64,000 nucleotides of DNA, taken from positions 1,650,501 to 1,714,500 of the forward strand of contig CP030158.1 in assembly GCA_003285105.1 (NCBI GenBank). Reading direction: 5' to 3'. Positions 1 through 64,000 of this stretch are shown piece after piece. The notes under the pieces were generated by a model. The model made no database searches. It was given only the letters and a program-made list of their open reading frames with translations, and was not told the origin of the DNA. Numbering within the stretch: position 1 is the first letter of the stretch; every line of letters begins with the position of its first letter. Position numbers and translations under genes: made by a program. This stretch comes from Roseithermus sacchariphilus. GTDB taxonomy: Bacteria > Bacteroidota > Rhodothermia > Rhodothermales > MEBIC09517.

Positions 1-264
1 GGCGTGCGTGGCATAGATGCGACCGCGGAAGCCGTCCTGCCACAGCTTCGGCAGCAGCCCGGAATGGTCGATGTGTGCGTGCGAGAGCAGCACCGCGTCG
101 ATGGAGGCCGGGTCGAAGCCGAAGTGGCGGTTGAGATGGTCGGCCTCGGCCCGCCGGCCCTGGAACAGCCCGCAGTCCAGCAGCAGCCGGTGGCCGCTGT
201 CGAGTTCGAGGAGGTGCTTGGAGCCGGTGACGGTGCGGGCGGCGCCCCAGAAGGTGAGTTGCAT
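1..264 (-). CDS. MBL-fold RNA hydrolase, 5' end only
   Basis: The reverse strand encodes the first 88 residues of a metallo-beta-lactamase-fold hydrolase; the gene runs off the left edge of the window. The N-terminus [15 protein letters not shown] followed by [12 protein letters not shown] is typical of the YSH1/CPSF-like RNA exonuclease branch (beta-CASP family). The zinc-binding motif is visible as SHAHIDHSG, giving metal ligands H62, H64, D66 and H67. Family knowledge suggests a zinc-dependent RNA nuclease, but the beta-CASP and RMMBL domains that would confirm this lie outside the window. The ATG at 264 is the natural start because the first strand of the fold follows immediately. Confidence 0.85.
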
Positions 265-300
265 GGGCCGGTCGGGTAGCGCGTGACGAGGGTCGAGGAC

Positions 301-349
301 CGAGTGTCGAGTGTCGAATGTCGAGTGTCGAGTGTCGAGTGTCGAAGGT
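301..349. repeat. Heptamer tandem array (CGAGTGT x7)
   Basis: Seven consecutive 7-bp units in perfect register. Five are CGAGTGT and two are one- or two-base variants (CGAATGT, CGAAGGT). It lies just upstream of the hydrolase start, in a 370-bp stretch with no convincing gene. Confidence 0.9.
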
Positions 350-401
350 CAGCGGAAGCGGCGAGGGTTGCCACCGCCGGGTCAAGCCCACCTCCTGAAA
401 G

Positions 402-524
402 CTGATGGCCGATGGCCGATGGCTGATGGCCGATGGCTGATGGCCGAAAGCTGATGGCTGAAAGCCGAGTGTCGAATGTACAAAGGGCGAAGGACAAAGG
501 GCGAAGGACAAAGGGCGACAGGCG
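402..524. repeat. Compound heptamer tandem arrays
   Basis: Eleven units of a 7-bp repeat (CTGATGG/CCGATGG, drifting to CTGAAAG and CCGAGTG) run from 402 to 478. After four bases, six units alternating AAGGGCG and AAGGACA run to 524. Different heptamers follow one another while the 7-bp period is kept. Apart from this and the 301-349 array, the 265-633 interval shows no gene or recognisable RNA. Confidence 0.85.
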
Positions 525-642
525 GATGGGACGCGTGATGCAGCCCCGACCGTCCGCCCGGCGTCCTCGACCTTGTGCGGGGCCGGTCGGGGTGCTACCT
601 TGCCCGCGCCCGGCCCCCGTTTCCCTTCAGCCCATGCCGCTC

Positions 643-1440
643 ATGAACCGTCGCTCCTTCCTGGCCGCCTCCGGCGCGCTCGGTGCCCTCCCCTTCGCGC
701 CCGGCCTCGCCGGGGCCTCCGTCCCGCCCCGCCCCGACCGCGAATACCTCGAATGGATCCACTACGTCCTGCCGGTCGGCGCGAAGCGGAACCGCGTCGC
801 CGCGTTCTACCGCGACGTCGCGATCCCGGCGCTCAACCGCCTCGGGCTGGACCGCATCGGGGTGTTCACCGTCGCCTACGGCCCCAACAGCCCCTCGCTC
901 TACGTGCTGATCCCGCACCCGTCGCTCGACTCCGTGCTGAACACCCCCGCGCGGCTGCTCGACGATGACGCGTTCCGGCAGGCCGGTGCCGAGGTCATCG
1001 ACCCGCCGCTGGACGATCCGGCCTTCGTCCGCATGGAATCCTCGCTGATGGCGGCCTTCACCGAGATGCCGCGGGTGGAGAGGCCGCCGGAGCCGCTGAT
1101 GCAGACCGACTCGCGCATCTACGAGCTGCGCATCTACGAGAGCCACAGCCTCGTGGCGGCCAGAAAGAAGGTGCAGATGTTCAACGAGGGCGGGGAGATC
1201 CCCATCTTTCGCCGGACCGGCCTCACCCCCGTCTTCTTCGGCGAGACGCTCGTCGGCCCGGCCCTGCCGAACCTGACCTACCTGCTCGTCTTCGAGGACA
1301 TGGCCGCACGGGACCGGAGCTGGGAGGCGTTCCGCAACGACCCGGACTGGAAGACGCTCAGCGCCGATCCGTACTACAAGGACACCGTCTCGAACATCAC
1401 CGACATCATTCTCCGCCCGGCTCCGTTCTCCCAGATCTGA
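643..1440 (+). CDS. Tat-exported NIPSNAP family protein
   Basis: A protein of about 265 residues. The N-terminus MNRRSFLAASGALGAL carries a twin-arginine motif followed by a hydrophobic stretch and an AGA-type cleavage region, so export by the Tat system is likely. The body contains YLEWIHYVLPVGAKRNRV and, near residue 155, RIYELRIYESHSLVAARKK, the hallmark of NIPSNAP (dimeric alpha/beta barrel-like) domains; two such halves appear to be present. NIPSNAP proteins of this exported kind are common in Planctomycetes and Rhodothermales and have no firmly known reaction. The start could also be the ATG at 634. The longer upstream reading frame runs through the heptamer arrays and is not believed. 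Confidence 0.8.
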   Translation: MNRRSFLAASGALGALPFAPGLAGASVPPRPDREYLEWIHYVLPVGAKRNRVAAFYRDVAIPALNRLGLDRIGVFTVAYGPNSPSLYVLIPHPSLDSVLNTPARLLDDDAFRQAGAEVIDPPLDDPAFVRMESSLMAAFTEMPRVERPPEPLMQTDSRIYELRIYESHSLVAARKKVQMFNEGGEIPIFRRTGLTPVFFGETLVGPALPNLTYLLVFEDMAARDRSWEAFRNDPDWKTLSADPYYKDTVSNITDIILRPAPFSQI

Positions 1441-1587
1441 GGCGTTCGGCGATCCGCCATGGGCTTTCAGCGATCAGCGGGGTTGGATGCCGATGGTTCG
1501 TCGCTCGGAGGCGGTGGGTCGAGCGGTGCGCGGCGAGGGCGAGGGGGGGCCGGCGGAATGCGTTCGGCCTCGTACGTCCCGGTCCGC

Positions 1588-2742
1588 TCACCCTTCCATG
1601 CGCTCCTGCATCCGCGTGTGCAGGGCCCGAGAGGTCAGCACGAGGCCGCCGAGGGCGAAGGTCAGCAGCAGCGCGATGAAGGCGAGCCAGCCCGCCCGCT
1701 CGTAGAGCAGGCCCGGCAGGTAGGAGCCCAGCGTGCCGCCGGTGTAGTAGAAGGCGACGTACAGGCTGTTCACCGAGGCGGCTTCGGTGCCGGCGAGCGC
1801 GTTGAGGTCGCCCACGAGCACCGTGTGGGCGAGGAACAGCCCGGCCGTGACGGCGAAGACCGAGGTCATGACGAAGGCGACGGTGGGGACGGCGGCGATG
1901 CCGATGCCGGCGGCCAGCAGGAGGCTGCCCAGGGCCACCGCCCGCAGGGGATGGCCGAGCCGGCGGGCGAGCGCCACCGCACGCAGCGAGGCCACCATGC
2001 CGAGCAGCAGGCCCAGATACGACAGGCCGATGGTGCCGCTGCCGAGCGTCGGGTCGAGGGTGCGCAGGCGGAAGGGGATGAAGTTCAGCAGGGCGGTGTA
2101 GACGAAGAACAGCGCGAACATCACCCCGAAGAGCCGCACGAAGCCGGGTTCGTTCAGGGCGGAGAAGAGGCGGGCGAGGCGGATCGTCCGGCGCGGAGGG
2201 GCGGTGCCGGCCGGCAGCCGCCAGGCCATCACGGCCGCCGCCAGCACCCCGAGGCCGATGTACAGAAAGGCGGCCTGGAGGGTCGTATGAGCCGCCAGGA
2301 ACCCGGCGAAGACGCGCCCGGCCAGCCCGCCGACGATGGAGGCGGCGACGAAGTAGGCCATCACGTGCTGCATCCGCGTGGCCTGCCCGGCGATGTACGT
2401 CATCGTCGCCGCCAGCAGCGCGGCCACGAGGGCGCCCTGCACGAAGCGAAGGCCGCACAGCAGGGCAAAGGCATCGGCCCGGGCAAACGCGATCTCCGTC
2501 AGCCCGAGCAGCAGCAGGCCGGACGCCAGCAGCCGGCGCGGCGCGATGCGTTGCATGAGTAGCCCCATACCGAGCGGTGCCAGGCCCATCGGCAGGAGGC
2601 TCCAGGTGATGAGCGCCGCCGCGTCGGCCTCGGAGACGCCGAAGAGCCGGGCGAAGTGCGGCAGCAGCGGTTGCGGCGCGTACATCACCGCCAGCGCGAG
2701 GAACGTGGCGGCCAGGATCGTGAGCAGGCTGTAGCGGGACAA
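1588..2742 (-). CDS. MFS transporter (YnfM/AraJ-like)
   Basis: A hydrophobic protein of 384 residues with the pattern of about 12 membrane segments expected for the major facilitator superfamily. The N-terminus LTILAATFLALAVMYAPQPLL and the following FARLFGVSEADAAALIT resemble the YnfM/drug:H+ antiporter-1 group, which exports small molecules in exchange for protons; the substrate cannot be told from sequence. The only start codon ahead of the first membrane segment is TTG at 2742. The gene is divergent from the beta-lactamase-like lipoprotein, with 129 bp between them. Confidence 0.85.
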   Translation of the reverse strand: MSRYSLLTILAATFLALAVMYAPQPLLPHFARLFGVSEADAAALITWSLLPMGLAPLGMGLLMQRIAPRRLLASGLLLLGLTEIAFARADAFALLCGLRFVQGALVAALLAATMTYIAGQATRMQHVMAYFVAASIVGGLAGRVFAGFLAAHTTLQAAFLYIGLGVLAAAVMAWRLPAGTAPPRRTIRLARLFSALNEPGFVRLFGVMFALFFVYTALLNFIPFRLRTLDPTLGSGTIGLSYLGLLLGMVASLRAVALARRLGHPLRAVALGSLLLAAGIGIAAVPTVAFVMTSVFAVTAGLFLAHTVLVGDLNALAGTEAASVNSLYVAFYYTGGTLGSYLPGLLYERAGWLAFIALLLTFALGGLVLTSRALHTRMQERMEG

Positions 2743-2871
2743 AGGGCGCGGCGAGAAGGCAGGAAAGCGCGGGAACTCGTATCATGCAGTAGCCTGCTGG
2801 TGGCGAGGCTATGCCGCTCTACCGCTCTTCTCCCCCCGGGGCTCCCCGGTTTGCCAGCCCTTCTCCTTCTC

Positions 2872-3774
2872 ATGCTGCGAATTCTTGGTCTGTTCGTCTG
2901 CCTCCCGCTCCTGGCCGCCTGCGGCGACGACCCCGCTCCCCGAACGCCTGCCGTGACCGACCTCCACGCCCGCCTCGAACCCCTCTTCGCCCGCTACCCC
3001 GAGGCCACCGTCGCCGTCGCCGTGCGCGATCCCCACACGAACACGCGGTACGATTTCCACGCCGAACGGCTTTTCCATGCCGCCAGCACCATGAAGGTGC
3101 CGGTCATGATCGAGGTCTACCGCCAGGCCGAGGCCGGCCGCTTCTCGCTGGACGACTCGCTCCTCGTCCGAAACACGTTCCGCTCCATTGTGGACGGTTC
3201 GGCCTACCGCATCGAGGACGATTCGGACGACGCGCTGTACCGGATGCTCGGGCGGCGCATGGCCATCCGGGACCTGGTCCACCGCATGATCACCGTGTCG
3301 TCGAACCTGGCTACGAACCTGCTCATCGACCTCGTCACGGCGGACTCCGTGCAGGCTACGGCGGAGCGCCTGGGCGTCCGGCACATGCAGGTCCGGCGCG
3401 GGGTGGAAGACCTCCTCGCGTTCCGGCAGGGGCTCAACAACACCGCCACGGCCGCCGACCTTGCCGTGCTGCTCGACGCCCTGCGCCGGGGCGCGGCCGT
3501 CTCGCCCGAGGCCGATCGGGCCATGATCGACGTGCTGCTCGATCAGCAGTTCGGCGATCTGATTCCGGCCGGGTTGCCGCCGGGGGTGCGTGTGGCGCAC
3601 AAGACCGGGGCGATCACGCGCATCCATCACGATGCGGCCATCGTGTATCCGGAGCGGGGACCGGCTTACGTGCTCGTCGTGCTGACCGAGGGCATCGAGG
3701 ATCAGGCGCGATCGGCCGAACTGGTGGCGGAGGTGGCTCGTGGGGTGCACGAGACGCTGCGGCCGGCGCGCTGA
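2872..3774 (+). CDS. Class A beta-lactamase-like serine hydrolase lipoprotein
   Basis: A 300-residue protein beginning MLRILGLFVCLPLLAACGDD, a lipoprotein signal with the acceptor cysteine at position 17. The body is a beta-lactamase2-type fold. The active-site motif STMK is at residues 72-75, an SSN triplet (VSSNLATN) replaces the SDN motif, and KTG is present in AHKTGAIT. The omega-loop region reads RRGVEDLLAFRQGLNNTATA, which keeps a glutamate but is unlike clinical class A enzymes. It is therefore probably a membrane-anchored serine hydrolase that could act on beta-lactams or peptidoglycan peptides; activity is not assured. The long in-frame extension upstream of 2872 is a shadow of the divergent MFS gene. 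Confidence 0.85.
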   Translation: MLRILGLFVCLPLLAACGDDPAPRTPAVTDLHARLEPLFARYPEATVAVAVRDPHTNTRYDFHAERLFHAASTMKVPVMIEVYRQAEAGRFSLDDSLLVRNTFRSIVDGSAYRIEDDSDDALYRMLGRRMAIRDLVHRMITVSSNLATNLLIDLVTADSVQATAERLGVRHMQVRRGVEDLLAFRQGLNNTATAADLAVLLDALRRGAAVSPEADRAMIDVLLDQQFGDLIPAGLPPGVRVAHKTGAITRIHHDAAIVYPERGPAYVLVVLTEGIEDQARSAELVAEVARGVHETLRPAR

Positions 3775-3790
3775 AACGATGTGGTAACGC

Positions 3791-3856
3791 CGGCCGTCGG
3801 GCCGCCGTGGGGCTGCCGTGGGGCCACCGTGGGGCTGCCGTCGGGCCGCCACTCTG
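3791..3856. repeat. 11-bp tandem array (CTGCCGTGGGG)
   Basis: About six degenerate 11-bp units of the type CNGCCGTGGGG, directly after the stop codon of the beta-lactamase-like gene. The rest of 3775-4459 holds no convincing gene; the small frames there lack any recognisable product. It does contain the palindrome listed separately at 4291-4365. Confidence 0.75.
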
Positions 3857-4290
3857 GAACCTGGAGCCGATAACGGTCATACAGAGCGCCTGTCCGATGC
3901 ACCGGCTTCGCGCCGACGTTATCCTGATTTCTCTCCTCATCGCATGGCCGCGCGCGCCCGCACCACCCTGAAAGCCTCCCTCTGCTTCGCCCGGAAGCGA
4001 TGGCTCGGGCTATGCCAGCCGCATGAACGCGGCTGATCCCCCGCTTCTCTCCCCCGCGCGCCCACCGCACTTCCTTCCGTAGCCCCCACCTTCGCGGCCG
4101 TCCCGGCCGATCTCCGGGGGCCTCCCTGTCGGAATATCCCGCGTCGTTGGTATGTTGGGCGTGGGGCCGTGTCGTGTTTCTGACCGTCCCGGTGTCTTCT
4201 TCCCGAACTACCCTCTGGCTCCCTGACACGTTTGGACATAGTGCAAACGTCCTCGAAAACACGCCGGAAATCGCTCTTTGTGTCCTCACC

Positions 4291-4365
4291 GTCATGCCCG
4301 CGCAGGCGGGAATCCAGGATGTACGAGCCTTTTCTCTGGATCCCCGATCGGCGTCGGGGATGACG
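4291..4365. repeat. REP-like intergenic palindrome
   Basis: A 75-bp imperfect palindrome. Its ends are GTCATGCCCGCG and GTCGGGGATGAC, and the inner arms are AATCCAG and CTGGAT. Each half forms its own small hairpin (CCCGC-GCA-GGCGGG and CCCCGAT-CGGC-GTCGGGG). The layout and wording match the widespread bacterial REP-like family with GTCATTCCCGC...GGAATCCAG halves. Confidence 0.8.
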
Positions 4366-4459
4366 AAACCCGACGATTTCTCGTTCTTCGAGCGCATGCG
4401 CTCAACGCGTCAGGTAGCTATAACCACCCCATCCGACCTCTCAAAGGGCTATCTCATCG

Positions 4460-6808
4460 ATGGAGTTATCGATTCTCAATCTGCTGCTCGTCTTGCTGGT
4501 TGCCTGGGTAGCCGGGCAACTGGCCAACCGCATCGGCTATCCGTCGGTGCTGGGCGAACTGCTGGCCGGCATCCTGCTCGGGCCGCCGCTGCTGGGGGTG
4601 CTCGCCTCCAGCCCCGCGCTGGAGGTGCTGGCCGAAGCCGGGATCCTGCTGATGATGTTTTACATCGGCATGGAGATCGACCCCCGCGAGCTGGGGCGGG
4701 CCTCGCGCGGCGGTTTCCTGGCGGCCATCGGTGGCTTCATCACGCCCTTCGTGCTGTGCTACCTCGTCATCGTCGCCGCCGGCGGGTCGCAGATGGCCGG
4801 CATCTTCGTCGGCATTGCCGCCGGGGTGACGTCGCTGGCGACCAAGTCCCGCATCCTGGTCGATCTGAAGCTGCTGGACACCCGCATCGCGCACGTCCTG
4901 ATGGCCGGCGCGTTGATCGCGGACACGCTATCGCTGGTGATCTTTGCCGGCGTGCTGGGCGTGGCCGAGGCCGGTAGTCTGAACCTGGGCAGCCTCGGGC
5001 TGGTGACCCTCAAGGCCGTCGGGTTCTTTGCCGTGGCGGCCCTGGTGGGGCTCAAGGGCTTCCCGGTGCTGGGCCGTTACCTGCGCGGCGTTCGCTCCTT
5101 CACGCGCACGTCCAACTTCATGCTGCTGCTCATCATCGCCTTCGCCTATGCCGAGCTGGCCGAGCTGGCCGGGATGCACGGCATCCTGGGCGCGTTCCTG
5201 GCCGGGCTGTTCCTGCGCGAGAGCGTGCTGGGGCGGTCGATGTCGAAGGAGATCATGGACCTCGTACGCGACGCCTCCATCGGCTTCCTGGCGCCGCTGT
5301 TCTTCGTGACGGCCGGTTTCGCTGTGTCGCTGGAGGTCTTCACGGCCGACCTGGGGCTGCTCCTGGGGATCATCGGGCTGGCTACGGCCGGCAAGATCGT
5401 CGGGACGGCGTTGTTCTACCTGCCCACGGGGCACGGCTGGCGGGAAGGGCTGACGATCGGGGCGGGGATGAACGGGCGCGGCGCGGTAGAGATCATCATC
5501 GCGCAGATCGCGCTGACGATGGGCCTGATCGACCAGGAGATCTTCTCGATTCTCGTCGTCATGGCCATCGTTACGACGGCGACGGTGCCGGTCTTTCTGA
5601 AATGGGGTACCGACTGGTTGCGGCGGCGCGGCGAGCTGGTGCGCTCGGACCAGGAGCGCCAGGGCGTGCTGATCGTCGGCGGGGGGCCGACGGCGCGGGC
5701 TCTGGGCCGGGTGCTGGCACAGACGCAGCCCGTCTGGATCGTCGACCGCAACCGGGATCACATCGCCCGGGCCGCCGCGGACGGGCTGCACGCGGTGGCG
5801 GGCAATGCGCTGGACGAGGAGGTGCTGAGCGAGGCCAACGCCGCCGGGGTGCGTCACGTCGTCGCCATGACGGCCAACGCCGAGGTCAACGCGCTGGTGG
5901 CTCGCCTGGCGCGGACGGTCTTCTATGTGCCGGAGGTGCACGTGCTCCAGAGCGGCAGCGACGAGCGGGAGCAGGCGGCGCTGCGGGAACACCTGCAGGC
6001 CACCACGCTCTTTGGCCGACCGATCCGGCTGGCGGTCTGGGATTACCACCTGGATCACGGAGCAGAGGAGGACGCCTGGGTCGTCGCCCGGGCGCAATCC
6101 GTGGAGACGTTCCTCGACGAACTGGAGGCGGCCGGCCCGGGCCTGCCGCTGGCGCTCGAGCGCGACGGCCAGGTGCAGCCCTTCCACAGCGGCCTCGAAC
6201 TCCACGAGGGGGATCGCGTGCGACTCGTCTGGAGCACCGACGGTGCGCGGTCCTCCCGCGACCGTTTCGACCGGCTGGTGGAGGCGGCCCCGGTGCTGGA
6301 CCTGCCGCCCGACGTCTCGGCGGCCGCGTTCTTCGAGGAGGCCGCCGGCCTTCTGGCGCCGCGAGCCGGTGTGCCGGCGGCAACGCTGGCGCAGCGGCTG
6401 CTGGCCCGCGAGGCCACCAGCAGCACCGTCCTGCTGCCGGGCCTGGCCATCCCGCACGTGGTCGTCGAGGGGACGGGCCACTTCGACCTGCTGCTGGCCC
6501 GCAGCCGGAGCGGCATCCTCCTGCCCGATCAACCCGACCCGGTGCGTGCCCTCTTCGTGCTCGTGGGCACGCCGGACGAGCGGACGTTCCACCTGCGGGC
6601 GCTCTCGGCCATCGCGCAGATCGTCTCCCGCCCCGACTTCGAGCAGGCCTGGACGGAGGCGCCCGATGCGGAGGCGCTGCGCCGGATCGTCCGCACCGCC
6701 GAGCGGCGGCGCCTGCCGGATACGCCGGCCCGGCCGGCCGCCCGGCACCCCGCGGCCGTTTCGCCCGGCAGCACCGCGCCGCCGGAGGACGGCGCCGGCA
6801 CGGCATAG
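4460..6808 (+). CDS. CPA2 cation:proton antiporter with TrkA-N and EIIA domains
   Basis: A 782-residue inner-membrane protein. Residues 1 to about 385 form the multi-spanning antiporter core of the CPA2 (Kef/NapA-like) family, including NRIGYPSVLGELLAGILLG and GMHGILGAFLAGLFL. From about residue 400 there is a nucleotide-binding TrkA-N domain (GVLIVGGGPTARALG, then an acidic WIVDRNRDH). From about residue 620 there is a PTS EIIA (fructose/Ntr-type) domain with the phospho-acceptor motif LAIPHVVV, placing the histidine at 666. Family knowledge says these proteins exchange Na+ or K+ for protons; the EIIA domain may sense metabolic state. It heads a plus-strand series with nhaA and sbtAB, 48 bp upstream of nhaA. 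Confidence 0.9.
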   Translation: MELSILNLLLVLLVAWVAGQLANRIGYPSVLGELLAGILLGPPLLGVLASSPALEVLAEAGILLMMFYIGMEIDPRELGRASRGGFLAAIGGFITPFVLCYLVIVAAGGSQMAGIFVGIAAGVTSLATKSRILVDLKLLDTRIAHVLMAGALIADTLSLVIFAGVLGVAEAGSLNLGSLGLVTLKAVGFFAVAALVGLKGFPVLGRYLRGVRSFTRTSNFMLLLIIAFAYAELAELAGMHGILGAFLAGLFLRESVLGRSMSKEIMDLVRDASIGFLAPLFFVTAGFAVSLEVFTADLGLLLGIIGLATAGKIVGTALFYLPTGHGWREGLTIGAGMNGRGAVEIIIAQIALTMGLIDQEIFSILVVMAIVTTATVPVFLKWGTDWLRRRGELVRSDQERQGVLIVGGGPTARALGRVLAQTQPVWIVDRNRDHIARAAADGLHAVAGNALDEEVLSEANAAGVRHVVAMTANAEVNALVARLARTVFYVPEVHVLQSGSDEREQAALREHLQATTLFGRPIRLAVWDYHLDHGAEEDAWVVARAQSVETFLDELEAAGPGLPLALERDGQVQPFHSGLELHEGDRVRLVWSTDGARSSRDRFDRLVEAAPVLDLPPDVSAAAFFEEAAGLLAPRAGVPAATLAQRLLAREATSSTVLLPGLAIPHVVVEGTGHFDLLLARSRSGILLPDQPDPVRALFVLVGTPDERTFHLRALSAIAQIVSRPDFEQAWTEAPDAEALRRIVRTAERRRLPDTPARPAARHPAAVSPGSTAPPEDGAGTA

Positions 6809-6856
6809 ATCCCCTTCTCCGTCGTTACCGCATTCCACTCCCGACCCGAACCGATC

Positions 6857-8215
6857 ATGCAGATCCAGGATACCTCATCGAACACGCTGGTCCGTGCCTT
6901 TCAGTCGTTCATCCGGATGGAGGCGGCCGGCGGCATCTTGCTGCTGGTGTGTGCCGTGATCGCCCTGATCTGGGCCAACTCGCCCTGGGCCACGAGCTAC
7001 ACGGACCTGTTCCAGACGCTGGTGACCGTCGGGGCCGGCAGCTTTGCCATCTCCAAGCCGCTGCTGCTGTGGATCAACGACGGGCTGATGGCCATCTTCT
7101 TCTTCCTGGTCGGCCTGGAGATCAAGCGTGAGGTGATGGTGGGCGAGCTGGCGGCGCCGAAGAAGGCCGCGCTGGCCGTGGCGGCGGCCATCGGCGGGAT
7201 GATCGTGCCGGCACTGATCTACACGATGCTGAACTTCGGCACGGAGACGGCCAGCGGCTGGGGCATCCCGATGGCGACGGACATCGCCTTTGCGCTGGGC
7301 GTGCTGGCGCTGCTGGGCAAGCGGGCGCCGCTGGCGCTGAAGGTGTTCCTGACGGCCGTGGCCATCGTGGACGACCTCGGCGCGGTGCTGGTCATCGCCT
7401 TCTTCTACACGGAGCAGCTGTCGATGGGCGCGCTCGGCGTCGGTGCGCTGTTCTTCGTCGCCTTGCTGGCGGTGAACCGGCTGGGCGTGCGGCGGACGGC
7501 GGTCTACGTGATCCTGGGCATCGGGCTCTGGGTGGCCTTCCTGAAGTCGGGCGTGCACGCGACCATCGCGGGGGTGCTGGTGGCGCTGACGATCCCGGCC
7601 AACCGGCTGATCGACGTGCCGACGCTGGCCGAACGGGTGCGCAGCGTGCTGGACGTCTTCACGCGCGGCGCGCAGGCCGGGCGGCACAAGATGACGGAGG
7701 AGCAACAGGATGCGCTGCACACGATGGAGGACGCCCTGGAGAAGGCGGAAGCCCCGCTGATGCGGATGGAACACGCCCTGCACGGCTGGGTCGCCTTCGG
7801 CATCATGCCGGTCTTTGCCCTGGCCAACGCCGGCGTGGCCCTGGGCGGCGACGTCGGCGCGGCCTTCGGCAACCCGGTGACGCTGGGCATCATCCTGGGC
7901 CTGGTCATCGGCAAGCAGATCGGGGTGACGCTGTTCGCGTGGCTGGCGGTGCGCCTGGGGCTGGCACAGTTGCCGGGGGGGACCTCGTGGCGCCAGATCC
8001 ACGGCGTCTCGGCGCTCTGCGGCATCGGCTTTACGATGTCGCTGTTCATCGCCAACCTGGCCTTCGACAGCGCGGCCGTGCTGGACAGCGCCAAGATCGG
8101 CATCCTGTCGGCCTCGCTGATCTCCGGGCTGCTGGGCTGGTTCCTGCTGACGCGCCAGCCCGCCACGAGCCCCGCGGAGGCCGTGGCCGAGCCTGAGCCG
8201 GAACACGCGGCTTGA
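6857..8215 (+). CDS. nhaA: Na+/H+ antiporter NhaA
   Basis: A 452-residue NhaA family protein. The diagnostic segments are present: FIRMEAAGGILLLVCA near the N-terminus, NDGLMAIFFFLVGLEIKRE, ATDIAFALGVLALLGKRAP, and the ion-binding pair AIVDDLGAV (D172/D173, corresponding to D163/D164 of E. coli). A charged insertion around residues 270-300 (MTEEQQDALHTMEDALEKA) is seen in the longer NhaA forms. It acts in the inner membrane, expelling sodium in exchange for two protons. Placed between a CPA2 antiporter and the Na+-dependent bicarbonate transporter SbtA, it probably restores the sodium gradient that SbtA consumes. Confidence 0.95.
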   Translation: MQIQDTSSNTLVRAFQSFIRMEAAGGILLLVCAVIALIWANSPWATSYTDLFQTLVTVGAGSFAISKPLLLWINDGLMAIFFFLVGLEIKREVMVGELAAPKKAALAVAAAIGGMIVPALIYTMLNFGTETASGWGIPMATDIAFALGVLALLGKRAPLALKVFLTAVAIVDDLGAVLVIAFFYTEQLSMGALGVGALFFVALLAVNRLGVRRTAVYVILGIGLWVAFLKSGVHATIAGVLVALTIPANRLIDVPTLAERVRSVLDVFTRGAQAGRHKMTEEQQDALHTMEDALEKAEAPLMRMEHALHGWVAFGIMPVFALANAGVALGGDVGAAFGNPVTLGIILGLVIGKQIGVTLFAWLAVRLGLAQLPGGTSWRQIHGVSALCGIGFTMSLFIANLAFDSAAVLDSAKIGILSASLISGLLGWFLLTRQPATSPAEAVAEPEPEHAA

Positions 8216-8241
8216 GTCCGTCGTCTCCGTGCCCGTTTTTC

Positions 8242-8278
8242 GAAAGGCCTTCTCTCCGCGGCCGGGGGAAGGCCTTTC
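8242..8278. other. Perfect 11-bp hairpin between nhaA and sbtA
   Basis: GAAAGGCCTTC at 8242-8252 pairs perfectly with GAAGGCCTTTC at 8268-8278 around a 15-base loop. No U-tract follows on the plus strand, so it is not a classical intrinsic terminator. It could act as a processing or attenuation hairpin separating nhaA from sbtA expression. Confidence 0.6.
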
Positions 8279-8311
8279 CCATGGCGTGTCCTCTCACCAA
8301 CCCGATGCCCG

Positions 8312-9277
8312 ATGCAGCCTCTCGACATTCTGCTGGCCAACCTGCTCTCGCCGATCGTGTTGGCCTTCGTGCTGGGCGTGATCGCCTCCGTGGTGCGCAG
8401 CGACCTGAAGTTTCCCGAGTCCCTCTACACCGCGCTTTCGATCTATCTGCTCTTTGCCATCGGGTTGAAAGGCGGAGCCGAGCTGAGCCAGACGCCGGTG
8501 AGGGTGTTTCTCGGTCCGGCGCTGGTGACGGTGGCGCTGGGGATCATCACGCCCATCATTGCCTACAACGTGCTGCGGCGGACGAAGCGGATGGACCGGG
8601 CCAATGCGGCCGCGCTGGCGGCGCATTACGGGTCGGTTTCGGCGGTGACGTTCATTGCGGCGCAGGCCTTCGGCACGCTGAACGGGGAGCCGGCGGAGGG
8701 ATACATGCCGGCGCTGGTGGCATTGCTGGAAGTGCCGGCCATCGTGGTGGCGCTGATGATCGCCTTCGTGCGGTCGAAGCGGGCGGGGTCGTGGCAGGCG
8801 GCGCTGCACGAGGTGCTGGCGGGCAAGAGCGTGGTGCTGCTGCTGGGCGGGCTGGTGATCGGCCTGCTGGCGGGCAAGGACGGCATCGAGCCGGTGGAGC
8901 CGTTCTTCGTCTCCGGCTTCAAGGGGGCGCTGACGCTGTTCCTGCTGGAGATGGGCATGGTGGCCGCCCGGCGGCTGCGGGACCTGCGGACGGTCGGGCT
9001 GTATCTGGTGGCCTTCGGGGTGTTGCTGCCCATCGTGCACGGGGCGCTCGGCGTCTGGGCCGGCACCTGGGCCGGCATGTCGATCGGGGGCGCGGCGGTG
9101 CTGGGGGCGATGGTCTCCAGCGCGTCCTACATCGCGGCGCCGGCGGCCGTGCGCATCGCCCTGCCGGAGGCGAACCCGACGTATTACCTCACGGCCTCGC
9201 TCGGCATCACCTTTCCGTTCAACCTGACCCTGGGCATTCCCCTGTATTTTGCCATCGCCCGGTGGCTCGCGCTCTGA
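8312..9277 (+). CDS. sbtA: Sodium-dependent bicarbonate transporter SbtA
   Basis: A 321-residue membrane protein of the SbtA (DUF897) family. It starts LLANLLSPIVLAFVLGVIAS and shows FPESLYTALSIYLLFAIGLKGG, AALAAHYGSVSAVTFIAA and, near the end, YLTASLGITFPFNLTLGIPLY, which are the conserved half-repeats that bind bicarbonate and sodium in the cyanobacterial protein. About ten membrane segments can be counted. The family is a high-affinity Na+/HCO3- symporter. The next gene is the PII-like SbtB, as in cyanobacteria, and the preceding genes are Na+/H+ antiporters. A hairpin sits in the 97-bp gap after nhaA. Confidence 0.92.
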   Translation: MQPLDILLANLLSPIVLAFVLGVIASVVRSDLKFPESLYTALSIYLLFAIGLKGGAELSQTPVRVFLGPALVTVALGIITPIIAYNVLRRTKRMDRANAAALAAHYGSVSAVTFIAAQAFGTLNGEPAEGYMPALVALLEVPAIVVALMIAFVRSKRAGSWQAALHEVLAGKSVVLLLGGLVIGLLAGKDGIEPVEPFFVSGFKGALTLFLLEMGMVAARRLRDLRTVGLYLVAFGVLLPIVHGALGVWAGTWAGMSIGGAAVLGAMVSSASYIAAPAAVRIALPEANPTYYLTASLGITFPFNLTLGIPLYFAIARWLAL

Positions 9278-9348
9278 CGCGGACGCCTCGCGGGGGCGCA
9301 GCGCTCCGGTTCCGTCCTCTTCCGTCGCATCATCCCGGTAGCATCATC

Positions 9349-9651
9349 ATGTCCTACGTCACGCTCAAGCTGGTCACGATCGTCGCCGAGCGGATCCTGG
9401 CGGATCGGTTGTCCGAGGAACTGCGCGAACTGGGCGCGCGCGGGCTCACCATCACCGACGTCACGGGCAGCGGCTCGCGGGGCGTGCGCGCCAGCGAGTG
9501 GGAAGGCGCCAACGTCAAGATCGAGAGCGTCGTGAGCCCGGCCGTCGCCGAGCGCATCATGGCCCACGTCGCCGAGCACTACTTCCAGTACTACGCCGTG
9601 ATCGTCTACGCCCACCCGGTCGACGTCGTCCGGGGCGACAAGTACGTCTAG
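9349..9651 (+). CDS. sbtB: SbtB-like PII signalling protein
   Basis: A 100-residue PII-superfamily protein. The beta-alpha-beta start TLKLVTIVAERILADRLSEEL, the T-loop region with GSGSRGVRASEWEGANVKIE, and the C-terminal YYAVIVYAHPVDVVRGDKYV match SbtB, which binds adenine nucleotides and inhibits SbtA at the membrane. The Cys-rich redox loop found at the C-terminus of some cyanobacterial SbtB proteins is absent. It follows sbtA by 71 bp. The stop codon TAG at 9649-9651 lies at the edge of a palindromic mobile element whose insertion preserved the stop. Confidence 0.9.
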   Translation: MSYVTLKLVTIVAERILADRLSEELRELGARGLTITDVTGSGSRGVRASEWEGANVKIESVVSPAVAERIMAHVAEHYFQYYAVIVYAHPVDVVRGDKYV

Positions 9652-9813
9652 TGCTGCGTCAAGCCTGTTCTGACAGGTTCTGCGCGGTCCGTTCGCTCGC
9701 CGGCGGCGTTCCCGAATCTTGCCGTAGCTCTGGCTACGCCGCGATTCGGCGCCTTGCCGGCGACCAGACAGCCGCGCGCATAAACACGTCATTTCACACT
9801 TGACGCAGTACTA
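9649..9813. mobile_element. MITE with 13-bp inverted repeats and TA target duplication
   Basis: A 165-bp element flanked by TA on both sides. The terminal inverted repeats are GTGCTGCGTCAAG (9651-9663) and CTTGACGCAGTAC (9799-9811), one mismatch in 13. The inside is palindromic about the same centre near 9730: TCGCCGGC/GCCGGCGA, CGAATC/GATTCG and CGTAGC/GCTACG pair as nested arms. No transposase is encoded. The TA duplication and end layout fit non-autonomous IS630/Tc1-mariner-type elements; the family is an inference. Confidence 0.8.
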
Positions 9814-9824
9814 GCCGGGGGCGG

Positions 9825-12308
9825 TCAGGCGTCGGGGGCGCCGGGGTCGGCGGTGCCGTGGGCCGGATCGGCTCCGGCCAGCATGTGGAGGAGCTGTTTG
9901 CGGGTGAAGGGTTTGCTCAGGTAGGCGCTGAAACCGAGGTCGAGGAAGCGTTCCCGGTCGCCGGGGAGGGCATAGGCCGTCACGGCGATGATGGGGGCGG
10001 CGGCGTAGGCGGGCAGGGCACGGAGGCTCTCGAGGGCGTCGATGCCGGTGCGCTCGGCGTTCAGGTTGATGTCCATCAGGACCACGTCGAACGGGGGATC
10101 CTGCCGGGCCAGCGCCAGGGCTTCGGCCTCGGAGCGGGCGAGGGTGACGGTATACCGCCCGCGCAGCATGCGGCGGACCAGCTCCGGCAGGATGGTCGTG
10201 TCCTCGACCAGCAGCAGCCGGGGGAGCACGGCCTCCCGGGAAACGGGCGTCGCGTTCGTCGCGCTCGGGCCGGCGTACGGGAAGCGGACGACGAAGGTGG
10301 TGCCCTCGTGCTTCCGGGAGGTGACCGAGATCTCTCCGTGCATCAGGTCGACCAGGTGCCGGGTGATGGCCAGGCCCAGCCCGCTGCCCTCATGGGACCG
10401 GGTCAGCCCGTCGCTCTCCTGGCGGAACGCATCGAACAGGTGCGGCAGGAAGGCGGCGTCGATGCCGATGCCGGTATCCTGGATTGAGATCGAGACGGTA
10501 CCCGGGTCGGGCGTCACGCGGACGACGACCGAGCCCCGCGCGGTGAACTTGATGGCGTTGCCGATGAGGTTGTTCAGGATGCGGTCGAGGCAGGCAGCGT
10601 CCAGTTCGACGGGCACCGGGTGGTCGGGGACGACGGCGCGGAGCGTGACGGGCTTGTCCTGGACGAGCGGTTGCAGCATGGCCACTTTGGTGCGGATCTC
10701 ACGGCTCAGGTCCAGCGGTTCTCGGCGGACCTTGAGGTTGCCGGATTCGATCAGGGAGAGGTCGAGCACCGAGTTGATCGTGTTCAGCAGGCGTCGTCCA
10801 CTCTGTTCGATATGCCGGGCCAGCTCGCGCTGGCTTTCGGGCACCTCCTCGGCCAGCACCGAGGCAAAGCCGATCACGGCCGTCAGCGGCGTACGGATCT
10901 CGTGGCTCATGTTGGCGAGGAAGGCCGACTTCAGCCGGCTCATCTCCTCGGCTTCCTCGCGGGCTTCGATGAGGGCGAATTCCGCCTCTTTGCGCTCGGT
11001 GATGACCTGAGCCGTTCCGTTCATACGCAGCGGGGTGCCGTCGGCGTCGCAGGTCACCTGCGCCTCTCCGGCGATCCATTCGATCCGCCCATCCGGGAGG
11101 CAGACGCGGTGCTCGGTGCGGAAGGGCATGCCGGTGGCGGTGCTGTGCTCGACGGCGGCGCGCCAGGCGGGCCGGTCTTCGGGATGCACCAGCGCGGCGT
11201 AGCCCTCCAGCCGGCCGTCGAAGTGCCCGTCCGGCAGCGGGATGACGCGGGCCATCGTGTCGGACCAGCGGATGGTGTCCGTCGGGAGGTCCCATTCCCA
11301 CGTGCCCATGCGAGCGGCCGTCAGGGCCTGGTCGAGGCGGTGCTGGCTCTGTGCCATCGCCTGCTCGAAGGCGTGCTGCGCCGTCACGTCCCGCACGACC
11401 GTCATGACGGCGTCGTGGCCCTCGTAGGTGATGGCGGTGGCGCGGGCTTCGATGTGGCGGATGGGGCCGGCCGGGCGGGTGACGTGGGCATGCATGGTCG
11501 GCCCGGGGCCGGGCTCCTGGCTGCGGGCCTGCCGGATGAGCGTGCCGGCATCGTCGGCGGACAGGCCCACCTCCCGGAGCGTCTGCCCGACGACGGCTTC
11601 GGGGTCGTCGAGGCCGAGGAGGTCGGCGGCGGCCTGGTTGGCATAGATCACCCGCCCCGCGGTGTCGTTGATGAAGAGGGCCTCGGGGTTGAGCAGGACG
11701 AGCTTGCGCCACCGTTCTTCGCTCTCGCGGAGGCCCCGCTCGGTGTGGGTCGGGCAGGCCAGGGTGAGGTGCCGTGCGGCGTCTTCGAGGAGCGTGGTTT
11801 CGTAGGCCGTCCAGGCATGGGGGGCGGGGGTCGTCATGCGCAGCACGGCCACCAGGCGGTCATCGCGCCGCAGGGGCACGTCGACGAGGGCCTGCACGCC
11901 GGCGGCGTGGAGGTGGGCGGCGCGGGCGCGGGTGTACGTGTGCCGGTCGGTGGCCTCGATGGTCACGGTCCGGCCGTCGCGCAGCGCAGCGCCATGCTCC
12001 GGGCTGACGGTGTCGGTGGGGGCGGTGTGGGTGGAAGTCGCCGGCGAGAAGGCCGGATACAACCGATGGCCGGTGAGGCGCTGCAGGGAGATCGAGCCGG
12101 TGGGGAGGAGGGGATGCAGGTGCTCGACGGCCAGATGCGTCAGCGGCTCCAGCGTGGTGCCGTGTGCCAGCGCCGTGGACAGACGGTGCGTCAGATCCAG
12201 CCGAGTCTGTGCCTGTTCCAGGGCGGTTGCCGGGGGCATGAGAGAAACCGGTTCGTGGCTGCAGAAAGCCGGGCACCCGGTACCCGGAAGAGGGGCATCG
12301 GAGGGCAC
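9825..12308 (-). CDS. Hybrid histidine kinase (GAF-PAS-PAS-HisKA-HATPase-REC)
   Basis: A soluble sensor kinase of up to 827 residues with no membrane segment. In order it has a GAF domain (about residues 40-185), a PAS domain (LLNPEALFINDTAGRVIYANQAA), a PAC linker, a second PAS (RMGTWEWDLPTDTIRWSD), HisKA with SHEIRTPLTAV (phospho-acceptor H469), HATPase with DTGIGI and GSGLGLAI motifs, and a C-terminal receiver with VVLMDINLN (acceptor D746) and the TAYALPGD region. The stimulus is unknown. Translation may instead start at the ATG at 12239 (MPPATALEQAQ), which removes 23 poorly conserved residues. The separate output regulator is not in the window. Confidence 0.92.
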   Translation of the reverse strand: MPSDAPLPGTGCPAFCSHEPVSLMPPATALEQAQTRLDLTHRLSTALAHGTTLEPLTHLAVEHLHPLLPTGSISLQRLTGHRLYPAFSPATSTHTAPTDTVSPEHGAALRDGRTVTIEATDRHTYTRARAAHLHAAGVQALVDVPLRRDDRLVAVLRMTTPAPHAWTAYETTLLEDAARHLTLACPTHTERGLRESEERWRKLVLLNPEALFINDTAGRVIYANQAAADLLGLDDPEAVVGQTLREVGLSADDAGTLIRQARSQEPGPGPTMHAHVTRPAGPIRHIEARATAITYEGHDAVMTVVRDVTAQHAFEQAMAQSQHRLDQALTAARMGTWEWDLPTDTIRWSDTMARVIPLPDGHFDGRLEGYAALVHPEDRPAWRAAVEHSTATGMPFRTEHRVCLPDGRIEWIAGEAQVTCDADGTPLRMNGTAQVITERKEAEFALIEAREEAEEMSRLKSAFLANMSHEIRTPLTAVIGFASVLAEEVPESQRELARHIEQSGRRLLNTINSVLDLSLIESGNLKVRREPLDLSREIRTKVAMLQPLVQDKPVTLRAVVPDHPVPVELDAACLDRILNNLIGNAIKFTARGSVVVRVTPDPGTVSISIQDTGIGIDAAFLPHLFDAFRQESDGLTRSHEGSGLGLAITRHLVDLMHGEISVTSRKHEGTTFVVRFPYAGPSATNATPVSREAVLPRLLLVEDTTILPELVRRMLRGRYTVTLARSEAEALALARQDPPFDVVLMDINLNAERTGIDALESLRALPAYAAAPIIAVTAYALPGDRERFLDLGFSAYLSKPFTRKQLLHMLAGADPAHGTADPGAPDA

Positions 12309-12359
12309 AGGTCTTGCCCGCGGACGGGTGTGAGAAGCGCATCCGGTTTGATCGGAAGA

Positions 12360-13562
12360 TCAGGACCAGCGCGGCAGAAAGGAGGTGCCCATCGGAAGGG
12401 CCGGCGCGCCGAAGTAGGCCGCCACGGTGGCGGCATGATCGGCGAAGGTGCGTCGTGTGCCGAGGGGACGCCCCGGCGTGGCTCCATCGACCAGCAGCAC
12501 CGGCACGTATTCCCGGGTGTGGTCGGTGCCGGGGGTGGTCGGGTCGTTGCCGTGGTCGGCGGTGATGAGGAGGCAGGCGGCCTCCGGCAGGTGCGCCAGC
12601 AGGGCGGGCAGGGCGGCGTCGAAGGCCTCCAGCGCGGCGGCAAAGCCGGCCGGGTCGTTGCGGTGACCGTATTCCTGGTCGAAGTCGACGAGGTTGGTCC
12701 AGAGGAACGTGGGCCGTTCTCCCGCCGCTCGGATCTGTGCCAGGGTGATGGCCAGGCCCTCCGCGTTGGTGCGGGTTTTGTGAAGGGCATCAAACCCGAC
12801 GCCCGCGAACAGGTCGCCGATTTTGCCGACGGCCACGGTATGGACGCCGTGCCGGCGGAGTCGTTCCTGGAGCGGCGGGCGGGGTGGGGGCAGGGCGAAG
12901 TCCTTGCGCTCGCCGGAGACGCGCTCGAAGGCGCCGGGCGTTCCCACGAAGGGGCGGGCAATGACGCGCCCGACGGCATGCTCGCCGACGCAGACCCGTT
13001 CTCGCGTGACGGCGCAGAGGCGGTAGAGCTCGTCCAGCGGGATCACGTCCTTGTGGGCGGCGATCTGGAAGACGCTGTCGGCCGAGGTGTAGACGATCGG
13101 GTAGCCGGTTTCCAGGTGGCGGGCCCCCAGTTCGGCGATGATGGCCGTCCCCGAGGCCGGGCGGTTGCCGAGCACGCCCCGGCAGCCGGTGGCGTCCAGG
13201 AACGAGCGGATGAGGTCGTCGGGGAAGCCCTCGGGGTAGGTCGGGAAGGGGCGCGTCAGGTGCAGGCCGGCCAGCTCCCAGTGGCCGGTCGTGCTGTCTT
13301 TCCCGGCCGAGACTTCCTGCATCCGGCCGAAATGCGCCTGCGGAGTCGGGACGACCGGGACGCCGGCGAGCGGGGCGATGTGGCCGAGGCCGAGTGCCGT
13401 CAGGTGCGGCAGGCGGGGCCGGGCCACGGCGCAGACGTGGCCCAGGGTGTTGCTGCCGGCATCTCCGTAGCGGTCCGCATCCGGCTGGGCGCCGATGCCG
13501 ACGCCATCGAGCACGATGGTCACGAACAGCGGCGCCGGGGAAGGATCGAAAGGGGCGGGCAT
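12360..13562 (-). CDS. deoB: Phosphopentomutase
   Basis: A 400-residue enzyme of the alkaline-phosphatase superfamily that interconverts ribose 1-phosphate and ribose 5-phosphate in nucleoside salvage. The sequence has VLDGVGIGAQPDAD for the first metal site, DAGSNTLGHV containing the phospho-acceptor threonine, GKDSTTGHWE, the central FAGVGFDALHKTRTNAEG, LVDFDQEYGHRND, and ADHGNDPTTPGTDHTREYVP for the second metal site, all typical of DeoB. Its length is normal for the family. It lies between the GAF-domain gene and the hybrid kinase on the minus strand, with no other nucleoside genes nearby. Confidence 0.95.
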   Translation of the reverse strand: MPAPFDPSPAPLFVTIVLDGVGIGAQPDADRYGDAGSNTLGHVCAVARPRLPHLTALGLGHIAPLAGVPVVPTPQAHFGRMQEVSAGKDSTTGHWELAGLHLTRPFPTYPEGFPDDLIRSFLDATGCRGVLGNRPASGTAIIAELGARHLETGYPIVYTSADSVFQIAAHKDVIPLDELYRLCAVTRERVCVGEHAVGRVIARPFVGTPGAFERVSGERKDFALPPPRPPLQERLRRHGVHTVAVGKIGDLFAGVGFDALHKTRTNAEGLAITLAQIRAAGERPTFLWTNLVDFDQEYGHRNDPAGFAAALEAFDAALPALLAHLPEAACLLITADHGNDPTTPGTDHTREYVPVLLVDGATPGRPLGTRRTFADHAATVAAYFGAPALPMGTSFLPRWS

Positions 13563-13601
13563 CCGGTGCGGGCGGTGGGCGGAAAGGGCGGGACCGCGGG
13601 G

Positions 13602-14960
13602 CTATTCGAGGATGGTGCAGGTGCCGGTTTCGTAGGCTTCCCGGAGGGCGTCCATCGCATCGGCACGGAACGCCTCCGGGGTATCATGGCGGTCCTGCAG
13701 GAGGGCGATGCCGATGCTGACGGGCGGGGCGTCCGGGGCGGCGTGCACGGTGAGGCCGTCGCGAAGCTGCACGGCCCAGGCGTCGAACGCCGTGATCGCG
13801 CCTCGGAAAAAGACGCCGTAGGTCAGTTCGCCGAAGCGTTCCACCCGGCTCCCGGGGGCGACGGCCGCGATCCGGGCGGCGAGGGCGTCTTCTTCGGCGG
13901 CGACGTGGTCCGGCCCCCGGGCGGCGATGGTTTCGGCGTCGTTGAGGTGGATCAGGCCGAGGGCCAGGGCGTGCCCGGCCGAGCGGGCCGCTTCCATCTC
14001 TTCGGCGATGATGGCGCGGCGGGGGCGCGGGGCGTCCGCTGCATCGGCGGCGTCTGTGTCTCCGGCTTCGGCCTCCGGTGGGGGGGGGCCGGCCTCTCCC
14101 GAGGCCGGGGCCAGCAGCGTGCCCAGCAGCGTGCCGAAGCCGGTCAGGATCTGGCGCTGCCGCTCCGTCGCCAGCCCGTCGGCTCGTAGCGTGTCGACCA
14201 CCAGCAGGTAGCGCTCCGCTCCGTCCCGGGCCACGGACAGCGCCGCAAACTGGCGGACGAGCGGGCGGCCGTGGTAATACGGGAGGCCGTCGGCCGGGAA
14301 GGCCGGATCCCCGTCGTTGCAGAGCACCACCCCTGCGGTTTCGTCGGCCGGCAGCGGCTCGGCCGTGCGGACGGCGCTTTCGGTGCGGGCGTCCGGGCTG
14401 GTGCTGGCGACGGCCTCGATGGTGTAGTCCGGCGCGGCTCCTCGTTGCCGGAGCAGCACCGCCGTGTGGGCCTCCAGGGCGGCCCGGAGGGCCTGCAGGC
14501 AGGGACGCAGCACCCGGGCGCGGTGGGTGGCCGGCTCCGCGGAGGCGCCGGCTTCGGCGGATGCCGGGACCGTCGGGGTCGGTGCCTCGTCCACCACGCG
14601 AGGGAAGGACGCCGGCGACGGAGCCGGGGCGGGTGCCGGCGACGGGGCCGGAGACGCTGCGGGAGGGGCTTCGGCAGACGCCGCAGGACGGTGTGCATCG
14701 GTCGGCGTCCGGGTCGGGGTCTTCGGGCGGATCTCCAGGATGCCCAGGGCCTTCAGTTCGTCGTCCGGCGAGGCCGTTGCCGGGGTCGGGGGCTTCACCG
14801 GAGGAGGCCGCCGTCCGAACCGCCGCCGCCGGTCCGTCAGGGTCCAGCCCAGGGTCGCCAGCGCCAGCACCCCGGCGACGGCGTAGAGCAGCGGGTGCGA
14901 CAACACGACGCCCAGGATGACGGCCACGACGGCCAGAATGACGAGGAAGACGCGGATCAT
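13602..14960 (-). CDS. Membrane-anchored GAF protein with degenerate GGDEF-like domain
   Basis: A protein of 452 residues with no certain family. Residues 1-45 form two hydrophobic segments (VFLVILAVVAVILGVVL and LLYAVAGVLALATLGW). A proline/alanine-rich linker follows, roughly residues 55-155. A GAF-like region comes next (ALEAHTAVLLRQRGAAPDYTIEAVAS to YLLVVDTLRADGL). The C-terminal 150 residues look like a diguanylate-cyclase fold (ALGLIHLNDAETIA, then RVERFGELTYGVFF where GGDEF would be). The catalytic signature is lost, so it is more likely a sensor or scaffold than a cyclase. The GGDEF assignment is my inference from spacing. Confidence 0.65.
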   Translation of the reverse strand: MIRVFLVILAVVAVILGVVLSHPLLYAVAGVLALATLGWTLTDRRRRFGRRPPPVKPPTPATASPDDELKALGILEIRPKTPTRTPTDAHRPAASAEAPPAASPAPSPAPAPAPSPASFPRVVDEAPTPTVPASAEAGASAEPATHRARVLRPCLQALRAALEAHTAVLLRQRGAAPDYTIEAVASTSPDARTESAVRTAEPLPADETAGVVLCNDGDPAFPADGLPYYHGRPLVRQFAALSVARDGAERYLLVVDTLRADGLATERQRQILTGFGTLLGTLLAPASGEAGPPPPEAEAGDTDAADAADAPRPRRAIIAEEMEAARSAGHALALGLIHLNDAETIAARGPDHVAAEEDALAARIAAVAPGSRVERFGELTYGVFFRGAITAFDAWAVQLRDGLTVHAAPDAPPVSIGIALLQDRHDTPEAFRADAMDALREAYETGTCTILE

Positions 14961-15084
14961 CGGCGGCGAGAGGCGAGCCAGGGTCGGGGTGGACGCGGCG
15001 ATGGAGAAGGGCCCGGTTAAAGTACCGGGGGGGTCGGGTGAAAGTCAATGAGGCCGGGACGTCCCCGCGACGGCGTGTTCGGGG

Positions 15085-16296
15085 TCAGGAAGGGGTGGGA
15101 ACCGGTGGGGGAGGTGGCACGAACGACGGCGCGCTGGTCGGGATCGTGGCGATGCCCTCCGGCAGGTCGATGGCGGGGAGGCGGTAGGTGGTGGTTTCGC
15201 CGGGCGGGATGGGGTTGGGCTCGGCCCACAGCCGGTTCTGGTAGGTGTTCATCACCACGTGGTCACCGGCCCGGCCGAGCACGTAGCTCCGGTTCAGCGG
15301 CACCTTGCCGAAGGGCGTATCGAGCACATAGGTGGGGATGGCGAAGCCGGTGGTGCGGCCGCGCAGCGCCTCCATCAGTTCCATGCCTTTTTCGATGGAC
15401 GTGCGGAAGTGCGCCGTCCCCCCGATGAGTTGAGCCTGGTAGAGGTAGTAGGGGCGGACCCGCATGCGGACGAGCCCCTCGCAGAGCGCCTTGAGCGTCT
15501 CGACGTCGTCGTTGATGCCGCGGAGCAGCACCGTCTGGTTGCCCACCGGCACGCCGGCCCGGAGCAGCCGGTCGATGGCGGCGGCCGCATCGTCGGTCAA
15601 CTCCTTCGGGTGGTTGAAGTGGGTGTTGATCCAGAGCGGGTGATAGCGCTCCAGGACCCGGCACAGGTCGTCCGTGATGCGGTAGGGCAGCTTCACCGGC
15701 ATCCGCGAGCCGATGCGGATGACCTCCACGTGCGGGATCGCCCGCAGGCGGCTCAGGATCCACTCGAGGGACGCCTCGGCATACGTCAGCGGGTCGCCGC
15801 CGGTGAGGAGGACGTCCCGGATCTCCGGGTGCGCCGCGATGTAGTCGATGGCGGCCTGCAACTCGGCCCGGCGCATCATGAAGTCGGCATCGCCCACCAT
15901 CCGCTTGCGCAGGCAGTAGCGGCAGTAGATGGCACACTCGCTGGTGACGCAGAAGGCCACACGGTCGTGGTAGTTGTGGATGAGGTTCTTGACGGGCGAG
16001 TGAGCCACCTCCTCCAGCGGGTCCACGACGCCGATGATGTCGGGCTCCATCTCGCTCATGCGGGGCACGACCTGACGGCGGACGGGGCAATCGGGGTTGT
16101 GCGGGTCCATCAGGCGGGCGTAATACGGCGTGATGTTCCACCGGAAGAGGCCCTGCGTGGCCTCGATGGCGTCCAGTTCGTCGGGCGTCGGGTCGATCCA
16201 CCGGCGGAGGGCCTCGGCGTCGTGGACACGGTGGCGCATCTGCCAGCGCCAGTCGGACCAGTTCGGGTCGGCAAGCAGGTCGGAGCGCGAGGGCAT
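15085..16296 (-). CDS. kamA: KamA family radical SAM aminomutase
   Basis: A protein of about 403 residues of the lysine 2,3-aminomutase family. The radical SAM cluster motif is CAIYCRYC (CxxxCxxC). DVLLTGGDPLTYA, RIGSRMPVKLPYRIT and HPLWINTHFNHPKELT match the PLP/substrate barrel of KamA and glutamate 2,3-aminomutases, and NQTVLLRGIND follows. It would use S-adenosylmethionine, a [4Fe-4S] cluster and PLP to move an alpha-amino group to the beta position. Beta-lysine-type products serve as compatible solutes in some halophiles; the exact substrate cannot be fixed here. A TTG start at 16311 overlapping the stop of the upstream small gene is also possible; I chose the ATG at 16296. Confidence 0.88.
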   Translation of the reverse strand: MPSRSDLLADPNWSDWRWQMRHRVHDAEALRRWIDPTPDELDAIEATQGLFRWNITPYYARLMDPHNPDCPVRRQVVPRMSEMEPDIIGVVDPLEEVAHSPVKNLIHNYHDRVAFCVTSECAIYCRYCLRKRMVGDADFMMRRAELQAAIDYIAAHPEIRDVLLTGGDPLTYAEASLEWILSRLRAIPHVEVIRIGSRMPVKLPYRITDDLCRVLERYHPLWINTHFNHPKELTDDAAAAIDRLLRAGVPVGNQTVLLRGINDDVETLKALCEGLVRMRVRPYYLYQAQLIGGTAHFRTSIEKGMELMEALRGRTTGFAIPTYVLDTPFGKVPLNRSYVLGRAGDHVVMNTYQNRLWAEPNPIPPGETTTYRLPAIDLPEGIATIPTSAPSFVPPPPPVPTPS

Positions 16297-16307
16297 GGAC
16301 GGAGTGG

Positions 16308-16547
16308 TCAATGGTTCAGGAAGTCACGCAGGATGGCCGGGTCGGTGACGCGCTCGATGCGTTCGCCGCAGCGGCCGCAGGTGAAGAGGATCTCGCGGGG
16401 GGCGGCCGAGGCGCCGCTGAAGAGCAGCAGCCAGGCCGTCCATCCGTAGCGCATACGCGGGCGAGCGAAGTGGTGCGTGCGGTCGTGCCCACACCGGCAC
16501 GTGGGCCGGGCGGGGGCGTCCGTCGGAGGCGTGGGCGGTGTGGACAT
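16308..16547 (-). CDS. Small zinc-ribbon-like protein
   Basis: A 79-residue protein with two cysteine pairs, CRCGH near residue 17 and CGRCGERIERVTD near residue 57, separated by a moderately hydrophobic stretch (YGWTAWLLLFSGASAA). The cysteine arrangement suggests a zinc ribbon, but no known family is recognised. Its stop codon lies within a few bases of the kamA start on the same strand, so the two are probably cotranscribed and possibly translationally coupled. Function is unknown. Confidence 0.55.
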   Translation of the reverse strand: MSTPPTPPTDAPARPTCRCGHDRTHHFARPRMRYGWTAWLLLFSGASAAPREILFTCGRCGERIERVTDPAILRDFLNH

Positions 16548-16573
16548 CCCGGAGGTCAGCACGAGGTGAGGTG

Positions 16574-16697
16574 GATCAGGCCGAGCCGATGCAGCCCGCG
16601 GCGGAGCACGTCGGCGAGGAAGGCCGGGTAGGGTTGCCCGGTCAACTCGGCCAGGATGGCGAAGGTCCCGGTCGGGTCGAACGTGGGCAGGGGGTTG
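16574..16697 (-). pseudogene. Truncated copy of the 3' end of the ATP-grasp ligase gene
   Basis: A 124-bp segment identical to 17070-17193 at all but one position (C at 16688 against G). Read on the minus strand it encodes the last 41 residues or so of the ligase (PLPTFDPTGTFAILAEL... GLHRLGLI), then diverges into a different tail (HLTSC). The upstream part of the ligase is missing, so this is a duplicated gene fragment and not a functional gene. The direct repeat pair brackets the DUF4926 gene. Confidence 0.85.
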
Positions 16698-16792
16698 CGC
16701 CCGGACAGCGGGTGGTGTTCTTTGAAGGGCTTCGTTCGATGCATCCGCCCCGACGATCCTCGTCCGCGGCTCACAACCTGTTACGTACGCTG

Positions 16793-17029
16793 ATGGCAAC
16801 CGCAGGCACGGACACGTTGCGCCTCCTGGACGTGGTGGCCCTGACCGAAGACCTGCCCGATCGGGGCCTGGTTCGAGGGCAGGTGGGCACCGTCGTGGAA
16901 GTGCTGGCTCCGGGGGTGTTCGAGGTCGAGTTCGCAGACCAGCACGGCCGGGCCTACGCGCTGGTCCCCCTGCGCACCGAGCAGCTGATGCCCTTGCGGT
17001 TCGAGCCGGACGCCTCCGGGCGTGGGTAG
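16793..17029 (+). CDS. DUF4926 family small protein
   Basis: A 78-residue protein with LDVVALTEDLPDRGLVRGQVGTVVEVL, followed by FEVEFADQHGRAYALVPL. This is the SH3-like pattern of the DUF4926 family, small beta-rich proteins often found beside toxin-like or mobile genes. It is the only gene between the two 124-bp direct repeats made from the 3' end of the neighbouring ATP-grasp gene, which suggests it came in with a rearrangement. No partner toxin is visible. The ATG at 16793 gives the family's usual length. Confidence 0.75.
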   Translation: MATAGTDTLRLLDVVALTEDLPDRGLVRGQVGTVVEVLAPGVFEVEFADQHGRAYALVPLRTEQLMPLRFEPDASGRG

Positions 17030-17039
17030 AGGCCGGGGA

Positions 17040-18059
17040 TCAGGCCGGTTGCGAAGGCAGCGGGCGATCGATCAGGCCGAGCCGATGCAGCCCGCGGCGG
17101 AGCACGTCGGCGAGGAAGGCCGGGTAGGGTTGCCCGGTCAACTCGGCCAGGATGGCGAAGGTCCCGGTCGGGTCGAACGTGGGGAGGGGGTTGATTTCGA
17201 GGAACCAGGGGCGTCCGTCGGCATCGACGCGGAAGTCGGCGCGGGCGAAGTCCCGGCACAGGAGCTTGTCGAACACCCGCCGCGTCAGGCGATGCAGTTC
17301 GGCTTCGAGGGCGGGGTCGAGGGTGCCGCCGAGGGTATAGTCGTAGGGCCGGGCCGGCAGCCCGCGGTGCTCCAGCGCGTGCAGGCCGATGCCGGTCGTC
17401 GTCTCGACGGCGCGTTGCAGCACGGGCAGGGCCTCGGGCGGGTCGTGGCCGATGATGGCGACGGTGAACTCGCCGCCGCCGTCGATGAACGGCTCCACGA
17501 GCGCGTCCTGCCGGTACGTTGCGGTGCACCAGGCCACCTGCTCCCGCAGCGCCTCCAGCGTGGTGACCTTGCTCGCGGCGGTGATGCCTTTGGAGGAGCC
17601 TTCGTAGCGGGGCTTGACGAACAGCGGAAACGGCCCGGGGAGGTCGGCCGGGTCGATGGCGTCGGCCTGCGGGTAGGTGCGGTAGGGCGGGGTCGGGACG
17701 CCGGCGGCGGCCACCAGGTCTTTCGTCCAGGCTTTGTCGAGCGTGAGCGAGAGGGTCAGCGCATCGGCCCCGAGGAAGGGGATGCCCGCCATCTCCAGCA
17801 GGATCGGGGCGTACGCCTCGCGGTTGCGGCTGCGTGCCCCCTCGGCGATGTTGACGGCCGCGTCCAGGTGCAGCGACGGCAGCGCCCGCAGCAGGTCGTG
17901 CGCCGTGCCGATGCGGACCGGCTCGTGCCCCAGCGCCCGGATGGCGGCCTCCAGGGCCTCGACGGTCGCTTCCGGTTCGTATTCCGCGTCGGCGTCGGGC
18001 GGTTCGCCGTCCTGCCACGGGTAGGCGTCGAACACGTCGTAGATCAGGCCAATGCGCAT
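17040..18059 (-). CDS. D-Ala-D-Ala ligase-like ATP-grasp enzyme
   Basis: A 339-residue ATP-grasp ligase. The N-terminal domain begins MRIGLIYDVFDAYPW and contains ALPSLHLDAAVNIAEG. The ATP-grasp core shows FPLFVKPRYEGSSKGI for nucleotide binding, ALVEPFIDGGGEFTVAI, and FARADFRVDADGRPWFLEINPLPT for metal coordination. It resembles D-alanine-D-alanine ligase but lacks the surrounding cell-wall genes and has a divergent N-terminus, so the amino acid substrate is uncertain. It is divergent from the SDR gene at 18165 and convergent with the DUF4926 gene. The 3' 124 bp are duplicated at 16574-16697. Confidence 0.85.
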   Translation of the reverse strand: MRIGLIYDVFDAYPWQDGEPPDADAEYEPEATVEALEAAIRALGHEPVRIGTAHDLLRALPSLHLDAAVNIAEGARSRNREAYAPILLEMAGIPFLGADALTLSLTLDKAWTKDLVAAAGVPTPPYRTYPQADAIDPADLPGPFPLFVKPRYEGSSKGITAASKVTTLEALREQVAWCTATYRQDALVEPFIDGGGEFTVAIIGHDPPEALPVLQRAVETTTGIGLHALEHRGLPARPYDYTLGGTLDPALEAELHRLTRRVFDKLLCRDFARADFRVDADGRPWFLEINPLPTFDPTGTFAILAELTGQPYPAFLADVLRRGLHRLGLIDRPLPSQPA

Positions 18060-18077
18060 CGCGTCGGGGGGGATGGG

Positions 18078-18108
18078 TTGTGAGGGAGGGGGGATAGATC
18101 GTAGGTTG
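18078..18108 (+). promoter_or_regulatory. Possible Bacteroidota-type promoter
   Basis: GTTG ending at 18080 and TAGGTTG at 18102-18108 are 21 bases apart. This resembles the Bacteroidota pattern TTTG...TAnnTTTG, and it lies 57 bases before the SDR start. The match is partial. Confidence 0.3.
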
Positions 18109-18164
18109 GGCGACGTCGCCGGAAGGCGTTCTCCATAACCCACATCCTGCACCCTGTTCCCACC

Positions 18165-18944
18165 ATGCAGATCGTCTGGATCACGGGGGCTTCCTCCGGC
18201 ATCGGCGCGGCGCTGGCCCAGGCGTACAGCCAGCGCGGCGTCCGGCTCGTGCTCTCGGCCCGGCGTCGCGAGCGGCTGGAGGCCGTCCGGGCCGCCTGCC
18301 TCAACCCGGACTGGCACCGCATCGTCCCGCTCGACCTGGCCGATCCGGCAACGCTGGAGGCTGCTGCGGAGCAGGTGCTCGCCGAGGCCGGCCGGGTCGA
18401 TGTGCTGGTCCACAACGGCGGCATCAGCCAGCGCGCGCTCGTCCAGGACACCGATATGGACGTGGTGCGCCGGATCATGGAGGTGAACTTCTTCGGCGCC
18501 GTGGCGCTGACCCGGGCGGTGCTGCCCTCGATGCTGGCCCGGCGCCGCGGGCAGATCGTCGTCGTCAGCAGCGTCGTCGGGCGGTTCGGGACGCCGCAGC
18601 GGGCGGCCTACGCGTCCTCGAAGCACGCGCTGCACGGCTTCTTCGACGCGCTCCGCGCCGAGGTGCACGATGCCGGGCTGCGCGTCACCATCGCCTGCCC
18701 GGGTCGGGTGCAGACGGACATCTCGCTGCACGCGCTCACCGGCGACGGGTCGCCGCACGGGCAGATGGACCCGGGGCAGGCCCGGGGAATGCCGGCCGAC
18801 GTGTGCGCCGAGCGGATCGTGCGGGCAGCGGAGCGGGGGAAGGAGGAGGTGTACATCGGTGGCACCGAGGTGCTGGGCGTCTACGTCAAGCGGTTCGCCC
18901 CGCGCCTCTTCAGCCGCCTCATCCGCTCCGTCAACGTCACCTGA
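18165..18944 (+). CDS. SDR family oxidoreductase
   Basis: A 259-residue classical short-chain dehydrogenase. The dinucleotide site TGASSGIG is at residues 7-14, VHNGGIS replaces the NNAG motif, VVSSVVG supplies the catalytic serine, and YASSK gives Y149 and K153. The C-terminal half (VTIACPGRVQTDIS, then ERGKEEVYIGG) resembles the DHRS7-type group. It presumably oxidises or reduces an alcohol/carbonyl with NAD(P); the substrate is unknown. It is divergent from the ATP-grasp gene and convergent with the GNAT gene; an 11-bp tandem array lies between the last two. Confidence 0.88.
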   Translation: MQIVWITGASSGIGAALAQAYSQRGVRLVLSARRRERLEAVRAACLNPDWHRIVPLDLADPATLEAAAEQVLAEAGRVDVLVHNGGISQRALVQDTDMDVVRRIMEVNFFGAVALTRAVLPSMLARRRGQIVVVSSVVGRFGTPQRAAYASSKHALHGFFDALRAEVHDAGLRVTIACPGRVQTDISLHALTGDGSPHGQMDPGQARGMPADVCAERIVRAAERGKEEVYIGGTEVLGVYVKRFAPRLFSRLIRSVNVT

Positions 18945-18979
18945 GCACCACCCGAGCGGCCTTTCCCTCGGGCACTCGC

Positions 18980-19012
18980 CGCCTACGCGCCGCTTACGCG
19001 TCGCCTACGCGC
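18980..19012. repeat. 11-bp tandem array at a gene end (CGCCTACGCGC x3)
   Basis: Three 11-bp units (CGCCTACGCGC, CGCTTACGCGT, CGCCTACGCGC), with a weaker unit before them. The stop codon of the minus-strand acetyltransferase at 19005-19007 is part of the third unit. Confidence 0.75.
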
Positions 19013-19703
19013 CGGGCTCCTCCACCGGCTGCGAGGCCACCGGGGCCTCCGCCGGTTCGCCGTTCGAGGCCGGCCGGCGTTGCAGGGCCAGGCGTTTCTG
19101 CTGGGCCTTCAACTGCTGCTGGCGTTTCTGCTGCTGGTGCCGCTTCTGGCGCTGCTCCGCCTTCTTCTGCGCCTCCTGCGCCGGGTCGAACAGCATCCCC
19201 GTGCAGAGGCAGATCTTGCGGTTCGTGCGGGTGAGCACGTCGTAGTTCGGGCAGCTCTGGCAGCCGTCCCAGAACGCATCGTCCGTGGTCAGCTCCGAGA
19301 AGGTGACCGGCTTGTAGCCCAGCTCCGAGTTGATCTTCATCACCGCCAGGCTCGTGGTGATGCCGAAGATCTTAGCGTCCGGGTACTTCTGGCGCGACAG
19401 CTCGAAGATCTTGCGCTTGATGCGTTTGGCCAGCCCCATCTGCCGGTAGTCCGGCGCCACGATGAGGCCGGAGTTGGCGACGTAGCGGTCGTGGCTCCAC
19501 GTTTCGATGTAGCAGAAGCCCGCCAGCCGGTCGCCGTCGAGCGCGATGACCGCCTTGCCCTCCTCGATCTTACGTCGGATGTAGTTCGGGTCCCGTTTGG
19601 CGATGCCGGTGCCGCGCGCCCGCGCGGCTTCCTCGATCAACTGGCAGATGGCTTCGGCATAGACGGCATGCGCCGGTTGGGCAACCTGAATCTGAACGTC
19701 CAT
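19005..19703 (-). CDS. GNAT N-acetyltransferase of the Bacteroidota arginine-linked type
   Basis: A 232-residue protein. The GNAT fold is visible in GIAKRDPNYIRRKIEEGKAVIALDGDRLAGFCYIE, with the acetyl-CoA loop in LIVAPDYRQMGLAKRIK. ITTSLAVMKINSELGYKPVTFSELT and the cysteine pattern CQSCPNY...KICLCTGML match the acetyltransferase next to arginine genes in Bacteroidota, thought to supply N-acetylglutamate; that role is an inference here and no other arg biosynthesis gene is present. The four cysteines could bind a metal. The last 55 residues form an unusual Gln/Lys/Arg-rich helix (KKAEQRQKRHQQQKRQQQ) and a Pro/Glu tail. The final codons lie in an 11-bp tandem repeat. Confidence 0.8.
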   Translation of the reverse strand: MDVQIQVAQPAHAVYAEAICQLIEEAARARGTGIAKRDPNYIRRKIEEGKAVIALDGDRLAGFCYIETWSHDRYVANSGLIVAPDYRQMGLAKRIKRKIFELSRQKYPDAKIFGITTSLAVMKINSELGYKPVTFSELTTDDAFWDGCQSCPNYDVLTRTNRKICLCTGMLFDPAQEAQKKAEQRQKRHQQQKRQQQLKAQQKRLALQRRPASNGEPAEAPVASQPVEEPGA

Positions 19704-19863
19704 GGGCAGGTTGAGGGACAAGGAGGAGGGAGGACGTGAAAAGGAAGTGACGTGAAATGATGCAGCCCCCACGCGGTTCCCCGCAGCGTGGGACCGGCCC
19801 GAAGAGGACAGGCCACCGGGTTCGTATCCGAGATCGGCCGATCCGGGTTCCGCCGCGTAGGCC

Positions 19864-21234
19864 TTACACCTGCGGCAGGCGGGCCAGGCTGGCCTGGACG
19901 CGCTCGGCGGGGTACTCGTACTCCTGCAAGGCCCCGGCCAGATAGGCGTCATAGGCGCTCAGGTCGAAGTGGCCGTGGCCGCACAGGTTGAAGACGATCG
20001 TCTTCGCCTCGCCGCTCTCGCGGCACGTCAGCGCCTCGCTCATCGCGCCCCAGACGGCGTGCCCGGCCTCGGGCGCAGGCAGGATGCCCTCGGCCTTCGC
20101 GAAGCTCTGGTTGGCCTCGAAGATGGGGTTCTGCGTCACGCTGACGGCCTCGATCAGGCCGGCCTCCTTGAGCGCGCTCACCTGCGGGCTCATGCCGTGG
20201 TAGCGCAGCCCGCCCGAATGGATCGGCGCCGGCACGAAGTCGTGCCCGAGCGTGTGCATCTTCATCAGCGGCGTCATGCCGGCTGTGTCGCCGAAGTCGT
20301 AGGCATAGCTGCCGCGTGTCAGGCTGGGGGCGGCCGAGGGCTCGACGGCCAGGATGCGCGTCTGCGGGCGGCCGTCGAGGTGGGCGGCCAGGAAGGGGTA
20401 GACGAGCCCGGCGAAGTTGCTGCCGCCGCCCGTACAGCCAACGACCACGTCCGGCCAGTCGGCCCCGATCAGTTCGAGCTGTTTGATGATCTCCTGCCCG
20501 ATGATGGTCTGGTGCAGCAGGACGTGGTTGAGCACGCTGCCGAGGGCGTACTTCGTGTCGTCGCGCTGCACGGCCATCTCGACGGCTTCGCTGATGGCGA
20601 TGCCGAGGCTGCCGGTGCTCTCGGGGTCCTGCGCCAGGATGCGTCGTCCGGCCTCGGTATGGGGGCTCGGGCTCGGGATGACGCGGGCGCCCCAGGTCTG
20701 CATCAGCACCCGGCGGTAGGGCTTCTGCTCGTAGCTGACCTTGACCATGTAGACCTCGCAGTCCAGCCCGAAGAGCTGGCAGGCGAAGCTGAGGGCGCTG
20801 CCCCATTGCCCGGCGCCGGTTTCGGTCGTGATCCGCTTCGTGCCTTCCTGCGCGTTGTAGTAGGCCTGGGGGACGGACGTGTTGGGCTTGTGGCTGCCCG
20901 AGGGGCTGACGCCTTCGTACTTGTAGTAGATCTTCGCCGGTGTGTCGAGGGCGCGTTCCCAGCGGTGGGCACGGAACAGCGGCGTGGGCCGCCAGAGCCG
21001 GTAGACCTCCTGCACGGGCTCGGGGATCTCGATGTACCGCTCGGTGCTCACCTCCTGCTCGATCAGGGCCATCGGGAAGAGGGGCGCCAGCGTCTCCGGG
21101 CCGATGGGCTGCTTCGTGCCCGGATGCAGCGGCGGCGGCAGTTCCACGCCGAGGCGCGGCAGGTCGGCATTCAGGTTGTACCAGTGGGTCGGGGCGTCCT
21201 TCTCGGACAGAATGATCTTGGTGAGCTCAGCCAT
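19864..21234 (-). CDS. trpB: TrpB2-type tryptophan synthase beta subunit
   Basis: A 456-residue PLP enzyme of the TrpB2 (TrpB-like) branch. It has the long N-terminal region typical of TrpB2 ([11 protein letters not shown], then [17 protein letters not shown]), [13 protein letters not shown], the PLP lysine in SGSHKPNTS (K116), [17 protein letters not shown], and the glycine-rich [14 protein letters not shown]. TrpB2 enzymes condense indole with serine and can act without TrpA; no trpA is adjacent. The start at 21234 (MAELTKII) gives a standard length. It follows ftsX on the minus strand with a 128-bp gap containing a heptamer array. Confidence 0.92.
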
Positions 21235-21319
21235 GCGTCCTCGGCAAACAGCCATGGTGAAACGATTGCGGGGACGGGAAGATAGGCGGCGGCTGTGCCG
21301 GGGGCAAGCGTGGGGGGCC

Positions 21320-21368
21320 GTCAGCGGTCAGCCGTCAGCCGGCGGCCCGAAGCCGTCAGCCCTCAGTG
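21320..21368. repeat. Heptamer tandem array (GTCAGCC-type x7)
   Basis: Seven 7-bp units in register: GTCAGCG, GTCAGCC, GTCAGCC, GGCGGCC, CGAAGCC, GTCAGCC, CTCAGTG. The last unit contains the stop codon of ftsX (21363-21365 on the minus strand). Confidence 0.8.
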
Positions 21369-22241
21369 CAGCGAGATGCTTTTGATGAAGCGGCGGACGG
21401 CGGCGTAGGAGCCGAGCCAGCCGAGCAGGACGCCCATGCCCAGCAGGCCGACGACGAGCACCGGGCCGAGCCAGCCGCCGGGGACGGCCAGCTCCGGGTA
21501 GTAGCGCACCAGCAGCCGGTAGAGCCCCCACACCGCCAGTCCGCTCGTCAGCCCGGCAATGACGCCCTGCAGGATGCCCTCGAACAGGAAAGGCTGCCGG
21601 ATGAACGGGTCCGTGGCACCGACCAGCTTCATCGTGCGAATCAGCAGGCGGCGGGCGTAGATGGTCAGCCGGATCGTGTTGGCGACGAGGAAGATGGCCG
21701 CCAGCAGCACCACCACGCCGAGCGCCAGCCCGGCCAGCGTCAGCAGGCGCAGGTTCTCCTGCACCTTGACCAGCAGCGGCTGGTTGAAGACGACCTCGTC
21801 GACCCGGTTCCAGCGGCTCATCTGCTCCACCATCCGGGCCAGGCTGTCCGGCGTGGCGTAGTCGGGGTCGACGCGGACGCGGATGGAGGCGGGCAGGAAC
21901 AGTTCGTCGAAGAAGACCTCGGCCCCTTCCCCGAATTCCTCCCGGAAGATGCGCTGGGCCTCCTCGCGCGAGATGTACTCGGTCTCGATGACGCCGGGCA
22001 TGGCGGCGGCCCGCTGGCTGAGCGCCTCGGCGACGGGGTCCTCGACGTCCTGCAGGAACAGTTCGACCTCCCCGACGCGCTGCCGCAGCAGGTCCGCCAC
22101 GCGTTGCGCCTCGAAGTTCAGCAGCCCGAACAGCCCGATCAGCACCAGGGCCACGGTCATGGTCATGGTCGAGGCGATGACGGCAAATTTGGCCCGGCGA
22201 AAGCCGGCCAGGCCTTCCCGCAAGCTGTAGGAGAGTGCCAT
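21363..22241 (-). CDS. ftsX: Cell division protein FtsX
   Basis: A 292-residue FtsX family membrane protein. One membrane segment follows the N-terminal LREGLAGFRRAKFAVIAS, a periplasmic domain of about 115 residues contains VADLLRQRVGEVELFLQD and FFDELFLPASIRVRV, and three C-terminal membrane segments follow. The segment IRLTIYARRLLIRTMKLVGATDPFIRQPFLFEG is the signature of the FtsX permease domain. With the ATPase FtsE it regulates peptidoglycan hydrolases at the division site; ftsE is not in the window. It is preceded on the minus strand by pheA with a gap of about 100 bp. Confidence 0.93.
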   Translation of the reverse strand: MALSYSLREGLAGFRRAKFAVIASTMTMTVALVLIGLFGLLNFEAQRVADLLRQRVGEVELFLQDVEDPVAEALSQRAAAMPGVIETEYISREEAQRIFREEFGEGAEVFFDELFLPASIRVRVDPDYATPDSLARMVEQMSRWNRVDEVVFNQPLLVKVQENLRLLTLAGLALGVVVLLAAIFLVANTIRLTIYARRLLIRTMKLVGATDPFIRQPFLFEGILQGVIAGLTSGLAVWGLYRLLVRYYPELAVPGGWLGPVLVVGLLGMGVLLGWLGSYAAVRRFIKSISLH

Positions 22242-22344
22242 GCGAAGGGGTCGAAAGCGCAGAGTCCGATCGGCGACGCAGGTGGAGCGCCGGGGGTCGA
22301 CGTTCGAAAGACGAGCGTCGAAAATCGTTCCAATCGGGTGCCGG

Positions 22345-23187
22345 TCAGCCGACGGTGCGCCCGCCGGGGTAGGAGCCGAGCACCTTGAGTGTGGCGGAGA
22401 TCTCGCGCAGGTGGTCCAGGGCACGCTGCACGGGGGCGTCGGTGTGGGCGCCGGCCAGGTCGAGGTAGAAGAGGTACTGCCCGGGGCTGCCCACGAGCGG
22501 GCGGCTTTCGATCTTGAACAGGTCGATGTCGCGCAGGGCGAAGACGGCGAGGCTCTTGAAGAGCCCGCCCGGCACGTTGTGGTGCAGGCTGTAGACGATG
22601 GAGGTCTTGGCGGGGGCGTCGGGCAGGCCGGGGGGGACGGCCTCGGGCGAGCGGGTCAGCAGCAGGAAGCGGGTATAGTTCTGGTGGTTGCTCTCGATGC
22701 CGGGCGCCAGCACCACCAGGCCGTATTCGGCGGCGGCTCGTTCGCTGGCGATGGCGGCCAGGTGGGGCTCGCCCCGCCGGGCGACCATGCGGGCGGCGCC
22801 GGCGGTGTCGTAGGCGGGGATGGCCTGCGCCCGGGGCAGGTGGGTGCGCAGGTAGGTCCGGCATTGCCCGAGCGCCTGCGGGTGGGAATGCACCTCGCGG
22901 AGGCCGTCCAGCGTGGCCCCGGGCACGGCCATGAGGTGGTGCCGGATGCGCAGGTTGATCTCCCCGGCGATCCAGAGCGCGTGCGCCTCCAGCAGGTCGT
23001 AGTTGATGTGGACGCTGCCGAAGAGAGAGTTCTCGATCGGAATCAGCGCGTAGTCCACCCGCGCTTCGGTCACCGCCTCGAAGACGGCCTCGAACGACGG
23101 CTGCGGCACCGGCTCGGCCCCGGGCACCAGCGCCCGGACGGCCTCCTCACTGAAGGCCCCGATTTCGCCCTGGAAAGCTATCAGCAT
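22345..23187 (-). CDS. pheA: Prephenate dehydratase
   Basis: A 280-residue monofunctional prephenate dehydratase that converts prephenate to phenylpyruvate in phenylalanine synthesis. The catalytic domain opens AFQGEIGAFSEEA and includes VDYALIPIENSLFGSV and NYTRFLLL, the last holding the conserved Thr-Arg-Phe. The C-terminal ACT domain (KTSIVYSLHHNVPGGLFKSL) contains DLFKIESRPL, the motif for phenylalanine feedback binding. Its ATG at 23187 directly abuts the TGA stop of the upstream four-helix bundle gene, so translational coupling is likely. The start codon lies inside a short GTCAGCN heptamer run. Confidence 0.94.
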   Translation of the reverse strand: MLIAFQGEIGAFSEEAVRALVPGAEPVPQPSFEAVFEAVTEARVDYALIPIENSLFGSVHINYDLLEAHALWIAGEINLRIRHHLMAVPGATLDGLREVHSHPQALGQCRTYLRTHLPRAQAIPAYDTAGAARMVARRGEPHLAAIASERAAAEYGLVVLAPGIESNHQNYTRFLLLTRSPEAVPPGLPDAPAKTSIVYSLHHNVPGGLFKSLAVFALRDIDLFKIESRPLVGSPGQYLFYLDLAGAHTDAPVQRALDHLREISATLKVLGSYPGGRTVG

Positions 23188-23207
23188 TCAGCGGTCAGCA
23201 GTCAGGT
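23180..23207. repeat. Heptamer array spanning a stop/start junction
   Basis: Four 7-bp units (ATCAGCA, TTCAGCG, GTCAGCA, GTCAGGT) in register. They cover the pheA start codon and the stop codon and last codons of the upstream gene. A similar short run (CTGACCC, CTGAAGC, CTGACCG, CTGATGG) precedes the argS stop codon at 23618-23645. Confidence 0.7.
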
Positions 23208-23547
23208 TTTTGATGAGGCCGTTCAGCATGCGGCGGACTTCGCAAATGGCCTCCGAAAGGTCGACGAAGGTACTCCGGGAAAGCAACCCGAGTTCGTGGG
23301 CGAGCAGCGCCTGGTATTCCAGTTCGCTGGAGGACCCGGCAGCAATCTGCAAGAAACGGGCGAAATCGGTATCGGTGCCGCGTCCGCAGCCTTCCGCAAT
23401 GTTGGATGGAATCGAGACCGCACCGCGCCGCATCTGACTGGTGAGCCCATACCGTTCCTCTAACGGAAAGGCCCGGGTCAGGCGATATACCTCCATCGTA
23501 ACGGCGTGGGCTTTGGCCCAGACCTTCAAGTTGCGGAAGCTTCTCAT
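23188..23547 (-). CDS. Four-helix bundle protein (S23/IVP family)
   Basis: A 119-residue protein of the S23 four-helix bundle family, named after proteins encoded by intervening sequences in 23S rRNA genes but often found alone. The start RSFRNLKVWAKAHAVTMEVYRLTRAFP and the motif MRRGAVSIPSNIAEGCGRGT are diagnostic, and SSELEYQALLAHELG matches the third helix. It may bind RNA or act as a scaffold; its role is unknown. The last residues (LTADR) are encoded by a heptamer repeat. The gene sits between argS and pheA, and its TGA abuts the pheA ATG. Confidence 0.88.
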   Translation of the reverse strand: MRSFRNLKVWAKAHAVTMEVYRLTRAFPLEERYGLTSQMRRGAVSIPSNIAEGCGRGTDTDFARFLQIAAGSSSELEYQALLAHELGLLSRSTFVDLSEAICEVRRMLNGLIKNLTADR

Positions 23548-23647
23548 CGGTAAACCGTCCGTGCTCCTTGTTCGGCGTGTGCTTCAAAGACAGCCGGGGC
23601 GGTCAAACATAACACGGCTGACCCCTGAAGCCTGACCGCTGATGGCT

Positions 23648-25405
23648 CTACATCTGCCCCGGGGCCGAGATGCCGAGCACGGTCAGGCCGTTGGCCAGCG
23701 TGAGGCGGGTGGCGCGGGCCAGGTGCATGCGGGCGGTGGCCAGCGCTTGCGCTTCGCCGATGATGCGACAGTCGCGGTAGAACTGGCTGAAGGCCGTCGC
23801 CACGTCGCGCAGGTAGGTGGCCAGGATCTGCGGCTCCTTCGTCTCGGCGGCGCGCTGGATGACCTCCGGCAGTTGCAGGAGCGTCTTGGCCAGCGCCTCC
23901 TCGCTCGGGTGCGTGAGCCGCGTCAGGTCCGCGTCCTCGGCGAAGGTGACGCCCACCTCCTCGGCCTTGCGCAGGATCGAGCAGATGCGGGCGTGGGCAT
24001 ACTGGAGGTAGAAGACGGGGTTCTTATCGCTGGCCTCCCGGGCCAGGTCGAGGTCGAACTCCAGGTGCGTGTTGGGCGAGCGCATGAGGAAGAAGAAGCG
24101 CGTCACGTCTTCCCCCACCTCGTCCATCAGCTCGTCGAGCGTAACGTAGTTGGCCTTGCGGGTGCTCATCTTCACCGGCTGGCCGCCGCGCACGAGCGTG
24201 ACGAACTGGTAGATGACGACCTCGATGGCGCCGGCGTCGTAGCCGAGCAGCTCGACGCCCTTGATCACGTCCGGGTAGGTGGCGATGTGATCTGCGCCGA
24301 AGACGTCGACGATCTTGCGGAAGCCGCGCTCGAACTTGTCGACGTGGTAGGCGATGTCCGGCAGGCGGTAGGTTGGCTCGCCGGTGCTTTTGACGAGCAC
24401 GGTGTCCTTGTCCTTGCCGAAGGCGCTCGTGCGGAACCAGACGGCCCCGTCGGCCTCGTAGATGTGGCCTCGTTCCCGCAGCGCCTCGAGCACGTCCCAG
24501 ACCTTGCCCGTTTCGTAGAGGGTGTGCTCGTTGAAGTAGGTGTCCATCTCGATGCCGAGCCGGCGGATCGTGCGCTCGATGTCGGCGAAGATGGCCTCCT
24601 GGGCGGCCTGCTTGAAGGGCGTCAGGTCGTCGGCGTCGAGCAGGTCGAGGCCGTGCCGTTCGATGAGGGAGCGGGCGATGTCGAAGATGTACTCGCCGAG
24701 GTAGCCGTCCTCGGGGAAGCTGGCGGGGACCTCCACGGTTTCGCCCTCGCCCACCTCGATGTCTTTCGTGTCGAACGTATCGAGGAGCCGCTCCCAGCGC
24801 GCGCGGCGGTCGCCGCTGAGGTCGAGGTAAGGCTCCATGTCGGGGTCGGCCAGGAGTTGTTCGTAGCGGGCGCGGACGCTCTGGGCCAGCACGCGCATCT
24901 GCCGTCCGGCGTCGTTGAAGTAATACTCGCGCGTGACGGCGTAGCCGGTCCAGTCGAGCAGGTTGGCGATGGTGTCGCCGAGCACGGCGTTGCGGCCGTG
25001 GCCGACGGTCAGCGGGCCGGTGGGGTTGGCGCTGACGTACTCGACGATGGCGGGCAGCCCCTGCCCGACGTCCGTGCGGCCGTAGGCGTCGCCCTGGCGC
25101 AGGATGTCGGCGATCCGGTCGGCCAGGTAGGTGTGGGCGAAGCGGACGTTCAGAAAGCCCGGTCCGGCCACTTCGATGGCGGCGATGCGGCGCGGGTCCA
25201 CCGGCTTCTGGCGCAGGCGCGTGGCGATCTCCTCGGCGATCTGCCGGGGCGCACGGCGCAGGTGGCGGGCCAGTTGCAGCGCAGCGTTCGTGGCGAGGTC
25301 GCCGTGCTCGGGGTTGTTGGGGATCTCGAACTCGGGGACGAAGTCGGGCGGCGCCCCCATCTCGGCGAGAACGGCGGACAGCTCCTGTTCCAGGTAGGCT
25401 TTCAT
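23648..25405 (-). CDS. argS: Arginyl-tRNA synthetase
   Basis: A 585-residue class I aminoacyl-tRNA synthetase. The N-terminal additional domain contains PNNPEHGDLATNAAL. The HIGH-type motif is VSANPTGPLTVGHGRNAVLGD, the KMSKS equivalent is KMSTRKANYVTL, and the C-terminal anticodon-binding domain contains PVFYLQYAHARICSILRK, ending with LANGLTVLGISAPGQM as usual for ArgRS. Length and motif order are normal. It charges tRNA-Arg in the cytoplasm and heads a minus-strand run of housekeeping genes reaching to the GNAT gene. Confidence 0.96.
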   Translation of the reverse strand: MKAYLEQELSAVLAEMGAPPDFVPEFEIPNNPEHGDLATNAALQLARHLRRAPRQIAEEIATRLRQKPVDPRRIAAIEVAGPGFLNVRFAHTYLADRIADILRQGDAYGRTDVGQGLPAIVEYVSANPTGPLTVGHGRNAVLGDTIANLLDWTGYAVTREYYFNDAGRQMRVLAQSVRARYEQLLADPDMEPYLDLSGDRRARWERLLDTFDTKDIEVGEGETVEVPASFPEDGYLGEYIFDIARSLIERHGLDLLDADDLTPFKQAAQEAIFADIERTIRRLGIEMDTYFNEHTLYETGKVWDVLEALRERGHIYEADGAVWFRTSAFGKDKDTVLVKSTGEPTYRLPDIAYHVDKFERGFRKIVDVFGADHIATYPDVIKGVELLGYDAGAIEVVIYQFVTLVRGGQPVKMSTRKANYVTLDELMDEVGEDVTRFFFLMRSPNTHLEFDLDLAREASDKNPVFYLQYAHARICSILRKAEEVGVTFAEDADLTRLTHPSEEALAKTLLQLPEVIQRAAETKEPQILATYLRDVATAFSQFYRDCRIIGEAQALATARMHLARATRLTLANGLTVLGISAPGQM

Positions 25406-25545
25406 CGCGGCAGCGTCAACGTGAAACGAACCAGGGTCGCAGTATACGACGGCGCGGGGGTGCGGGCCGGTGGCGGCGGTGCTCCGGCGGCGATTTCCGG
25501 CAAAGTTTCACGGGGTGCTGCGTCGCGCGGAGCCCGTTCCGGGGG

Positions 25546-26952
25546 TCAGTCCCCGATGCGCGGGGCGAGCCGGTCCGGCACGGGCGGGATGGAGGCACGC
25601 AGCCGCTCGGCCTCGGCCACGAGGTCGGCGACGACCTCCGGGTAGCGCGCGGCGACGTTGTACTGCTCGCCGGGGTCGTGCTCCAGATGGTACAGCTCGG
25701 GCGGGTCCGGCACGGTCGGTCCGGTGTCGTCGCGATAGGCGCTCTGTGTGATGAAGTGCGCCTTCCAGGGGCCTTTGCGGAGGGCGTAGAGCTGTGTGCC
25801 CCGGAAGTACGGCACGATTTCGCGGACGCGCTCGGCCTCGCCGCGCAGCAGCGGCAGCAGGCTGACGCCGTCGTAGATGCGGTCGGTGGGCAGCGGGACG
25901 CCCGCCATCGCGGCGGCGGTGGGCAGCAGGTCCATCGTCGTGGCCGGCGCCGTCGATACCGTGCCGGGGGCGATGGTGCCGGGCCACCAGGCGATGGCCG
26001 GCACGCGCAGGCCGCCTTCCCAGGTCGTCCCCTTGCCGTCGCGCAGCAGCCCGGCCGAGCCGCCGTGGTCGTCGTAGGCCAGCCACGGGCCGTTGTCGCT
26101 GGTGAAGACGACGAGCGTGTTCTCGGCCAGGCCCTGGTCGCGCAGCGTGGCGAGGATCTGCCCGACGCTCCAGTCGATCTCCTCGACGACGTCGCCGTAG
26201 CGCCCCCGTGGGCTGGTGCCTTCGAAGGCCTCGGAGGCGAAGAGGGGGACGTGGGGCAGGCTGTAGGCGAGGTAGATGAAGAAGGGGCGGGTGCGGTGCT
26301 GGCGGATGAAGGCGACGGCCTCCTCGGTGTAGCGCTTCGTGATGGTGTGCTGATCGGCGGGGCGCTCGACCACCTCCAGGTCGCGCAGGATGGGGACGTC
26401 CCAGTATTCGATGCTGGGGTTGCGCCAGATGTTCGGATCGGGCGCATGCAGGTCCTGATGCGGCACGGTCCGATCCATGTCGTTGCTATACGGGATGCCG
26501 AAGTAGGTGTCGAAGCCGTGGTGCGTCGGCAGAAACTCCGGGAGGTGGCCCAGGTGCCATTTGCCGATGGCGGCGGTGGCGTAGTTGCGTTGTTTGAGCA
26601 CCTCGGCGAGAGTCATTTCCTCGGCGGGCAGTCCCAGCTTCGAGTCGGGAAAGAGCACGCGGCGGCGGTCGCTGGCCATGCCGCTGCGCACGGGCAGGCG
26701 GCCCGTCAGCAGCCCGGCGCGGCTGGGGGTGCAGACCGAGGCGGCGGCGTAGAACTGGGTGAGCTTCATGCCGTCGGCCGCCATGCGGTCCAGGTGTGGC
26801 GTGCGGATGGTGGGGTGGCCGAACGTGCCGAGGTCGCCGTAGCCGAGGTCGTCGGCAAAGAGGATGATGAGGTTCGGCGGGCGTGGCGGCGGCGTGCAGC
26901 CGGCGAGCAGGATCAGCGGGAACAGCAGGGGCAGCACACGGCGGAGGCGCAT
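25546..26952 (-). CDS. Sulfatase lipoprotein
   Basis: A 468-residue sulfatase. MRLRRVLPLLFPLILLAGC is a lipoprotein signal with the acceptor cysteine at 19. The formylglycine motif CTPSRAGLLTGR has its convertible cysteine at residue 74. The metal-binding start LIILFADDLGYGDLG, GKWHLGHLPEFLPTHHGFD and FTSDNGPWLAYDDHGGSAG are typical of the arylsulfatase A branch. It would hydrolyse sulfate esters, probably on polysaccharides, at the periplasmic face. No polysaccharide-lyase or SusCD genes are adjacent. The long in-frame extension to 27405 crosses an intergenic region and is rejected. Confidence 0.92.
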   Translation of the reverse strand: MRLRRVLPLLFPLILLAGCTPPPRPPNLIILFADDLGYGDLGTFGHPTIRTPHLDRMAADGMKLTQFYAAASVCTPSRAGLLTGRLPVRSGMASDRRRVLFPDSKLGLPAEEMTLAEVLKQRNYATAAIGKWHLGHLPEFLPTHHGFDTYFGIPYSNDMDRTVPHQDLHAPDPNIWRNPSIEYWDVPILRDLEVVERPADQHTITKRYTEEAVAFIRQHRTRPFFIYLAYSLPHVPLFASEAFEGTSPRGRYGDVVEEIDWSVGQILATLRDQGLAENTLVVFTSDNGPWLAYDDHGGSAGLLRDGKGTTWEGGLRVPAIAWWPGTIAPGTVSTAPATTMDLLPTAAAMAGVPLPTDRIYDGVSLLPLLRGEAERVREIVPYFRGTQLYALRKGPWKAHFITQSAYRDDTGPTVPDPPELYHLEHDPGEQYNVAARYPEVVADLVAEAERLRASIPPVPDRLAPRIGD

Positions 26953-27181
26953 GACGGAGGCGGGCTGGATGGGAGAAAACCGGCACCCCGGATAATCCTG
27001 CTTCCGCCGGAGAGGAGCAAGGAGCGGCTCACAGCGCCCGGAAGCCGGAGCGAGTGACGATGCTATCGACGGGGAGCCATTCCATCTCCCCCCGGCCGGA
27101 TCTATATCAAGCTCATAACCACTCCAGCCTTCGCGTTCAGCCTGTGCGTGCCTGATAGAGGCAGGGAGGGCAGGCATCCCT

Positions 27182-28051
27182 TCATGACGTGCCGGCGAAC
27201 GTGGCGGACCGGATCGCGAAGGTCGCGGCCTCATCGGAATTGAAGCGGTCCGTTCCGTACCACCAGCCGCCGCTGAGACGTGTGGGTATCGTGATTCCTT
27301 CAAAGGTGGCGTCTTCCTCAACGGCAAATCCGTAAGGGAGAAGCCGGGGGGATGGCACGCCGGCATCACCCCAGCGGTCGAGCGTAACCTCATGAAGCCT
27401 TCCATCCGGCCCGACGTAGATCGTCACGGCAACAGCCTCGCCATCGACCGCGAGTGTGAACCGGGCGCGATCGGCGTCTACGGCCTCCCACGTCACGCCC
27501 GGCCCGACGAGTGTAGTGGGACACCAGACCGCTTCGCCGATGAGCCGCCCGCGCGACGAGCGCGTGATATCCTCGCCACCGCCGAGCGGCATCGGGACGA
27601 GGCCGAGCACGTCCACGTGGACCCCACCGTCCTTCTCGAAGTAGTGGTCGCGCACGCGGACGGGCAGGCCGAACATGCGGGCGTGGGCTGTCCAGATGAA
27701 GCCACGACGCGGCGCGAGTACTTCTTCTGCCGTGAGCGCCACTTGTGGGCCGCCCGGGTTGGGCGTCATCGTCCCCTCCATCTGAAGGCGGACTGCCGGA
27801 GCCAGCGGCGTGCCGGGCGCGATCGCGTGGAGCAGGTATCGACGAGCGGGTTCGGGTAGATCGGCCACCAACGCGGGCGAAAACACGTCCAGATCAGTTG
27901 CTGATGGCGTGAACAGGTCTTGCGCGACACGCTCGAAGCTGCGATCTCCGATGAAGCGACGCACGCCGAGCACAGCACCCACGAGAACGGTGCCTCCGGC
28001 TAGAGCAAGCATCCAGAAGTGAGCGCGGCGAGAGGTCGGGAGTGCATTCAT
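27182..28051 (-). CDS. DUF6544-type protein
   Basis: A 289-residue protein with an N-terminal membrane anchor (FWMLALAGGTVLVGAVLGV). The body matches the DUF6544/DUF6920 type: ADLPEPARRYLLHAIAPGTPLAPAVRLQMEG, then APRRGFIWTAHARMFGLPVRVRDHY, GGGEDITRSSRGRLIGEAVWCPT and GFAVEEDATFEGITIPTRLSGGWW. These proteins look like lipid- or ligand-binding antiparallel folds; the function is unknown. The start ATG is at 28051, next to the divergent small ORF at 28078. The 230 bp between this gene and the sulfatase show nothing notable. Confidence 0.8.
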   Translation of the reverse strand: MNALPTSRRAHFWMLALAGGTVLVGAVLGVRRFIGDRSFERVAQDLFTPSATDLDVFSPALVADLPEPARRYLLHAIAPGTPLAPAVRLQMEGTMTPNPGGPQVALTAEEVLAPRRGFIWTAHARMFGLPVRVRDHYFEKDGGVHVDVLGLVPMPLGGGEDITRSSRGRLIGEAVWCPTTLVGPGVTWEAVDADRARFTLAVDGEAVAVTIYVGPDGRLHEVTLDRWGDAGVPSPRLLPYGFAVEEDATFEGITIPTRLSGGWWYGTDRFNSDEAATFAIRSATFAGTS

Positions 28052-28077
28052 GGCGAAGTATAGATCGGGTGGTCGGG

Positions 28078-28497
28078 ATGGGAGATTCCTTTACGTCTCG
28101 TTCCATTTCTGCCCAAGCCAGTGGTGGGGAGGGAGGAGGAGGCATTACCAATAAGCACCCTCACACGGGTTGGGGAGCGCCCAATGCCTCGTGTGCTGTA
28201 GGGGGGCTGTGCGGCGTCTATATAAGTGGTCCTGGTATCATTGAGACCGCCGGCTATTACACTTACACGGCTCAGCGGCGGGGCCACACTGAGGCCCCTG
28301 TCAGCTATTCCTGGAACACCGGAGCAACCAGCAGTTCCATAACGGTGTATCTTGCACCGAACGCAGGCAGTGAGCAGTATATAACGTACGAGGTAACGGT
28401 GACTGATCAAATTACGGGTCAGGCGTACACGGATGTACAAACGGTCATCGTGCGAAAGATTGGAGATTCGTGCGGCTCCGGCATCACCTGCGGGTAG
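28078..28497 (+). CDS. Orphan small protein with Ig-like domain
   Basis: A 139-residue reading frame. After a glycine-rich start it contains YISGPGIIETAGYYTYTA, VSYSWNTGATSSSITVYL and YITYEVTVTDQITGQAYTDVQTVIV, an arrangement like one PKD/Ig-like beta-sandwich domain of the kind used as a repeat in bacterial surface proteins. No signal peptide is seen. Base composition is visibly lower in G+C than in the neighbours. It may be a relic of a larger surface protein or a transferred fragment. A GTG start at 28042 is also possible. No family is recognised with certainty. Confidence 0.5.
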   Translation: MGDSFTSRSISAQASGGEGGGGITNKHPHTGWGAPNASCAVGGLCGVYISGPGIIETAGYYTYTAQRRGHTEAPVSYSWNTGATSSSITVYLAPNAGSEQYITYEVTVTDQITGQAYTDVQTVIVRKIGDSCGSGITCG

Positions 28498-28619
28498 TCT
28501 CCACCGGACGAGGCTCTTTCCAGGCTCGTCTGCCCCCTATCCCGGGTATGTCTCACCGGCACGAGGCCGACGAGCCGGGCCTGTTCATCGTGCTTTACGA
28601 TTCGTGAAGGACTAGGATT

Positions 28620-29891
28620 ATGCGGCTCAGCAATCCTGTGATTGGCATGTGGCGTCTTGCAAGGCTGGCGCTGTTCCTGGCAGTTCCCGTCCTCCTTGCC
28701 GCCTGCGATACAAACGCGGGCCAGTATCCCCCGTACACCTTGACTGGCAACGGTGATTTCTTCGGCAACAAGGTGGCCGCCCACGGTGCCTTCGCCGTGG
28801 TGGGCGCCAACCAGGAGTCCACCACGGCCGAACAGGCCGGCGCTGCCTACGTCTTCACCACCTCTGACGGGATCGTCTGGCAGCGCATGCAGCGGCTGGC
28901 TCCGGAAAGGAGTCGGGAGCGCGATGATTTCGCGTGGTCGCTCGACATGCACGGGACGCAGATCGTCGTGGGGGCGCCGGGAGAGAACCAGGAGAAGGGC
29001 GCGGCCTATGTGTTCGAATACGACGGGGCGACGTGGGTGCAGACGGCCCGCCTGGCTCCTGAGGGCGTGCTACGCGGTGACCGCTTCGGATCCTCCGTAG
29101 CCATTGACTCCGATCGATTGCTCATTGGCGCCCACTTAAAGGACAGGTCGCATCCCGACTCAGCGGAGTTGCTACGAGGAGCAGGCGTCGTGTACTACTT
29201 TGAGCGTCAGGAGGGGCGGTGGGTCCTGCGGCAGGAGATCGAACCAGAGGACCCTGCCGCCTTCAAGGCGTTTGGTGCCGCCCTGGACCTTCACGGCGAT
29301 CAGGTCATCGTGGGTGCGATGGGCGATGGAAAGGTCAATGCTATCACGGACGGTCCCGGAGCGGCCTATGTGTTTACACTCCGAGGTGGGGCCTGGCAAC
29401 AAACAGCCAAGCTGGTGGCTCCCGCACCAGACCCGAAATCCCAGTATGGCAATGCCGTCGGCATCACCGACGAGCGGGCCGTGGTGAGCGCGTTTGGGTT
29501 CGACTATGACGGTTTCAACAGTGCCGGGGCGCTATTCACCTATGCTCGCACCGGCGATGCGTGGCGCTTCGACAGCCGGCTCACGCCCTCTGATGCCGAG
29601 AACTACGCCTATTTCGGCGAACAGGTCACCATATATGACAACCGGGTGGCGAGTGCTTCGATCTTCAAGAACGAAGGGGCAGGTGTGGTCTATCTCTTCG
29701 AAGCGCAGGAGGAGACCTGGGTGGAAGTGGCGCAACTGGAGGCACCCGAGCCCTCCCCGTCGGACTTCTTTGGGGAAGACGTGGCGTTGACCGAGGAGCA
29801 CCTGGTCGTGGGAGCGCCGGGGACTGACGGCGACAAAGGGGTGGCGTACGTGCTCAGACGAGACGGAACGGGGTGGGTCTACCCCGAGTAG
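28620..29891 (+). CDS. FG-GAP repeat lipoprotein
   Basis: A 423-residue protein. The signal LALFLAVPVLLAACDT places the lipoprotein cysteine at residue 29. The rest is a series of about seven FG-GAP-type repeats, each with a phrase such as FGNKVAAHGAFAVVGANQE, FGSSVAIDSDRLLIGAHLK, FGAALDLHGDQVIVGAMGD or FGEDVALTEEHLVVGAPGT followed by an AAYVF/VYLF strand. This predicts a beta-propeller on the cell surface or in the periplasm, perhaps in adhesion. It follows the orphan Ig-like ORF by 122 bp in a locally lower-GC region. No substrate can be proposed. Confidence 0.85.
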   Translation: MRLSNPVIGMWRLARLALFLAVPVLLAACDTNAGQYPPYTLTGNGDFFGNKVAAHGAFAVVGANQESTTAEQAGAAYVFTTSDGIVWQRMQRLAPERSRERDDFAWSLDMHGTQIVVGAPGENQEKGAAYVFEYDGATWVQTARLAPEGVLRGDRFGSSVAIDSDRLLIGAHLKDRSHPDSAELLRGAGVVYYFERQEGRWVLRQEIEPEDPAAFKAFGAALDLHGDQVIVGAMGDGKVNAITDGPGAAYVFTLRGGAWQQTAKLVAPAPDPKSQYGNAVGITDERAVVSAFGFDYDGFNSAGALFTYARTGDAWRFDSRLTPSDAENYAYFGEQVTIYDNRVASASIFKNEGAGVVYLFEAQEETWVEVAQLEAPEPSPSDFFGEDVALTEEHLVVGAPGTDGDKGVAYVLRRDGTGWVYPE

Positions 29892-29911
29892 TCCTGCCGG
29901 CATTTGGTGCG

Positions 29912-30550
29912 TCAGCCTTCCGGCGAGTGATCCCAGATGAAGGGCCGGACGACGAGCCACAGCAGCGGCGGCACGAGGGCGCTGAGGACGAGCGCCAGCA
30001 CCGGCCGGTCGGCTCCCGCGTAGCCGAGGGCGGCGAACGTGAAGCCCACCGGCACGGCGCCGCAGGCGAGGGCCAGGTGAAAGCGCCCGGCCGGCATCCG
30101 CGTCAGCCCCGCCAGGCAGGCGATGACCTCGGGCAGGACCGGCAGCCAACGCGAGGCCACGACGAGCCACCCGCCGACGCGTTCGAACAACCGCTCGCCC
30201 CGGGCCAGGTCGGCCTCGCCGAGGAGGCGACGGGCGGCTCCGCGCCCGAGGCCCCGGCAGAGCCCGTAGGCCACCGACCCGGCCAGAAACGAGCCCGCCG
30301 CGCTGATCAGCCCACCGGCGACGGGTCCATACAGCAGCCCGAGGGCGGTCATGACGACGCTGGCCGGGATGGGCAGCAGCAGGTCGCCCACGAGCAGCGC
30401 CAGTGCGGCCGCCCAGGCCCAGCGGCCGTACGCGCCGAGCCAGGCCGTGATGCCGGCGTGGGAGAACGTCGCTTCCAGCGCGTCGCCCCAGAGGAAAAAC
30501 GGGATCAGAAACAGCACAGCCAGGCCGAGAAAGAGCCAGAGGAGACGCAT
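29912..30550 (-). CDS. VTT-domain membrane protein (TVP38/TMEM64-like)
   Basis: A 212-residue integral membrane protein with about five hydrophobic segments. The segment LALLVGDLLLPIPASVVMTALGLLYGPVAGGLISAAGSFLAGSVAY matches the VTT/DedA-related domain, and WLPVLPEVIACLAGLTRMPAGRFHLALACGAVP matches its second half. Family members include DedA and TVP38/TMEM64 proteins, implicated in lipid transport across membranes. Its 3' end is convergent with the FG-GAP gene, 20 bp away, and it lies downstream of tldD on the same strand. Confidence 0.85.
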   Translation of the reverse strand: MRLLWLFLGLAVLFLIPFFLWGDALEATFSHAGITAWLGAYGRWAWAAALALLVGDLLLPIPASVVMTALGLLYGPVAGGLISAAGSFLAGSVAYGLCRGLGRGAARRLLGEADLARGERLFERVGGWLVVASRWLPVLPEVIACLAGLTRMPAGRFHLALACGAVPVGFTFAALGYAGADRPVLALVLSALVPPLLWLVVRPFIWDHSPEG

Positions 30551-30624
30551 GGGACAGCGGGCTGTAGGCTGGGGGTCGTTAGCTGTCGGCGCTTGACGGG
30601 GGCGCGGCGTGGTTAGCTTCCCAT

Positions 30625-30645
30625 AGCCAGCAGCCAGCAGCCAGC
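30625..30645. repeat. Heptamer array (AGCCAGC x3)
   Basis: Three exact copies of AGCCAGC shortly after the tldD stop codon, in the gap before the VTT gene. Confidence 0.6.
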
Positions 30646-30655
30646 AACGCTCAAA

Positions 30656-32098
30656 TTAGGCGTCCGTCGGCGCCGGGGCCACCGTCATCGCCTCGATCAG
30701 CACCGTGGGCATCCCCACCGAGATGGGCACGACCTGCCCGGCCTTCTTGCACAGCCCCCGGGCCGCCTCGACGTGGAGATCCCGTGCGATGCCGACGAGG
30801 CCGGCGAGGGCGTCCCGGCTGGTGCCGGTGATCTGCACGCCGGCCACCGGGTGGGTCAGCCGGCCGGCTTCGATGCGGCGGCCGGCTACGACGTCGAAGG
30901 CGAAGCGGCCGTCCGGGTGGGTGACGCCGTGGCCGATCTGCTCGACGTAGAGCCCGTCCGCCACGGCGGCGATGAGGGCGTCCGGGTCGGCGTCGCCGGG
31001 CCGGAGCAGCAGGTTCGTCATGCGGGGCAGCGGCGGGTAGCGGTAGTCCTGACGGCGGGCGTTGCCGGTGCGGGGTCGATCCAGGCGATCGGCCCAGAGG
31101 CGGTCGGTGAGCAGCCCGCGCAGGATACCGCGCTCGATGAGGGTCGTCGGGGTGGCCGGGGTGCCCTCGTCGTCGAAGGCCATCGAGCCGCGCCCGTCCG
31201 GCCACGTCGGATCGTCGACGAGGGTGACGGCCTCGCCGGCGACGGCGCCGCCCTCCCAGCCGGCCAGCGGCGAGCGGCCGGCGGCGACCACGTCGGCTTC
31301 GAGCAGGTGGCCGACGGCCTCGTGCAGCCAGACGCCCCCCCAGCCGGCGGCCAGCACGACGGGCATCGTGCCGGCCGACATCGGCCGCGCCGCGGCGCGC
31401 TGCCGGGCCTGTTCGACGGCGGTGCGGGCCAGGTGCTCGGGTGGTTCGGTGAAAAAGTGCCCGAAGCCGCAGGCGCCGCCTCCCACCGCATGGGCCGTCA
31501 CGCTGCGCCCGTTGGCCCGCAGCGTCACCGCCACGCGCAGGCCGATCAGCAGCGAGGCTTCGGTGCAGAAGACGCCGGATGAGGTGGCCACGAGCGTGCG
31601 GCGCACGCGGTCGTGGTAGCGCACCTCGACCTGGCAGACGCGCTCGTCCAGGGCGAAGGCGGCATCGGCGGCGGCTTCGAGGAGGGCGGCTTTCTCCGAG
31701 GGGCGGATGCGGTCCGGGGCGTCATCGGGCAGGGCCGTGGCGTCGGCCAGGGTGGTCCAGGCCGCCGGGGCCGTCGTCGGGGAGGTGTACGGGATCCGGC
31801 GGGCGGCGTTGGTGGCCGCCGCGATCAGGCCGGCGGCCGAGACGTCGTCGGTGGCGGCGAAGCCCGCGTCCCCCCGGCCCAGCACGCGCAGGCCGGCGCC
31901 CTCCACGCGGCGTCGCCGGGCCGTCGTGCGGGGCGCGTGCAGGCGGCCGCCCCGCAGGCGCTGGTGCCGGGCGAGCCGGTGGTGGCAGGTCTGCTCCACG
32001 AACAGATCCGCCCAGGTGCCGCCGGTGCCCAGCAGGTGCCGGAGCACGTCGGGTACCGCTTCGGCGATGGCGAGGGTGCGGTCCGCGAAGGTCGTCAT
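30656..32098 (-). CDS. tldD: TldD/PmbA family metalloprotease
   Basis: A 480-residue protein of the TldD/PmbA family. The zinc motif HEAVGHLLEAD (HExxxH type, distinctive of TldD) is in the middle. The flanking GGVWLHEAVGHLLEADVVAAGRSPL, FDDEGTPATPTTLIERGILRGLLTDRL and RMTNLLLRPGD are strongly typical, and the C-terminal VAGVQITGTSRDALAGLVGIARDL completes the fold. TldD with TldE/PmbA degrades unfolded peptides and matures some ribosomal peptides; no pmbA partner is in the window. It is 81 bp downstream of rodA on the same strand. Confidence 0.92.
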   Translation of the reverse strand: MTTFADRTLAIAEAVPDVLRHLLGTGGTWADLFVEQTCHHRLARHQRLRGGRLHAPRTTARRRRVEGAGLRVLGRGDAGFAATDDVSAAGLIAAATNAARRIPYTSPTTAPAAWTTLADATALPDDAPDRIRPSEKAALLEAAADAAFALDERVCQVEVRYHDRVRRTLVATSSGVFCTEASLLIGLRVAVTLRANGRSVTAHAVGGGACGFGHFFTEPPEHLARTAVEQARQRAAARPMSAGTMPVVLAAGWGGVWLHEAVGHLLEADVVAAGRSPLAGWEGGAVAGEAVTLVDDPTWPDGRGSMAFDDEGTPATPTTLIERGILRGLLTDRLWADRLDRPRTGNARRQDYRYPPLPRMTNLLLRPGDADPDALIAAVADGLYVEQIGHGVTHPDGRFAFDVVAGRRIEAGRLTHPVAGVQITGTSRDALAGLVGIARDLHVEAARGLCKKAGQVVPISVGMPTVLIEAMTVAPAPTDA

Positions 32099-32179
32099 GC
32101 CGGAGCCGGAAGCAGGGGCCTCCGCGGGAGGATGAACGCGCCGGCGACGCGGCTTGCGTCGGATCCCGCCGCCCGGCCG

Positions 32180-33445
32180 TCAATAGCCATAGATCGAGAA
32201 GTCGTCCCGGCGCATGTAGAGGCTCAGCACGATGGCGAGCATGCCGGTGTTGGCGAGCAAGGCCGAGCCGCCGTAGGAGAGGAACGGCAGCGGGATGCCG
32301 ATGACCGGCAGCAGCCCCGTTACCATCCCGATGTTGATGAAGATGTGGATGAGGTAGATGCCCGCCGCGCCCACGGCCACGAGCGTGCCGAAGGGGTGTT
32401 TCATCTGCACGCCGAGCCGGACGAGCCGGATCAGCAGGAAGGCGAAGAGCAGCAGCACGAGGGCCGTTCCCAGGAAGCCGAACTCCTCCCCGATGACGCT
32501 GAAGATGAAGTCCGTCGACTGCTCCGGCACGAAGCCGCCGCGCGTCTGCGTGCCCTGCATGAAGCCCTTGCCCGTCAGCCCGCCCGAGCCGATGGCCGCC
32601 TTCGACTGCACCAGGTGGAACCCGACGCCCTGCCGGAATTCCTCGGCCTCCGGGTTGGTGAACGACCGGATGCGGGCGACCTGGTAGGGCTGGAGCACGC
32701 GCGTCAGCAGGAGCGAGAGCGCCGCCACCGGTGCGGCGGTGAACAGCCCGGCAAAGATCGTCAGATGCCGTTCCCGGGTCGTCAGGTACATGCCCAGCGT
32801 GAAGGCCACGGCGAAGAGCGCGCCCGCCAGCTTCGACCAGATGGCGATGTAGCCGGCCAGCGCCGGGGAAACCACCAGCAGCACCGTGCTCAGCGGCAGG
32901 CCGCTCCAGAAGAGCATGATCGGGATCAGCCCGAAGAAGACGAGCGCCGTGCCGGTATCGTTTTGCAGGACGATCAGCACGCCCGGAATCACGATCAGGA
33001 CGACGGCCATCACGGCGTACCGGATGTTGTCGGCGCCGGGGCGTTTCGACGCCAGGAGCTGCGCGACGGCCAGCACCGTGCCCACCTTGGCCAGTTCCGA
33101 GACCTGCAGGTTCATCGGCCCGAGCGTGAGCCACGACTTCGCGCCGTTGATCTCCCGGCCGAAGAGCAGCGCCATCACCAGCAGCAGCAGCGAGCCGGCA
33201 TAGATGAAGAACGCCCCCGTCTGGTAAAACCGGACCGGCAGCAGCAGGGCCACGACGATCCCCACCACGCAGATCCCGGCCCAGGTCAGCTGCCGGCTGA
33301 AGTTTTGCCGGACGGTTTCGAGCAAGAACTCCGAGGCCGGCCCGTGGGTGGTGCTGTAGATGGCCGTCAGCCCGATTGCCACCAGCGCCAGCCACAGCAG
33401 CGGCGTCACGTAGTCCATTGTCCGGTACCAGGGCGTGGTGCGCAT
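32180..33445 (-). CDS. rodA: Rod shape-determining SEDS protein RodA
   Basis: A 421-residue SEDS family membrane protein with about ten segments. The signature regions are present: INGAKSWLTLGPMNLQVSELAKVG, QNDTGTALVFFGLIPIMLFW, GKGFMQGTQTRGGFVPEQSTDFIFSVIGEEFGF and LPVIGIPLPFLSYGGSALLANTG. It polymerises lipid II glycan strands in the elongasome together with PBP2. It lies directly downstream of mrdA with a 90-bp gap on the same strand, the standard pairing. The ATG at 33445 gives a normal length. Confidence 0.95.
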   Translation of the reverse strand: MRTTPWYRTMDYVTPLLWLALVAIGLTAIYSTTHGPASEFLLETVRQNFSRQLTWAGICVVGIVVALLLPVRFYQTGAFFIYAGSLLLLVMALLFGREINGAKSWLTLGPMNLQVSELAKVGTVLAVAQLLASKRPGADNIRYAVMAVVLIVIPGVLIVLQNDTGTALVFFGLIPIMLFWSGLPLSTVLLVVSPALAGYIAIWSKLAGALFAVAFTLGMYLTTRERHLTIFAGLFTAAPVAALSLLLTRVLQPYQVARIRSFTNPEAEEFRQGVGFHLVQSKAAIGSGGLTGKGFMQGTQTRGGFVPEQSTDFIFSVIGEEFGFLGTALVLLLFAFLLIRLVRLGVQMKHPFGTLVAVGAAGIYLIHIFINIGMVTGLLPVIGIPLPFLSYGGSALLANTGMLAIVLSLYMRRDDFSIYGY

Positions 33446-33535
33446 GGTGGGGGGGCGGGTCTGAGGGCGGGCGAGCGGGTCCGCGCACCGCAGGCGCGTA
33501 CGGGGGCCGGCCCGCGTGTCATCGCCTGCCGGGGG

Positions 33536-35380
33536 TCAATCCCCCGCCAGGTCCGTGGAGGGTTCCGTGCCGGGGATCGGGTCGCTGCGGAGGTTCAGCG
33601 TGCGGTTCAGCAGCCACCGTCGCTGCGGCGTCGTAGCGATCTGGCCGGTCAGGTATTGCTCGGCCATGAAGCTGGCGATGGGGCCGGCGGCGGTGCCGCC
33701 GAAGCCGGCGTTTTCCACGACGATGCCGATGGCGATCTGCGGGTTCTCGAAGGGCGCGAACATGATGAAGATCGAGTGGTCCTTGCCGGCGTTCTGGGCC
33801 GTGCCCGTCTTGGCGCCGCTGGGGATGTTCGGGATCTGCAGGTGCGCGCCGGTGCCCTGCTCCATGACGAGGCGCATGCCCTCGCGGACGAGCTGGAAGT
33901 GCTCCGGGCGGATGCCCGTGGGGCGGGGCGGCGGGAGGTCCGGCCGGCGCTCCTCGCCGGTTTCCGCACGGACGAGCTTGCGGACGAGGTGCGGTGCGTG
34001 CAGCGTGCCCCCGTTGGCGATCGTCGCCACGTAGTTGGCGAGCTGGAGCGGCGTCACGGTCATGTCCCCCTGCCCGATGCCGAGGTTGATGGAATAGCCG
34101 ACGGTCCAGCCCCGGGGGTAGGTGCGGTTGAAGTAGGCCGAGTCCGGGATGAGGCCGGGGGCCTGTTCGAGCAGGTCGGTCGGGGCCGTCTCGCCGAAGC
34201 CGAAGCGGTGGGCGTAGTCGCTGAAGGTGTTGACGTCCGTGCGCAGCATCATCTCGAAGAAGAACGTGTTGCAGGAGTGCTGGATGGCCTGCTTGACGTT
34301 GATGGCGCCGTGGACGTGCATGCATCGGAACATGCGGCCGCGGCCGAGGGGGTGGTAGCCCGGGCAGAAGACCGTTTCGGTCGGGCGGATGAGTCCTTCC
34401 TGCAGGGCCAGCAGCGCCATGAACGGCTTCCACGTCGAGCCGGGTGGCATGCCGCTCATGGTCGCGCGGTTGAACATCGGGCGTTCGGGGCTGCGCGTGA
34501 GGTAGGTCCAGACCTCCGGGGGCACCGTCCGCGAGAACAGGTCGGGGTCGTAGTCCGGCTTGCTGACCAGGGCGAGGATCTCGCCGGTCTGCGGGTCGAT
34601 GGCGACGGCGCCGCCACGCTTGTTGACGAAGAGGGATTCGGCCAGCGCCTGCACCCGGTGGTCGAGCGTCAGGTACAGGTCGTAGCCGCTCAGGGGCGGG
34701 GTGTCTTCGAGCCCGTTGCGGAAGGGCATCACCTCGCGCCCGAAGCGGTTGACGAGCACGAACTCGCTGCCCATCGTGCCGCGCATGGCGTCTTCGTAGT
34801 ACTTCTCCAGCCCCGTCTGCCCGATGAGGTCGCCCTGCCGGTAGCCGCGGCTGCGGGCGGCCTCCAGCTGGCGCTGGCTGATCTCACGGATGTAGCCGAG
34901 GGCGTGCGCGGCGCGGGCGGCCGTCTGATACCGGCGCTTCTGGCGAATCTCGAACGACACCCCGGGCAGCCGATAGAGGTTCTCCTGGAGGCGGCTATAG
35001 ACCTCGAAGGGGACCTCCTGGAACAGCGGGCTGGGCCGGAAGGCGCTCCATTGCCGGGCGGCCCTGAGCTTGCGCACGACCACCGAGTCCGGCACGCCCA
35101 GCAGGTCGGCGAGCAGGCCGATGCGGTCTTCCTCGAAGTACTGAGGCGTCACGGTGACGGTGTAGATGGGCTCGTTGTCCACCATCAACGTCCCGTTCCG
35201 GTCGTAGATGACGCCGCGCGCCGGCTGCACCCGCACCTCACGCACGGCATTGTCCCGCGAGGTGCCGGAATAGACCTGCGACTCCACCAGTTGGAGCTGG
35301 ACGAGCCGCAGTCCCAGCAGCACCAGCACACCGGCGATGATGCCGATGAAGAACCGGACGCGGATGCGATAATCTTCCAT
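33536..35380 (-). CDS. mrdA: Penicillin-binding protein 2
   Basis: A 614-residue class B penicillin-binding protein. After the membrane anchor (FFIGIIAGVLVLLGLRLVQL) comes the pedestal domain with VQPARGVIYDRNGTLMVDN. The transpeptidase domain contains SxxK as GSTWKPF (catalytic S315), the SxN motif HSCNTFFFE and the KTG motif SGAKTGTAQN. It cross-links peptidoglycan during cell elongation and partners with RodA, encoded just downstream. Together with rodA it implies a rod-shaped cell. Upstream mreBCD genes are not seen; the neighbour on the other side is a divergent outer-membrane protein. Confidence 0.95.
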   Translation of the reverse strand: MEDYRIRVRFFIGIIAGVLVLLGLRLVQLQLVESQVYSGTSRDNAVREVRVQPARGVIYDRNGTLMVDNEPIYTVTVTPQYFEEDRIGLLADLLGVPDSVVVRKLRAARQWSAFRPSPLFQEVPFEVYSRLQENLYRLPGVSFEIRQKRRYQTAARAAHALGYIREISQRQLEAARSRGYRQGDLIGQTGLEKYYEDAMRGTMGSEFVLVNRFGREVMPFRNGLEDTPPLSGYDLYLTLDHRVQALAESLFVNKRGGAVAIDPQTGEILALVSKPDYDPDLFSRTVPPEVWTYLTRSPERPMFNRATMSGMPPGSTWKPFMALLALQEGLIRPTETVFCPGYHPLGRGRMFRCMHVHGAINVKQAIQHSCNTFFFEMMLRTDVNTFSDYAHRFGFGETAPTDLLEQAPGLIPDSAYFNRTYPRGWTVGYSINLGIGQGDMTVTPLQLANYVATIANGGTLHAPHLVRKLVRAETGEERRPDLPPPRPTGIRPEHFQLVREGMRLVMEQGTGAHLQIPNIPSGAKTGTAQNAGKDHSIFIMFAPFENPQIAIGIVVENAGFGGTAAGPIASFMAEQYLTGQIATTPQRRWLLNRTLNLRSDPIPGTEPSTDLAGD

Positions 35381-35840
35381 GGGCGATACGGCGTGGCGGG
35401 CGTGGATCGAGCCCGGCTTCCCTCTGAGGGCGTTCCTTAGAGTAGGACATCCCGGTTCCAGTTCCGGCCGTTCGGTGCGTTCCCGAGTTGCCGCGCGCGG
35501 GGCTGTCCGCTTTCCTCGACAGCCGGGCGGTCCGGACTGACCAGCCGGCGCTACAGCGCGCGCTCCGGGCGGCCGGGCGGCCGTCCGGGGAGGTCCTCAA
35601 AAAGAGGGCCAGACGGCGGGCGGTGGCGGGTCGTCTCACGGCCCGGCGGCCGGCGGCTAGTCACGGCGAGGTTCTTGCGTGCTACAGAGGGGGTGGGATG
35701 CAACCTGCCGGGCCTTTTCGGGTACCTCAGGCAACCGCCTGCCGCCCCACGCGGTTGCATGTTTCGTTCAGGCCACCCGGGTTCCACGGCCCTGCCGCCT
35801 GCTCGCAACGCCGTTTCCTTCACCTGCTGCCCCCGGACCC

Positions 35841-38800
35841 ATGCGTCGCTTCTGCCTCTCTCTGCTCCTGGGTATGGCCTTCTGCGGAATCCTGCCGTGG
35901 CTCCAGCCGGCGGCCGCGCAGTACTTCGGCCGCAACAAGGTTCAGTACGACGACTTCGAGTTCCGCGTGCTCGAGACGGAGCACTTCATCATCCACTTCT
36001 ACCCGGAGGAAGAGCAGGCCGTTCGCGATGCCGCGCGCATGGCGGAGCGATGGTACCGCCGGCACTCGAGGACGTTCTTGCGCGAGTTCGGCGAGAAGAA
36101 GCCCATCATCTTCTACGCCAACGACGCCGACTTCCAGCAGACGAACGCCATCCAGGGCAGCATCGGGGAAGGGACCGGCGGCGTCACGGAGTCGATCAAG
36201 CAGCGCGTCATCATGCCCATGACGGGCATCTACGCCGAAACCGACCACGTCCTCGGGCACGAACTCGTCCACTCCTTCCAGTACGACATCGCCCTCTCCC
36301 GCAACGACAGCACCCGCTTCTCGCTGGGCCTGCTGCCGCTGTGGTTGATCGAGGGGATGGCCGAGTATCTGTCGGTGGGCCGCGAGGACGCGCACACGGC
36401 CATGTGGATCCGCGATGCCGCCATCCGGGACGACCTGCCCTCCATCGACGACCTCAGCACCGGGCGGTACTTCCCCTACCGCTACGGCCAGGCCTACATG
36501 GCCTATATCGGCGGCAAGTACGGCGATGCCTCGGTCGCCAGCCTCTACAAGCTGGCCGGCCGCACCGGGCTCGACTCGGCCTTCGTCTACGTGCTCGGCA
36601 TCACCCCGGACTCGCTCTCGAACGAGTGGATCGCGGAGATGAAGGAGGCCTACCTCCCGCTCGCCGAAGGGCGCACCCCGGCCGATTCCGCCGGGCACCG
36701 CGTGCTCGCCGGCGACATCGACTCGGGGGACATGAACATCGCCCCGGCCGTCAGCCCGGACGGGCAGTACGTGGCCTACCTCTCGGAACGGGATCTGTTC
36801 AACATCAACCTCTTCATCGCCGATGCCGAAACCGGCGAGGTCCTGCGCAAGCTGAAGGGCACGGCCTCCGATGCCCACTTCGACGCGCTGCGGTTCATCA
36901 ACTCCTCGGGCTCCTGGTCCCCGGACGGGCAGCGCTTCGCCTTCGTGACGTTCGTCCAGGGCGATAACGAAATCTCGATCCTCGACGTGAACTCGGGCAA
37001 GATCAAGCGCCGCATTGCCGTCGAGGGCATCGGGGCAATCTCGAACCCCGCCTGGTCGCCCGACGGGCGGACGCTGGCCTTCACGGGCCTCGACGGCGGC
37101 ATCAGCGACCTGTACCTCCTCGACTTGGAGACGAACGCCATCCGCCAGCTCACGGACGATCGCTATGCCGACCTGCAGCCGGCCTGGTCGCCCGACGGGC
37201 GGACGCTGGCCTTCATCACCGACCGCGGGCCGGAGGGCACCGACTTCGAGACGCTGCGCTATGCCCGGATGCGCATCGGCCTACTGGATACGGAGACGAA
37301 CGAGCTGAAGGTGATCCGCCCCTTCGGCAACGCGCAGCACACCAACCCGCAATTCGCGCCGGACGGGCGAAGCCTGTTCTTCATCTCGGACTGGGACGGC
37401 TTCAAGGACGTCTATCGCTACGACCTCACGACCGGGCAGCTGGCGCGGGTGACGAAGCTCCAGACCGGTGTCAGCGGCATCACGGCGCTCTCGCCGGCGA
37501 TGACCGTGGCGCAACAGAGCGGCCGCATGATGTTCTCCGTCTTTTCCGACAACCGCTACACCGTCTTCTCGCTGGAGCCGGAGCAGACGCAGGGCACCCC
37601 GCTCACGCCCGAGGCGGATGCGTCCTCGACGCCGGTCGCCAGCATCCTGCCGCCCCTCCGGGCAGTCCATGAAGGGCTCGTGGGCAATTACCTGAGCGAT
37701 CCGAGCGCGGGCCTGCCGGCGCCGGAGGATTATCCCGTGCGGGACTACAGCAACCGGCTGCGGCTCGACTACGTGGCGCCGCCGTCGGTCGGGGTGTCCA
37801 TGGGCGGCTTCTACGGCGGCGGCATGGCCGGCGGGGTGGGCTTTTTCTTCAGCGACATGCTGGGCAACCAGAACCTGGCCCTCGTGGCGCAGGCCAACGG
37901 CACCTTCAAGGACATCGGCGGGCAGGTGTCGTACCTGAACCAGACCTACCGCTTCAACTACGGAGCCTCCGCCTCGCACATCCCCCTGCTCTACGGACGG
38001 GTGTTCTACGGCCTCGAACAGGACCCGGAGACCGGGGCCGTGTTTCAGACGTATAACCGCCGGTTGTACCGCATCTTCATCTCGCAGGCCAGCGTCGGCG
38101 CGTCGTATCCGTTGACGACCACGCGCCGCTTCGAGCTGAGCACGGGCTTCCGCCGCTATGGCTTCGACGTGGAGGAGGAGGTGTACTACCTCTCCGGCTT
38201 CGGCGTCGTCGGGCGGGAGCGCCGCAACCGGAGTGACCTGGAGCGCGATCCTTTCTTCTACTTCCAGGGCTCGGCGGCGTACGTGGTGGACTATTCCTTC
38301 ATGGGCTTTACGTCGCCGGTGCGGGGGGGGCGGCAGCGCTTTCAGGTCACGCCGCTGGTCGGGACGGATACGTACGTCTCGGCGCTGGCGGATTACCGGC
38401 GCTATTTCTTCGCGAAGCCGTTCACGTTTGCCTTCCGGGGGCTCCACATCGGCAACTATGGCGCCGGCGGGAGCGACGAGGACGGGCTCTTCACGGAGCA
38501 GTACCTGGGCTACACCTACTATCCCGCTTTCGTGCGCGGGTATAGCTTCAACTCCTTCGAGACGACGAAGGAGTGTGCGCCCACGCAGACCAGCTCGTGC
38601 CCCCAGCTCGACCGCCTCTACGGCACGCACGTCGGGCTCGTCAGCGCGGAGATCCGGGTCCCGCTCTTCGGGACGGAGGAGCTGGGGCTGATCAAGTTTC
38701 CGTATCTGCCCACCGAGTTGTCTCTGTTCTTCGATGCGGGCATCGCCTGGAACGGGGGCAACCTGCTCGACCCGCTGGGCGACCCGGGGGACCGCCCGGT

Positions 38801-38987
38801 GCTGGAGTGGGTGACGGACCCGGACCGGCTGCTCACCGATGAGACGCGCATCCCGGTGGCCAGCGTGGGCGCCTCCACGCGCTTCAACCTGTTCGGGTAT
38901 ATGGTGCTGGAGATGTTCTACGCCTACCCCTTCCAGCGCCCGGAGAAAGGCGCGCACTTCGGCTTCCAGCTGCTTCCGGGCTGGTAG
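35841..38987 (+). CDS. Gluzincin protease-TolB propeller-outer membrane barrel protein
   Basis: A 1048-residue exported protein. MRRFCLSLLLGMAFCGIL...AAAQ is a Sec signal. A peptidase-MA-like metalloprotease domain has HELVHSFQYD (H140, E141, H144) and the distal ligand in WLIEGMAEYLS (E171). From about residue 290 a TolB/PD40 propeller shows blades with APAVSPDGQYVAYLSE, GSWSPDGQRFAFVTF, NPAWSPDGRTLAFTG and QPAWSPDGRTLAFITD. After about residue 630 the repeated aromatic beta-strands (VSMGGFYGGGMAGGVGFFF, up to FNLFGYMVLEMFYAYPF) resemble a BamA-type barrel. The in-frame extension before 35841 has no signal and is rejected. The 460-bp gap to mrdA contains no gene I can support. A related protein starts at 62196. 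Confidence 0.88.
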   Translation: MRRFCLSLLLGMAFCGILPWLQPAAAQYFGRNKVQYDDFEFRVLETEHFIIHFYPEEEQAVRDAARMAERWYRRHSRTFLREFGEKKPIIFYANDADFQQTNAIQGSIGEGTGGVTESIKQRVIMPMTGIYAETDHVLGHELVHSFQYDIALSRNDSTRFSLGLLPLWLIEGMAEYLSVGREDAHTAMWIRDAAIRDDLPSIDDLSTGRYFPYRYGQAYMAYIGGKYGDASVASLYKLAGRTGLDSAFVYVLGITPDSLSNEWIAEMKEAYLPLAEGRTPADSAGHRVLAGDIDSGDMNIAPAVSPDGQYVAYLSERDLFNINLFIADAETGEVLRKLKGTASDAHFDALRFINSSGSWSPDGQRFAFVTFVQGDNEISILDVNSGKIKRRIAVEGIGAISNPAWSPDGRTLAFTGLDGGISDLYLLDLETNAIRQLTDDRYADLQPAWSPDGRTLAFITDRGPEGTDFETLRYARMRIGLLDTETNELKVIRPFGNAQHTNPQFAPDGRSLFFISDWDGFKDVYRYDLTTGQLARVTKLQTGVSGITALSPAMTVAQQSGRMMFSVFSDNRYTVFSLEPEQTQGTPLTPEADASSTPVASILPPLRAVHEGLVGNYLSDPSAGLPAPEDYPVRDYSNRLRLDYVAPPSVGVSMGGFYGGGMAGGVGFFFSDMLGNQNLALVAQANGTFKDIGGQVSYLNQTYRFNYGASASHIPLLYGRVFYGLEQDPETGAVFQTYNRRLYRIFISQASVGASYPLTTTRRFELSTGFRRYGFDVEEEVYYLSGFGVVGRERRNRSDLERDPFFYFQGSAAYVVDYSFMGFTSPVRGGRQRFQVTPLVGTDTYVSALADYRRYFFAKPFTFAFRGLHIGNYGAGGSDEDGLFTEQYLGYTYYPAFVRGYSFNSFETTKECAPTQTSSCPQLDRLYGTHVGLVSAEIRVPLFGTEELGLIKFPYLPTELSLFFDAGIAWNGGNLLDPLGDPGDRPVLEWVTDPDRLLTDETRIPVASVGASTRFNLFGYMVLEMFYAYPFQRPEKGAHFGFQLLPGW

Positions 38988-38995
38988 ATGCGGCC

Positions 38996-39135
38996 TTCAG
39001 CCGTCAGCGGTCAGCCGTCAGCGGTCAGCCGTCAGCCCACAGCCGTCAGCCCACAGCCGTCAGCGGTCAGCCGTCAGCCCACAGCCGTCAGCCCACAGCC
39101 GTCAGCGGTCAGCCGTCAGCGAGCAGCCAGCAGCC
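38996..39135. repeat. Heptamer tandem array (NNCAGCN x20)
   Basis: Twenty contiguous 7-bp units from the base after the stop region of the barrel-protein gene. The units are GTCAGCG, GTCAGCC and CACAGCC in mixed order, with TTCAGCC at one end and AGCAGCC twice at the other. The central CAGC is kept in every unit and the register never slips. Confidence 0.95.
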
Positions 39136-39203
39136 CCCATGCGAAGGGGCGGTGGCTCGAGGGGCCGGAGGGGTAGGTGCCGGGCGATGGTGGCGTAACA
39201 CGG

Positions 39204-40007
39204 TCATGCGACGCTCTCCGTCAGTTCGCCGCGGAGCACCGTGACGGCCTGGCCGCTGAGGAGCACCCGCTCGCCACGTGGCTCGACGCGCACGAGGCCG
39301 CCCCGGGCCGAGGCCTGATAGCCGGTCAGGACGGGCCGGCCCAGTCGCTGCTGCCAGAACGGCCCCAGGCAGCAATGTGCGGAGCCGGTCACGGGGTCCT
39401 CCGGCACGCCCACCCGCGGGGCGAAGAAGCGGGAGACGAAGTCGGCGTGGTCGTCGTCGCCGGGAGCGGTCACGATCACCCCGCGCGCGTCGATGGCCTC
39501 GAGCCGATCCAGGCGGGGGGTGAGGCGGCGGACGGTCGCGGCGTCGGCGAGTTCGACCAGCAGATCCATGCGGTTGCGCCCGACGAAGGCGGGGCGTGCG
39601 CCGAGGGCCTCGGCCAGGCCGGGCGGCGGCTCGGCCGGGGTGGCCGGTTCGGCGGGGAAGTCCATGGTGATCCAGCCGCCGGGTGCGCGCCGCGCGGTGA
39701 GGAGGCCGCTGCGGGTGTGGAAACGCGCCGTTGCCGCCGGGTCCAGGCGGCGGGTCGTCCAGAGCACGTGGGCGGCGGCCAGCGTGGCGTGCCCGCACAG
39801 ATCCACCTCGGCCGTGGGCGTGAACCAGCGCAGCGTGAAGCCGTCGGCGGCGGGGATGAGGAAGGCGGTTTCGGAGAGGTTCATCTCCCGGGCGACGGCC
39901 TGCTGCCAGGCGTCGTCCCGCGGTTCGGGCAGCAGGCAGACGGCCGCCGGGTTGCCCGCGAAGGGGCGGTGCGTGAAGGCGTCGACCTGGTAGAGGGGGA
40001 GGCTCAT
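39204..40007 (-). CDS. PhzF family isomerase
   Basis: A 267-residue protein of the PhzF (diaminopimelate-epimerase-like) family. LYQVDAFTHRPFAGNPAAVCLL is the classic N-terminus, NLSETAFLIP holds the catalytic glutamate, and LRWFTPTAEVDLCGHATLAAAHVL and PRVGVPEDPVTGSAHCCLGPFWQQRLG are family signatures of the two halves. Members isomerise small metabolites; stand-alone PhzF proteins outside phenazine operons mostly have unknown substrates, and no phenazine genes occur here. The ATG at 40007 is preferred over the longer frame to 40118, whose extra residues are arginine-rich and not conserved. Confidence 0.9.
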   Translation of the reverse strand: MSLPLYQVDAFTHRPFAGNPAAVCLLPEPRDDAWQQAVAREMNLSETAFLIPAADGFTLRWFTPTAEVDLCGHATLAAAHVLWTTRRLDPAATARFHTRSGLLTARRAPGGWITMDFPAEPATPAEPPPGLAEALGARPAFVGRNRMDLLVELADAATVRRLTPRLDRLEAIDARGVIVTAPGDDDHADFVSRFFAPRVGVPEDPVTGSAHCCLGPFWQQRLGRPVLTGYQASARGGLVRVEPRGERVLLSGQAVTVLRGELTESVA

Positions 40008-40128
40008 GATCGGTGGAAGGAGGCGCCGCCGGCCCGCCCGCTGGACCCGTGCGCCGACGGGCAGAACGAACCGCCGCATGGGGCGTATCGACCTCGAACG
40101 GACGTATTCGCAGCGCAACAGGGGATGT

Positions 40129-40413
40129 ATGCAACGCTTACCGTCTTCATCCGACCATGCCTGGTGGGCCCGGTTCCAGTCGCTACTGGATGATCAGATC
40201 GACTGGCCGAGCCCGTACCTGTTCAAGTTCATCGTGCCTCGCGCAGAAGTGGACGCGCTCAGGGCGCTTTTTGGCGAGGAACAGATGCAGATGCGCCACT
40301 CGCGCAAAGGCAATTACGTCAGCGTCACCGCCCGCATGATCATGCAATCGAGCGACGACGTGATTGCCGTCTACAAGGCGGCGGCCCGGGTTGAAGGCGT
40401 CATCTCGCTGTGA
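40129..40413 (+). CDS. DUF493 family protein (YbeD-like)
   Basis: A 94-residue protein of the DUF493/YbeD family, a small ACT-like ferredoxin fold of unknown role. SPYLFKFIVPRAEVDALRALFG is the typical first half and RHSRKGNYVSVTARMIMQSSDDVIAVYKAAARVEGVISL the second, ending at the usual position. The ATG at 40129 leads directly into the conserved part. It stands between PhzF (divergent) and a small convergent gene, so context adds little. Confidence 0.85.
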   Translation: MQRLPSSSDHAWWARFQSLLDDQIDWPSPYLFKFIVPRAEVDALRALFGEEQMQMRHSRKGNYVSVTARMIMQSSDDVIAVYKAAARVEGVISL

Positions 40414-40452
40414 GCCGCCCGGTGTCCGGCCTACCCGGTCTTCGGCCGACGT

Positions 40453-40689
40453 TCAGAGTTGCTTGTAGAGCTTGACGTCGAGGTACGTCACGGTGCTGCC
40501 GTCCATCGTGTCGAACTGGGCGGTCCGCAGCTCCACCTTCATCTTCTGATGATGGGCCTTCAGCAACAGTTGGTTCAGCTCGGTGACCCGCTGCTTGATC
40601 TCTTTGTTTAGCAGGTAGTCCTGATCCCGAAGCAACTGTTCGACGATCTCGTCGGCGGAGGGGTGGCTGTGCAGGGGGATGGAATCCAC
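40453..40689 (-). CDS. Small protein of unknown function
   Basis: A frame of about 78 residues from a GTG at 40689. A TTG at 40758 would add 23 residues (PGPAWARLPPQDP...), which look unlike coding sequence. It reads HPSADEIVEQLLRDQDYLLNKEIKQRVTELNQLLLKAHHQKMKVELRTAQFDTMDGSTVTYLDVKLYKQL without the ends. It is predicted to be mostly helical with a charged, heptad-like middle followed by two strands. I do not recognise a family. The low proline and arginine content and the regular charge pattern suggest it is really translated. Confidence 0.55.
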   Translation of the reverse strand: MDSIPLHSHPSADEIVEQLLRDQDYLLNKEIKQRVTELNQLLLKAHHQKMKVELRTAQFDTMDGSTVTYLDVKLYKQL

Positions 40690-40904
40690 GGTACGGTACT
40701 GCAAACGGACTGAGGCGGGATCCTGCGGGGGGAGGCGTGCCCATGCAGGACCGGGCAATATACACGCAGGGCGCGATCGAGATAGGGGGGTTCGTAGAAC
40801 GCGCGCTCGGATTCTGGCGCACGCGGATCAACTTTTGGCGCATGGGCCGGTCGCGCAAACGCCCCTCTGGAGCGAGGACGTTGCGGGATCGCCGGTGGTT
40901 CCAC

Positions 40905-40928
40905 TTTGACGGGCTGCGGCGTAGATTG
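40905..40928 (+). promoter_or_regulatory. Possible promoter of the sugar cluster
   Basis: TTTG at 40905-40908 and TAGATTG at 40922-40928, about 70 bases before the first gene of the cluster. The same TAGATTG box recurs at 42817-42823. The spacing (13) is shorter than the usual Bacteroidota value, so this is tentative. Confidence 0.25.
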
Positions 40929-41001
40929 GGCCCGGCCGGTCCGTGCGGCCGGGTCCGTCCCATCCCTGTCTCCTTCTTCTTTCCCCATCCTGGTGCCGCC
41001 G

Positions 41002-41718
41002 GTGCAACCCGTCGTACAACTGTCCCTGGATCTGACGTCCATCCCCGACGCCGTAACCCTGGCCGAGCAGGCCCTGCGTGCCGGCGTCGACTGGCTCGAG
41101 GTGGGCACGCCCCTGATCATCGCCGAGGGGATGAACGGCGTCCGGGCGTTGCGCGAGCGGTTCCCCGAGGTGCCGATCGTGGCCGATCTCAAGACGATGG
41201 ACGGCGGCTGGCTGGAGGCCGAGATCATGGCGAAGGCCGGGGCCACGCACGTGGTGGTCATGGGCCAGGCGCACGACGAGACGATCGAGCTGGTCGTCCG
41301 GGCCGGCAAAGACTTTGGCGTGCAGGTCATGGGAGACAACATGGCGATGCCGGACCCGGTGGCGGGGGCGCGCCACCTGGCGGAGCTGGGCTGCGACTAC
41401 ATCATCCACCACATCGGCTACGACTACCGCACCGAGCGCCAGGCGCGCGGCCTGCCGGCGCCGTCGCCGCTGGATCGGCTGCGCGAGATTGTGGAGGCCG
41501 TGGACGTGCCGGTGCAGGCCGTGGGGGGACTCAGCATCGAGCAGGCCATCGAGACGCCGGCCTACGGGGCGCCGCTCGTGGTGATCGGAGCGCCGCTGGC
41601 CATCGACGCGCATGCCTTCCGGGCGGCCGGCGGCGACGTCGAAGCCATCCTGCGTACGATCTGCGAGCGCGTGCACGCCTACGGCGATGTGCCCGTCGGG
41701 GGAGGGCGCCATGCCTGA
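41002..41718 (+). CDS. HPS/KGPDC-like (OMP decarboxylase superfamily) enzyme
   Basis: A protein of about 238 residues in the orotidine-phosphate decarboxylase suprafamily, closest in pattern to 3-hexulose-6-phosphate synthase and 3-keto-L-gulonate-6-phosphate decarboxylase. The metal/proton-transfer motif is PIVADLKTMDGG. DWLEVGTPLIIAEG forms the first strand and loop, and VQAVGGLSIEQA with VVIGAPLA form the phosphate site. No ATG precedes the first strand; GTG at 41002 (or 40993) is the likely start. It begins a plus-strand cluster and overlaps the next gene by 8 bp. The sugar substrate is not determined; formaldehyde fixation is possible but no hexulose isomerase (hxlB) is seen. Confidence 0.82.
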   Translation: MQPVVQLSLDLTSIPDAVTLAEQALRAGVDWLEVGTPLIIAEGMNGVRALRERFPEVPIVADLKTMDGGWLEAEIMAKAGATHVVVMGQAHDETIELVVRAGKDFGVQVMGDNMAMPDPVAGARHLAELGCDYIIHHIGYDYRTERQARGLPAPSPLDRLREIVEAVDVPVQAVGGLSIEQAIETPAYGAPLVVIGAPLAIDAHAFRAAGGDVEAILRTICERVHAYGDVPVGGGRHA

Positions 41719-42754
41719 GACGATGAAGGCCGTGGTCAACGAGGCCCCGGAGCCGGGGCGCGTGGCGTTGCGGGACGTGCCGGTGCCCGGCATCGGGGAG
41801 GAGGACGTGCTGCTGCGCGTCGAGGCCGTCGGGGTGTGCGGCAGCGACCTGCACCAGTGGCAGGGCACGCACAGCTGGAAGGTCAACTATCCCTGCATCC
41901 TCGGCCACGAGTTCGGCGGGGTCGTGGTGGCCGCCGGAGCGCGGGTGCGCCACTTCCGCGAGGGGGACCGCGTGGTGAGCGAGACGGCGGCGGTGATCGA
42001 CCCGGCCTCGCCCTATACCCGGCAGGGGCTCTACCACCTCGACCCGACCCGCCTGGGCTTCGGTTACGGCGTCGACGGGGCGATGGCGCGGTACGTCCGC
42101 GTGCCGGAGCGGTGCCTGCATGCCGTACCGGACGGCCTGCCCTTCGAGACGGCCGCGCTGACCGAGCCGTGCAGCGTCGCCTACAACGCCGTGTGTGTGC
42201 AGACGCGCATCCGCCCCGGGGATCACGTGCTCGTGATCGGTCCGGGGCCGATCGGGTTGCTGTGTGCGCTGATGGCCCGGCTCAGCGGGGCCGGGCACCT
42301 CATCGTGGCCGGGCTGCCGCAGGACGAACACCGCCTCGCCGTGGCCCGCACCCTCGGGGCCGACGCAACGCTCACCGGAGACGTGGCCGCCTACGTGCGG
42401 GACCTGGGCGACGGCCTCGGGGTGGACGTCGTGATCGACGCGGCGGGCGTCTCATCCACGCTGCGCACGGCGATGGAGGTGGTGCGGCCCGCCGGGCAGA
42501 TCACCAAGGTCGGCTGGGGGCCGCAGCCGATGAACTACTCCCTCGATCCCGCCGTGCAGAAGGCCGTCACCATCCGCGGCTCGTTCTCGCACAACTGGCC
42601 GATCTGGGAGCGCGTCCTCCGCCTGCTCGCCTCCGGGCAGCTCGACGTGGCGCCGCTCGTCAGCCGGGTGGCGCCGCTGGCCGAGTGGCACACCTGCTTC
42701 GAGCGGATGCACGCGGGCACGTACGTCAAGGCCGTCCTGATCCCGGACGACTGA
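41711..42754 (+). CDS. Zinc-type medium-chain dehydrogenase lacking the structural zinc site
   Basis: A 347-residue medium-chain dehydrogenase of the sorbitol/threonine dehydrogenase type. Catalytic zinc ligands are visible in GVCGSDLHQW, ILGHEFGG and LTEPCSVAYN, and the NAD site in VLVIGPGPIGLLCALMA. The loop that normally carries four structural-zinc cysteines (ETAAVIDPASPYTRQGLYHLD) has no cysteine at all, so the structural zinc is lost. It probably oxidises a polyol or sugar. The gene starts inside the preceding HPS-like gene (8-bp overlap), which points to one transcript and coupled translation. Confidence 0.87.
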   Translation: MPETMKAVVNEAPEPGRVALRDVPVPGIGEEDVLLRVEAVGVCGSDLHQWQGTHSWKVNYPCILGHEFGGVVVAAGARVRHFREGDRVVSETAAVIDPASPYTRQGLYHLDPTRLGFGYGVDGAMARYVRVPERCLHAVPDGLPFETAALTEPCSVAYNAVCVQTRIRPGDHVLVIGPGPIGLLCALMARLSGAGHLIVAGLPQDEHRLAVARTLGADATLTGDVAAYVRDLGDGLGVDVVIDAAGVSSTLRTAMEVVRPAGQITKVGWGPQPMNYSLDPAVQKAVTIRGSFSHNWPIWERVLRLLASGQLDVAPLVSRVAPLAEWHTCFERMHAGTYVKAVLIPDD

Positions 42755-42796
42755 CCGCGCACGGCCGGTCCCGGGCGGGTGCATCCCGCACGGCGG

Positions 42797-42823
42797 TTTG
42801 CTAGATTCCCGTGTGCTAGATTG
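42797..42823 (+). promoter_or_regulatory. Possible promoter with duplicated TGCTAGATT
   Basis: TTTG at 42797-42800 and TAGATTG at 42817-42823. The sequence TGCTAGATT occurs twice (42799 and 42814), 15 bases apart. It lies upstream of the DUF1080 lipoprotein gene and may be an internal promoter or operator. Confidence 0.3.
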
Positions 42824-42960
42824 CGGCCGGCCGCGGGGCGCCGGGGATCCAGGCCGGATGCTCCCCGTCTGCAACGTCCGTCCCCCGCGCCGCCCCGACG
42901 GGCCCCTTGCGGCCGCCTTCCTGCTCATCTATCCCCTCCACCAGACGACGTGTCACCCTC

Positions 42961-43704
42961 ATGAAACGCTTGCTTCTTCCCATGCTACTCGTTGGACTGG
43001 CGGCCGGCCTGGCCGCCTGCCAGGAGACACCCGACGCGGACGACCCGGCCCCCACGACGGCCCCGGCCGGCGAGGAATGGATCGTGCTGTTCGACGGCAC
43101 CTCCCTCGACCACTGGCGCGGCTTCCATCGCGAGGACGTGCCCGGCAAATGGCAGATCGACCAGGGCGCCATCTTCTTCAACCCGGACGCCGATGGAGAT
43201 GGTGGCGACATCATCACGAAGGAAACCTTCAAGAACTTCGATCTCCAGTTCGAATGGAAGATCGGCGAATGCGGCAACAGCGGGGTCTTCTACCATGTGG
43301 CCGAGCGCGACGAGTTCAGCCGCACCTATGAAACCGGGCCGGAGTATCAGATCCTCGACAACACCTGCCACCCGGATACGCAGAACGGCCCCGACCGCTA
43401 CGCGGCCGCCAACTACGCGCTGCATCCCCCGGCCTATGTGGAGAACGACGCGCTGGCCGGCACGAAACCCGCCGGGGAGTGGAATACCGCCCGGATCGTG
43501 GTCAACAACGGCCACGTGGAGCACTACCTGAACGGGGACAAGGTCGTGGAGTACGACCTCGGCAGCGAGGCCTGGAAGGCACTCGTGGCCGCCAGCAAGT
43601 TCAACAGCATGCCGGGCTACGGTATTCAGGGCGAGGGCCACATTGCCCTACAGGACCATGGCGACCCGGTCTGGTACCGCAACATCCGCATCAAACGCCT
43701 CTAG
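42961..43704 (+). CDS. DUF1080 (3-keto-disaccharide hydrolase-like) lipoprotein
   Basis: A 247-residue lipoprotein with the acceptor cysteine at position 20 (MLLVGLAAGLAACQ). The jelly-roll DUF1080 domain starts IVLFDGTSLDHWRGF and contains DIITKETFKNFDLQFEWKI, NSGVFYHV, ETGPEYQILDN, WNTARIVVNNGHVEHYLNG and the final IALQDHGDPVWYRNIRIK, all standard for the family, some of whose members hydrolyse 3-keto-glycosides. It is exported and anchored on the periplasmic or outer face. Its place between two dehydrogenases and a sugar isomerase supports a role in stepwise oxidation and cleavage of a sugar. Confidence 0.92.
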   Translation: MKRLLLPMLLVGLAAGLAACQETPDADDPAPTTAPAGEEWIVLFDGTSLDHWRGFHREDVPGKWQIDQGAIFFNPDADGDGGDIITKETFKNFDLQFEWKIGECGNSGVFYHVAERDEFSRTYETGPEYQILDNTCHPDTQNGPDRYAAANYALHPPAYVENDALAGTKPAGEWNTARIVVNNGHVEHYLNGDKVVEYDLGSEAWKALVAASKFNSMPGYGIQGEGHIALQDHGDPVWYRNIRIKRL

Positions 43705-43800
43705 CAAAGACGAAGGGCGAAGGGGGAAGGTCGGTCCGGCAACCGGGGGCTCTCCCGCCTGGCGACCTGACCTCTTCGCCCTGTTCGTTGATCGTCGCCC

Positions 43801-44577
43801 ATGCTGCTATCCGACACGGTGCTGCTCGTCACCGGCTCCACGACGGGCATTGGCGAGGCCATCGCGCGGCGGGCCGTCGCCGAGGGGGCTCGCGTGATGA
43901 TCCACGGCCGGGACGAAGCCCGCGCCCGGGCCGTCGCCGGCGATCTCGGCGCGGCCGCCCGCTACGTCGTCGCCGACCTGCTCGACCCTGCGGCGCCGTC
44001 GCAGATCGTCGCGGCCACGGTCGACGCCTTCGGGCGGATCGACGGCCTCGTCAACAACGCCGCGCTGACGACCCGCGCGAGCCTGGAGACGGCCGACCTG
44101 CCGGTGTTCGAGCGGCTGATGGCGGTCAACCTGCGGGCGCCGCTGTTCCTGATCCAGGCGGCGCTGCCGCACTTCCGCCGTCAGGGGGGCGGGACGGTGC
44201 TCAACATCGGCTCGGTCAACGCCCTGGGCGGGGAATCCAACCTGCTCGTCTATTCGATGACGAAGGGCGGGCTGATGACGATGACGCGCAACCTGGCCTC
44301 GACCTACGCCGCCGAGCACATCCGCATCAACCAGATCAACGTCGGCTGGACGCTGACCGAGAACGAGCGGCGTGTGAAACAGGAGGAGGGACTGCCCGAG
44401 GGCTGGGAGCACCGCGTGCCGACCGCCTACGCTCCCTTCGGCCGGCTCTTCGAACCCGAGGAAGTCGCCGCCCACGCCGTGTTCTGGCTCTCGCGCGCCG
44501 CCGGCCCCGTTAACGGCGTGGTCTTCGAGTTGGAGCAGTTTCCGATGGTCGGCCGCAACCCGGACAAAGCCGTGTGA
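43801..44577 (+). CDS. SDR family oxidoreductase (sugar cluster)
   Basis: A 258-residue classical short-chain dehydrogenase. It has TGSTTGIG at residues 11-18, GLVNNAAL, LNIGSVNALGGES with the catalytic serine, VYSMTKGG with tyrosine and lysine, and INVGWTLTENE after strand six. The C-terminal FGRLFEPEEVAAHAVFWLSRAAGPVNGVVFELEQFP is typical of sugar-acid and polyol dehydrogenases. It lies between the DUF1080 lipoprotein and the TIM-barrel isomerase on one strand and probably acts on the same sugar. A short run of AAGGGCG-like heptamers fills the gap before it (43704-43738). Confidence 0.9.
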   Translation: MLLSDTVLLVTGSTTGIGEAIARRAVAEGARVMIHGRDEARARAVAGDLGAAARYVVADLLDPAAPSQIVAATVDAFGRIDGLVNNAALTTRASLETADLPVFERLMAVNLRAPLFLIQAALPHFRRQGGGTVLNIGSVNALGGESNLLVYSMTKGGLMTMTRNLASTYAAEHIRINQINVGWTLTENERRVKQEEGLPEGWEHRVPTAYAPFGRLFEPEEVAAHAVFWLSRAAGPVNGVVFELEQFPMVGRNPDKAV

Positions 44578-44650
44578 GCCGGTACGGGGTGAGGCCGGAT
44601 GGCCGTGCCCCGCATCGCCTCCCTTTTCTCATCCCCATCCCTTTCCGCCC

Positions 44651-45547
44651 ATGCCGCTTGCCGGTTTCCCGAAGTGTTTTCTGGATCAACTCGTCGCCGG
44701 AGAGATGACGGCGGACGAATGGATCGATCTGTCCGCCGAGCTGGACGTCGACGGGCTGGAGTTCTACTGGGGGTTCACGCCGTTTCAGGACCCGGCCGAA
44801 CTGGACCGGCTACGTCGCAAGGTGGAAGCTCAGGGGCGCACGATCCCGATGATGTGCTACTCGCCCGACTTCACGAAGCCGGAGCCCGAGGCGCGCCGGG
44901 AGGAGGTGGAGCGTCAGGTCGCCGCCGTGCGGGCGACGGCCCGGCTCGGCGGACGCTACTGCCGGGTGCTCTCCGGGCAGCGGCGCCCCGGCGTGTCCCG
45001 CGCGCAGGGCATCGCCTGGGTGACGGAGTGCATCCACGCCGTGCTGCCGGTGGCCGAGGCTGAGGGGGTGGTCCTCATCCTGGAGAACCACTACAAGGAC
45101 GGCCACTGGGTCTATCCCGAGTTTGCCCAGCGGATGGACGTCTTCCTGGAATTGCTCGACGCCCTCGGTGAGCACCCCCACGTGGCCGTCAACTACGACC
45201 CGTCCAACGCCATCGTGGCCGGGGACGACCCGATCGAACTGCTGGAGGCCGTCAAGCACCGCGTCGTCACGATGCACGCCAGCGACCGCTACCTGGAGGG
45301 CGGGACGCTGGAGGACCTCCGCCGCCTGGACGCCGACCCGCAGCAGGGGTATGCCTCCATCCTCAAGCACGGCATCATCGGTCAGGGGCTCAACGACTAC
45401 GATCGCATCTTCTCCATCCTGAAAGGCGTCGGCTTCGAGGGCTGGGTGTCCATCGAGGACGGGCAGGACCCGGCCGTGGGCATGGACCACCTGCAGCAGT
45501 CCGCCGCCTTCCTCCGGGCCAAGATGCGCGAGCACGGGCTGCCGTGA
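44651..45547 (+). CDS. Sugar phosphate isomerase/epimerase-like TIM barrel
   Basis: A 298-residue protein of the xylose-isomerase-like TIM-barrel (AP endonuclease 2) superfamily. Metal ligands can be placed in VLILENHYKDGHWVYPEF, HVAVNYDPSNAI, TMHASDRYLEGG and WVSIEDGQDP. Such proteins act as isomerases, epimerases or dehydratases for sugars and inositols. It ends the plus-strand sugar cluster. The last codons (GAG CAC GGG CTG CCG TGA) form the first unit of the 16-bp tandem array that follows. Confidence 0.87.
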   Translation: MPLAGFPKCFLDQLVAGEMTADEWIDLSAELDVDGLEFYWGFTPFQDPAELDRLRRKVEAQGRTIPMMCYSPDFTKPEPEARREEVERQVAAVRATARLGGRYCRVLSGQRRPGVSRAQGIAWVTECIHAVLPVAEAEGVVLILENHYKDGHWVYPEFAQRMDVFLELLDALGEHPHVAVNYDPSNAIVAGDDPIELLEAVKHRVVTMHASDRYLEGGTLEDLRRLDADPQQGYASILKHGIIGQGLNDYDRIFSILKGVGFEGWVSIEDGQDPAVGMDHLQQSAAFLRAKMREHGLP

Positions 45548-45660
45548 GCACGGGCTGCCGTGAGCACGGGCTGCCGTGAGCACGGGCTGCCGTGAGCACG
45601 GGCTGCCGTGAGCACGGGCTGCCGTGAGCACGGGCTGCCGTGAGCACGGGCTGCCGTGAG
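45530..45660. repeat. 16-bp tandem array (GAGCACGGGCTGCCGT x8)
   Basis: Eight perfect copies of GAGCACGGGCTGCCGT (45530-45657) plus the first bases of a ninth. The first copy is the end of the isomerase gene, including its last five codons and the start of the TGA stop. The array therefore looks like an amplification of a gene terminus into the intergenic space. Confidence 0.97.
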
Positions 45661-45673
45661 CCCGCGGCCGTGG

Positions 45674-46183
45674 TCAGCGCAGCAGCGTCATCGAGCGCAC
45701 CGCCTCGAAGCGGCCCATCTCGATCCGGTAGAAGTACACGCCGGAGGCCAGGCGCCCGGCCTCGAAGGTGACCTGCCGGCGGCCCGGTGCCTGCGGGCCG
45801 TCCACCAGCGTGGCCACCTGCCGTCCCATGAGGTCGTACACCGTGAGGCGGACGTGCACGGCCTCGCGGACGTCGTAGCGGATGGTGGTGCGGGGGTTGA
45901 AGGGGTTCGGGTAGTTGGCGTGCAGCGCGAAGCGGTCCGGCAGGTCCGGCGACCCGGTGTCGATGGCGACGCCGGTGTCCTCGCCGGTGTCGATGCCGAC
46001 GAGGTGGCCGGCCGGGTCGAACCGGTAATCGGTAGCCAGGGGGGCCGGGAAGGCCGTGCCGCTGTAGCCTGCCCGCGTGAGCCGGCCCTGCGCGTCGTAG
46101 CGATACTTGACGGTGAACGGCTGGGCCTGGATGGTGCCGGAGAGTCCCAGGCCGAGCAGGAGGAGGACGAGGAGACGAGGCAT
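45674..46183 (-). CDS. Secreted YD-repeat protein with T9SS sorting domain
   Basis: A 169-residue protein. MPRLLVLLLLGLGLSGTIQAQ is a Sec signal. Two YD-type repeats follow (VKYRYDAQGRLTRAGYSG and TDYRFDPAGHLVGID). The last 85 residues are a type IX secretion C-terminal domain: FALHANYPNPFNPRTTIRYDV, VRLTVYDLMGRQVATLVDG and GVYFYRIEMGRFEAVRSMTLLR. It would be carried across the outer membrane by T9SS and attached to the surface. It is 51 bp downstream of the giant RHS gene on the same strand and shares the YD motif with it. Confidence 0.85.
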   Translation of the reverse strand: MPRLLVLLLLGLGLSGTIQAQPFTVKYRYDAQGRLTRAGYSGTAFPAPLATDYRFDPAGHLVGIDTGEDTGVAIDTGSPDLPDRFALHANYPNPFNPRTTIRYDVREAVHVRLTVYDLMGRQVATLVDGPQAPGRRQVTFEAGRLASGVYFYRIEMGRFEAVRSMTLLR

Positions 46184-46234
46184 GGTCGGATGGATCAGGC
46201 AGCGGGTGTTCCGGGAAACGGGGAGGCCGGCGGC

Positions 46235-49200
46235 TCAATCGAACAGGCTGTTCAACGTGGCCGAGCCTTCCTGCGGGGTGGCGATGCTCTTGATGTAGTC
46301 TTCCTCCGTCCAGATCGGGCTGTCCGGGTCGCGCCAGGGGTCCAGGATGAAGCGGCGGCCGTCGCGCAGCGTGACGCGGACGAAGTTGTGCCCGAAGGGG
46401 CCGGCCCAGTAGCTGACCGGGTCGAACGAGAGGACGTTGGAGGCGTCGGCGTCGGTGGTGTTGTACCAGTCCATCATCCAGTCCCGCCAGGCCACGCAGC
46501 CATCCCCCAGCGCGCCGAGGCTGAAGAAGTTGAAGACGTTGTTGAGGGCTCCCGTGGCGATGCTGTTGGCCTCGTAGGCGTGGGCTTCTGCGGCCACGGC
46601 AAAGGCGGCGAAGAACGGGTCCGCTGCAATCAACTCTTCGCGAGGCCGTAGATTCGCCCCGGGGTCGGGAGCGGCGGTTGGGCGGGTCACGGTAGAGCCG
46701 GTCACGGGCGCGATGTCGGCTCCGGCGAGGGTGCACGTCCGGGCGACGGCCAGCGGGCTGCCCGGGCTCGTGCCGCCGTTCGTTACGAAGGGGTGGGTGC
46801 TGGGTGAGCGGGCGGATTCCCGGTGGCTGCCGCCGGATGCCGGAGCCGGTGCGCCGGGGCGGCCGGGTTCGGGAGTCAGGCCGCTCGGGTCGGTGTAGCG
46901 CAGGGGGTTGTTCAGCGCGTAGGTGTAGGGGATGAGCGCATCGGGGGCAAAGCTGCGCACGGGGTCGGGCGAGATGAAGCGGCCGCTCCGGGCGTCGTAG
47001 TACCGGGCGCGGAGGTAGTACAGGTCGTCTCCGTCGTCCATGACGCCGAAGGCTCCCTGGAAGGTGAAGCGGCTCGTCGCCGTGCCGTCCTGCGCCAGCA
47101 CCTGTCCGTAGGGGCCGTAGGCGTACGAGCCCACGACGGCGCCGTCATCGTCGGTGAGCAGGAGCACGTTGCCGCGGTCGTCGTAGTGGTAGAACAGGCG
47201 GCGGCCCGTGGCAGCCTCGACGGAGTAGAGGAGCAGCCCGCCGGGGGTGTAGACGTGGTAGCGGGCATCGGCGCCGTTCACCTGTTCGATGGCGACGGAG
47301 GGGCGGCCGAGGGCGTAGTTCCACACGAAGGTCTGCGTCTCCCCGTTCCGGGAGAGGCCGGTGCGGAGGCCGAAGGCGTCGTAGGTGTACTCCGTCGTCG
47401 TCGCGTCCGCGGTGGAGGCCGTCAGGTGCGAGGCCAGGTTCCAGGTGTATGACCGCCGGCCGTCGTCGGTGAGGCGGCCCAGGTAGTCGTACGCGAACGC
47501 CTCGACCTGCCCGGCGGCATCGGCGTCGTAGGCGGCCGAGGCCGGCGCCACCGCCGGCGGCAGCAGGCCGTCGTAGGTGGCCTCGACGACGTCGCCGCGG
47601 GCGTCACGCCGGAGGGTGACGGCAGCGAGCGCGGGTCCGCTGTCGCCGGTCTGCTCGGTGATGGCGGTGAGGCGGCCGTCGGCATCCCGCGTGTAGGTCG
47701 TGACGAGGCCGTTGGGCCGGGCGATGGCGGTGAGGCGGCCGTCGGCGTCGTAGGTGAAGCCCATCGTGCCGCCCAGCCAGTCGGTGACCGTCGCCAGGCG
47801 GCCCTCGGCGTCGTAGGCGTAGGAGACGGGGCCGGGGGGCATCTGGATCTCCGTGAGCCGGTCGGCGGCATCGTAGGTGAGGCCGAGGCCGTTCGAGCGC
47901 GTGATACGCCCGGCGGCATCCCGCTCCAGGCTGACGCCGGTAGCCGAGCGCACCTGCCCGTTGGGGTCGAAGGTGAACGAGATGTCCGTGCCGTCGGAGT
48001 ACGTCAGGCTCGTCAGGTGGTCTGTGGCGTCGTAGGCGAGGTCGATCTGCCCGCTGCCGCCGGGCAGCGTGACGCGGTGGACGCGCCGGCGGGCATCGTA
48101 CGTGTAGGTGGTGGTCCGGCCCAGCGGGTCGACCTCCTGCGTGAGGGCGCCCCGTTCGTCGGTCGTGAAGAGCCAGGTCTGGCCGCCCGGCCCGGTCACG
48201 GCGGCGAGGCGGCCGAGGGCATCGTAGGTGTACGAGGCAGCGGCGCCCCCCGGCAGCGTGGCCGAGGTGACCCGCCCCTGCGCGTCATAGGCGTAGGTGG
48301 TGCTGTTCCCGAGCGGGTCCTGCACGCCGGTGAGCCGGCCCAGGGCGTCGTAGGCAAAGGTCCGGGTGTGCCCTCCGGCGTCGGTCCGGGCGGTCATCTG
48401 GCCCATCGGGTTGGAGGCGAAGGCCGTCGTCAGGCCCAGGGGCGAGGTGATCTCGGAGAGGATGCCTTCGGCATCGACGTCGAGGGTCCAGGTGTGCGTG
48501 CCGTTGCGCATCGAGGTCATCCGCCCCTCGGCATCATAGCCCACGGTGAATCGCTGTCCGTCGGCCCGTGTCAGCGTGGTGGGGCGGCCGAGGGCATCGT
48601 AGCCCATGGTCGTGGTGCGCCCGAGCGGGTCGGTCGTTTCGACGAGCCGGTCCATCGCATCGTAGGCATAGCGCGTCTGTCCTCCGGCCGGGTCGGTCCA
48701 GGCGGTGAGGCGGTTGTTCTCGTCGTAGGTGTAGGTGCGGGTCTGGCCCCGGGCGTCGGTCCAGGCCGTGAGGTTGTCGTTGGCGTCGTAGGTGTAGGTG
48801 CGCGATCCACCGGCGGCGTCGGTGAGGCCGGTCAGGCGGCGGAAGGCGTCGAAGGAGAAGGTCGCCGGGAGGCCGTCGGCGTCCGGCCCGGTGGCCGGCA
48901 TGCCGTCGGCCCGGTAGGTGAAGACCTGTACGTCTCCCCGGGGGTTGGTGCGCGTGAGCGGCTGTCCGCGGTCGTTGTAGGTGAAGGTCCAGGTAGCCCC
49001 GGTGCCGTTGGTGAACGTCGTCATCGCCCCCGCGTCGTTGTAGGTCATGGACAGCGTCGTGCCGTCGGGCAGGGTGAGGCCGGTGAGGTCGTGGAAGGTC
49101 AGGCCGGCCCGGGTGCGGGGCGTGTAGGTGAAGGCGGTGCGGCCGCCCCGGGCGTCCGTGATCGCCGTGGGCCGGCCCGTGGCCGGGTCATAGGCGAACG

Positions 49201-52200
49201 CCATCGTCGCGCCCAGCCGGTCGGTCATGCGTGTCAGGAAGCCCTGGTCGTCGTAGGCCAGCGAGCGCGTTTGCCCGAGCCGGTCGGTCTGGCTGAGCAG
49301 CAGGCCGCCGGGGCTGTACGCGTCGGTCCGGGTGTGGCCCAGCGCATCGGTGACGGTCGTCGTGCCGTCGGCGCCGTAGGTCAGCGTCGTCGTGTGGCCG
49401 AACGCATCGGTCTGCGTCGCCACCCGCCCCTCGGCGTCGTAGGTCTGGGTGACGGCCGTCGTCCCGTCCGGGCGAACGATGGCCGTGAGCAGGCCCGGGA
49501 TGGCATGGGCGAGGTCGTAGCGGTAGGTGGTCGTGTGGCCGCGTGCGTCGGTGACGCGCTCCAGCAGGCCGCCGGCCGTGTAGCCGAACGACACCGAGCG
49601 CGTGCCGTCGCCGACCTCCGTAAGCCGTCCGGCCGCGTCGTAGGCGAAGGTGAGCCGGAAGCCGAGCCCGTCGGTCACCTCGGCCAGGCGGTCGCCGGCG
49701 TCATAGGTCAGCGTCAGGGCATTGCCCCGGCCGTCGGCGATCTCGACGAGGCGGCCGCCGGCGTCGAAGGTGTAGAGGCGCTGCGTCCGCGGATCCCCGA
49801 GGCGGTAGACGGCGCCGTCCTGGACGAGCCGGTAGGGCTGGTTCAGGTTACCCTGCTGTACCCACTCCGCACCGGCCCGGGCAAAGACGAGGATCAGGCC
49901 CCGGTCGCTGACGACCTCCGCCGTCGAACCGTCGACGGTCATCCGCCAGTCGAACGTGTGCGACCAGTTCGGCCCCAGGGCACTCTGCACCTTGCCGTCG
50001 GCCTGCATCAGGCTGGCGTAGTATCGCTGGAAGAAGAGCGGCAGCGGACCGTTCAGGTTCAGGTCCGGCGCGGCCGCGAAGTAATGCTCGCCGGTGAAGG
50101 TGTTGATCGGGTCGGCCACGCTCGTCGCGTGCGGTGTGTTGGCGGACGTCCGGCCGGCGAGCGTCGCCTCGGGGCGCCTCGGCTCGATGCGGGTCTCGGC
50201 CTCGAAGAAGACCTCGGCACCGTCCGCGAAGCCCGAGCCGATGAGCGCGTTGCGGATCGACGGAGCGTACTGCTCCACCCGCGCCGTGAAGCTCACCGTG
50301 CGGCTCGCCCCCGGCTCCAGCGTGCCCAGCTCGCAGCTCACCACGCGGGCCTCCGTGCCGGCAGCGAACGCGCAGCCGTCCGCATGGCTCACGTGCGACA
50401 GCAGCGGGTCCAGCACGTCGGTGACGCTGACGCCGGTGGCCGTCGTCGTACCCGCGTTGGTCACCTCGATGGTGAACGTCACGTTCTCGCCGACGGCCGG
50501 GCTGGTCGGCTCGGCCGTTTTCGTGGCCTCCAGCCGCGTGTCGCTCGGCTGCGGGTCGAGGGTGACGGTGCCCGTGGGGAACTCGTACTTCCCCCCGCCG
50601 GAGCCGACATAGCCGCCGATCGGGATGTCGAAGGCGTCGGTTTTGGGAAAGAGGCCGAGCGTGAGGGTCGTGGAGGCTCCGGGTTCGAGGTCGCCCAGAG
50701 GGACGCGGAGGGCGGGGCCGGGGTCCTCGTCCTCCACGGGCTCCTTGTCCAACCAGGCTCCGATGTAGCCGAGGTGGAGGTCGAGGCCGAGCCGGAAGTA
50801 GCCGTCCGTGGCCGTCTCGGTGCCCCGGTTCTCGATGTCGAAGGAGACGTCCACACGGTGCCCCATCTCGGGCATCGTGTTGGAGGCCCGGGGCATGCCG
50901 TACGGAAACTGCTTCGGCGTGACGACGTCCCCGTAGGCGCCGGCCAACGTCTGGTTGCCGGGCGACTCTGGATCCAGGTCGAGGCGGAGCCGGCCCTTGA
51001 CGTCCGTCGGGATGTCGTCGAGCCGCGGCACGTAGAGCGTGGAGGGTGTGAAGCCCGGGACCGGCACGATGCCGCCCCGGTGCAGCGTGAGAGAGGCGAG
51101 GCGCGAGCCGCCGCCGATCAGGTCCGGCAGATCGTCCGGGGATACCGGCTCGCCGTCGAGCCGGAGCGTCGTGCCGAACGAGAGGTCCAGGACGTTGTAG
51201 TCATAGGTCACGCCGGGGGACCAGTCTCTGTAGTCGATCTGGACGCGGCCTTCGGTCTTGAACACGTTCCCGAAGGCGTTGTCGCTATCGATGCCATAGA
51301 AGGCGACGCTGCTGCTTTCGCCGTCTTCTCCACCCATGAGCCGGAAGGTGTTATAGAAGGATTCGACCGTGCCGACGTTCTGCACGAGGGTGGCATACGA
51401 TCCCCAGCTGCGGATGAGCATGTTCTGTTTGCGCAGCAGGGTGCCGCTGTTGAACCACTCGGGCGTGGGCGCCTTGATGATGCTTCCGCTCAACCGCACC
51501 TCGTCGAAGCCGTTGATCTGCACGCCGTTGCCGAAGCCGGTGGCATCGCCCGAGACGCGGATGCGGGTGTTCTCGAGGTCGAGGCGGTTCACGTTCGTTC
51601 CCCATATCCCGTTGAGGCCGGCGCGGATGGAGATGTCGCCGAGCTCGAGCGTGCCGTAGGGGGAGCCGGAGAAGCCGCCGTCGCTGCGGAGGGCGGTGCC
51701 GTTGGGGGCGTAGAGGCTGCCGCCGCGGAGCCGCACGTGGGCCTCGCCCGGGGCCTCGCCCGCGGTGAACGACGTGCCGACGCCGACGCGCAGGGCATCG
51801 CCGAGGCTTTCGATGCGGGTGTCCTCGATCTCGGTGGACACGGCCGACGTCAGGCGCACGGAGGAGCGGTGGATGAACTCGGTGCGCTGTTTGCCGGCCG
51901 CCGGCGCGAGGCGAGCCGCGGCTTCCTGCAGGGCGGCCACGACGGCCGCGTCGTCCGCCTCGTCATCCTCGTTCGCCTCGACCCTCCGAGCGGCTTCGGC
52001 GCCCGGAGGCAGGTTCGAGAGCACGCTGCGCTGGATGAACACGCTATCGGCCGGGCCGTCCACGAGCAGGGTGGTGGCGAAGGTCGTTCCGGTGGCCCGG
52101 AGCGTCAGGCTGCGGAAGCCGACGTAGTCGGTGCCCATCAGATGGAAGACGTAGTTGTCCGTCTCGTGCTCGGCGGCGTACGAGATCGTCACCGTCGAGG

Positions 52201-55200
52201 AGTCGTCGGTCGTGGAGGTGAAGACCACCGGGTGCTCGGGGGAGGCGCCGGGGATCTCGGGCAGGCGGTAGTTCTGGCCGTCGTAGGTGCCGGGCTCCAG
52301 CGCCAGCACCACCTCGCCGGGCGCGCCGGCGGCCGGGTCGATGCCGGCGCTCAGCAGCACCTCCAGCGCTGCGGGCAGGTCCGGGTACGTGCCGCCCGGG
52401 CCGATGGGGTAGGTGCCGGGGGTGAGCGGGGTGACGGTGCTGGTGTACTGGTACGCCCCCAGGCTCGGCGTGGCCGGGCGCGCGACGCCGTTGCGGTCGG
52501 TCGGGACGAGCGCCGCGAGGTCGGTGCCCTCGTCATCCAGCCACCACGAGTTGGTCGTCAGGTCCGGCGTGCCGGCAAAGGCAGGGAAGACGACGATCGA
52601 GTGCGCATCGGTGCCGGAAGCGGCGCGGAGGTCGGCCAGCGTGGCGAGGGGGCCGTCCGGGCTGCCGGCCAGCGGTCCCGTCCCCGTGTAGAAGGCGTTG
52701 TAGTCCGAGGCGAAGGACGAGAGATCCCGCACGAGCAGCGCATACGCCCCGCCCTCGGTGGCGCAGATGTTGTTCTGCCACGTCGCGTTCGTGTTGCTGC
52801 GGTCCTCGCAGGCGGCGCTCGGGGGCTGCGCCCCGGTGAGGGCGACGCTGTTGTGGGCCAGGTGCGCCCCGGTGACGCCGTTCACCAGGAGGCCTGTGCT
52901 CCGGGTGCCGGGCGCCGCCGCGATCGCCACCACGTTGTTGGCAACGAGGATGGCCCCGGCCCCGGTGCCGCCCAGCCCACTGCTGAGGACCAGGCCCGTC
53001 ATCTCGCCGAACGTGCCTTCCTCGCCGCGCCCGTCGAACCGGATGAGGTTGCCCGTCAGGCGCGTGGCGCCGTTGCAGTCGGTGCAGACGAGGCCCGTGT
53101 AGCCGTCGCCGGCGGGCCGGTCGGCGACGATCTCGTTCCCTGTGATCTGCGGGGCCTCGACGCTGGTGAAGGCGAGCCCGGTAGGCGGCTGGAACCGGCC
53201 CGTGGCCGGGACGAGCGCGACGGTGTTGTGTTGCACGAGCGGCTCCGTGGTGTTCGAGACGGACAGGGCGGTGCCGGCGGTGCCGGGGAAGTGGTTGCCT
53301 TCGATCACCGGCGCTTCCAGGTGCGTCAGCGCCAGGCCGGTCCGGTGGGCGTCTTCGAACGTGTTGTCGCGCACGCGGAGGCCGGGCAGGGGCTGGTCGA
53401 AGCGGCCGGAGAGCCACGCGCCGTAGACGCCGCGGCGGAAGGTATTGCGTTCCAGCGTGAGCCCGTCCAGCGGTACCCAGGCGGCGTCGGTGGCGTCGGC
53501 GCTGCCCAGCAGCACGGCCCGATCCGGCGCGGAGGCCTCCCCCTCCTCAGGTGGAGCGATGCCGGTGAAGACGTTGTCGGCGAGGGTGAGGTCGGCGGTG
53601 CGGCCCGCCAGCAGCACCACCCGGCCGTAGTCGGTCCCGGTAGCCTCGAAGGTGAGGTGGTCCACCGTCAGATGCTGCACGCCCGTCAGGGCCAGGACGT
53701 AGTTGTCCGTTGCGCCCGTCGCGGCGTGGCGGATCGTCACGTCGGCGGCCGCGCCGGTCGATGACGTCAGGCGGGCGGGCCGGTCGGGGCCGGCGCCATT
53801 GATCGGGGCGAAGGTCAACGCGCCGGTGTAGGTGCCGGGCTGGAGGGCGATGGTGACCGGTGCGGCGGCTTTGGCGGGGTCGGGCTGGATGCCGTAGGTG
53901 AGCAGCGCCGCGACGGCCTCGGCGGGCGTGGCATAGTCGCCCCCGCTGCCGACGGTGAGTGTGGTGCCGGCGGCGAAGGGCTCGCGGGCGGCGGTGTACT
54001 GGTAGGCTCCCAGGCTCGGCGTGGCGGGCCGGGCCGTGCCGGCGATGTCCTCCGGGACCGCCGCGCTCAGGTCCGTGCCGGCGTCGTCCATCCAGGGCGA
54101 GTCGGTCGTCAGGTCGGTGGCGGACGTGAAGGCGGGGTAGACGCTGATCGAGTGGGCATCGTAGCCCTCGGCCTGCAGGTCGGCCAGCGAGGCCAGGTCG
54201 GTCTGCCCGTCCAGCACGGCCAGCACCGGGCCGAGCGTGAACAGGTTGTTGTAGTCGGACTCGACGCTGCCGCTGATCTCCAGCGCCGGCGACGCATCCG
54301 TCACCGCACAGATGTTGTTACGGAAGCGCGACGTGCCGGAGAACAGGAACAGCCGGCACGGGCCGTGGATGCTGTTGTGGTAGACGTCGACGTCGGCGGC
54401 GGCCAGCGAGAGGCCGACGGGCGTGGAGAACGTGCCCGGCAGGGTGCGTGCCACGAGGACGTTGTTGGCCACGAGGCCGGTGCCTGTGGCGGTGCCTCCG
54501 AAGGCGCTCCCGAGTTGCAGCGCGGTGCCGCCGGCCACGACCGTGTTGCGCCGGATGCGCGTCGCGCCGCTGAACGTGCCCTGGATGCCCGTGCCGGCGA
54601 CGTCGATCCGGTTGTCTTCGACGACGGCGTTCGTGGCGATCAGGTTGAAGCCGTGCTGGCCGGCCGTGACGGTGTTGGCGGTGATCCGCCCGGCCTCGAC
54701 GGTGGCGAACACCACGGCCCGTCCGGTGAGGCCGGTAAAGGTGTTGCCGTCGATCTCCGGCGCGTGGATCTGGGCGAGTGCGATGCCGTCGGCCAGGTCC
54801 GAGAAGGTGGTGCGTTCGATCGTCAGGCCGGCGGCAGCCAGCGGCTGGTTGGAGGTGGCGAGGTCGATGCCGGTACCGCCCGAGGCGAAGGTGGCGTCGG
54901 CGATGCGCAGGCCGTCGTGCACCTGCAGGCCGGCGCTATAGAGCAGCGCCCGGTCCCGCGAGGCCGAGGCCGGAGCCGGGCCGCGGAAGACGACCCGCTC
55001 GAAGCCGACGTCGGTCATCGTCCCCAGCAGTTCGACGCCACGGCCGTAGGTCGCGCCGAGCGGCTGGATCGTCAGGTCCTGCACGGTCAGGTGGGCGGCG
55101 TTGCTCAGGCGCAGCACATAGTTGTCGTTGCGGTCGGTGGCTTCACGCCGGAGCACCACGTCCGCCGCCGTATCCCCGTCGCCGCGGAGGGCGAGCGGGC

Positions 55201-58200
55201 GGTCCGGCGCGAGGCCCGGGATCGGGCGGAGGGTGAAGGGGCCGTCGTAGGTGCCGGCCTCCAGCGCCAGCGTGCTCGTGCCCGTTCCGGCCTCGTCGAA
55301 GCCGCGCAGTTGCAGGTCGGCCAGGGCCTCCCCGAGCGTCGCGTAGTCCCCCGCGGGGCCGACGCGCAGCGTCGTGCCGGGGGGGATGCGGGTGAGGGTG
55401 CTGGTGTACTCGAACGCACCGAGGCTGGGCGTCGTCGAGCGCGGCGTGCCTTCGGCGTCCTCGTCCACCGTACCCGTCAGGTCCGCACCGGCCCGGTCCA
55501 GCCAGGGCGAGTCGGTGCGCAGCTCGGCGTCGAAGCCGGGGAAGACGGCCCGCGCGTTCAGGGCCAGCCCCGCCCGCTGGAGCGAGTCCAGCGTGGGGTA
55601 ATCGACGCCGCCGAACGTGCGGTCGTCGATGGTCAGGTCGGCGGCGAAGAGGTTGTTGTAGTCGAAATCCGGCAGGCTGCTGCCGAAGCCGCCGAAGTAC
55701 GTCACCGCGTTGCCACGCAGCGGCGCGGCGAGGATGTTGTTCGTGTACGTGCCCCCGCTCCGGTTGAGGTCCAGCGCGGCGCTCTGCGCGGCGGGGGATT
55801 CCACCAGGACGCTGTTGTGGTAGAACGCCATCGTCGTGCTGTTCAGGGCGATGCCCTTGGCGGCGACCGAGGCGGCGGTGGTGATGCGCACCCGGTTGTT
55901 GACGACGAGCCCGGGGTCGCTCTGGGAACTGCTGTTTCGCAGCTCCATGCCGGTGGAGGCGGCACCGGTCAGGGCGATGACGTTCCGGGCGATGAGGGCC
56001 GGGCCGTTGCAGCCGTCGCAGCGCAGCCCGGCACCGCGCGCGTCGAGGCTCATCGTGACGGTGTTGCCCGTGACCTGCGGCGCCGGCACGGCGGCCAGGT
56101 CGATGCCGGCCTCCGCCGCCCGCGTCACGGCGATGGTGTTGCCGTCGATGACGGTGCCGGCGTGCCGCACGAAGAGGCCGCCGCCGACGTCCACGAAGCG
56201 GTTGTTCAGCACGCGCACGCCGAAGCGCGGGGCGTCGAACGAGGGGTTGATGTCGGCGCCGTCCAGGTAGAGCCCGGTGCCCTGCGAGAAGGCGTTGTCC
56301 TCGATGTGGAGCGAGTCCGACGAGGTCAGGTCGAGGCCGTAGATCGCGGCGAGGCGGCCGGAGGTGGTGTTGGTGCTGGAGAGCCCGGTGAAGTCGTTCT
56401 GGCGGAGGGTCAGCGCCGTGAGATGCCCTTCGATCACGATCGCCCGGCCGGTCGGCAGCGCGCCGGCGGCGGGGCGGACGGCGAAGCCCAGGCCCTCGAT
56501 GGTGAGATGGCGTGGGCTGAGCAGACGGAGGATGAACGCATCGGCCGCGTCGTCAGGCATGGTGTGCCGGAGTATGGCGTCCCCCGCGGAGCCGGTGGAC
56601 GACGTCAGCACCAGCGGCCGGAGCGCGTCGAGGCCGGCGAAGGCGGCGAAGGTGGCCGCGCCGTCGAGCGAGTCGGGCAGGACGGCCAGCGTCGTGGTGC
56701 CGGTCTGCGCCGGGTCGAGGCCGCGCACCCGCAGGTCGTCCAGGGCGTCCTGGAGGGAGGCGTAGGTTCCTCCGAGGCCGACGGTCAGGGTCGTGCTGGG
56801 GGCGATGGGCGTCAGCGCCGACGTGTATTCGATGGCGCCGAGGCTGGGCGTGGCGGAGCGCGCCGCGCCGTCGATGTCGGTGGCGATGGTGGCGGACAGG
56901 TCGGTGCCGGCGTCGTCGAACCAGGGCGATGTGGGCGTCAGGTCGAGCACGGCGGCCGCTTTGCCGGCGTCGGTGTCGACGAAGCCGGGGAAGGCAAAGA
57001 CGCCGTGGGCCTCGGGGCCGAGCGCCTGGAGGTCGGCCAGCGTGGCCGGCATCTCGGCGCCGTACTGCGCCAGGGGGATGCCGGCGGTGTAGTAGCCGTT
57101 GTGGTCCGCCGTCACGTAGTTCGGGTTGAAGAGCTGCAGGGCCCGGCCGCGTTCCTCGGCGATGCACAGGTTGTTCTGGAATACCAGCGGGGTGCCGCCC
57201 GCCCGGCCGTTCACCTCACACGCATCGCTGTTGGCGTCGCTGCCGGCGCCGGCGACGGCCGTGTTGTGCGCCACCGTCAGGTTGCGTCCCCACACCTGCA
57301 GCGCGTAGTCCGTCGTCCGGAACGTCCCGGCGGCGGTGGTCACGTAGATCAGGTTGTTCGCCACCAGCGCTTCGTCGGGGCCCGGGCCCCCGTCGGTGTC
57401 CACCTGCAGGCCGGTCTGGCCGAAGCCGGTGATCTCGATGCGGTTGCGGAGGATCCGTGCGGCTCCGTCACAGTCGGTGCAGCGGATCGTGGCGGCGCTG
57501 AAGCCGCCGATCTCGGTGCCGGCGACGGTGTTGTCGGTCAGGAGCGGGGCGATCACGTTCTGGAGGCTGATGCCGATCCGGCTGCCCCGGGCAACCGACA
57601 GCGTGTTCTGCTGCACCCGCGCCGCACCGAAGCCGCTGAGCTGGATGCCCGTGCGCGGCGTCTCGAAGGTGTTGCCTTCCACCACCACGGCGCCCGTCCG
57701 GATGCCCGCCACCTGGAAGCCCTGCAGGTTGATGCCGTGCCCCTGCCGGAAGGTGTTGGCCGCCACGGTCACCGTGTCGAGCGTGGCGCCGCCGGAGCCG
57801 GTATGAAACGCCCCGGCCACCATCGTATAGGTGCCGAAGCCGTCCGCGGGCGCCTCGAAGACGTTGTCCCGGATGGTCACGGCGCGCACGGTATCCTGGA
57901 GCAGGATGCCGCGAGCGCTGTTGTTGCCCAGCAGCCGGAACGTCAGGTGCCGTATCGTAACGAAGTCGGCGCCGTCGAGCGTCAGGATGGGGGTGTCGTT
58001 GAAGGAGGGCTCTTCGTAGGCGAGCACGACGTCGGTCGCGTTGCCGCTCTGTGCCTGGATCGTGATCGGGCGGTCCGCGCTCGGGGCGTTCGTGCCGGCC
58101 CCGTCGATGCCGTCCGTGCCCAGCGAGAGCGTGGCGGTTCCGGTGAGCGTGTAGGTGCCGCTCAGCAGATGGAGCGCCACCGGCCCGCTGACGCCCTGCG

Positions 58201-58351
58201 CGTGGAGGGCGTCGAAGGCGGCCTGGAGCGAGGCATAGTCCCCCCCCGTGCCCACGGTGTAAGTGCCTGCGAGCTGGGCGGAGGCGGCGAACGGCGTCAG
58301 CAGGCCGAGCAGGCCGAGCAGAGCCGGGACGGAGGCGAAGGAGCGGCGCAT
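46235..58351 (-). CDS. Giant secreted beta-helix/RHS protein with candidate C-terminal thiol-enzyme domain
   Basis: One uninterrupted frame of 4038 residues from MRRSFASVPALLGLLGLL...ASAQ, a Sec signal. Five parallel beta-helix modules begin near residues 30, 520, 990, 1460 and 1980, each opened by a phrase like LTVGLGGTYASLQDAL and each of the first four closed by ATPSLGAIEYTS. After a CARDB-like segment (about 2495) comes a DUF11 domain (ATKTAEPTSPAVGENVTF, about 2600), a DUF6531-type start (DPINTFTGEHYF, about 2745), many YD repeats (about 2850-3700) and the RHS core YYLRARYYDARSGRFISPDP. The last 130 residues hold C3952, H3988 (GHNFVRV) and D4004 (ILDPW), a papain/transglutaminase-like triad. 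Function is unknown; adhesion plus a C-terminal effector is plausible. An ATG at 58390 would add 13 residues. The gene has no T9SS domain of its own. Confidence 0.93.
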   Translation of the reverse strand: MRRSFASVPALLGLLGLLTPFAASAQLAGTYTVGTGGDYASLQAAFDALHAQGVSGPVALHLLSGTYTLTGTATLSLGTDGIDGAGTNAPSADRPITIQAQSGNATDVVLAYEEPSFNDTPILTLDGADFVTIRHLTFRLLGNNSARGILLQDTVRAVTIRDNVFEAPADGFGTYTMVAGAFHTGSGGATLDTVTVAANTFRQGHGINLQGFQVAGIRTGAVVVEGNTFETPRTGIQLSGFGAARVQQNTLSVARGSRIGISLQNVIAPLLTDNTVAGTEIGGFSAATIRCTDCDGAARILRNRIEITGFGQTGLQVDTDGGPGPDEALVANNLIYVTTAAGTFRTTDYALQVWGRNLTVAHNTAVAGAGSDANSDACEVNGRAGGTPLVFQNNLCIAEERGRALQLFNPNYVTADHNGYYTAGIPLAQYGAEMPATLADLQALGPEAHGVFAFPGFVDTDAGKAAAVLDLTPTSPWFDDAGTDLSATIATDIDGAARSATPSLGAIEYTSALTPIAPSTTLTVGLGGTYASLQDALDDLRVRGLDPAQTGTTTLAVLPDSLDGAATFAAFAGLDALRPLVLTSSTGSAGDAILRHTMPDDAADAFILRLLSPRHLTIEGLGFAVRPAAGALPTGRAIVIEGHLTALTLRQNDFTGLSSTNTTSGRLAAIYGLDLTSSDSLHIEDNAFSQGTGLYLDGADINPSFDAPRFGVRVLNNRFVDVGGGLFVRHAGTVIDGNTIAVTRAAEAGIDLAAVPAPQVTGNTVTMSLDARGAGLRCDGCNGPALIARNVIALTGAASTGMELRNSSSQSDPGLVVNNRVRITTAASVAAKGIALNSTTMAFYHNSVLVESPAAQSAALDLNRSGGTYTNNILAAPLRGNAVTYFGGFGSSLPDFDYNNLFAADLTIDDRTFGGVDYPTLDSLQRAGLALNARAVFPGFDAELRTDSPWLDRAGADLTGTVDEDAEGTPRSTTPSLGAFEYTSTLTRIPPGTTLRVGPAGDYATLGEALADLQLRGFDEAGTGTSTLALEAGTYDGPFTLRPIPGLAPDRPLALRGDGDTAADVVLRREATDRNDNYVLRLSNAAHLTVQDLTIQPLGATYGRGVELLGTMTDVGFERVVFRGPAPASASRDRALLYSAGLQVHDGLRIADATFASGGTGIDLATSNQPLAAAGLTIERTTFSDLADGIALAQIHAPEIDGNTFTGLTGRAVVFATVEAGRITANTVTAGQHGFNLIATNAVVEDNRIDVAGTGIQGTFSGATRIRRNTVVAGGTALQLGSAFGGTATGTGLVANNVLVARTLPGTFSTPVGLSLAAADVDVYHNSIHGPCRLFLFSGTSRFRNNICAVTDASPALEISGSVESDYNNLFTLGPVLAVLDGQTDLASLADLQAEGYDAHSISVYPAFTSATDLTTDSPWMDDAGTDLSAAVPEDIAGTARPATPSLGAYQYTAAREPFAAGTTLTVGSGGDYATPAEAVAALLTYGIQPDPAKAAAPVTIALQPGTYTGALTFAPINGAGPDRPARLTSSTGAAADVTIRHAATGATDNYVLALTGVQHLTVDHLTFEATGTDYGRVVLLAGRTADLTLADNVFTGIAPPEEGEASAPDRAVLLGSADATDAAWVPLDGLTLERNTFRRGVYGAWLSGRFDQPLPGLRVRDNTFEDAHRTGLALTHLEAPVIEGNHFPGTAGTALSVSNTTEPLVQHNTVALVPATGRFQPPTGLAFTSVEAPQITGNEIVADRPAGDGYTGLVCTDCNGATRLTGNLIRFDGRGEEGTFGEMTGLVLSSGLGGTGAGAILVANNVVAIAAAPGTRSTGLLVNGVTGAHLAHNSVALTGAQPPSAACEDRSNTNATWQNNICATEGGAYALLVRDLSSFASDYNAFYTGTGPLAGSPDGPLATLADLRAASGTDAHSIVVFPAFAGTPDLTTNSWWLDDEGTDLAALVPTDRNGVARPATPSLGAYQYTSTVTPLTPGTYPIGPGGTYPDLPAALEVLLSAGIDPAAGAPGEVVLALEPGTYDGQNYRLPEIPGASPEHPVVFTSTTDDSSTVTISYAAEHETDNYVFHLMGTDYVGFRSLTLRATGTTFATTLLVDGPADSVFIQRSVLSNLPPGAEAARRVEANEDDEADDAAVVAALQEAAARLAPAAGKQRTEFIHRSSVRLTSAVSTEIEDTRIESLGDALRVGVGTSFTAGEAPGEAHVRLRGGSLYAPNGTALRSDGGFSGSPYGTLELGDISIRAGLNGIWGTNVNRLDLENTRIRVSGDATGFGNGVQINGFDEVRLSGSIIKAPTPEWFNSGTLLRKQNMLIRSWGSYATLVQNVGTVESFYNTFRLMGGEDGESSSVAFYGIDSDNAFGNVFKTEGRVQIDYRDWSPGVTYDYNVLDLSFGTTLRLDGEPVSPDDLPDLIGGGSRLASLTLHRGGIVPVPGFTPSTLYVPRLDDIPTDVKGRLRLDLDPESPGNQTLAGAYGDVVTPKQFPYGMPRASNTMPEMGHRVDVSFDIENRGTETATDGYFRLGLDLHLGYIGAWLDKEPVEDEDPGPALRVPLGDLEPGASTTLTLGLFPKTDAFDIPIGGYVGSGGGKYEFPTGTVTLDPQPSDTRLEATKTAEPTSPAVGENVTFTIEVTNAGTTTATGVSVTDVLDPLLSHVSHADGCAFAAGTEARVVSCELGTLEPGASRTVSFTARVEQYAPSIRNALIGSGFADGAEVFFEAETRIEPRRPEATLAGRTSANTPHATSVADPINTFTGEHYFAAAPDLNLNGPLPLFFQRYYASLMQADGKVQSALGPNWSHTFDWRMTVDGSTAEVVSDRGLILVFARAGAEWVQQGNLNQPYRLVQDGAVYRLGDPRTQRLYTFDAGGRLVEIADGRGNALTLTYDAGDRLAEVTDGLGFRLTFAYDAAGRLTEVGDGTRSVSFGYTAGGLLERVTDARGHTTTYRYDLAHAIPGLLTAIVRPDGTTAVTQTYDAEGRVATQTDAFGHTTTLTYGADGTTTVTDALGHTRTDAYSPGGLLLSQTDRLGQTRSLAYDDQGFLTRMTDRLGATMAFAYDPATGRPTAITDARGGRTAFTYTPRTRAGLTFHDLTGLTLPDGTTLSMTYNDAGAMTTFTNGTGATWTFTYNDRGQPLTRTNPRGDVQVFTYRADGMPATGPDADGLPATFSFDAFRRLTGLTDAAGGSRTYTYDANDNLTAWTDARGQTRTYTYDENNRLTAWTDPAGGQTRYAYDAMDRLVETTDPLGRTTTMGYDALGRPTTLTRADGQRFTVGYDAEGRMTSMRNGTHTWTLDVDAEGILSEITSPLGLTTAFASNPMGQMTARTDAGGHTRTFAYDALGRLTGVQDPLGNSTTYAYDAQGRVTSATLPGGAAASYTYDALGRLAAVTGPGGQTWLFTTDERGALTQEVDPLGRTTTYTYDARRRVHRVTLPGGSGQIDLAYDATDHLTSLTYSDGTDISFTFDPNGQVRSATGVSLERDAAGRITRSNGLGLTYDAADRLTEIQMPPGPVSYAYDAEGRLATVTDWLGGTMGFTYDADGRLTAIARPNGLVTTYTRDADGRLTAITEQTGDSGPALAAVTLRRDARGDVVEATYDGLLPPAVAPASAAYDADAAGQVEAFAYDYLGRLTDDGRRSYTWNLASHLTASTADATTTEYTYDAFGLRTGLSRNGETQTFVWNYALGRPSVAIEQVNGADARYHVYTPGGLLLYSVEAATGRRLFYHYDDRGNVLLLTDDDGAVVGSYAYGPYGQVLAQDGTATSRFTFQGAFGVMDDGDDLYYLRARYYDARSGRFISPDPVRSFAPDALIPYTYALNNPLRYTDPSGLTPEPGRPGAPAPASGGSHRESARSPSTHPFVTNGGTSPGSPLAVARTCTLAGADIAPVTGSTVTRPTAAPDPGANLRPREELIAADPFFAAFAVAAEAHAYEANSIATGALNNVFNFFSLGALGDGCVAWRDWMMDWYNTTDADASNVLSFDPVSYWAGPFGHNFVRVTLRDGRRFILDPWRDPDSPIWTEEDYIKSIATPQEGSATLNSLFD

Positions 58352-58687
58352 GGTCGGGTCGGATGGGGATGGACGTGGCAGCAGGGGCAACCCCCTTTCC
58401 TACCCACGCCGGAAACACGCCGCAACGTGCTCATCGGGGAGGCATAAAAATCGACGGGCGACGAGGCCGCCGTCCGGGCCGCCGTCCGGATCGAGGCGTC
58501 CGAGGGATGCGCCGACGGTGAGGGGGGCGGGGCGCCGGACGTGCTTGAAGAAGTGCATCCGCCCCGGTAAGCTAGGACGTAATCACGTTCTACGTACATC
58601 GGATTCGGGTTCGCCACAGGCGTCGATAGCGGCCTCGCGGCGCGGCGAGGTAGCCGGCTCCTGCGCGCGGCCGATCGAGGGCGGGTC

Positions 58688-59281
58688 ATGGATCAGGACG
58701 TCACCCAACTGCTCCTCCAGATGAGCGACGGCGACCGGGAGGCGCTGAACCGGCTCATGCCGCTGGTCTATGACGAGCTGCGGGTGTTGGCGCGGCACAA
58801 GCTGCGCTACGAGCGGGCCGATCACACCTTCGACACGGCCGCGCTGGTCCACGAGGCGTATCTGAAGCTGGTGGATCAGCGCCGGGTGCAATGGCAGAAC
58901 CGGAGCCACTTCTTTGCCATCGCCGCCCGGTCCATGCGGCGCATCCTGGTCAACTACGCCGCCCGGCACAGGGCACAGAAGCGCGGCGGTGGCCGGCCGG
59001 ATCGGCCGCTGGACGAGGTGCCGCCGGCGGCCGTCTCGACGACGTCGGCCGAGGAACTGATCGAGCTGGATGATCTGCTCAGGCGTCTGGCGGTGTTCAA
59101 CGAGCGCGGCAGCCTCGTGGTCGAATACCGGTTCTTCGGGGGGATGACCTACGAGGAGATCGCCGAGGTGCTGGGGGTTTCTCCCGCCACCGTACGGCGG
59201 TCGTGGTCGGCGGCCCGGGCCTGGTTGCAGCGCGAGGTGCGGCACGGCCTGCCGGAGCGCCTGTCGGGGGAGGAGCCATGA
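58688..59281 (+). CDS. ECF sigma factor (kinase-paired type)
   Basis: A 197-residue ECF sigma factor of the group annotated as TIGR02999. It has VTQLLLQMSDGDREALNRLMPLVYDELRVLARHKL for region 2 start, DTAALVHEAYLKLV and HFFAIAARSMRRILVNYAARHRAQKRGG for the rest of region 2, and YRFFGGMTYEEIAEVLGVSPATVRRSWSAARAWLQRE for the region 4 helix-turn-helix. Its stop overlaps the ATG of the kinase gene (ATGA). No anti-sigma factor is encoded nearby; this group is often controlled by the adjacent Ser/Thr kinase. The 336-bp gap to the divergent giant gene shows no ORF I would support and no clear promoter. Confidence 0.92.
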   Translation: MDQDVTQLLLQMSDGDREALNRLMPLVYDELRVLARHKLRYERADHTFDTAALVHEAYLKLVDQRRVQWQNRSHFFAIAARSMRRILVNYAARHRAQKRGGGRPDRPLDEVPPAAVSTTSAEELIELDDLLRRLAVFNERGSLVVEYRFFGGMTYEEIAEVLGVSPATVRRSWSAARAWLQREVRHGLPERLSGEEP

Positions 59282-62097
59282 CGCCGGAACGCTGGCAACG
59301 GATCGAAGCGCTCTACGCCGAAGCGCTGGAGCAGCCCCGCGCGGCACAGGCCGACTACGTCGCCGCCCGGGCCGGCGCCGATACGACGCTGCGCGACGAG
59401 GTGCTCAGCCTGATCGACGCACACTACGCCGATGCCGACTTCCTGGCGCAGCCGGTCGAGGCCGGGCGGCTGGCGGCCTGGCTGGATGCCCTGCCGGAGG
59501 TGCCGGGCCTCCTGCCGGGCGCTCCGCGGCCGGGCGATGACATCGGCGGGTACCGCCTGCTGCGCGTGCTCGGCCGTGGCGGCATGGGGACCGTCTACCT
59601 GGCCGAGCGCCGGACCGAGGCCTTTACGCAGCGCGTGGCGCTGAAGCTGCTGCGCCGCGGCCTGGACACCGGGGACCTGCTGGCCCGCTTCTTCGCCGAG
59701 CAGCGCATCCTGGCCCGCCTCAGCCATCCGCACATCGCCCGGCTCATCGACGGCGGCGTCACCGCGGACGGCCTGCCCTATTTCGCCCTGGAATACGTCG
59801 ACGGCTGCCCGATCACGGATTACGCCGATCGCCACGGCCTGGGGGTCGAGGCCCGCCTGCGGCTCTTCGACCAGGTCTGTGAGGCCGTGCAATGTGCCCA
59901 CCAGCACCTCGTCGTCCACCGGGACCTCAAGCCCTCCAATCTCCTCGTCACCACGGATCCCGGATCGGAGCCGGGGCGGGCGACGGTGAAGCTGCTCGAT
60001 TTCGGCATCGCCAAGCTGCTCCAGCCCGGTCCGGCAGACGCCCCGGTGCTGACGGCCACGGGGGTCCGGGTGATGACGCCGGCCTATGCCGCCCCGGAGC
60101 AGGTGCGCGGCGGGCCGATCACCACCGCCACGGACGTCTACGCCCTCGGGGTCATCCTCTACGAACTGCTCACCGGGCAGCGGCCCTACGACCTGGACGG
60201 GGCCTCGGGGGCCACCATCGAGCGCATCGTCTGCGAGACGTCGCCGCCCCGCCCCTCGACGCAGGCGTCCCGCCGAACCGACGCGCCGCCGGCCGGGCCG
60301 CCGGCCGGCCCGGCCCGCGCGGGGCTCGACCCGGAGCGGCTGCGCCGGCGCCTCAAGGGCGATCTCGACACCATCATCCTCAAGGCGCTGCGCAAAGACC
60401 CGGCCGAGCGTTACGGCACCGTCGATCAACTGCGCGAGGACCTCCGGCGGCACCTGGCCGGCCTGCCGGTGCGGGCGCGGCCGCTGACGTGGCGCTACCG
60501 GACCCATCGGTTCGTGCGGCGGCATCGCGCGCCGGTCGTCGCCGCGGTGCTGATCGCCGCGCTGCTGGCCGGCTTCAGCATCCTCACCGCCCGGCAGGCG
60601 GCCCGGATCGAAACGCAGGCGGCCGTCGTCGCTGAGGAACGCGACAAGGCGGAGGAGGTGGCGCGGTTCCTCGTCTCGCTGTTCCGCAGCGCCGACCCCG
60701 GAGAGGCCCGCGGCGAGGACGTGACGGCGCGAACGCTGCTGGAACGCGGCCGCGCGCGTGTGGAGGAGGAGCTGGCCGGGCAGCCGGCCGTGCAGGCTAC
60801 GATGCTCGGCGTGATGGGAGAGGTCTACGAGGCGCTGGGCGACTACGCCGAGGCCGAGGCGCTCGCCCGGCAGGCGCTCCTGCGGGAGCAGGCCGTCCAC
60901 GGCCCCCGCCATGCCGCCACGGCCACGGCGCTGAACCGGCTCGGCTGGATCCGCCACCTGCGCGGCGACGAGGCCGGCGCCGACTCGACGCTGCGGGCGG
61001 CGCTGGCCCTCCGGCAGGCCGTGCTCGGCCCTGACCACCTCGACGTCGCCCGCACGATGAACGACCTGGCCGTGGTGGCCCAGGCCCGGGGCGATTATGC
61101 CGCTACCGACACGCTGCTGCGCGCGGCGCTGGCCCTCCGGCAGGCGCGTCTCGGCCCCGAGCACATGGCCGTCGCCACGACGCTCAACAACCTGGCCGCG
61201 CTGCGGTGGCGGCTCGGCGACTACGACGGAGCCGCCCGCTACTTCGAACAGGCCCTCGCCGTCTTTCGCACGACCCTCGGCGAGATGCACCCCCGCATCG
61301 CCATCACCCTGAACAACCTCGCCGTGACGTACCAGGTGCAGGGCGACCTGGACCGCGCGGAGGCCCGGTACCGCGAAGCCCTGGCGATGCGCCGCCGCCT
61401 GTTCGGGGACGCCCACCCGGAGGTCGCCCGTAGCCTGAACACGCTCGGTCACCTGCTCACCCGCCGGGGCGACTATGCCGCCGCCGACTCGCTGCTGACC
61501 GAGGCGCTGGCCCTCCGGCGTGCGTTGCTGGGACCGCGCCACCCCGACCTGGCCTCGACGCTCGTGACGCTCGCCGGGCTGCGGGAGGCGCAGGGCCGCT
61601 ACGCGGAGGCAGAGCGGTTGCACCGTGAGGCGCTGGCGATGCGGGAGGCGCTGCTCGGCCATGGGCACGCCGAGGTCGCCGAATCCCTCGGCGGCCTGGC
61701 CCGGCTGGAGCGGCGCCGGGGCCGCCCGGCCGACGCCGCCCGCCTCTATCGGGAAGCGCTGGCCGTGGAACGGCAGGCCCTCGGGCCGCAGCACCCGCGC
61801 GTGGCCGAAACGCTCCGGCAACTCGGGCTGGTGGAGCAGGACCTCGGACACCTCGACGCGGCGGTGGCCCACCTGCGGGAGGCGCTGGCCCTGGCCCGGA
61901 CGGCGCTCGGGGCGGAGCACGCCACCGTCGCCGGCCTGCACGTCGACCTGGCGGCGGCGCTGATCGCGCAGGGGGCGGCGGCCGAGGCCGTCGGGCTGCT
62001 GCGGCACGCCGCCGAGGTCGGAGACGCGGAGACGGCCGCACGGGCCCGGGCGCTGATGGCCCGGATCCCCACGGCCCGCCCACCGGCCGGCGGCTGA
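59278..62097 (+). CDS. Ser/Thr protein kinase with transmembrane segment and TPR domain
   Basis: A 939-residue membrane kinase. The cytoplasmic kinase domain (about residues 88-400) has the glycine loop VLGRGGMGTVYLAE, the lysine in RVALKLLRRG, VHRDLKPSN (H214, R215, D216), LLDFGIAKL and APEQVRGG. One membrane segment (PVVAAVLIAALLAGFSIL, about 419-436) follows. The outer part is about ten tetratricopeptide repeats of the Kinesin-light-chain type (YAEAEALARQALLREQAVHGPRH, YDGAARYFEQALAVFRTTLGEMHP and similar). GGAGG upstream is one of the few clear ribosome-binding sites here. It overlaps the sigma factor gene by 4 bp and probably phosphorylates it or a partner. Confidence 0.94.
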   Translation: MTPERWQRIEALYAEALEQPRAAQADYVAARAGADTTLRDEVLSLIDAHYADADFLAQPVEAGRLAAWLDALPEVPGLLPGAPRPGDDIGGYRLLRVLGRGGMGTVYLAERRTEAFTQRVALKLLRRGLDTGDLLARFFAEQRILARLSHPHIARLIDGGVTADGLPYFALEYVDGCPITDYADRHGLGVEARLRLFDQVCEAVQCAHQHLVVHRDLKPSNLLVTTDPGSEPGRATVKLLDFGIAKLLQPGPADAPVLTATGVRVMTPAYAAPEQVRGGPITTATDVYALGVILYELLTGQRPYDLDGASGATIERIVCETSPPRPSTQASRRTDAPPAGPPAGPARAGLDPERLRRRLKGDLDTIILKALRKDPAERYGTVDQLREDLRRHLAGLPVRARPLTWRYRTHRFVRRHRAPVVAAVLIAALLAGFSILTARQAARIETQAAVVAEERDKAEEVARFLVSLFRSADPGEARGEDVTARTLLERGRARVEEELAGQPAVQATMLGVMGEVYEALGDYAEAEALARQALLREQAVHGPRHAATATALNRLGWIRHLRGDEAGADSTLRAALALRQAVLGPDHLDVARTMNDLAVVAQARGDYAATDTLLRAALALRQARLGPEHMAVATTLNNLAALRWRLGDYDGAARYFEQALAVFRTTLGEMHPRIAITLNNLAVTYQVQGDLDRAEARYREALAMRRRLFGDAHPEVARSLNTLGHLLTRRGDYAAADSLLTEALALRRALLGPRHPDLASTLVTLAGLREAQGRYAEAERLHREALAMREALLGHGHAEVAESLGGLARLERRRGRPADAARLYREALAVERQALGPQHPRVAETLRQLGLVEQDLGHLDAAVAHLREALALARTALGAEHATVAGLHVDLAAALIAQGAAAEAVGLLRHAAEVGDAETAARARALMARIPTARPPAGG

Positions 62098-62195
62098 GCT
62101 GGCCCTCGCTCCGCCGGAACCGGATCCCCGGCCCGCCGGTCCGTACCGGTCCCTCCTGCATCCCGCCCGCTCCGTCGTCCCTCGCCCCCGCCCCC

Positions 62196-64000
62196 ATGCT
62201 CTGCCCCCGCCTTTCGTGGCTTCGCCGCCATGCCGTCCGGCGGAGGATGCAGCGCCGGATGTGGTTCGTGCTCGCCGCCCTCGCCGCGCTGGCCCTGCCG
62301 GCCGGGCCGGCCGAGGTCCCAGCGGCCCGGGCGCAGGGCTTCAACACCGTCAGCGGGCGCAACCACCCGGAGCTCGACTGGCAGGTGGCCGAGACGGCGC
62401 ACTTCCGCATCATGTACCCGGCACATCTGGCCGGCATCGAACGCGAAGCCGCGCCCATCGCCGAGGCCGGCTACGCGGCGCTGACGGCCAACCTGGGCGT
62501 CTCGTTCGACGAGAAGATCCGCATCTATCTGTCCGACGAAGACGACATCGTCAACGGCTTTGCCGTGCCCGTGGGCACCGGCCACACGAACATCTGGGTG
62601 CACCAGAGCGGCCTGGCGACGGTCTGGACCGGGCGGGAGAAGTGGCTGCGCAAGGTGATCGCCCACGAGCTGGCACACCTCGTCCACTACCGGGCCGTGC
62701 AATCGCCGCTGGGGCCGTTTGCCGTGCTCTTCGGCAACCCGCTGCCGCGCTTCTGGACGGAGGGCCTGGCGCAGTATCAGACGGAAGCCTGGGACGCGCA
62801 GCGCGGCGACCGCTGGCTCCGCACGGCCGTCCTCGATGATCGCCTCTCCTACACCGACGGCCGCTCGACCTGGAACGGGCGGCTGCTCTATGCCGTCGGC
62901 CACAGCCAGGTCCGCTACTTCGCCCGGCAGTATGGCGACTCGACCCTCGCCCGCCTGCTCGCCCACCGAAAGCCCGTCCTGCTCGGGCTGAGCCGGGTGC
63001 ATGACTTCGAGGCCGCCCTGGAGGCCGTCGCGGGCCGCTCCTACCGCGCCTTCTACGACGACTGGCGGCGGGACGTGAACGTCTACTACAACACGCTCGC
63101 CGGGCAGATGGAGCCGTTCGACTCGCTCGGCGTGGCGCCGATGGCGCTGCCGGGGCAGTACGTCTACGACGTCCGCTTCAGCCCGGACACGGCGCGGGTC
63201 GCCCTGCTGATCCAGCCTTCGCTGGAGCAGCCGGTGCGGCGGCTGGTCGTGCTGGAGCAGGCCACCGGCGCCGCCCGGGTCGTGGCCGAAGGGAGCCTCC
63301 GCGCCCCGGTCGCGTGGAGCCCGGACGGCCGGCACCTGGCCTTCGCCCGCCTCACCCGGGGCGCGCACGGCTCGCTGCTGTACGATCTGTACCTCGCCGA
63401 GGCTGCCGGGGGGCGGCCCCGCCGCCTGACGCACAGCCGCCGGGCCGCGGCCCCTGCCTTTTCCCCGGACGGGCAGCGCCTCGCCTTCGTCGGGTCGGCC
63501 GGCGGGACGGACCAGGTCGTTCTGCTGGATCTCGATACCGGCACCGAAACCCCGGTGACGCACTTCGCGGGCGACGTGCAGCTCGGCGCGCTCGCCTGGC
63601 AGCCCGGAGCGCAGCGGCTGGCGCTGGCGCGCTTCCTGCCCGACGGCACCCGCGACCTGGCGCTGCTGGATCTGGCGACGGGCCGCCTCACCCCGCTCAC
63701 CGACGGCACGCACGACGACCGCGACCCCGTCTGGAGCCCCGACGGCCGGGCCCTCGCCTACACCTCGTTCCGCGACGATGTGCCGAACGTTTTCGTCTAC
63801 GACCTCGACGCGCGGACGCACCGGCGGGTGACGTACCTGGCCCTGGGGGCGGCCGTGCGGGACTGGCTGCCGCCCGACTCGCTCCACGCCGGCGGCTCGC
63901 TCGTCCTCCTCTCTCAGGCCTCGAAGTCCCGCGACCGGGTCTTTCGGGTCGATGCGGGACGGGGGCCGACGGTGCGGGGCCCGGCGACGGTCCCGCCGGC
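62196..64000 (+). CDS. Gluzincin protease-TolB propeller protein, 3' end missing
   Basis: The first 601 residues of a large exported protein cut by the window end. A signal peptide is present (MWFVLAALAALALPAGPA... ARAQG). The metalloprotease domain carries VIAHELAHLVHY (H157, E158, H161) and FWTEGLAQYQTE (E189). From about residue 320 a TolB/PD40 propeller shows VYDVRFSPDTARVALL, VAWSPDGRHLAFARL, PAFSPDGQRLAFVGS and DPVWSPDGRALAYTS. This is the same architecture as the gene at 35841, so a C-terminal outer-membrane barrel is expected beyond the window. Alternative starts are 62247 and 62259. The open frame continues to the last base. Confidence 0.88.
   Translation, partial: MLCPRLSWLRRHAVRRRMQRRMWFVLAALAALALPAGPAEVPAARAQGFNTVSGRNHPELDWQVAETAHFRIMYPAHLAGIEREAAPIAEAGYAALTANLGVSFDEKIRIYLSDEDDIVNGFAVPVGTGHTNIWVHQSGLATVWTGREKWLRKVIAHELAHLVHYRAVQSPLGPFAVLFGNPLPRFWTEGLAQYQTEAWDAQRGDRWLRTAVLDDRLSYTDGRSTWNGRLLYAVGHSQVRYFARQYGDSTLARLLAHRKPVLLGLSRVHDFEAALEAVAGRSYRAFYDDWRRDVNVYYNTLAGQMEPFDSLGVAPMALPGQYVYDVRFSPDTARVALLIQPSLEQPVRRLVVLEQATGAARVVAEGSLRAPVAWSPDGRHLAFARLTRGAHGSLLYDLYLAEAAGGRPRRLTHSRRAAAPAFSPDGQRLAFVGSAGGTDQVVLLDLDTGTETPVTHFAGDVQLGALAWQPGAQRLALARFLPDGTRDLALLDLATGRLTPLTDGTHDDRDPVWSPDGRALAYTSFRDDVPNVFVYDLDARTHRRVTYLALGAAVRDWLPPDSLHAGGSLVLLSQASKSRDRVFRVDAGRGPTVRGPATVPP

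What the first reader, a model, noticed from the sequence alone, without database searches (positions are those of the whole stretch)
46235..47000. C-terminal Cys-His-Asp domain on a giant RHS protein resembles a transglutaminase or cysteine protease
After the RHS core the final 130 residues are unlike the rest and contain GDGCVAW (C3952), GHNFVRVTLRDGRRF (H3988) and ILDPW (D4004). The spacing of 36 and 16 residues, and the pattern H-x-x-V-x-V ... L-D-P, match the catalytic triad of the transglutaminase/papain-like superfamily. RHS proteins commonly carry a variable enzymatic tip after the core, so this may be an undescribed tip. No cytoplasmic immunity-like gene follows: the next gene is itself secreted.
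Basis: partly seen in the sequence, partly recalled or inferred. Interest (0 to 1): 0.8.

Follow-up and report, generated by a model that had tools for sequence, protein, structure and literature searches.

The report
RHS tip with papain-like enzyme fold
The last ~130 residues of a giant secreted bacterial RHS protein form a probable cysteine enzyme of the papain/transglutaminase kind, belonging to a small sequence family that no public library searched here describes; such enzyme tips are known on RHS proteins, so this is a new family of a familiar kind, not a new principle.

Summary
A 4,038-residue secreted RHS protein (ATG 58351 to stop 46235, minus strand) ends in a 213-residue tail after the RHS core motif PLRYTDPSGL. 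The last ~130 residues carry C3952, H3988 and D4004, spaced 36 and 16. That spacing alone is weak evidence: shuffled tails give bare C-H-D spacing in 31% of cases. Stronger evidence came from relatives and fold. Two distant relatives were found in Ignavibacteria-class genomes: a non-RHS protein of a MAG and a 172-aa stand-alone lipoprotein. The residues invariant in all three are essentially C-x-x-W, H-N, G and L-D-P, which include the proposed triad. A model (pLDDT 72, pTM 0.69) puts Cys at a helix N-terminus, His on a strand and Asp after the next strand. Its best structural matches are nearly all papain/transglutaminase-superfamily enzymes (SseI Z 7.0, NTAQ1 ~6, MOA ~5, vasohibins ~5). No Pfam, NCBIfam, PADLOC or PDB sequence family claims it. 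RHS genes in related genomes end in different tails. Most likely it is a swapped RHS enzyme tip, freed by RHS autocleavage, doing thiol hydrolase or acyl-transfer chemistry outside the producer. Substrate, activity and toxicity are untested. New family of a known kind; moderate interest.

The parts
46235..58351 (-). Giant secreted RHS protein, 4,038 aa from ATG at 58351 (open upstream to a TTG at 58390)
58274..58351 (-). Signal peptide-like N-terminus MRRSFASVPALLGLLGLLTPFAASAQ
   Evidence: sequence, (read by eye, no predictor run)
50711..58273 (-). Right-handed beta-helix / choice-of-anchor repeats (PF13229, NF041518)
   Evidence: outer limits approximate
50267..50533 (-). DUF11 domain (PF01345, E 1.9e-20)
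46877..50113 (-). DUF6531 plus RHS/YD-repeat core ending in the Rhs-associated core (PF20148, PF05593, TIGR03696)
46877..46906 (-). PLRYTDPSGL, the end of the core; in Rhs1 cleavage occurs after the second DPLGL motif
   Evidence: PMC8636562
46646..46876 (-). Linker rich in Pro, Ser, Gly and Ala (GC 77.5%)
46238..46624 (-). Tip domain: predicted papain/transglutaminase-superfamily cysteine enzyme
46496..46498 (-). C3952, proposed nucleophile (C of CxxW), N-terminus of helix 43-57 in the model
46388..46390 (-). H3988, proposed base (HN motif), on strand 78-87 of the model
46340..46342 (-). D4004, proposed orienting acid (LDP motif), just after strand 92-95 of the model
45674..46183 (-). Next gene, ~51 bp downstream: signal peptide-like start, two YD-like repeats and a T9SS-type C-terminal sorting domain (PF18962). 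Not a cytoplasmic immunity protein

Best explanation
The C-terminal ~130 residues are a cysteine enzyme of the papain/transglutaminase superfamily (Cys-His-Asp triad C3952/H3988/D4004) carried as an exchangeable tip on a Sec-exported RHS protein. Shown: the residues, their conservation in two distant relatives, the RHS carrier, and the absence of the tip from the other same-order genomes searched. Predicted by model: the fold. Inferred: the RHS shell encloses the tip, an aspartyl autocleavage at DPSGL frees it, and it then attacks an amide (glutamine deamidation, transamidation or peptide cleavage) in a target outside the producing cell, which would explain why no cytoplasmic immunity gene is linked. 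Step confidences: superfamily fold ~0.85; catalytically competent ~0.75; antagonistic effector rather than other extracellular enzyme ~0.55; glutamine-directed chemistry rather than proteolysis ~0.5.
For: A relative in an Ignavibacteria MAG (L018) aligns over 87 residues (30% identity, pairwise E 5e-13). The shared CxxWxDWxxDW stretch and the tail after DPW lie outside the pattern used to find it. A profile of the two then found a third, a 172-aa lipoprotein (L040, E 6.7e-5 per genome). Invariant residues in all three are C, W, H, N, G, L, D, P plus one N-terminal T in one alignment. C-H / H-D spacings are 36/16, 32/16 and 35/17, near SseI (38/15) and PMT (40/15), from residue numbers in PMC3498931. 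The model has Cys at a helix N-terminus, His on the second strand and Asp after the third. VIA-align: the first 29 rows are all superfamily enzymes, namely SseI (Z 7.0, rmsd 3.1, 98 aligned), NTAQ1 (Z up to 6.0), MOA (5.2) and vasohibins (5.0), with papain-like toxins of CDI type lower (Z ~3). 24 of 113 same-order genomes have an Rhs-core match; the tails read differ, one weakly HNH-like and one with HExxH, and a profile search of the order finds this tip only in the window's genome. A PxxxxDPxGL end is present, as in Rhs proteins cleaved there.
Against: The alignment is shallow: three clear family members plus two looser cousins picked with the help of the His...Asp motif. The best of five models stands alone (pLDDT 72 against 55-61). 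Foldseek itself gives no hit below E 0.001, and Z below 8 can be a mere common arrangement. No coordinates were available, so the triad distances are not measured. Neither relative is an RHS protein and one is a stand-alone lipoprotein, so the domain is not toxin-specific. The first of the two DP motifs of the RHS autoprotease is degenerate here (DPVRS).
Confidence: 0.55

Rival explanations
1. The domain is an active papain/transglutaminase-superfamily enzyme but not a weapon: an extracytoplasmic enzyme that processes or cross-links the producer's own surface proteins, displayed on an RHS/beta-helix stalk.
For: One relative is a stand-alone lipoprotein without RHS (L040); the other is not an RHS protein. 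No immunity gene; the linked gene is a secreted YD + sorting-domain protein.
Against: A C-terminal tip after a PxxxxDPxGL RHS core is the classic polymorphic-toxin position; the tip is absent from 113 other same-order genomes, unlike a housekeeping enzyme.
Confidence: 0.25
2. The domain is a self-processing peptidase that cuts the RHS protein itself, as some Tox-PL1, OTU and caspase domains do in polymorphic toxins.
For: Papain-like releasing peptidases are documented in RHS and other polymorphic toxins (PMC3482391).
Against: Such releasing domains sit before a further toxin domain; here nothing follows the predicted catalytic part except ~35 residues, and the core has its own DPSGL motif.
Confidence: 0.08
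3. It is a catalytically dead transglutaminase-like module that binds or anchors.
For: Inactive transglutaminase domains occur in RHS toxins (PMC3482391).
Against: Those sit N-terminally after the signal peptide and have lost triad residues; here C, H and D are among the conserved residues.
Confidence: 0.07
4. The resemblance is accidental: the H...LDPW hairpin is a common beta-hairpin, seen also in UlaG-type metallo-beta-lactamases, and the cysteine is incidental.
For: Several of the 13 exact matches to the H-to-DPW pattern in the genome collection are metallo-beta-lactamase-like proteins (LGHSSF...LDPW...HGHFDH); bare spacing is common in shuffles.
Against: Those proteins have no matching Cys and carry HxHxDH, which the tip lacks; the relatives share the CxxW block and the fold comparison finds cysteine enzymes.
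Confidence: 0.05

Closest known systems
Tox-PLDMTX (PF15645: SseI catalytic domain, Pasteurella multocida toxin C3 domain)
   Same: Best structural match (SseI, Z 7.0, 98 residues); C-H-D triad with spacing 38/15 against 36/16 here; listed signature C, W, H, D, Q (PMC3482391) and a C-xx-W motif here.
   Different: No match to the Pfam model in the scans made; ~13% identity; those are effectors or dermonecrotoxins, listed without RHS repeats.
Papain-like polymorphic toxin tips Tox-PL1, Tox-PL-2, Tox-PL3, Tox-PLC39 and Cpe1-type toxins (PMC3482391, PMC12136450)
   Same: Same superfamily, same C-terminal position on secreted toxins, some on RHS repeats.
   Different: Different signatures (NC-H-DxQ; C, NxxH, DN; C, [DE]H); no sequence match; some have linked immunity proteins, none seen here; structural Z only ~3 for papain-like CDI toxins.
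Vasohibins and N-terminal glutamine amidohydrolase NTAQ1
   Same: Compact papain/transglutaminase-like folds with Z 5-6 to the model.
   Different: Eukaryotic enzymes, ~10-14% identity, different substrates and no common architecture.
Transglutaminase core (PF01841)
   Same: Cys on helix, His and Asp on successive strands; short C-H and H-D spacing.
   Different: No match to any Pfam transglutaminase model.

Membership tests
Papain/transglutaminase (clan CA-like) cysteine enzyme superfamily | Conserved Cys, His, Asp/Asn in that order | tested here: met
   C, H and D invariant in the query, L018 and L040, and in cousins L026 and L027
Papain/transglutaminase (clan CA-like) cysteine enzyme superfamily | Cys at N-terminus of a helix packed on an antiparallel sheet bearing His and Asp on adjacent strands | tested here: met
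   Secondary structure of model mb5c50afb0cf4: H43-57 with C44, E78-87 with H80, E92-95 then D96; predicted, not observed
Papain/transglutaminase (clan CA-like) cysteine enzyme superfamily | Overall fold similar to solved members | tested here: inconclusive
   VIA-align top rows are almost all members but Z is at most 7.0; Foldseek E above 0.4
Papain/transglutaminase (clan CA-like) cysteine enzyme superfamily | Triad side chains within bonding distance; thiol-dependent activity | not testable with these tools
   No coordinates or assay
Tox-PLDMTX (PF15645) | Match to the Pfam profile | tested here: not met
   hmmscan of query, L018 and L040: no hit at E limits of 10, 1 and 10
Tox-PLDMTX (PF15645) | C, W, H, D, Q signature | tested here: inconclusive
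   C-xx-W, H and D present; whether the W corresponds and whether the Q exists was not determined
Tox-PL1 / Tox-PL-2 / Tox-TGase / PF01841 families | Match to Pfam or NCBIfam profiles | tested here: not met
   No Pfam or NCBIfam hit to the tip at an E limit of 10
RHS polymorphic toxin | RHS/YD-repeat core with Rhs-associated core end followed by a variable C-terminal domain | tested here: met
   PF05593 364.7 bits, TIGR03696 62.3 bits; same-order RHS proteins have other tails
RHS polymorphic toxin | Aspartyl autocleavage motif DPxGL at the end of the core | tested here: inconclusive
   Second motif DPSGL present, first motif degenerate (DPVRS), Asp to Asp 25 residues
RHS polymorphic toxin | Cognate immunity gene downstream | tested here: not met
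   Next gene is secreted with a sorting domain; beyond it convergent metabolic genes. Some toxin families also lack one (PMC3482391)
RHS polymorphic toxin | Toxicity of the tip | not testable with these tools
   Needs an expression assay

The most novel reading that the evidence does not exclude
A previously undescribed family of secreted papain/transglutaminase-like acyl enzymes, shared by a stand-alone lipoprotein in an Ignavibacteria-class genome and an RHS tip, showing how an ordinary extracytoplasmic enzyme is recruited into an RHS delivery protein, possibly with glutamine-deamidating or cross-linking activity on surface proteins.
Probability: 0.3. Interest if true: 0.55.

Novelty: new variant of a known kind. 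Interest (0 to 1): 0.42.

Why it matters
RHS proteins are a major route by which bacteria deliver enzymes to other cells, and each unrecognised tip is an enzyme with unknown target. This one defines a small Cys-His-Asp family with a testable active site, absent from the profile libraries searched, and with a free-standing lipoprotein relative that may show what the enzyme does outside RHS proteins.

Tried and rejected
Single-sequence and profile searches that found nothing real: 99 and 394 genomes, viral contigs, plasmids, phages, PDB sequences. The weak hits L010, L011 and L013 are an SDR enzyme and unrelated ORFs; L016 and L048 are amidohydrolase- and metallo-beta-lactamase-like proteins. 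Alignments A1-A3 contained invented variants and served only as degenerate search probes; no conclusion rests on them. A profile search of PDB with A8 hit only designed propellers (Cake) and chance matches. The BFVD search gave nothing. L022 (Peribacteria) shares the H...DPW part but its Cys could not be aligned, so it was dropped. Cousins L026 and L027 are only probable (hhalign probability 69%, biased by the motif that found them). Broader genome searches with A5 in the same order, the Ignavibacteria order, its phylum and the phylum of L019's genome (a Bryobacteraceae MAG) added no further members. Two paper searches for RHS tips of this kind in this lineage gave nothing on point.

Full report
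What is there. The minus-strand ORF 46235..58390 encodes a 4,038-residue protein from the ATG at 58351 (4,051 codons from an upstream TTG). It has a signal peptide-like start, a long right-handed beta-helix region, a DUF11 domain, DUF6531 and about a thousand residues of RHS/YD repeats ending in the Rhs-associated core. It is the only protein in its genome with RHS-repeat matches at the threshold used. The core ends PLRYTDPSGL, of the PxxxxDPxGL form; Photorhabdus Rhs1 cuts itself after the second of two DPLGL motifs, and the first of the two motifs is degenerate here (PMC8636562). After it come about 80 residues of low-complexity linker and about 130 residues unlike the rest: the tail has 2 Cys where the preceding ~1,088 residues have none, more Trp, Phe, Asn and Lys, and the tip has GC of 65.7% against 71.4%.

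Is the triad more than chance? Bare C-H-D spacing, however, turns up in 31% of shuffled tails and C-H-DP in 4.7%, so the spacing alone proves little. The deciding evidence is conservation. No relative was found by ordinary sequence search. A DNA pattern built on H-x-[FYW]-x-x-x...G-x-x-[FY]-x-x-D-P-W gave 13 matches in the genome collection. Several are metallo-beta-lactamase-like proteins with a similar hairpin, which shows that this half of the motif is not specific. One match, in an Ignavibacteria MAG (L018), is a true relative: 30% identity over 87 residues, E 5e-13 in a pairwise comparison, including CDEWMDWAADW against CVAWRDWMMDW and the segment after DPW, neither of which was in the pattern. 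A two-sequence profile then found a third member in a genome of the same class (E 6.7e-5): a 172-residue lipoprotein with CADW, HNF, LDPF and YTEEEF. Across the three, the invariant residues are C, W, H, N, G, L, D, P, plus a Thr in one alignment.

Fold. An alignment of the tip with the two relatives and two looser cousins from a Burkholderiales MAG gave a model with pLDDT 72 and pTM 0.69; the ten-residue blocks that hold Cys, His and Asp average between 66 and 91. C44 of the model starts helix 43-57, H80 lies on strand 78-87 and D96 follows strand 92-95. Foldseek found nothing below E 0.001. VIA-align, re-scoring Foldseek's candidates, put SseI first (Z 7.0, rmsd 3.1, 98 residues), then NTAQ1, MOA and vasohibins; the first 29 rows and all but two of the first 35 are papain/transglutaminase-superfamily enzymes, and C39, viral deubiquitinase and papain-like CDI toxin structures appear lower. 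Single Z values this size can be accidental; the uniform identity of the top rows is the argument. SseI's published triad C178/H216/D231 has spacing 38/15, PMT's 40/15 (PMC3498931); here it is 36/16. I could not read coordinates, so triad closeness is inferred from secondary structure, not measured.

Surroundings. The next gene on the same strand, about 51 bp on, is a small secreted protein with two YD-like repeats and a T9SS-type sorting domain; beyond it lie convergent metabolic genes. Nothing looks like a cytoplasmic immunity protein. Rhs-core matches occur in 24 of 113 genomes searched in the same order. The tails read differ from this one: one is weakly HNH-like and one carries an HExxH motif. 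A profile search of 114 genomes of the order finds this tip only in the window's own genome. That pattern fits an exchanged tip.

Interpretation. The best reading is a swapped RHS enzyme tip: a thiol enzyme of the papain/transglutaminase superfamily, freed by RHS autocleavage and acting on an amide in a target outside the cell. The nearest structural relative belongs to a family with glutamine deamidases (Tox-PLDMTX), but the Pfam test for that family is not met, so I do not file it there. A non-toxic surface enzyme is the main rival, because the relatives are a lipoprotein and a non-RHS protein. A survey of polymorphic toxins already lists papain-like tips on RHS proteins and transglutaminase-type toxin domains (PMC3482391), so the finding is a new family of a known kind.

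Noticed in passing
45674-46183 (-): A 169-aa secreted protein with two YD-like repeats directly joined to a T9SS type-A-like sorting domain follows the giant RHS gene by about 51 bp; the giant itself has no such domain. It could anchor, cap or be a leftover C-terminus of the RHS protein.
   Followed up: partly
L040 (whole-genome handle G537 C21, ORF from 1237): Stand-alone lipoprotein version of the tip domain, with a further GxxHxTxW...PGD stretch partly shared with L018 but absent from the RHS tip.
   Followed up: partly
L026 and L027: Two paralogous ~360-aa open frames in one Burkholderiales MAG with C...H...DPW triads of the same kind and, where tested, no Pfam or NCBIfam hit; possibly another undescribed family.
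   Followed up: partly
L066, L079, L068-L070, L065 tails: RHS proteins in related genomes end in different tails, including a weakly HNH-like one (L066), one with HExxH (L079), and a recurring 237-241 aa tail of unknown function (L065, L068-L070).
   Followed up: partly
59203-62097 (+): A protein kinase joined to a long TPR array lies divergently upstream of the giant gene.
   Followed up: no
50711-58273 (-): The N-terminal ~2,500 residues are a multi-unit right-handed beta-helix array with choice-of-anchor motifs, a very long stalk ahead of the RHS core.
   Followed up: no
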